This document shows, piece by piece, positions 1 to 21,862 of a stretch of 21,862 nt of DNA; within the stretch, counting starts at the first letter, position 1; every line of letters starts with the position of its first letter. The notes under the pieces are model-generated. The model was given only the letters and a program-made list of their open reading frames with translations, searched no databases and was not told where the DNA came from. The stretch is taken from IMG/VR virus record IMGVR_UViG_3300034068_000083, positions 1 through 21,862 of that record; one strand, given 5' to 3'. The translations under genes were made by a program, and so were the position numbers. The stretch comes from a virus.

Positions 1-1
1 T

Positions 2-2065
2 ACCACTTGATACGGCTGATAAACCATTACCAGTACCACTGGTATTAGCAGTAAGAGCAGAGCCTGTATTAGCTGAATAGTCTAACCATATAGGGTTAGT
101 TACTCCAGCACCACCACTAATACCAATAACAGCATTAGTAACGTCATTACCACCTGAGCCACCCATAGTAAGGAATTGAGAATTAGCTGAATCAAAAGCT
201 GTAATTCTATTATTTCTTGTTGCACCAACAAGACTATTAATCTCAATACGTTGCCCTGTTGTTGCTGTTTTAAATCCTGATGTTTGTATTTCACCAGCTG
301 TTACTGTACCAATGTTAGCAGTAATAGCCGATAAAGCATTAACAGAAAGTTTACTTGCAGTAATTGTATTCTCTACAATAAGAGAACCAGTAATATATGT
401 GGTAAATAATACCCACGAAGATACATAACGATACACAACAGCATTATTAAAATTGTTATAGCTTACTGTTACAATGTCACCTGCTACTGGAACACGACCA
501 ATAACCGCAATTACTTCAGCATCTGTAGGAGCACTGCTACTATTAGCTACACGAGTAACTACAAATGTAGCTGAACCCGCACCGCCTGTAGCACCATTAG
601 TACCATTATAAGCAATACCTCTTATAGGAAAGCTTACATTAGTCCAATCAAGAGTGGAAGAAACAACAGTAGCCGCTTCATTTAATGGAATAGTAATACT
701 CCATAAATAATATCCTGCAGTTGTTTCACTAGGAGCTGATGTATACCAATCTGTAGGTGGTGTATAATTTCCTGTAGCCCATGTATATGTAGATGTTGTT
801 ATTGGTCTTGCTGGAGGGGTAGAATTAGCTGTCCATCTGTATATTGATGGAAACGCTGACATAACTCCATTAGCACCTGCTTGACCCGCAACACCATTGT
901 ACACCACAGGCATACTAATAGATTTACTTAAAGGGCTTGCAAGGTTAGAACCATTAACTGTTAATGTAACATCTACTTTAGTAGCATTAGACAATGGTGT
1001 AACTGTAACTGTACTTAAAGAACCAGTTGAAGGTGTAGCACCACTAATAGCCCAACTATATGTTGGACTTGTAATATTAGTTGTTAATGCAGTTAACACA
1101 GCATTAGGCGGTGTAAATGCACTGCTAGCTGCTTGTACAAAAGAAGTATAACCCGATATATCTATTGATGGTCCGCTTGTTCCTGTTGCTCCTTGAGATC
1201 CTGGGTCAGCAAACACTAATTGAAGACTAGCAACACTAGCTTGAGTAACTACACCAGCACTATCTTTAAAACGGATAGGTACTGCAATTGTAGCTGGGCT
1301 TGAAGCCATAGCAGAAGGTGCAGGAAACTGAGCGTATGCACCTGCATCGGTAGGAGATGCCATTGTAATGTTAGTATAACTAATATCAGCATTACCTGTT
1401 GTTGAACTTGCACCAATACGCCATGTGTTGTTAGTAAAGGTTCCAGCAGAGTCTGTCTGTGCATCAGTAAATTGTACAACAGTGTTTTGATTAGTAGCAT
1501 ATAACTGAGGTGTTAAATTAGTAAACACAGGAGCTAATGGATTACCTGCTCTTGGTACCTGCATTGTAGCAGGAGTAAAAAAAGATAAGAATGTACTTGC
1601 ACCAGCAGATACAGGAGCTGAAGTAACAATATCAAGATCAATAGCTGTTCCGGGTTCTTGTAACCAACCTATTGCAGGTGCTGTAGTACTAACTGAAAAG
1701 TTAATCTTACGACCACCTACAGATAAATACCACAAAAATTTTGTAGTACCAAATCCACCAGTAACTTCAAACCAACGGTAGTCAGCAGGGTTATTTGACT
1801 CAACAGAAGAGTCTGAATTCTTTAAACCATAATAAGCTTTGTTAGTAGGTACATTAGATAAACCAGTGCCAATGTTATCATCAGCATACTTAACAGCAAT
1901 ATACTTATATAAGTATGCTACAAGGTTACCAAATTGATCACTAATAACACCAGTATTAAGATTGGCGCTTAGCCCATCAGAGCCGCCACCAGACGTTCCT
2001 TCAAGAACAAGCTGTGCTAAGAAAGCATCTAGCTCTTTGTCACCAGTAATAGGTGGATTAAACAT
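2..2065 (-). CDS. Large phage tail protein, host-specificity-like, partial (3' end outside window)
   Basis: Open from the ATG at 2065 to the window edge (688 codons seen, no stop), so the C terminus is missing. The start has a strong GGAGGT site and lies 1 base after the stop of the nozzle-like gene, suggesting coupled translation. Residues about 1-170 form an N-terminal module with the motifs NVPTNKAYYGLKNSD and DYRWFEVTGGFGTTKF, which I recall from other aquatic phage tail proteins. The middle is Ser/Thr-rich and probably beta-sandwich. There are short collagen-like Gly-X-Y stretches near 288-299, 390-400 and 487-495. Residues about 561-595 carry SLIVENTITASKLSVNALSA followed by ITANIGTVTAGEI, the signature found before the tip of lambda J-type host-specificity proteins and related tail fibres. 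I infer a virion tail or receptor-contact role; the exact structure is unknown. Confidence 0.8.
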   Translation of the reverse strand, partial: MFNPPITGDKELDAFLAQLVLEGTSGGGSDGLSANLNTGVISDQFGNLVAYLYKYIAVKYADDNIGTGLSNVPTNKAYYGLKNSDSSVESNNPADYRWFEVTGGFGTTKFLWYLSVGGRKINFSVSTTAPAIGWLQEPGTAIDLDIVTSAPVSAGASTFLSFFTPATMQVPRAGNPLAPVFTNLTPQLYATNQNTVVQFTDAQTDSAGTFTNNTWRIGASSTTGNADISYTNITMASPTDAGAYAQFPAPSAMASSPATIAVPIRFKDSAGVVTQASVASLQLVFADPGSQGATGTSGPSIDISGYTSFVQAASSAFTPPNAVLTALTTNITSPTYSWAISGATPSTGSLSTVTVTPLSNATKVDVTLTVNGSNLASPLSKSISMPVVYNGVAGQAGANGVMSAFPSIYRWTANSTPPARPITTSTYTWATGNYTPPTDWYTSAPSETTAGYYLWSITIPLNEAATVVSSTLDWTNVSFPIRGIAYNGTNGATGGAGSATFVVTRVANSSSAPTDAEVIAVIGRVPVAGDIVTVSYNNFNNAVVYRYVSSWVLFTTYITGSLIVENTITASKLSVNALSAITANIGTVTAGEIQTSGFKTATTGQRIEINSLVGATRNNRITAFDSANSQFLTMGGSGGNDVTNAVIGISGGAGVTNPIWLDYSANTGSALTANTSGTGNGLSAVSSG

Positions 2066-2066
2066 T

Positions 2067-3617
2067 TTACCTCCGATCAGCAGGTTTAGCTTCAAGAGCC
2101 ATCATAGCCAGCCGCCAATAATTAGTTGCAGTAATTCTATAGTTAAGCACACGACCATTAACCCTTGGGTCAACTTTGTAGCCTTGTGACTTGTCATTGT
2201 TAGGTAAGAATGTAAATGTGTCTTTTAATGCGGCATCATCTACAGATAAATCTACGTTTCTAACATAATTGTTTTGTCCTACAACCCTAATAGTAATATT
2301 AGAATCATTAGGCACAGTATCAAAGATAGGATACAAAGAAGTAATTATAGAACTTCCTGTAACATCGCCTGAGTTAAGTTTCTTTTTCTCTACATAAGAA
2401 GTATAAGACGCTAATGCAGTACCATTCCACATTTGATAAGCATCAGACTCTACAAGAGTTGTTGTTGTATTAGTTGTAAAGTATACTACTTCTTTACCAT
2501 ACTGAAATGCGTTAGACACATTTGATGGACCAAAGAAAGAGTATGTCATGTTAGTAGCTTGACGTTTAGACCATGTATTGTTTTTATAATTATAAATTAA
2601 TACTTCATTACATACGGTAGAAGCTCCTTTAGGATAATTAATCCAAATCTCTTTATAAAATGCATGTCTTGTTACATGAACTTTATCAATAGCATCTTTA
2701 TTTAAATTATTAAAGAAATATTTTTTAATTCTAAAGTCAGCAAGTGATTCAATACTACCTGAACCATTGTGTAAATAGATATCATTACGGTCAACAACAA
2801 AATGTTTACCATCAAACTCACATACACAATCTACAGATAATACTCCGTAAGACTCACTATAAGGAACAACTCGTGTTCCATTAACTCCAATAGACAATAT
2901 ACTAATACTGTCTGAGGAATATATAAACATGTTACCTCTCAACTCAGCCATATCTAATATAGGAGATGTAGAGTTAACTTCAAATTCATCTGCAGTGTCT
3001 GTAGTAAGGTCTGGTTGCCATACAGTAGGTATAGCTCCTGTAGCCGCTTGTGCAGACACTCGTACAGTACTTGGTGCGTATGTTGTTAAACCCGTAGTGC
3101 TATTAATAATAGTCAGGTTAGCCGCAACAAGTGAGTAGTTAAGTGACCTAACTACTTTAGCGGTAATAGTTAAATTACCAAGATAATTCCAGTTAGGAAG
3201 TGGGAGAAATGCAGAGTCAGCATTAACATCCCCATACAAACAATATATAGGTGTTGTTCTACCATTATTAAGCACAACAGCAAAGCCACCATTAAACAAG
3301 GTTCCTTGCCAATCACTGTTTGTATAAGAGCCACCAGTACCAGCATACATAGTAGACTGGTTACCAGCAGCATCTACACGAACAACATTACCATCTTTAG
3401 CAAAGATGTTATAACCTTGGTCTGGACGTCTCCAATGAATTCCATAGTCAGGAGAAATAGAGACTGTTCTGTATATAGATTCACCTGTAATTGTTGATAC
3501 TGCTTCATCATCAAAACGTACATTGAGTACGTCTGTGAATGTATTCTGAGGTACAATCATAGGTGGTAAGTCTGTATTAAGACCGCCTTTACCTAGCTGT
3601 TCGATTGGAATTGCCAT
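2067..3617 (-). CDS. Tail nozzle / tail tubular protein B-like structural protein (516 aa)
   Basis: This 516-aa protein starts MAIPIEQLGKGGLNTDLPPM after an AAAAGGAT ribosome site. It has no signal peptide or membrane segment and is rich in beta-forming repeats with many Tyr, Asn, Thr and Val residues. The N-terminal pattern (a short 'glycine-leucine-N-D-x-P' entry, then 'NVRFDDEAVSTITG') is the one I associate with phage neck/tail proteins of the P22 gp10 stabilisation and T7 gp12 nozzle type, often beta-propellers. Later motifs such as GNMFIYSSDSISI, HFVVDRNDIYLHNG and NEVLIYNYKNNTWSKR read like propeller blades. It would sit below the adaptor as the tail tube or nozzle. Unusually, it is separated from the adaptor gene by the whole fibre and lysis region. 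The family is inferred from pattern memory, so the function is probable rather than certain. Confidence 0.68.
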   Translation of the reverse strand: MAIPIEQLGKGGLNTDLPPMIVPQNTFTDVLNVRFDDEAVSTITGESIYRTVSISPDYGIHWRRPDQGYNIFAKDGNVVRVDAAGNQSTMYAGTGGSYTNSDWQGTLFNGGFAVVLNNGRTTPIYCLYGDVNADSAFLPLPNWNYLGNLTITAKVVRSLNYSLVAANLTIINSTTGLTTYAPSTVRVSAQAATGAIPTVWQPDLTTDTADEFEVNSTSPILDMAELRGNMFIYSSDSISILSIGVNGTRVVPYSESYGVLSVDCVCEFDGKHFVVDRNDIYLHNGSGSIESLADFRIKKYFFNNLNKDAIDKVHVTRHAFYKEIWINYPKGASTVCNEVLIYNYKNNTWSKRQATNMTYSFFGPSNVSNAFQYGKEVVYFTTNTTTTLVESDAYQMWNGTALASYTSYVEKKKLNSGDVTGSSIITSLYPIFDTVPNDSNITIRVVGQNNYVRNVDLSVDDAALKDTFTFLPNNDKSQGYKVDPRVNGRVLNYRITATNYWRLAMMALEAKPADRR

Positions 3618-3638
3618 GAGATATCCTTTTTATTACTA

Positions 3639-4085
3639 TTAGGTACCAAGTAAAGCGCATTCAGCCTTGCGTCTTTTGTCAAGACCAGCTAATACTTTAC
3701 CCCCACCTTTGTTCCATTTCTTCAATTCATCTTTAGCGGCTACCCAATCTTGTTCATTAATCTTACGTCTTAATGTACTTGTTTGTAACCTACCTACGCC
3801 TAAGTTGTAACAGAAGTCAACAATGGCATTTAATTTCTTTTCATCTGTAGCTAGTACAGGACAGTACCTAAGAGCACCCGGCAAATAGGTATGATGTAAT
3901 TCTGCAAGTAGTAATTTGTAAGCCTCAGGTTCACTCATAGGAGGATCCTGAAGCGTTACTTTTCTACCGTCAGCATAGTATGTACTACCGTAGCCTATAG
4001 TAGCTACATTAGCAGGACACATGTAAGGCTTAGAACTAAAGCCTTCAAAGTGTTTGCACAAGTCTGCGGCTATAGTTAAGTTCAT
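3639..4085 (-). CDS. Endolysin, GH24 T4-type lysozyme (148 aa)
   Basis: A phage muramidase that cleaves the MurNAc-GlcNAc bond of peptidoglycan to release progeny. The catalytic signature of the E-8-(D/C)-5-T type is visible: Glu14 in HFEGF, Cys23 and Thr29 before IGYGST. The position held by Asp20 in T4 lysozyme is Cys here, as in some other phage lysozymes. Further family motifs are NAIVDFCYNLGVG (about 86-98) and the C-terminal GLDKRRKAECALL. The length is typical of a single-domain lysozyme. There is no cell-wall-binding domain and no N-terminal signal or SAR segment, so export should depend on a holin hole. The start overlaps the stop of the upstream holin-like gene by 4 bases (ATGA), supporting a lysis operon. 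Confidence 0.94.
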   Translation of the reverse strand: MNLTIAADLCKHFEGFSSKPYMCPANVATIGYGSTYYADGRKVTLQDPPMSEPEAYKLLLAELHHTYLPGALRYCPVLATDEKKLNAIVDFCYNLGVGRLQTSTLRRKINEQDWVAAKDELKKWNKGGGKVLAGLDKRRKAECALLGT

Positions 4086-4579
4086 AGTCCACGTTTGCTT
4101 AGTGTACGATCAAGGAACCAATAGTTAAGGGTACCAGAGACAAGAGCCGCAAAGTCTGCTGACATCATTACCTTGAATACTTCTACTGGAGGCATACCAT
4201 TATGCCATGAGTTATAAGCCAACCATACATGAACAAAAGACCATAGTGCTAAGATCCAGTATGTTACTACGGGTCTTACTGAGGCTGATAAAGCAGCTAC
4301 AAAGCCACCACCAGCGGCTTTAACCATTTCTGTCTGTTGTTCAATAGCAGACTGGAAAGCACCCATAACACCAACATCAATAGCGGCTTCACGTTGAGCA
4401 CCAATCTCAGCTAACTTCTGTTGACCACGTTGAGCTTCTAAGTCACACTGAAACTTAAACATGTTAAGCTCATGTACACGCTCATCTTTCTTATCTAACC
4501 ACTTGAGTACCTCAGGGGCTAATCGAAAGAGACCACCGAATAGTGATCCTAAAATACCACCACTTAAAATATCTAACAT
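4082..4579 (-). CDS. Holin-like membrane protein, GTA 3TM holin type (165 aa)
   Basis: The protein has a hydrophobic N terminus (ILSGGILGSLFGGLF, about 4-18), a long soluble charged helix (about 25-80, DKKDERVHELNM...), a clear membrane helix (VVTYWILALWSFVHVWLAY, about 103-122) and a weaker hydrophobic stretch near the end before NYWFLDRTLSKRGL. This architecture and ending match the family called 'holin of 3TMs, for gene-transfer release' and its relatives in many aquatic phages. It lies immediately before the endolysin with a 4-base overlap and 3 bases after another small membrane-protein gene, so lysis is the natural role. AAGGAT precedes the ATG. Whether it is the true holin, an antiholin or a regulator cannot be told from sequence. 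Confidence 0.75.
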   Translation of the reverse strand: MLDILSGGILGSLFGGLFRLAPEVLKWLDKKDERVHELNMFKFQCDLEAQRGQQKLAEIGAQREAAIDVGVMGAFQSAIEQQTEMVKAAGGGFVAALSASVRPVVTYWILALWSFVHVWLAYNSWHNGMPPVEVFKVMMSADFAALVSGTLNYWFLDRTLSKRGL

Positions 4580-4582
4580 ATA

Positions 4583-4831
4583 TTAATCCTTACATTTATG
4601 ACACTTTTTATCTTCATCATGAGATAATTTAACACCAGCTAATAGACCAATAAATCCACCAACAATAGTTTGAAACGCTGGAGAAAGTAGTTTGAATATC
4701 TCTGCATTATCTACTTCTCTAGCCCATAAGCCAAGAACAAATGCAGCCATCATACCTAGTACTGATAAGCACAGAGTAGATGCAACCATAAAGGTAACAT
4801 TATATGTTAGCTTAGCTTTAATATCTTCCAT
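4583..4831 (-). CDS. Small two-helix membrane protein, candidate holin (82 aa)
   Basis: I place the start at MEDIKAKLTYN (4831), because AAGGAG stands 6 bases upstream. A longer in-frame reading from 4984 would overlap the previous gene and has no comparable ribosome site. Two membrane helices are visible: about 10-35 (YNVTFMVASTLCLSVLGMMA...) and about 48-68 (AFQTIVGGFIGLLAGVKL). They are joined by a short charged loop (AREVDNAE). The C-terminal tail is highly charged and ends HDEDKKCHKCKD. Size, two helices and a charged tail are what class II holins look like. The Cys-His-Lys-Cys at the end is uncommon for a holin. The neighbours are the 79-aa coiled-coil protein and the GTA-type holin-like gene. 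The family is not recognised by name. Confidence 0.72.
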   Translation of the reverse strand: MEDIKAKLTYNVTFMVASTLCLSVLGMMAAFVLGLWAREVDNAEIFKLLSPAFQTIVGGFIGLLAGVKLSHDEDKKCHKCKD

Positions 4832-4841
4832 AGGTTTCTCC

Positions 4842-5081
4842 TTATGCGTAGGCATCAAAGGTTGGGTTATTGATTTGTCTCTCGACAATAAGTTCTTTAT
4901 TTTTAATGTTATATAATTCCAACTGGTAATCACGAAATGCTTTGGTAACTCTTTCAATCTCTCTAAGAAGTTCTCTTTCGACATTTAATACTTCCATTTT
5001 CTTGTTATATAATTTTAATTGTGTGTCTGAATAAGTAGGGTGAACTACTGGGTAAAGTTTATCATAGCTGTATAGCTTCAT
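4842..5081 (-). CDS. Small coiled-coil protein in lysis cassette, unknown function (79 aa)
   Basis: A 79-aa soluble protein starting MKLYSYDKLYPVVHPTYS. Residues about 22-68 are a charged, heptad-like helix (KLYNKKMEVLNVERELLREI and onward), so it probably forms a coiled coil. It has no signal peptide, membrane helix or cysteine. The ATG overlaps the stop of the upstream secreted-protein gene as ATGA, with GGGAAAAGAA as ribosome site, so the two are probably translated together. I do not recognise the family. Position within the lysis cassette suggests a lysis accessory role, but nothing in the protein itself proves that. Confidence 0.75.
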   Translation of the reverse strand: MKLYSYDKLYPVVHPTYSDTQLKLYNKKMEVLNVERELLREIERVTKAFRDYQLELYNIKNKELIVERQINNPTFDAYA

Positions 5082-5365
5082 TTCTTTTCCCTTTCAACTG
5101 CATTTTTATAGGCTCTAATTACTAGGTGTCTTAATTCTGCGCTATCTGCACTTCCAGCCCACTCTGATAAGTTATTCCAGATAACTACCATATCTTTACT
5201 TGAACATAAGTTATGATGATTGTTTAACCAAATAGACATCTGCATATGACGTTCTGAAGGATTATGAACTTTATAAGCTATGCCATAAAATTCTCTTACG
5301 CTACACTTGTCCTCAGCAGATGATGTTAAGGTTAATAGAAGTATAGCTAAGAGAATCCACTTCAT
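5078..5365 (-). CDS. Small secreted protein with Sec signal peptide, lysis-cassette member (95 aa)
   Basis: Residues 1-17 are a clean Sec signal peptide: MKW, a run of Ile/Leu, then TLTSSA as cleavage site with ED next. The mature part is about 78 residues with only two cysteines (Cys21 and Cys54), which could form one disulfide in the periplasm. A notable motif is VVIWNNLSEWAGSADSAELR. Cys21 does not sit in a lipobox at the end of the hydrophobic core, so this is not an obvious outer-membrane spanin lipoprotein. The ATG overlaps the stop of the upstream 85-aa gene by 4 bases. I recall similar proteins in uncultured aquatic phages but know of no assigned function. A periplasmic lysis or exclusion role is inference. 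Confidence 0.75.
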   Translation of the reverse strand: MKWILLAILLLTLTSSAEDKCSVREFYGIAYKVHNPSERHMQMSIWLNNHHNLCSSKDMVVIWNNLSEWAGSADSAELRHLVIRAYKNAVEREKK

Positions 5366-5619
5366 TTTAGATGAAGCTTATTATCTATTGCTAACCATAT
5401 TGCACCAAAGAATGTTCCAACAATAATGATTGGTTTAACTGCTCTTGCAAACCACTCAAGGACAATGAATGCACCTTGAGCAGCGTTAAAAGCCTTGACT
5501 ACTTCATCAGTGCTCTTGTCTAGTTTATCTACTTTGGCTTCTACTGCTAGAAGTCGTTCGTATATATGTGCGTGAGTTACTTCTAGTTCTAACTCTTGAT
5601 TTTGTTTTAGTTCTAGCAT
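5362..5619 (-). CDS. Coiled-coil plus C-terminal membrane-anchor protein (85 aa), possible holin or lysis factor
   Basis: Residues about 1-48 are a charged, heptad-like helix (HIYERLLAVEAKVDKLDKST). Residues about 66-80 form a hydrophobic anchor (KPIIIVGTFFGAIWLAI), with a semi-hydrophobic stretch before it (GAFIVLEWFARAV). Short proteins of this build are frequent in lysis regions of marine and freshwater phages and are sometimes labelled holin-like; I infer the same here. No good Shine-Dalgarno is visible. The start lies 7 bases after the stop of the preceding adhesin gene, so translation may depend on coupling. The stop overlaps the next ATG as ATGA. It opens the chain of small genes that leads to the endolysin. 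Confidence 0.72.
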   Translation of the reverse strand: MLELKQNQELELEVTHAHIYERLLAVEAKVDKLDKSTDEVVKAFNAAQGAFIVLEWFARAVKPIIIVGTFFGAIWLAIDNKLHLK

Positions 5620-5626
5620 AATAATA

Positions 5627-6985
5627 TTAAACCACTAAAGAACTGCTAGTATTAAATACATGATAAGTAAATCCGCCAGTTGTAACAATAGTTCCACCCG
5701 TTGCTTTTGGAATACCTGAATATCTAACAATTACAATTCCTGAACCACCTGAGCCACCTGCAAAATTACCAGATTGGTGATCTGCTGCACCTCCACCACC
5801 ACCTCCAGTATTAGCAGTTGCATTATTACCATTACCACCATTAGCACCATTACCCGTAAAACCTGATGCACCCCCATGTGAACCAGCACCCGCAGTTCCA
5901 TATTCAGAACCTCCACCCCCACCGCCAGCATACCCTCCACTAACACCAGTAGAAGTAGCAGAAGCCCAAGTTGAATAACCAGTGTCTCCTGCACCGCCCG
6001 CAGCTCCATTTATTGAAGATGCATTTGAACCCGCACCACCAGCTCCACCGCCACCGCCACCGCCTTGAGAAGTACCATCATTAGAGTAGGTGCCGCCACT
6101 TCCACCTGAATATCCTTGTCCAGCAGTTCCTGATCCGGGGCTAGAAGCGGTTCCCCCACCTCCACCTGAACCACCATTTCCACCAGTGTTATTAGTACCT
6201 GCTGGATAAGTACCTCCAGCTCCGCCACCTATAGCTGTTTGGGCATTAAAGGTTGAATTAGAACCGTTATTGCCCCTAGAAGCAAACCCAGCAATACCTG
6301 TTCCTCCTGCACCTATTACAACAGGATATATTGAACTAGGTAAAACTGTAAAGGTATTATAAATTCGTCCACCAGCCCCGCCTCCACCGCCCATTGTTGA
6401 ATTGTTAGCTGCACCACCACCACTTCCTCCACCTGCAATTAATAAATATTCGGCAAGAAAAGATGGTGTATCAGAAAAAGTAATCCAGTTTGATGTTACT
6501 GTATCATACCATTCTGGATAACCAGTTGTAGTGTTCATTCGGGTCATACCTGAAGTAGGACTTGCAGGACGTTGTGCAGTAGTTCCAACGGGTAATTTAA
6601 AGTACCCTGTAGACGTATTATTAGTATCCGAAACAGTTGTAGCAGTTGCAACACCACCACTAGCATTAACAGTTTGATTGGGCCATGTACCAGTAACAGT
6701 AACATTAGTTCCTGCAACAATACTAGGCGTTGTTGTTCCTGTTCCACCGTTAGCTACAGGTAACGTTCCCGTAACACCAGTGGTTAATGGAAGTCCTGTA
6801 GCATTTGTTAATGTAACACTTGTTGGAGTTCCTAACACAGGTGTTACAAGGGTAGGTGATGTAGATAATACCGCATTACCTGTTCCTGTTGATGTTGTTG
6901 TTCCTGACCCACCGCCAGCAGCAGTAAGAACACCATTTGAATCTATGTTATCTGCTATCTTAGATAAATTACGTGGGATACTCAT
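5627..6985 (-). CDS. Polyglycine adhesin-like tail fibre protein, array copy 4 (452 aa)
   Basis: The start has a perfect AAGGAGG 4 bases upstream. Residues about 1-130 are Thr/Gly/Ser-rich with a GTLPVANGGTGTTTPS motif common in phage fibres. Residues about 132-165 are the shared entry module (TAQRPASPTSGMTRMNTTTG then YPEWY). From about 180 (YLLIAGGGSGGGAAN) to 415 the chain is dominated by Gly runs (GGGGGAGG, GGNGGSGGGGG, GGYAGGGGGG). It closes with SGIVIVRYSG and the exit strand GGFTYHVFNTSSSLVV. Polyglycine-II lattices of this kind form the receptor-binding tips of some phage fibres (for example gp38 of S16-type phages), so a receptor-contact role is inferred. It has the longest N-terminal extension of the four paralogues and the most diverged C-terminal strand. 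The next gene downstream belongs to the lysis cassette. Confidence 0.82.
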   Translation of the reverse strand: MSIPRNLSKIADNIDSNGVLTAAGGGSGTTTSTGTGNAVLSTSPTLVTPVLGTPTSVTLTNATGLPLTTGVTGTLPVANGGTGTTTPSIVAGTNVTVTGTWPNQTVNASGGVATATTVSDTNNTSTGYFKLPVGTTAQRPASPTSGMTRMNTTTGYPEWYDTVTSNWITFSDTPSFLAEYLLIAGGGSGGGAANNSTMGGGGGAGGRIYNTFTVLPSSIYPVVIGAGGTGIAGFASRGNNGSNSTFNAQTAIGGGAGGTYPAGTNNTGGNGGSGGGGGTASSPGSGTAGQGYSGGSGGTYSNDGTSQGGGGGGGAGGAGSNASSINGAAGGAGDTGYSTWASATSTGVSGGYAGGGGGGSEYGTAGAGSHGGASGFTGNGANGGNGNNATANTGGGGGGAADHQSGNFAGGSGGSGIVIVRYSGIPKATGGTIVTTGGFTYHVFNTSSSLVV

Positions 6986-7022
6986 GTAGCCTCCTTGAAT
7001 TTAATTTTCATATTATTTCCTT

Positions 7023-7991
7023 TTAGGCTACAAAAGTACCTGATGAAGTGAATGTATGGTAAGTGTAACCGCCAGAAGAAGTTATTGTTCCACCTAAACC
7101 TATTTGAGATCCAAGATAACGTATAATAACAAGACCAGAGCCACCTGTTCCTCCTGAACCAGCAGGACCACCGCCTTTTCCACCACCTCCACCACCTGTA
7201 TTAGTAGTGCCGTTAGTAGCAGAACCACCATTAGTAGCTGTTCCAGCGCCACCCCCACCAGCACCACCTGCTCCTGGAGTATTACCTTCTGCAGCACCAC
7301 CGCCACCGCCAGCATAATATCCACTTGAACCTGTTGATGTAGCGGATGCCCAAGTAGAATAAGAATTAGAGCCAACACCTCCTGTACCACCTGCTGAACC
7401 CGCTAAGCCAGCACCACCTGCTCCACCCCCGCCTCCAGCAATACGAGGTGTAGTTTGACCAGTACCACCTGCAAAACCTTGTCCAGAAATACCAGAACCA
7501 CCAGCGCCACCGTTTTCACCAGCAGAACCACCCCCTGAGCCTCCATTACCACCAGCCGCTGATCCTTGGTTGCCTGCACCGTAGCCACCACCTGTTGCAA
7601 TTAAAGAGTTAATAGAAGAATTATTACCATTTGAGCCATTTCCAGAGACAGCTCCGCTTGCAATCCCTGCTCCACCAGCACCTACAGTAATAGTATAAGA
7701 AGATCCTGATGTAACTGAAGTAGAGGTTGTATATAGCAAACCTCCGGCACCCCCTCCCCCTGCTGAGTCTCTTCCACCACCACCACCTCCTCCAGCAATT
7801 ATTAATGAATCAATAGAGTATGCAGTAGTATTAGAAAAAGGAATCCAAGCTGAAGTTGCAGAGCTGTACCACTCAGGATTACCTATAGTAGTATTAAATC
7901 CAAACTGACCAGCACTAGGACTTGATGGTCGTCCGGCAGTGGTCCAAGATGCGGGTGTTGTACCCTTTGTACCATCAAGTGTAATAGGCAT
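7023..7991 (-). CDS. Polyglycine adhesin-like tail fibre protein, array copy 3 (322 aa)
   Basis: The shortest of the four glycine-rich paralogues. AAGGAG precedes the ATG by 5 bases. It begins MPITLDGTKGTTPASWTTAG, then a variant entry module (GRPSSPSAGQFGFNTTIGN, PEWYSSATSAWIPF). A glycine-rich body from about residue 62 (SLIIAGGGGGGG) runs to LVIIRYLGS near 287. The exit strand is GGYTYHTFTSSGTFVA. Its entry module is the most different of the set (GQFGFNTT instead of GMTRFNTT). The amino terminus resembles those of many marine phage fibres (xxITLDGTKG). I infer a trimeric receptor-binding tip with a polyglycine core. It follows the 117-aa MAHFAKV protein by 9 bases. Confidence 0.82.
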   Translation of the reverse strand: MPITLDGTKGTTPASWTTAGRPSSPSAGQFGFNTTIGNPEWYSSATSAWIPFSNTTAYSIDSLIIAGGGGGGGRDSAGGGGAGGLLYTTSTSVTSGSSYTITVGAGGAGIASGAVSGNGSNGNNSSINSLIATGGGYGAGNQGSAAGGNGGSGGGSAGENGGAGGSGISGQGFAGGTGQTTPRIAGGGGGAGGAGLAGSAGGTGGVGSNSYSTWASATSTGSSGYYAGGGGGAAEGNTPGAGGAGGGGAGTATNGGSATNGTTNTGGGGGGKGGGPAGSGGTGGSGLVIIRYLGSQIGLGGTITSSGGYTYHTFTSSGTFVA

Positions 7992-8000
7992 ATTGTCTCC

Positions 8001-8354
8001 TTAAGGTGCTACGACTTCAACCCACGCTGTTGTAGGTTCATCCCAACGGTATACCTTGTTATCCGATGGATAAGGTGTTGGTGCATTCCACAAGCATGTA
8101 TCTTCATTAAGAGTCCATGAAGCAAACGGTTGTGGAGGAATAAATGCGTCTCTAGTACGGTCATATGTATAACCAATACCCGCATAATTCTTACGGAGAG
8201 GTGTACCGCCATTGGCATGTACTCCTCCGTGTGTGTTGTATGATGTTTGAATCCACTCACCCGGACTTGTGTCTACGAATGTTGTGAAAAATTCTGGTTC
8301 AGCAACGATTACTTGCGTTACTTTTCCGTCTGTTACTTTTGCAAAATGTGCCAT
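8001..8354 (-). CDS. Conserved 'MAHFAKV' phage protein inserted in the adhesin array (117 aa)
   Basis: The start is placed at 8354 (MAHFAKVTDGKVTQVIVAEP), where AAGGAAAC stands upstream. An in-frame ATG at 8381 would overlap the upstream adhesin stop and has poor support. The protein is small, soluble and aromatic-rich, with ordered motifs GEWIQTSYNTHGGVH, LRKNYAGIGYTYDRTRDAFI, PPQPFASWTLNEDTCLWNAP and YRWDEPTTAWVEV. I recall close relatives near fibre genes in cyanophages and many aquatic phages, generally without function. Unlike its neighbours it has no glycine repeats. Possible roles, by position only, are a fibre assembly chaperone (as Tfa or gp38 are for other phages) or a small virion component. 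Confidence 0.85.
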   Translation of the reverse strand: MAHFAKVTDGKVTQVIVAEPEFFTTFVDTSPGEWIQTSYNTHGGVHANGGTPLRKNYAGIGYTYDRTRDAFIPPQPFASWTLNEDTCLWNAPTPYPSDNKVYRWDEPTTAWVEVVAP

Positions 8355-8373
8355 GTTATTTGTTTCCTTAATG

Positions 8374-8421
8374 TTAAGCAATGTATGTACCTGAAGATGT
8401 AAATGTGTGGTATGTGTAACC
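8374..8421. repeat. 48-bp direct repeat, copy A (3' end of adhesin copy 2)
   Basis: Matches 9454-9501 at 46 of 48 positions, including the stop codon and the coding sequence for the exit strand GGYTYHTFTSSGTYIA. The two repeats are in the same orientation and exactly 1080 bp apart, so they bracket one whole adhesin gene unit. Confidence 0.9.
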
Positions 8422-9444
8422 GCCTACAAAAGTTACTGTTCCACCAGTGCCTTTTTGTGTTCCAAAATATCTAAGAATTATTATTCCTGAACCACCTGCA
8501 TACCCAATAGCAGTTTGTCCACCGCCTCCACCACCACCTGTGTTTACAGATCCTGTAGTTCCATTATTATTAGTTGAACCAGTACCACCACCACCAGTAC
8601 CACCAGCACCTCCTAAATTACCACCACCGCCACCGCCTCCAGCATAGAATGTTCCAAGTGATAACCAATTTAAGCCAGCACCTCCTACACCACCAGTGCC
8701 ATTTGTAACGCCATTACCATTATTACCAACAGCACTTGCGCCTCCTCCACCGCCACCTGCTTCAAAAGCACCGGGTACGTGACGACCTGTACCACCAGCA
8801 AAACCTTGACCAGACGTTCCAGAGCCACCAGCATAAGTTGCAGAATTTCCAATAGAACCACCACCACCTCCAGAACCTCCAGAATTACCAACTAAGCCAG
8901 CACCACCACCTCCACCTCCACCTATAGCAGTAACAACAGAAGCAATTACACTGTTTGAACCATTTAATCCGCTAAGACTTCCAGAGCTTCCCGCACCACC
9001 TGCACCTACAGTTAAGTTGTAAGAAGTAGTAGGTGATGCTTCAAATATTGTTGTTAAATATCCCCCTGCACCACCGCCTCCACCTGCGTTATCTCCATCT
9101 CCCCCACCACCGCCACCTGCTACAACTAAAAATTCAATAGAATAAGTAGGAGGGGTATAAGTAGCTAACCAAGAAGAAGAAGATGAAACGTAATATTCAA
9201 CATAACCAAGAGTAGTATTAAATCTTGTCATACCATTAACAGGGTTTGCTGGTCTTTGAGCAGTAGTACCTACTGGGATAGTTAAAGCACCCGTAGAATT
9301 AAATGTTGGATTTTGTGATGTACTTATAGTAAGCGCAGTTGTCCCATTAGTCTGTAACTCAAGGACACCACTAGAGTCTGCACTTGTTTTAAGTCCTGCA
9401 GAACCGGACACAACGCCATTGTCTGCGTTTATTATTGTTGTCAT
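8374..9444 (-). CDS. Polyglycine adhesin-like tail fibre protein, array copy 2 (356 aa)
   Basis: AAGGACATAAC precedes the ATG. The N terminus MTTIINADNGVVSGSAGLKT, with a following LELQTNGTTALTI, is a common marine-phage fibre head. The entry module spans about 56-90 (GALTIPVGTTAQRPANPVNG, then MTRFNTTLGYVEYY). The glycine-rich body begins at about 105 (EFLVVAGGGGGG), is interrupted by LTVGAGGAGSSGSL and AIGGGGGGG, and ends with GSGIIILRYFG. The exit strand is GGYTYHTFTSSGTYIA. It is most similar to the next upstream copy (9454-10515): entry modules match at 82 of 95 bases and the 3' ends match over 48 bp. I infer a receptor-binding tip protein and recent duplication or gene conversion with that neighbour. 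Confidence 0.84.
   Translation of the reverse strand: MTTIINADNGVVSGSAGLKTSADSSGVLELQTNGTTALTISTSQNPTFNSTGALTIPVGTTAQRPANPVNGMTRFNTTLGYVEYYVSSSSSWLATYTPPTYSIEFLVVAGGGGGGDGDNAGGGGGAGGYLTTIFEASPTTSYNLTVGAGGAGSSGSLSGLNGSNSVIASVVTAIGGGGGGGAGLVGNSGGSGGGGGSIGNSATYAGGSGTSGQGFAGGTGRHVPGAFEAGGGGGGASAVGNNGNGVTNGTGGVGGAGLNWLSLGTFYAGGGGGGGNLGGAGGTGGGGTGSTNNNGTTGSVNTGGGGGGGQTAIGYAGGSGIIILRYFGTQKGTGGTVTFVGGYTYHTFTSSGTYIA
9202..9296. repeat. Entry-module repeat, copy in adhesin 2
   Basis: These 95 bases match 10312-10406 at about 82 positions with no gaps. They encode the TAQRP...GMTRFNTTLGY module. A weaker copy lies near 6520-6595 in adhesin copy 4. Confidence 0.85.
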
Positions 9445-9453
9445 GTTATGTCC

Positions 9454-9501
9454 TTATGCAATGTATGTGCCTGAAGATGTAAATGTGTGGTATGTGTAAC
9501 C
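9454..9501. repeat. 48-bp direct repeat, copy B (3' end of adhesin copy 1)
   Basis: Partner of 8374-8421; only two substitutions separate them. The corresponding ends of the other two adhesin genes (7023 and 5627) encode the same strand but have diverged more at DNA level. Confidence 0.9.
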
Positions 9502-10515
9502 ACCACTAGTAGAAACTGTTCCACCAGTTCCTCTTTGTGCTCCTGAATAACGAACAATAACAATTCCGTATCCACCATTACCTCCGTTATACACAGTAGC
9601 ATTAGCAGCAGTTCCAGCTCCGCCGCCGCCGCCACCTGTATTAGCAGTTCCGTTACCCCCAGAGCCTGGACCACCGTTAAGAGTTCCAGCACCACCTGTG
9701 CCTCCACCACCATTACCACCACTAGCAACAACATTACCAACATAGCTACCACCACCACCACCTCCAGCGTAGTAAGTGCTATTTAGCCATTGAAGACCAA
9801 CTCCACCACTAGTTGCTTCTGCACTAGAAACATTAATTGCAGCAGCTCCTGCGCCTCCACCACCAGCGGCAGTACCATTAACCGAATTTCCATTACCACC
9901 TGCATTACCTTGACCAGCAGTACCAGAACCACCAGTACCTCCACTATATACTCCACCACCTCCAGAGCCACCTGAAATACCATTTACCGTAACAAATGTT
10001 CCACCACCACCTCCACCAAGTGCGGCTGTAAATGAAGAAAAAGTTGTGTTAGTTCCATTAGAACCACGAGTTCCAGAAGAACTTCCGCCAGCACCTCCAG
10101 CTCCTACAATTGCAACAAGCCCAGCTCCAGAAGTAACTGAATAAGCTATTCCTGAAATATAGCCACCAGCTCCGCCACCACCGCCTGTGTATCCATTGGC
10201 GGTTGATGCGCCTCCGCCACCTCCACCAGCAACAATTAAATAATCAATATAATAAGAAGGTCCATCTGCAATAGCTAACCAGCTAGAAATTGAAGAACTC
10301 CACCATTCAATATACCCAAGTGTAGTATTAAATCTAGTCATTCCATTAGCAGGGCTTGCAGGTCTTTGAGCAGTAGTTCCAATAGGAATAGTTAAAGCAC
10401 CAGTAGCACTAACAGTCATAATACCACTATCAGGAGTCAAAACAATATTACCACTAGTATCCCCAGTAGTAACTAACGCTGTAGTACTTGTAGTACCAGC
10501 TCTAATTTCACTCAT
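9454..10515 (-). CDS. Polyglycine adhesin-like tail fibre protein, array copy 1 (353 aa)
   Basis: The first of four glycine-rich genes after the main fibre, with AAGGAG before the ATG. It begins MSEIRAGTTSTTALVTTGDT, then GALTIPIGTTAQRPASPANG and MTRFNTTLGYIEWW (the entry module). The glycine-rich body starts near residue 86 (DYLIVAGGGGGGAS), carries AIVGAGGAGG and many GGGGG/GGSGG runs, ends with YGIVIVRYSG, and closes with GGYTYHTFTSSGTYIA. A very high glycine content with sparse aromatic or hydrophobic residues is expected for polyglycine-II sandwich tips. Sharing of both ends with copy 2 while the N-terminal 30 residues differ suggests modular exchange. Role inferred: virion adhesin. Confidence 0.84.
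   Translation of the reverse strand: MSEIRAGTTSTTALVTTGDTSGNIVLTPDSGIMTVSATGALTIPIGTTAQRPASPANGMTRFNTTLGYIEWWSSSISSWLAIADGPSYYIDYLIVAGGGGGGASTANGYTGGGGGAGGYISGIAYSVTSGAGLVAIVGAGGAGGSSSGTRGSNGTNTTFSSFTAALGGGGGGTFVTVNGISGGSGGGGVYSGGTGGSGTAGQGNAGGNGNSVNGTAAGGGGAGAAAINVSSAEATSGGVGLQWLNSTYYAGGGGGGSYVGNVVASGGNGGGGTGGAGTLNGGPGSGGNGTANTGGGGGGAGTAANATVYNGGNGGYGIVIVRYSGAQRGTGGTVSTSGGYTYHTFTSSGTYIA
10312..10406. repeat. Entry-module repeat, copy in adhesin 1
   Basis: Partner of 9202-9296 in the neighbouring adhesin gene, same orientation, 1110 bp apart. With the 48-bp repeats it gives the two genes homologous sequence at both ends of the glycine-rich body. Confidence 0.85.
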
Positions 10516-10525
10516 ATATTTCTCC

Positions 10526-13402
10526 TTAAATAATTACCCATCGTTGTCCACTAGCTACAGTCACAGAGTAACCACTCTGAATAGTTACTGTACCAACAGA
10601 GAAACCATTTGTTCCGGATGAGATTGTTTGATTAGTTGATACTGAATCAGCGTTAAATGTAATTGGTCCACCACCAGTAGACACAACACCCCATGATGCT
10701 GTTGTACCATCTGTTGTAAGATATTTACCTGCTTGACTTGTTTGAGAAGGTAATGATACAGGCGCTGGTAACCATGCTCCTGCTGTACCGTTTGATGTAA
10801 GTACATAACCGTTTGTCCCACCAAGAACTCCATTAGCCGCTATCTGACCTACATTAAGAACATTGTATACAATTGCTTCAACAATATCGTTTAATGCTGC
10901 AGCTGAAGTAAGAACAAAAGTTGTTCCATTAGATGCAGTATAGTCAGTACTATCCAACAACACACCATTAAGATACACTTGCAATAATGCTGATGTATAG
11001 TTTACTGTAAATGTAGTTTGACCTGACGTAGCAATAAATGATGTACGTGTGTAAGTCTGTGTAGGTAATGTTACTGGTGACCAAGAGGCAGTTGTACCGT
11101 CTGTCGTAAGGTATTTGCCTGATTGACTTGTTTGTGAAGGTAAACTATCAACAACTGCCCATGATGAGTTTGTTCCATCTGTCTTAAGATACTTATTAGC
11201 ATTACTTGTTTGGCTAGGTGCAAGAGCATTAAATGCTGTGTTAGCAGTTGTTTGACCTGTACCACCGTTTGCAATAGCTACTGTGCCTGAAACATTACCT
11301 GCTATTAAAGCAGATTGTGCTGTTTTAGTCCACAAGCTTGTTGAGCTATTGTATACAAGTGTATCACCGTTTGTAGGTGATTGAGCAGACACATTGTGTA
11401 GCTCATCCATCTCATAACCATTTTGAATCTTAACTTCAACAGTACCTTGTGTAGCATGACTACGGGTAACAATACCTACATACACCAAGTGAATAGGTGC
11501 ATATGGTTTAATGTTGGTAAAGGCTCCAGCAGTAGTCCCGCTAAGATACAGTTGAGCGCCATCAGCATAAGCAGAAGTATTTATATTACTTACAACACCA
11601 ATAATAACTACATAACCATTATTGTTGTTAGTAATGTCTGCTTGTATAACACCAAATGTTTGAGCGGAAGTAGCGTCACCTGTAGCAATAGCTTTAGTAA
11701 CAAGAGCTTTGTTACCTGATGCACCATTAATATATACAACAGTACCTTTAGTAAGAGTTGCACCAGTCTCATTACGTACTTGAGCAATCAAAGTAGCAGC
11801 ACTACCAGCAACACCTACAGACAAATCTCGTGTTGTACCTGTTGTGCTAATAACAACACTACCATCTATTGATGTTAATGTTTGAATTGCTGTGTCTGCT
11901 GTTGCACCTTGAGCTGATGTAGCATATGCTGTACTATCAGTAGTAGCCGCAGTACCAAGACCAAGAGATGTACGACCTGTAGTCGCTACAAGGCCTGTTG
12001 CTCCACCATCCCACTTGAGACGGTCTGCAAAAGCAGTATCAGCATTAGTACCTTGTGCGGCAGTAGCAAACGAAGATGTTGCTTGAGTAGCCGCAGAACC
12101 TAGTCCTGAAATATCAGCATAAGCTAGTGTAACATTACCTGTACGACCCGCAACAGAAGTAACTAAGTTAGTTTGGTCAATCTTCTGCCATGTTGTACCA
12201 TTATAAATAGCCCAGTCACCAACAACCCAGTCAGTCACGCCATCAAGGTTAGTGTTACCAGAAACTGATACTACATAGTATGATCCTTGAGTACCTACTC
12301 CTGAGGTAAGTGTTGGTGTGTTAGTTGATGCATTCCATGAACCATTATAAATCAAACCACCAGTAAGACTTACCCATGTAGTATCATAGTTAGTACTACT
12401 TACTTTAGAAAGAACTTGCCCTGCTGTACCGCCAGTAGCAATACCCGGAGTATTCATCCATGCAGAGCCTGTATATACCTTCATGATGTTTGTACTTGAA
12501 TTAAAGTACATTGCACCTGTCAATAAGGCATTACCATCATTGTCTACTGTTGGGTCTGTAGCCTTAGCACCAAGATAACGATCATCAAAAGAATCAAAAG
12601 ATGCAGCCGCAGATGCCGCACTTGCTGTTGCACTTGTTGCACTATTAGCCGCACTTGTAGCTGACCCTGCAGAATTATTAGCAGAAGTCTGTGAGTTAGA
12701 TGCTGAATTAGCCGCATTAGTAGCACTTGTACTTGCATTACTTGCAAAAGTAGAAGCACTGCTAGACGAATTAGCCGCATTAGTTGCGCTAGTAGCCGCA
12801 TTTGTTTCTGATGTAGCTGCTGCAACAGCAGAGTTATTAGCATTAGTTGCTGAAGATGCAGATGCTGAAGCACTTCCTGCTGAAGATATCGCTGAATTAG
12901 AAGCATTATTAGCAAAGGTACTTGCTGAACTTGCTGAACTAGCCGCATTAGTAGCAGAAGTACTAGCCGCATTAGCTGAAGAAGCCGCATTAGTGGCGCT
13001 AGTAGAAGCATTAGATGCAGAGCTAGCTGCTGAAGATGCAGAATTAGTTGCAGATGTAGCTGAATTAGTTGCACTAGTAGCTGAAGCAGTTGCACTAGTA
13101 GACGCATTAGTTGCGGTAGTTGCACTACTTGAAGCGTTATTAGCTGATGTAAGGGCATTAGCCGCACTAACAGAAGCCGCACTTGCCGCATTTTGAGCTT
13201 GAGTTACTGCAGTACCAATACTTGCAAGAGATCCTGCAGCCGCAGTAGCAGAGTTAGCCGCAGATGTTGCGCTGAGAGCTGCTGCAGCCGCACTTGCCGC
13301 AGCCGCACTAGGGTATTGAGCTGACGTTACTTCATCAAAGTTATCGTACTCACCACCGTCAGACATATTTCCGGTTGTTCCCGGATTTAATTGATATGCC
13401 AT
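10526..13402 (-). CDS. Main tail fibre protein with long Ala/Ser/Asn-rich shaft (958 aa)
   Basis: The start MAYQLNPGTTGNMSDGGEYD has AAGGAGG 6 bases upstream. Residues 1-30 probably attach to the virion. Residues about 33-267 are almost only Ala, Ser, Thr and Asn in quasi-heptads (SATSAANSATAAAGS type), expected for a trimeric coiled-coil shaft. FDDRYLGAKATDP with GAMYFNSSTNIMKVYTGSAW follows at about 268-325. A mixed beta region comes next (GGLIYNGSWNASTNTP, VAGRTGNVTLAYADI). Three copies of a unit like SQTSQSGKYLTTDGTTASW lie near residues 727, 754 and 884. The C terminus (SGYSVTVASGQRWVII) is a familiar fibre ending in aquatic phages. It lies directly after the adaptor gene and before the adhesin array. 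I infer the main receptor-seeking fibre. No enzymatic motif is visible. Confidence 0.86.
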   Translation of the reverse strand: MAYQLNPGTTGNMSDGGEYDNFDEVTSAQYPSAAAASAAAAALSATSAANSATAAAGSLASIGTAVTQAQNAASAASVSAANALTSANNASSSATTATNASTSATASATSATNSATSATNSASSAASSASNASTSATNAASSANAASTSATNAASSASSASTFANNASNSAISSAGSASASASSATNANNSAVAAATSETNAATSATNAANSSSSASTFASNASTSATNAANSASNSQTSANNSAGSATSAANSATSATASAASAAASFDSFDDRYLGAKATDPTVDNDGNALLTGAMYFNSSTNIMKVYTGSAWMNTPGIATGGTAGQVLSKVSSTNYDTTWVSLTGGLIYNGSWNASTNTPTLTSGVGTQGSYYVVSVSGNTNLDGVTDWVVGDWAIYNGTTWQKIDQTNLVTSVAGRTGNVTLAYADISGLGSAATQATSSFATAAQGTNADTAFADRLKWDGGATGLVATTGRTSLGLGTAATTDSTAYATSAQGATADTAIQTLTSIDGSVVISTTGTTRDLSVGVAGSAATLIAQVRNETGATLTKGTVVYINGASGNKALVTKAIATGDATSAQTFGVIQADITNNNNGYVVIIGVVSNINTSAYADGAQLYLSGTTAGAFTNIKPYAPIHLVYVGIVTRSHATQGTVEVKIQNGYEMDELHNVSAQSPTNGDTLVYNSSTSLWTKTAQSALIAGNVSGTVAIANGGTGQTTANTAFNALAPSQTSNANKYLKTDGTNSSWAVVDSLPSQTSQSGKYLTTDGTTASWSPVTLPTQTYTRTSFIATSGQTTFTVNYTSALLQVYLNGVLLDSTDYTASNGTTFVLTSAAALNDIVEAIVYNVLNVGQIAANGVLGGTNGYVLTSNGTAGAWLPAPVSLPSQTSQAGKYLTTDGTTASWGVVSTGGGPITFNADSVSTNQTISSGTNGFSVGTVTIQSGYSVTVASGQRWVII
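12601..13306 (-). repeat. Degenerate Ala/Ser/Asn codon repeats encoding the fibre shaft
   Basis: About 700 bases of imperfect short repeats of GCN, AGT/TCT and AAT codons inside the 958-aa fibre gene. They produce quasi-heptads of the form A-A-x-S-A-x-x. Long readings in other frames here are by-products of the repeat. Confidence 0.8.
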
Positions 13403-13412
13403 TTATACCTCC

Positions 13413-14327
13413 TTAGATGAGTCCATTTGTATTGAAGTTAACTTGTACGTTACCTCCAGAAGCCCTACGCCACTTTTCTTCTTTGTTCAATGAGAATACA
13501 TTCTCAGCAAACTTCTTTTCGTATCTCTGTTCCATCTTTTCGTCAAACAAATAGGAACCTAAATTATATAACGCACCCCATATAAGAAGCCGTTCATTTT
13601 CATCTCTTAACCAGTTAGGTACTTCTTGACCCACATAATACTTTGTTGTTACTGTTGGGTTGTAAGCTTGAGCTTCAGCCAATGTAGCAAAACAACGCAT
13701 AATAGAATTAGCTGTTGAGAAGTACAATGGTATATCTGTGTTAACACCAGTTAATGTTAGGTATGGTTGAGCCGCATCAGACAATCCAATAACATAGTTA
13801 ACAGGAATAACAGAGTATGTAGCATTCAAAGCAGGAAGTCTACGATAATAACTGATCTCTACTTGTGCACCAACTGCTAGTTGTGGATGGATAAATACTT
13901 TACCATCTTTCCACATCCAGTTATATACAGAATATTTTTCACTGTATAAGTCAAAGAAAGTACGTGAGTCTGTCACTTCATTAAATACTTTACTGACATT
14001 TGAAGGGAATGTAGAGTATGATGTACCAATGTTGTCTTGTGCTAGTGTACGTATATAAGTAAATTGAATTAAATCTTCTGGAATATCAAAAGATGTATAA
14101 GCATTTCCATAAGGAAGTCCTGCGCTATTGTCTCCTACATTATCTGCTGATTCAACAACATATGTAATAGTAGTTTCAAGTGGAGGAATACGTAGTACTC
14201 GATAGCATTCATCGGCAGAATAAGCTAGGCAATCTTGTATGACGCTATTTGGAATAGTATTCACTTCGGGTTTGTTTGACCAGTCACGTACTTTGTCTAC
14301 GAGTGCGTCATATCTTGGGGTTGGCAT
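13413..14327 (-). CDS. Head-tail adaptor protein, SU10 adaptor-like (304 aa)
   Basis: This 304-aa protein begins MPTPRYDALVDKVRDWSNKP after an AGGAGAATAAT site. The N-terminal helical region has the pattern of podoviral adaptors (LVDKVRDWSNKPEVNTIPNS, then IQDCLAYSADECYRVLRIPPL). Further features are FDIPEDLIQFTYIR, a central YSVYNWMWKDGKVFIHPQL, and a late helical domain LLIWGALYNLGSYLFDEKME followed by RYEKKFAENVFSLNKE. This is the arrangement of the SU10/phiEco32-type adaptor, which forms a ring below the portal. The position after capsid genes and before fibres fits. Family assignment rests on remembered motifs and context, not a search. Confidence 0.78.
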   Translation of the reverse strand: MPTPRYDALVDKVRDWSNKPEVNTIPNSVIQDCLAYSADECYRVLRIPPLETTITYVVESADNVGDNSAGLPYGNAYTSFDIPEDLIQFTYIRTLAQDNIGTSYSTFPSNVSKVFNEVTDSRTFFDLYSEKYSVYNWMWKDGKVFIHPQLAVGAQVEISYYRRLPALNATYSVIPVNYVIGLSDAAQPYLTLTGVNTDIPLYFSTANSIMRCFATLAEAQAYNPTVTTKYYVGQEVPNWLRDENERLLIWGALYNLGSYLFDEKMEQRYEKKFAENVFSLNKEEKWRRASGGNVQVNFNTNGLI

Positions 14328-14346
14328 AGATTATTCTCCTGTAAAA

Positions 14347-14670
14347 TCAGAATGCCTTTACGTTACTTGTTTTAAGTAAAGGATAGTCTGTTTCAATTAT
14401 TTGTTTTAATCGTCTTAGGTTTGCAGGTTCCTGCATGAATGTCTCTGAATGAATATCAAGACCGTATTTAGTTAGGATATCAATAGCTACAATATCAGGG
14501 ATAATTGCAAATGAACGGTATTGCCGACCGTTAGCGGCAAATGAATCTAATTCTCTTTGTTGTGCGGCATAATCTTTGTATGCACTTACATCTTGTACTA
14601 GTTGAAAATCTTTTTCATCAGTTTTAACTTGGAAACTATTTTTGTTTCCGTCTTGTGATAGAAAGCCCAT
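14347..14670 (-). CDS. Small conserved phage protein between capsid and adaptor genes (107 aa)
   Basis: Starts MGFLSQDGNKNSFQVKTDEK after AGAGGACAC. The first 40 residues are polar. The rest looks helical with the striking segment FAIIPDIVAIDILTKYGLDI, then ETFMQEPANLRRLKQIIETD and YPLLKTSNV. There is no membrane or signal segment. I have the impression of relatives at the same place in other aquatic podoviruses but cannot name a family. The position suggests a virion or head-assembly component. It is unlikely to be the adaptor, which follows it. Confidence 0.75.
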   Translation of the reverse strand: MGFLSQDGNKNSFQVKTDEKDFQLVQDVSAYKDYAAQQRELDSFAANGRQYRSFAIIPDIVAIDILTKYGLDIHSETFMQEPANLRRLKQIIETDYPLLKTSNVKAF

Positions 14671-14684
14671 GTGTCCTCTTGTAT

Positions 14685-14972
14685 TTAGTTCGTCATATAG
14701 TTGCTGAAAGCACCGTCATTGGTGAAACAACCATATTCATATTTTGTGTTAGCACCTGTAAAAGCGGGGGTAGCCGCAACCACAATAGCTCCAGCTGTCG
14801 CATTAGCACCATCATAATATTTTACCTGAGTAATTTTTCCACGAATAACTTTGGGTGCGGCATAGTCAGAGCCAGCATCAAATGTGTCTGCGGATGTAGC
14901 AACATTTACTACATGATTATCAGGAATGTATTGACGAGTACCATCTGTAGCGGTAATCCGTAGAAATTCCAT
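14685..14972 (-). CDS. Small protein directly after the capsid gene, possible decoration or head protein (95 aa)
   Basis: Starts MEFLRITATDGTRQYIPDNH after AAAGGAACACAA. It is short and predicted beta-rich, with VIRGKITQVKYYDGANATAG and an Ala/Thr-rich turn region, ending GCFTNDGAFSNYMTN. There is no signal or membrane segment. It is the first gene after the intrinsic terminator that follows the capsid gene, so its expression should depend on read-through or an unseen promoter. Small beta-rich proteins next to capsid genes are often decoration or head-completion proteins, and that is the inference here. The family is not recognised. Confidence 0.72.
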   Translation of the reverse strand: MEFLRITATDGTRQYIPDNHVVNVATSADTFDAGSDYAAPKVIRGKITQVKYYDGANATAGAIVVAATPAFTGANTKYEYGCFTNDGAFSNYMTN

Positions 14973-14987
14973 TTGTGTTCCTTTTGA

Positions 14988-15030
14988 TAAATAAAAAAGG
15001 GAAGCAAGGTTTCCCTCACCTCCCTTTTAT
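14988..15030 (-). terminator. Intrinsic terminator after the major capsid gene
   Basis: Read on the minus strand, AAAAGGGA (15028-15021) pairs with TCCCTTTT (15002-14995), with further pairing inside (GGT with ACC). A run of T residues follows (TTTTTTATTT, 14998-14989). It lies between the capsid stop at 15048 and the next start at 14972, in one of the longer gaps of the window. Stem plus T-run is the standard Rho-independent form. Confidence 0.85.
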
Positions 15031-15047
15031 AGGTTAGTTAGCTACTA

Positions 15048-16163
15048 TTAAGCGCCAGACAAACCGAAGATCATACCGCAACCCTTAGGATTACGGCACT
15101 CAAGTGTACCTTCTTCAACGATCTGACCGATGATAGAGTCACCAAGCTGACCGAGGTCAACTTCTTGCAGAGGACGCAAGCTAGCGTAGCTGAACCACAT
15201 TGGGTCATATACGAATGCTGTAAAGTTAGCTGTGTTATCCAGACCAGAAACGGCAGTATTAGAAATACCCATTACGTAGTTAGGAACAACCATGATGTCA
15301 CCGAAGTCGGACATGTAGATTTCAACTGACTGACGGAGTTTACCATCAGCGTCAATGTTTCGACGAACGTTACCATCACCAGCATTAGAAGTAGTAGAAC
15401 CTGCAGACTGAGCCTTAGCAGAGAACACACGACGATTTGCAGGAGACAACATCAACTTAGTAGCTTTACCACCGTTTTCGTAGATGCCTTGCATAACTGT
15501 GTCAACGTGTGACAGAGCCAAAGAGACTTTGTCAGCAGAAGTAACAGTAGCAAATGTACCGCAAACACCACCACCTGGATTAGTAGGAGCAGTGTATTCA
15601 CCGGGAGTAGTCAACACGTTCAATGCAGTAGCAGGAGTTGTGCTAGCGGCAGTGTAGTTGATCCAAGACTGATAGCCACCGAAAGTACGGGTGCCAGAGC
15701 CGTTAGAAGACTTCCAACCGTTAGTCAAATCAAACTCAACGTCACGACGAAGTTCGGTACCACGCTTTTTGAGCTGGTAAGCGTATTCATCAGCAACACC
15801 TGCTTGGTCAACAGCACGTTTAGTGCCAGTAACTGTAACAGTCTTAGAGTTGATTTGTGTGTAGTTACCCAAACGTGTACGGAAGGGTTCAGCAGCTTGA
15901 GCCGCATTTTGTGTAGAATATGATACACCCTCGGCTACAGGAGCAGAAGTTGGGGCTGCCAACTCGTCTGTTTGCCATTCGTGAAACACAGCCGTAGCTT
16001 TAGTCTTGCCGATAGACGACAAGAAAGGTGTCTCATCACGAGAGATCATTGAAATAAAATTCGCTAAGTCTTCACGCTCACCAGCGTTGACAGCGTTACC
16101 CGTAGCGGCAGAGCTACGAGCGGCAGCCTTAGGGCCACCTGTTGCAAAAGTTTGTCCAGCCAT
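15048..16163 (-). CDS. Major capsid protein, SU10/DUF5309 family (371 aa)
   Basis: Starts MAGQTFATGGPKAAARSSAA after AAAGGAAAATAAC. The segment EDLANFISMISRDETPFLSS, then IGKTKATAVFHEWQTDELAA (about 30-70), is the hallmark I know from the SU10 major capsid family (formerly DUF5309), an HK97-fold shell protein. Further matching motifs are INSKTVTVTGTKRAVDQAGV, ELRRDVEFDLTNG, GGKATKLMLSPANRRVFSA and YMSDFGDIMVVPNYVM. The length fits the family. No separate protease gene and no N-terminal delta domain are seen, so a separate scaffold (16189-17328) should direct assembly. SU10 and phiEco32 relatives build elongated C3-type heads, but elongation cannot be read from this sequence. Confidence 0.93.
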   Translation of the reverse strand: MAGQTFATGGPKAAARSSAATGNAVNAGEREDLANFISMISRDETPFLSSIGKTKATAVFHEWQTDELAAPTSAPVAEGVSYSTQNAAQAAEPFRTRLGNYTQINSKTVTVTGTKRAVDQAGVADEYAYQLKKRGTELRRDVEFDLTNGWKSSNGSGTRTFGGYQSWINYTAASTTPATALNVLTTPGEYTAPTNPGGGVCGTFATVTSADKVSLALSHVDTVMQGIYENGGKATKLMLSPANRRVFSAKAQSAGSTTSNAGDGNVRRNIDADGKLRQSVEIYMSDFGDIMVVPNYVMGISNTAVSGLDNTANFTAFVYDPMWFSYASLRPLQEVDLGQLGDSIIGQIVEEGTLECRNPKGCGMIFGLSGA

Positions 16164-16188
16164 TTGTTATTTTCCTTTTAGTGAGAAA

Positions 16189-17328
16189 TTAAAGTTTTTT
16201 GCTCACTGAAGAAATACGTTTTAGAAAATCTAATTCGTCTTGTTTAGACCCTTGACCTGTTAGAACTTTAGCCCGGTTATTATTAACGGCTTGCTTCTCT
16301 TTTTGAGAACTCGAAGTTCCCTTTTTTGAGGGTATCGATTTCACGTTAGGAGATGCCTTTCGTTTTGCTTCACCAGTTTCTTTAGCAGTTTTAAGTTTAC
16401 GATAATCATTGATGAACTTAACTACGTTAGGGTCATAGACCGCTTCTAGTAGTTGTTCAGGGATGCCTTCTTTAATAGCGAACTCACGAATATTCCTAGC
16501 AACTTTTTCTGAATAGTCAGGAATGAGGTTAACAATGTTTTCCTCATACTGTCTCAGTAACACTTGTTGTTGTTCCATTTGTTGAGCTTGAATCTTTTCG
16601 ACTACAGCTTTGGTTTGTTGTTCACGTTTATTACGTGCATTCCAATACTTTTCCTGTACTTCTTCAAGTTGCTCTTTGAGTTCCCTAGCTGTGTAGGTAT
16701 CACCTTCTTCTCGGGCTTTTTCAATTTCGCCTTTGACTTTATGATATTCTTTTGCAAGAGTAGATTCAACTAAAGTCAGTTCTTCATTTATAACTGTACC
16801 TAATTGAATAATTTCTTGTAACTTTTCTGTTCGTTCTTGGTCGATCTGTTTCTTCAGTTCGCCTAGTTCACGCCCCTTTTGAGATAGATGTTGATCAGTA
16901 GAATAACCCTTACGGATTTCTTCTAGGGTAACATACTCAGTCTTACCGTCAACTGTGACAGGTACTTTGTATTCCCAATCGATATCATCTTCAGAAGGCA
17001 AGTCAGCATTTTGGGTAGACGTATCATCCTCAGCTGTATTATCTTCTTCTGAATCATTCGATTCTTCTTCTTCATCTAGGTCATTTTCAGACTCGGTATC
17101 GTTCTCTTCTTGGGCTTCTTCTTCCGATACTTCATCTGGACTTGGGACGTCATTGCCTTCTTCTGGTAGAGATTCTTTATTAAGACCCAACAGTTCTGCT
17201 GCTGGAGAATTACGTAGAATGTCATCAAGGCTCTTCACTTCCAAGTCTGCACTATTCGATCCGTCATCAAAACTCGCACTACTGATTTCAGAAGCGGGAG
17301 TACTGGTAGAGAGATGTGGTAGATTCAT
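16189..17328 (-). CDS. Scaffolding protein, acidic and coiled-coil (379 aa)
   Basis: Starts MNLPHLSTSTPASEISSASF after AAAGGTAAAAGA. Three zones are visible. Residues about 54-115 are extremely acidic (EVSEEEAQEENDTESEND, DLDEEEESNDSEEDN). Residues about 117-290 start with YKVPVTVDGKTEYVTLEEIR and continue as a long charged coiled coil (ELGELKKQIDQERTEKLQEI, EELTLVESTLAKEYHKVKGE). The end (about 320-379) is basic (KRKASPNVKSIPSKKG) and finishes DELDFLKRISSVSKKL, typical of the capsid-binding tail of scaffolds. Its place just upstream of the capsid gene and its composition support scaffold. Sequence conservation among scaffolds is low, so this rests mainly on form and context. Confidence 0.85.
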   Translation of the reverse strand: MNLPHLSTSTPASEISSASFDDGSNSADLEVKSLDDILRNSPAAELLGLNKESLPEEGNDVPSPDEVSEEEAQEENDTESENDLDEEEESNDSEEDNTAEDDTSTQNADLPSEDDIDWEYKVPVTVDGKTEYVTLEEIRKGYSTDQHLSQKGRELGELKKQIDQERTEKLQEIIQLGTVINEELTLVESTLAKEYHKVKGEIEKAREEGDTYTARELKEQLEEVQEKYWNARNKREQQTKAVVEKIQAQQMEQQQVLLRQYEENIVNLIPDYSEKVARNIREFAIKEGIPEQLLEAVYDPNVVKFINDYRKLKTAKETGEAKRKASPNVKSIPSKKGTSSSQKEKQAVNNNRAKVLTGQGSKQDELDFLKRISSVSKKL

Positions 17329-17349
17329 ATTCTTTTACCTTTGTGTCCG

Positions 17350-17586
17350 TTATTGTTTGGCTTCAGCTTTAGCTTTTTTAGCTACAGCCATACGTTCAGC
17401 AAAATCATTCTTAGATGGTTCCATCATTCGATTGATAGCATCAATAGCATTTGTTAGATTAACAAAAGTTGGTGCATAATTTCCTGCTCGACCTACACCG
17501 CCATTTGACCCGCATTGGACCAATTCACGTAGGATTTCTTCTCGTGCTTTCTCAAGCACATCTCTTGCTTTACTCATTTCACTCAT
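17350..17586 (-). CDS. Small helical protein upstream of scaffold, unknown function (78 aa)
   Basis: The start is placed at 17586 (MSEMSKARDVLEKAREEILR), because GAGGAA lies 5 bases upstream and the ATG comes 1 base after the previous stop. A longer in-frame ORF from 17664 would overlap the previous gene and has no such support. It has an N-terminal charged helix, a small centre with CGSNGGVGRAGNYAPTFVN, a helix LTNAIDAINRMMEP and a Lys/Ala-rich basic tail (AVAKKAKAEAKQ). No membrane or signal sequence. Family unknown. It may work in head assembly with its neighbours. Confidence 0.75.
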   Translation of the reverse strand: MSEMSKARDVLEKAREEILRELVQCGSNGGVGRAGNYAPTFVNLTNAIDAINRMMEPSKNDFAERMAVAKKAKAEAKQ

Positions 17587-17587
17587 A

Positions 17588-17941
17588 TTATTCCTCAGAC
17601 CCCTCTTGGGTATTGTTTTGTTGTTGGATGAACTTGACGTTATTACCGTACATTTCAATACCAACTAATTTCTCTTTAACACTGCCTAATGCCATAGCGG
17701 TATGATACAGGTACTCTCGTTCTTTAGAACAATGAGGCTCTGTCTTCAACCACGTAACAAAAAGGTCAGCTAAAATTTCGCTATATGCGTCACCAAAGAA
17801 TTGTTCTCGCTCTCGCTGAACAAACTCTGCACGACCTAAAGCTACTTGGGCTTCACGAAAAGGTTCTACTTTGTATTCACCTGTCTCATGATTCATCTTT
17901 GGCTTAATCTTCTTTTCAAAGCCACTACGATATTTATCCAT
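17588..17941 (-). CDS. Small helical protein after portal gene, unknown function (117 aa)
   Basis: Starts MDKYRSGFEKKIKPKMNHET. The ribosome site is weak (AGAAA 8 bases upstream). It is a soluble, charged, mostly helical protein with EAQVALGRAEFVQREREQFF, AYSEILADLFVTWLKTEPHC and TAMALGSVKEKLVGIEMYGN as main segments. The end is Gln/Asn/Glu-rich (IQQQNNTQEGSEE). It stands between portal and scaffold, where small head-assembly proteins are common. No family recognised. Confidence 0.78.
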   Translation of the reverse strand: MDKYRSGFEKKIKPKMNHETGEYKVEPFREAQVALGRAEFVQREREQFFGDAYSEILADLFVTWLKTEPHCSKEREYLYHTAMALGSVKEKLVGIEMYGNNVKFIQQQNNTQEGSEE

Positions 17942-17950
17942 AAATTATTT

Positions 17951-17981
17951 CTAGAAAGACTCCCCCAATTAAGAGGGAGGG
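17951..17981 (-). terminator. Weak hairpin after the portal gene, possible attenuator
   Basis: CTCCC (17960-17964) and GGGAG (17975-17979) form a 5-bp GC-rich stem with a 10-base loop between portal and the next gene. On the minus strand it is followed by TCTTTCT, only a partial T-run. It could lower read-through or protect mRNA ends, but is much weaker than the structure at 14988-15030. Confidence 0.4.
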
Positions 17982-17987
17982 TTATTA

Positions 17988-20243
17988 TTACATCATTGGG
18001 TTTTCACCAGCAGCCGCAGGTCCACCCTGTGGTTGTGGTGCTTGACTACCTTGAGGCTTACTTGCATCAATATGTGAGTCAGCATCAATGAAAGACTTAG
18101 CCATTGCAAGGAGTTCTTTAATGTCAGGCTTAGGAGGCATTTCAACCCCTTCTTTAGCCGCCTGAATATATAGCTTACCCCACTCTTGATAACTCTTATC
18201 CAAAGCAACCATAAGTTGTTTGGTGTTATCTTGCATGGCATTTTTAGCTTGTACATTAGTGAGGTCAAGAGTTGCTTGCCTCTGTGCTATGTCAATCATC
18301 TTAACTTGTTCTTCAAGTTGTTTCTGCTTTTCCATTGCCGCTACTTCACCTTCTCTTGACTGCATTGCCTGTTCAACGAACTTAGGATCAGTGTAGTCAA
18401 CAAGGTAGTCTAGAGGATCAAGATCCATAGACTCAAGAGCTTTGCATGCAATAGTTACTGCAGCTTGTGGACTTACAGCTCCACCAGCTCCTGCTTGTTG
18501 CAGTGCTGGAATAATCTGTTGTCCAATTACATTCATTTTCTTCATGATATTGCTGTTACTGTTTTCACCAACATCAACATCAACATAAAGCATCAAGTTA
18601 CTTGGCAATGTACCAGGATCAACGGACTTAAATAAGTCATTCTGATCATAGTAACCAACTTCTTGACCACGGAGTTTATCCCGCATTGTCTTGTAGATAC
18701 CTTCACACAGACGTTTAAAGCCTGTCTCAGCAAACCTACGTGCCATAAACTGGATACGTACTTGTGCCGCAGACATAGCTCTCTGCATCTTTTCTTCTGA
18801 GTTACCAGAGACATAGAGTGTATCATTCAAACCTTGAGCAGCTTTAGACAAACCTGTAGCCTGTTCCTTGTGCATTTGTAATAGCTCAAGAATAGGTACT
18901 GTACCTGTGCTGATAGAGTCAGGTGTCATTGAGGCAACCGCATTGTTAGGGTTACCATTGGTAGCAATAATCTGCTTAGGCTTCATGTTCTGTAGCGCAC
19001 TAAAGTCTACAACGTTAGGATCAGCAAGCTTAGGTGAGTAGTTAGTTAAGTAGACATTCTCAATGAATCCACGCATGATAGCTGTTGAGGCTAGTGTCAT
19101 GGGTCGAATCATATCTGCTACTGACAAACCAAAGAATTCATGTGGTACTTCAAAGGGACAAAGAGTCGCCAATGGAATCATATCACAGTCTTCTTCAAGA
19201 AGAATTGTTGAACCAGCAATAATAAAATGCTTTAGTTCAGCAATACCGTCACCATCACGGTCTACACGTAACCAACACTCGATAACAGTGAGTTGTCGAT
19301 TAGCTTCTGACGGGAATAGCTCCCGTGAATTTCCCCCAAGCCAGTACTCTTCACCAACTAGACGCTTACGAGCAGCCTGCTCTTCGGTGTACTTGGTAGC
19401 CCAATCATAGCTACCGTCTCCAATGGCGTCCCAGTCAATATTCTCTGCTATGTCAGGGAAAAACTTTCTAACTTCAGATCGAGTCATATCAATCTGGATA
19501 CCCACAAATGCCGCATCATCAAGTGAGTGCGCATCCCGTGTAATACGGAAACATTCTGGGTGTACATTCTTAATTAAAATTCTTGTCTTGTTCTTTTTCT
19601 TTTTAAGGCGAACATCCTTGTATACCATTTTGTATACAGCATTACCTTCTTCATCGGTGTCTAACTCTTGTTCATATTTAAGATCTCCGATAATTTCCGT
19701 GTCATCTTCTGATAACAAGAGATCAAGGTTTTCTTGACTGATAGAATCAAACTCTTCAAATTTATAATCAAAGTCTTCAATATATTCCCATCTAACAATA
19801 CTATTTTTCCATAACAAGGCAGATTTAACCCATGTATTTAGGACTTCCCAACCAGGATTCTGCTTAAAGATTCCATAGTTAACAAGGTCAGAAGCTACTT
19901 TAGCCTCATGGAAAGCCTTAGGAGAACTTCCTGCCGGAATAAACCTTGCGATCTTATTGTTGTTAAACATAAGTTCAGCAAGAATAGCTGTATAACCCTC
20001 GATAGCCTCTACAGTGTCTGAAGAGACAATCTGTGAAGCACCCTGAGGAGTCAGGTGAAATTGCGGCATCATGCCGTATTCGTATGTAGCCTTCTGTCGT
20101 TCACGAGCTAAGTCGGAACTATTCAAGAAGTCACCAACAGAGTTCATTACACCCTGTTCGATCATAGCTAGGAGTTCATTATCTCCTACTGGATCTTTAT
20201 ATCTATCCACAAAGCGGATGACATCTCTACTTGTATCACTCAT
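17988..20243 (-). CDS. Portal protein, P22/phiEco32 type (751 aa)
   Basis: Forms the dodecameric ring at the DNA-entry vertex. I choose the start at 20243 (MSDTSRDVIRFVDRYKDPVG), where AAAGG stands 6 bases upstream. An in-frame ATG 33 bases further up lacks a site. Motifs in order: GDFLNSSDLARERQKATYEY, EAIEGYTAILAELMFNNNKI, a stem/wing region with EYWLGGNSRELFP, CPFEVPHEFFGLSVADMIRP, and the family hallmark TGLSKAAQGLNDTLYVSGNS with MSAAQVRIQFMARRFAETGF. The C-terminal part (about 630-720) is a long helical barrel-like stretch rich in Gln and Lys (EQVKMIDIAQRQATLDLTNV), ending Gln/Pro/Gly-rich (QAPQPQGGPAAAGENPMM). Length and motifs fit the large portals of P22, phiEco32 and SU10-like podoviruses. 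It is preceded by a 131-base gap, the longest in the window. Confidence 0.93.
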   Translation of the reverse strand: MSDTSRDVIRFVDRYKDPVGDNELLAMIEQGVMNSVGDFLNSSDLARERQKATYEYGMMPQFHLTPQGASQIVSSDTVEAIEGYTAILAELMFNNNKIARFIPAGSSPKAFHEAKVASDLVNYGIFKQNPGWEVLNTWVKSALLWKNSIVRWEYIEDFDYKFEEFDSISQENLDLLLSEDDTEIIGDLKYEQELDTDEEGNAVYKMVYKDVRLKKKKNKTRILIKNVHPECFRITRDAHSLDDAAFVGIQIDMTRSEVRKFFPDIAENIDWDAIGDGSYDWATKYTEEQAARKRLVGEEYWLGGNSRELFPSEANRQLTVIECWLRVDRDGDGIAELKHFIIAGSTILLEEDCDMIPLATLCPFEVPHEFFGLSVADMIRPMTLASTAIMRGFIENVYLTNYSPKLADPNVVDFSALQNMKPKQIIATNGNPNNAVASMTPDSISTGTVPILELLQMHKEQATGLSKAAQGLNDTLYVSGNSEEKMQRAMSAAQVRIQFMARRFAETGFKRLCEGIYKTMRDKLRGQEVGYYDQNDLFKSVDPGTLPSNLMLYVDVDVGENSNSNIMKKMNVIGQQIIPALQQAGAGGAVSPQAAVTIACKALESMDLDPLDYLVDYTDPKFVEQAMQSREGEVAAMEKQKQLEEQVKMIDIAQRQATLDLTNVQAKNAMQDNTKQLMVALDKSYQEWGKLYIQAAKEGVEMPPKPDIKELLAMAKSFIDADSHIDASKPQGSQAPQPQGGPAAAGENPMM

Positions 20244-20374
20244 TGTAAACCTTTCTTGGGTTGTACATTCAATCAATCAAAGTCTACAACAAGACTTGTA
20301 TGGTGCTACTAATTCTTTAATCACCCTGCTAGTAGCCAACAAAGTAGAAGTAAACTTCTCTTAGGACACAAGGA
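20244..20374 (-). promoter_or_regulatory. Structured 131-base leader upstream of portal
   Basis: The longest gene-free stretch in the window. It contains three short perfect inverted repeats: AGAAG/CTTCT (20346-20350 and 20355-20359, 4-base loop), GCTACTA/TAGTAGC (20305-20311 and 20330-20336), and AAGTCT/AGACTT (20280-20285 and 20292-20297, 6-base loop). Next to the portal start is a TGAT repeat (TGATTGATTGA on the minus strand). I find no convincing -35/-10 pair and no T-run after the stems, so it may be an mRNA leader, a processing site or a promoter for a phage-specific factor. The function is inference. Confidence 0.4.
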
Positions 20375-20521
20375 CTAACTCTTTCGGGGATTAAAATCTT
20401 TGGGGATTTTATCACCAATTTTTTCCTGTGGATTTAAAAGTTTACCAGCTTGTTTAGGCTTGATCAACTTTTTAAATTGTTCTTTTTCTTCGCCCCTGAG
20501 GGGTACATTCATTTGTGACAT
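20375..20521 (-). CDS. Small basic protein between terminase and portal (48 aa)
   Basis: ATG at 20521 lies 4 bases after the stop of the upstream DUF6321-like gene. The ribosome site is poor (AAGG 15 bases upstream), so coupling is likely. Sequence begins MSQMNVPLRGEEKEQFKKLI and ends KIPKDFNPRKS; it is Lys/Pro-rich and probably partly disordered. No family recognised. It is kept as a gene because of tight packing, the in-frame extent between neighbours and composition similar to the adjacent small basic proteins. Confidence 0.62.
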   Translation of the reverse strand: MSQMNVPLRGEEKEQFKKLIKPKQAGKLLNPQEKIGDKIPKDFNPRKS

Positions 20522-20525
20522 ATAT

Positions 20526-20789
20526 TTACCATTTAACCTTATTAGCCCAGTATGCCGCAGACAGTGGTCCTTTGGCAATATTAGTTGCATGTCTAGCTTT
20601 AAAAGCTTCATTACGCTTGGAACCGTCAGGACTACCCGTGGCACCTTGAGCACCAAAGTGAATAGTCTTAACTTTATCACCAACCTTAGCAACAACTACG
20701 TGACTCTTAGTTTTGTGATTAGGTGTTCTTTTAGGTTTATTATAACCTGATACACCAGCTCTTGTTAGTCTTGAATCTTTTTCAGCCAT
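20526..20789 (-). CDS. DUF6321-like small basic phage protein (87 aa)
   Basis: The start is placed at 20789 (MAEKDSRLTRAGVSGYNKPK), with GAAGGGG about 8 bases upstream and 1 base after the preceding stop. An in-frame ATG at 20849 would overlap that gene. Clear motifs: SRLTRAGVSGYNKPKRTPNH, KSHVVVAKVGDKVKTIHFG, and KARHATNIAKGPLSAAYWAN followed by KVKW. This pattern is what I remember for DUF6321-type proteins found in many phages. The molecule is strongly basic with no membrane segment. The function is unknown; nucleic-acid contact is possible from charge alone. Confidence 0.83.
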   Translation of the reverse strand: MAEKDSRLTRAGVSGYNKPKRTPNHKTKSHVVVAKVGDKVKTIHFGAQGATGSPDGSKRNEAFKARHATNIAKGPLSAAYWANKVKW

Positions 20790-20790
20790 A

Positions 20791-20946
20791 CTATTTCCCC
20801 TTCTTAGCAGTCTTTGCAGACTCTTTAAAGCTCTTGTCTGTAGGCGCACCTTTAGTACCTACCTTACGCATCTTTTCTCCGGAACCCTCAGCTATTCGTT
20901 TCCGTTTAGCATGGATATTGTCATACAATCCTTGTTTAGTTGCCAT
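20791..20946 (-). CDS. Very small basic conserved phage protein next to terminase (51 aa)
   Basis: ATG at 20946 follows the terminase stop by 9 bases, with AGGGGA about 6 bases upstream. The product begins MATKQGLYDNIHAKRKRIAE and continues GSGEKMRKVGTKGAPT, ending AKTAKKGK. I recall near-identical small proteins (the 'GLYxNIHAKRKRI' pattern) beside DUF6321-type genes in many phages. It is too short for a fold call, rich in Lys and Arg, and of unknown function. Confidence 0.82.
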   Translation of the reverse strand: MATKQGLYDNIHAKRKRIAEGSGEKMRKVGTKGAPTDKSFKESAKTAKKGK

Positions 20947-20955
20947 AATAATCCC

Positions 20956-21861
20956 CTATATCCATGTTGTTTCTGTTTGCTGAAAATTACCCATACGTTG
21001 TGAGAAGGGTACCGTTGTGTTTGTTAATCTATCCCCGTGTGTCCTGATAACTTCAAGAGCAATAGCTAATGCAATAACTGTATCATCATTTTGACCTATA
21101 ATAGCATTTGTCTTTCCAGACTCGTCAGCTACATAGTTCATTAATTCACCAATAATAACCCTAGAAGGTATCCATATATCTTCTTGTTCAATAGCATTCT
21201 TTAAGAATCCAATGATAGCTGGCTTAGAGGCTGATGTTGTTCTCCAGCCAATTCTACTACCTTCTTCTTTAGATACATTCGCCATTTTAGTCTGATAGTA
21301 CATATTCAAGTAACCCATTTGAGTTAACCTGTTTAATGTAGCAATACCCATAGAGTTAGACTCTACTGCTAACAAAGCATTATTATAGTACCTACCTAAA
21401 TAAAATAGTAAATCACCAAACTGACTAGGATCAATCGTATTACTGCGATAAACTGCGCACACTTCCCTCTGGGCATTAATGACCACTGCTGTAGAATAAT
21501 CCTTGCCAACACCCAAAGCAACGTCAGCACCGATAGCAAAGGCATCTTCAAAAGTAGGATACTTAAATATCTCGATAGACCCATCTCTTAAATCCTCCAT
21601 CATAGAGGATTCAAAGTTAAACTCCCTCTTTGCTAATATTGGTTGAGGAACTAGTTTACTTAATTTCTCAATGTTAAATACGTTAGAACCAGAAACAATA
21701 AATGCTTCCTCAGGTGTCGCAGGGTATTCTTGTCGGAACTTATTCTCACCACCCTCTGCAATCTTTAACCTTCTCCAGTATAGCTGATCGTCACTAAGAT
21801 TATACCTAGTAACTAATACTTCTTCCTCTGTTGTTCTTTCAAATCCTTCAGGGACTTTCCT
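20956..21861 (-). CDS. terL: Terminase large subunit, C-terminal part (5' end outside window)
   Basis: The frame is open from the window edge to the TAG at 20956 (301 residues). The internal ATG at 21603 is not the start, because the same frame continues upstream with family-like sequence (KFRQEYPATPEEAFIVSGSN). The ATPase domain lies outside the window; what is seen is the RNase H-fold nuclease that cuts concatemeric DNA. Metal-binding acids are visible in order: Asp113 in AIGADVALGVGKDYS, Glu167 in LLAVESNSMG, and Asp259/Asp260 in GQNDDTVIALAIALE. SRIGWRTTSASKPAIIGFLK is the conserved late motif of this family. It begins the packaging block, followed by three small basic genes and then portal. 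Confidence 0.93.
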   Translation of the reverse strand, partial: RKVPEGFERTTEEEVLVTRYNLSDDQLYWRRLKIAEGGENKFRQEYPATPEEAFIVSGSNVFNIEKLSKLVPQPILAKREFNFESSMMEDLRDGSIEIFKYPTFEDAFAIGADVALGVGKDYSTAVVINAQREVCAVYRSNTIDPSQFGDLLFYLGRYYNNALLAVESNSMGIATLNRLTQMGYLNMYYQTKMANVSKEEGSRIGWRTTSASKPAIIGFLKNAIEQEDIWIPSRVIIGELMNYVADESGKTNAIIGQNDDTVIALAIALEVIRTHGDRLTNTTVPFSQRMGNFQQTETTWI

Positions 21862-21862
21862 C

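What the first reader, a model, noticed from the sequence alone, without database searches (positions are those of the whole stretch)
5627..10515. Tandem array of four paralogous polyglycine adhesins behind a single fibre gene
Four genes (copies 1-4) share the same plan: a variable N-terminal head, an entry module (TAQRP...NTTxGYxEW), a glycine-run body, a hydrophobic strand (GIVIVRYSG type) and an exit strand (GGYTYHTFTSSGTYIA type). Heads differ strongly while later modules are shared. One phage carrying four such tips in series could mount several adhesins together (broad host range), or keep spare tips for exchange. Polyglycine tips are known in gp38 of T-even relatives, usually as a single copy. 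A four-copy cassette in an SU10-type podovirus is unusual to me, and I know of no description of it.
Basis: partly seen in the sequence, partly recalled or inferred. Interest (0 to 1): 0.8.

Follow-up and report, generated by a model that had tools for sequence, protein, structure and literature searches.

The report
Slot-addressed set of polyglycine phage adhesins
A short-tailed aquatic phage carries four glycine-rich attachment proteins in a row, each with its own fixed 'socket plug' at the front and a freely exchanged tip behind it, so the phage probably displays four different grips on bacteria at once and updates them by recombination.

Summary
Four intact Gly_rich_2 (PF21722) genes, c1-c4, lie in tandem behind a 958-aa fibre in an SU10-type podovirus. 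It also missed a 52-aa C-terminal cap on the fibre.

Relatives turn the interpretation around. A sister phage (L005; 96.7% DNA identity upstream) has the same genes in the same order. Its heads match slot by slot, but all four glycine bodies are replaced down to scrambled synonymous sites. In eight phages with a second array type, heads identify the slot 29/29 times. Two natural chimeras join one slot's head to another slot's body. The same head types carry non-glycine tips in SU10 relatives. The order h1-h2-sm-h3 recurs in a phage without SU10 markers, behind a collagen-like fibre sharing only its last 52 residues with this one.

Best reading: heads are docking addresses, bodies are exchangeable receptor-binding tips, sm is probably their chaperone (weak fold match to the Pam3 complex). 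Arrays of 2-5 are common in uncultivated phages but rare in this clade (2 of 23 records). Closest concept: Ackermannviridae branched tailspikes. A new variant of a known kind.

The parts
10526..13402 (-). 958-aa tail fibre (SU10 gp12-like position, directly after the adaptor gene)
   Evidence: PHROG tail fibre families over residues 128-316; N-terminal 268 aa 96% and C-terminal 200 aa 98% identical to L005
10529..10684 (-). fibre C-terminal cap, residues 907-958; candidate docking platform for the c1 head
   Evidence: Only region shared (71%) with the otherwise unrelated collagen-like fibre of L150; C-terminal in 61/62 ORFs that carry it; a cap-bearing ORF lies upstream of the array in 7/7 arrays with an h1-type first head vs 6/75 others
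9454..10515 (-). c1, 353-aa glycine-rich adhesin (head 10378-10515, entry 10231-10377, glycine body 9553-10230, exit 9457-9552)
   Evidence: PF21722 E 9e-22; AF2 pLDDT 89; head 89% vs body 50% identical to L005 c1
8374..9444 (-). c2, 356-aa glycine-rich adhesin (head 9268-9444, entry 9121-9267, body 8473-9120, exit 8377-8472)
   Evidence: PF21722 E 4e-23; head 78% vs body 56% to L005 c2; same head type on non-glycine fibres in L011 and L014
8001..8354 (-). sm, 117-aa partner protein (phrog_7759), probable adhesin chaperone
   Evidence: PHROG E 2e-33, function unknown; directly 3' of a glycine adhesin gene in 66/77 independently fetched loci; AF2 pLDDT 95; top PDB fold hit 7ypx_a, the Pam3 complex, taken here as chaperone gp25, weak; SD present
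7023..7991 (-). c3, 322-aa glycine-rich adhesin (head 7944-7991, entry 7797-7943, body 7122-7796, exit 7026-7121)
   Evidence: PF21722 E 6e-20; head 100% vs body 49% to L005 c3
5627..6985 (-). c4, 452-aa glycine-rich adhesin (head plus shaft-like linker 6584-6985, entry 6437-6583, body 5726-6436, exit 5630-5725)
   Evidence: PF21722 E 1e-15; first 24 aa 22/24 identical to L005, body 45%; same head on a 103-aa non-glycine protein in L019
13413..14327 (-). SU10-type adaptor protein, left border of the variable receptor-binding locus
   Evidence: PF24175 E 1e-7; 100% identical in L005
4583..5619 (-). small genes including a holin-like gene (4583-4984), right border of the variable locus
   Evidence: 83-96% identical in L005 and retained in several relatives; holin PHROG hit weak, E 0.011

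Best explanation
The locus is a multi-slot receptor-binding set. The 958-aa fibre (presumably trimeric) hangs from the adaptor and ends in a 52-aa cap. Four polyglycine adhesins are made from one tight run of genes. Each has a short slot-specific N-terminal head that fixes where it docks: c1 most likely on or next to the fibre cap, the others on further sites or on each other. Behind the head come an entry hinge and a glycine lattice whose inter-glycine loops bind receptors. The small protein sm most likely chaperones folding of the glycine-rich bodies. All four are displayed together, giving several receptor specificities at once. The phage updates specificity by homologous recombination that replaces the body and keeps the head and the junction to the next gene. 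Shown here: anatomy, slot-specific head conservation, body replacement at all four slots, head portability between tip types and backbones, sm-adhesin linkage. Inferred: docking sites, simultaneous display, sm as chaperone, receptor binding.
For: Window vs sister L005: 96.7% DNA identity over 4.46 kb upstream, 89.6% downstream, with islands of identity mainly at the junctions exit(n)+head(n+1) and around sm. Same-slot heads 0.89/0.78/1.00/22 of 24, other slots 0.19-0.62; bodies 0.45-0.56, no better than between paralogs; codons of shared glycines in bodies match mostly in 15-58% of cases, so bodies were replaced, not point-mutated. Eight phages of a second array type: head same-slot 0.60 vs other-slot 0.24, nearest neighbour same slot 29/29, permutation 0/2000. 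Natural chimeras: L246 slot-2 head on a slot-4-type body, L265 slot-4 head on a slot-1/3-type body. The h2 and h4 head types and an h1-like head carry non-glycine tips in SU10 relatives L010, L011, L014, L019. h1-h2-sm-h3 order in L150, which lacks SU10 markers. Glycine columns conserved (H 0.88) and loops variable (H 2.06). c1 fold hits Bxb1 tail tip (E 1.4e-4) and Pam3 fibre (E 2e-3); sm's top PDB hit is a chain of the same Pam3 entry. sm 3' of an adhesin gene in 66/77 loci vs 64/1312 background ORFs. Fibre, c1, c2, sm, c3 and c4 have an SD.
Against: No virion data; no host known. The sm fold match is weak (E 0.58, TM 0.34) and the sm profile finds no Pam3 chaperone sequence. The AF2 model is a monomer with the head at low confidence (46-58), so docking is unseen. 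The cap-head association is phylogenetically non-independent, and caps also occur in loci whose next gene is not a glycine adhesin. In the second array type bodies are mostly slot-conserved too (24/29), so exchange is not equally frequent everywhere. Only one sister genome carries this exact four-slot set.
Confidence: 0.68

Rival explanations
1. Spare-tip cassette: one copy is mounted and the others are reserve tips that replace it by recombination within the genome.
For: Copies share entry and exit modules and short DNA identities (85% over 108 bp, 81% over 124 bp) that could serve recombination; natural head/body chimeras exist.
Against: Each gene is full-length with its own start, SD and distinct conserved head; slot order is kept in 8 phages of another array type. 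Silent cassettes would not need four different conserved heads.
Confidence: 0.12
2. Series fibre: the four proteins stack end to end into one long composite fibre, each head binding the previous protein's exit strand.
For: Junctions exit(n)+head(n+1) are the conserved DNA blocks; the C-terminal strand is slot-specific in the second array type (26/29); order is conserved.
Against: Polyglycine lattices are distal receptor-binding tips in Pam3 gp24 and S16/PP01 gp38 (PMC9608196, PMC12892980); the exits of c1-c3 are nearly the same in one genome, so they would not specify order here; conserved DNA at junctions is also what tip exchange needs.
Confidence: 0.12
3. Rapid diversification in place (positive selection or a diversity-generating retroelement) rather than exchange.
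For: Loops between glycine runs are hypervariable.
Against: No reverse transcriptase in 11 records, window included (records are partial). Synonymous positions of unchanged glycines are also scrambled while adjacent heads are near-identical.
Confidence: 0.05
4. A variant of the sm part only, compatible with the main explanation: sm is not a chaperone but a displayed cap or accessory adhesin on the glycine tips.
For: Its adjacency would be the same; Mu Tfa stays on the fibre tip (discussed in PMC10579305); well-folded beta-rich single-domain model.
Against: The weak fold match is to the Pam3 complex, whose chaperone gp25 was not detected in mature Pam3 virions (PMC9608196).
Confidence: 0.3

Closest known systems
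Ackermannviridae branched tailspike complex (CBA120/S117 TSP1-4; PMC11414711, PMC8825819)
   Same: Up to four paralogous receptor-binding proteins in one gene cluster, conserved position-specific N-terminal docking domains, exchangeable C-terminal receptor modules
   Different: Beta-helix tailspikes with XD/TD domains; here short heads, polyglycine lattices, a dedicated small partner gene and an SU10-type podovirus. Only the ~46-aa entry module shows similarity (TSP3, 37% identity)
Pam3 fibre gp24 with chaperone gp25 (PDB 7ypx; PMC9608196)
   Same: Glycine-rich distal domain with conserved glycine motifs and variable loops; small chaperone partner; c1 and sm each match a chain of this entry
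   Different: Single fibre gene in a myovirus; alpha-helical N-terminus and TNF-like domain; no sequence relation of sm to gp25 found
T-even gp38 adhesin (S16, PP01; PMC12892980)
   Same: Polyglycine lattice with hypervariable receptor loops between glycine motifs
   Different: gp38 sits on the gp37 trimer and is a single gene there; not recovered by sequence profile or Foldseek
Host-recognition (metaviromic) islands of marine phages (PMC3909814)
   Same: Hypervariable receptor-binding genes; tail fibre C-termini vary while N-termini are conserved
   Different: Slot-addressed multi-adhesin arrays and head portability were not found in the passages read
Roseobacter phage CRP-143 gp39-gp42 (OR420748)
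   Same: Three glycine adhesin genes around an sm gene; annotated hypothetical
   Different: Autographiviridae backbone; heads differ

Membership tests
Pfam PF21722 Gly_rich_2 | Profile match over the curated cut-off (24.3 bits) | tested here: met
   c1-c4 58.7-83.2 bits over nearly the whole model
T-even gp38 adhesin | Sequence or fold relation to gp38 | tested here: not met
   No gp38 chain among PDB profile hits or 23 Foldseek hits
T-even gp38 adhesin | Attaches to the tip of the fibre trimer | not testable with these tools
   Only co-occurrence of fibre cap and c1-type head
Pam3 gp24-like glycine-rich fibre | Distal glycine lattice with conserved glycine motifs and variable loops | tested here: met
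   Entropy 0.88 in glycine vs 2.06 in non-glycine body columns; Foldseek E 2e-3
Pam3 gp24-like glycine-rich fibre | N-terminal helical docking domain and TNF-like domain | tested here: not met
   AF2 model: low-confidence head, no long N-terminal helix; so not filed as a member
Tail fibre assembly chaperone (gp25/Tfa) for sm | Shared fold or sequence | tested here: inconclusive
   Top PDB hit 7ypx_a but E 0.58, TMq 0.34; no sequence hit; no Pfam tail-assembly hit in 89 members
Tail fibre assembly chaperone (gp25/Tfa) for sm | Gene next to its fibre gene | tested here: met
   66/77 loci directly 3' of a glycine adhesin gene
Tail fibre assembly chaperone (gp25/Tfa) for sm | Needed for fibre folding | not testable with these tools
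   Needs co-expression
Branched multi-RBP complex (Ackermannviridae type) | Position-specific conserved N-termini with exchangeable receptor modules | tested here: met
Branched multi-RBP complex (Ackermannviridae type) | XD (gp10-like) and TD domains | tested here: not met
   No Pfam or NCBIfam hit for such domains in c1-c4; only a marginal Foldseek hit to TSP4-N (E 1.3-9). Not filed as a member

The most novel reading that the evidence does not exclude
A portable, socket-addressed adhesin module (fibre cap + slot heads + sm) is shared by unrelated aquatic phages. It lets one virion carry several polyglycine or other tips, each slot updated independently by recombination, with sm (phrog_7759) being a dedicated chaperone family of polyglycine adhesins.
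Probability: 0.4. Interest if true: 0.78.

Novelty: new variant of a known kind. Interest (0 to 1): 0.6.

Why it matters
If right, it gives a sequence-readable rule for multi-receptor phages: the head names the slot, the body names the specificity. Receptor-binding tips could then be recognised and counted in uncultivated phages where proteins are now called hypothetical, and the sm gene marks them. It also assigns a likely role to a widespread unknown family and makes the question whether environmental phages display several adhesins at once directly testable in an existing isolate (CRP-143).

Tried and rejected
Megablast of the window against 50,697 phage records found nothing. tblastn of c1 against phages found only the entry module in Nitrincola phage 1M3-16. 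A search for donors of the c1 body found only a 31-aa local match, in a glycine protein of a different kind, so donors of the exchanged bodies are unknown. DGR rejected. Membership in gp38 rejected. The glycine-rich 335-aa gene of L016 is a different protein, not hit by PF21722. NCBIfam has no model for any of these proteins. Hits of sm in bacterial genomes are nine MAG contigs, probably phage DNA. Literature searches found no description of tandem polyglycine adhesin arrays. The Melnitz paper, searched by term rather than read whole, showed only a general mention of tail fibres. Searches failed; one search gave its group statistics before failing on the window/L005 part, which redid. The 'with/without Gly loci' tally was faulty and is not used; one search replaces it.
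Full report
What is there. The window is an entire 21,862-bp virus record, probably a fragment, from an SU10-type podovirus: portal PF23899 E 2e-126, capsid PF17236 E 7e-75, adaptor PF24175 E 1e-7. All relevant genes are on the minus strand. After the adaptor come the 958-aa fibre, c1, c2, sm, c3, c4, then small genes including a holin-like one and lysozyme. Gaps between genes are 7 to 37 bp, and fibre, c1, c2, sm, c3 and c4 each have a Shine-Dalgarno-like sequence. c1-c4 are all Gly_rich_2 proteins. With low-complexity masking they still align through the entry module, so common descent is not an artefact of glycine.

What relatives show. Adaptor and capsid scans gave about 145 relative loci. 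Between the adaptor and the lysis genes these phages carry very different receptor-binding genes. Of 23 SU10-type records scanned with PF21722 besides the array-bearing outsiders, the window and L005 have four matches, two have one and the rest have none. Some of these records are partial. So within this clade the array is rare. Outside it, tandem arrays of 2-5 such genes turned up in many contigs reached through the glycine or the sm query, and in the isolate CRP-143 (three genes around sm).

Heads are addresses, bodies are exchanged. Window and L005 are sisters: 96.7% over 4.46 kb upstream and 89.6% downstream. Within the array, long DNA identity survives only at the fibre end plus c1 head, at exit(n)+head(n+1) junctions, and around sm. 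Head protein identity is 0.89, 0.78 and 1.00 for slots 1-3, and 22 of the first 24 residues for slot 4. Between slots it is 0.19-0.62. Bodies are 0.45-0.56 identical, no more than between paralogs; with glycines removed 0.32-0.40 in the same slot, 0.26-0.36 across slots of the two phages and 0.27-0.41 between paralogs. At aligned glycines in bodies, the codon is the same in mostly 15-58% of cases, against 90-99% nucleotide identity in the first 40 codons of c1-c3. Point mutation under selection would have left those synonymous sites alone, so the bodies were replaced in blocks, at all four slots.

An independent test. Eight contigs (L225, L228, L242, L246, L263, L265, L267, L282) hold another array type with four slots in one order. 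The first 24 residues are 0.60 identical within a slot and 0.24 between slots; the nearest neighbour in another phage is the same slot 29 of 29 times; 0 of 2000 within-phage label shuffles reach the observed value. Bodies separate less (0.55 against 0.50, 24/29), and C-terminal strands do separate (26/29). Two bodies sit behind the 'wrong' head: L246 slot 2 with a slot-4-type double body, L265 slot 4 with a slot-1/3-type body. Further domains are added in the same frame: LamG in L242 and L225 slot 2, and FN3 in the fifth gene of L242.

Heads travel. In SU10 relatives the h2 head type sits on 600- and 496-aa non-glycine proteins (L011, L014) and the h4 head on a 103-aa protein (L019). The gene 9 bp after the capped fibre in L010, L011 and L014 has an h1-like head (by eye) and a non-glycine body. 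L150 has the order h1 (0.94), h2 (0.75), sm, h3 (0.83), with non-glycine body identity 0.34-0.45. It has no SU10 capsid or portal match (partial record) and a collagen-like fibre. That fibre matches the window fibre only in its last 52 residues, at 71%. This cap is C-terminal in 61 of 62 ORFs. A cap-bearing ORF lies within 1.5 kb upstream of the array in 7/7 arrays whose first head is h1-type and in 6/75 others, Fisher 4.5e-7; these are not phylogenetically independent. This nominates the cap as docking partner of the c1 head.

The tip and its helper. The AF2 model of c1 with 56 sequences has pLDDT 89, with a poorly predicted head. Foldseek finds a chain of the mycobacteriophage Bxb1 tail tip (E 1.4e-4), the Pam3 fibre 7ypx_A (2e-3) and, for the entry module, CBA120 TSP3. 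Glycine columns in the body are conserved (mean entropy 0.88) and the residues between are variable (2.06), as described for Pam3 gp24 and gp38 (PMC9608196, PMC12892980). sm belongs to phrog_7759, unknown function. Fetched by its own sequence, it lies directly 3' of a glycine adhesin gene in 66 of 77 loci, against 64 of 1312 background ORFs. Its model is confident (pLDDT 95), and its best PDB match is 7ypx_a, from the same Pam3 entry; I take chain a to be the chaperone gp25 from its length (162 residues) and the paper. The match is weak (E 0.58, TM 0.34), and sequence profiles do not connect them. Two separate fold searches landing on two chains of one complex, plus the gene linkage, make a chaperone role the leading but unproven reading.

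Mechanism. Shown: slot-specific heads, block replacement of bodies, portability of heads, sm linkage. Inferred from SU10 structure (PMC9509320) and from Ackermannviridae (PMC11414711): the adaptor holds the fibres, heads dock adhesins at fixed places, several specificities are carried at once, and homologous recombination through conserved 5' ends swaps tips. Not shown: presence in virions, docking, receptors.

Novelty. Multi-adhesin sets with conserved docking N-termini are known in Ackermannviridae; single polyglycine tips are known in T-even and Pam3 phages. A slot-addressed array of polyglycine adhesins with its own small partner, shared across unrelated phages, was not found in the literature searched; the library holds open-access papers only. 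I rate it a new variant of a known kind.

Noticed in passing
window 8001-8354: sm (phrog_7759) is a widespread phage family of unknown function, found also in cyanophages, pelagiphages, roseophages and Melnitz, and nearly always tied to a glycine-rich adhesin gene.
   Followed up: yes
window 10529-10684: 52-aa fibre C-terminal cap module (ending SGYSVTVASGQRWVII), at the C-terminus of many otherwise unrelated phage fibres and small proteins.
   Followed up: partly
L242 (335-kb contig): A jumbo-size contig with 11 Gly_rich_2 matches in two clusters (about 162-177 kb and 193-200 kb), some with LamG or FN3 domains inserted.
   Followed up: partly
L029 8617-11611: A pair of genes (fibre N-terminal piece plus 108-aa gene) occurs twice in tandem, and sm also occurs twice nearby.
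   Followed up: no
window 13413-16163: Backbone looks mosaic: the capsid protein is 98-99% identical to several contigs whose adaptor is only 73-88% identical, while the adaptor is 100% identical to L005.
   Followed up: no
L005 9299-10504 and window 10526-13402: The c4 linker of L005 carries the LPSQTSQSGKYLTTDGT-type shaft repeats of the fibre, pointing to exchange between fibre shaft and c4 head.
   Followed up: no
L016 14506-15513: Another 335-aa, 30% glycine protein directly behind the fibre, not matched by PF21722; a different glycine-rich tip type at the same place.
   Followed up: no
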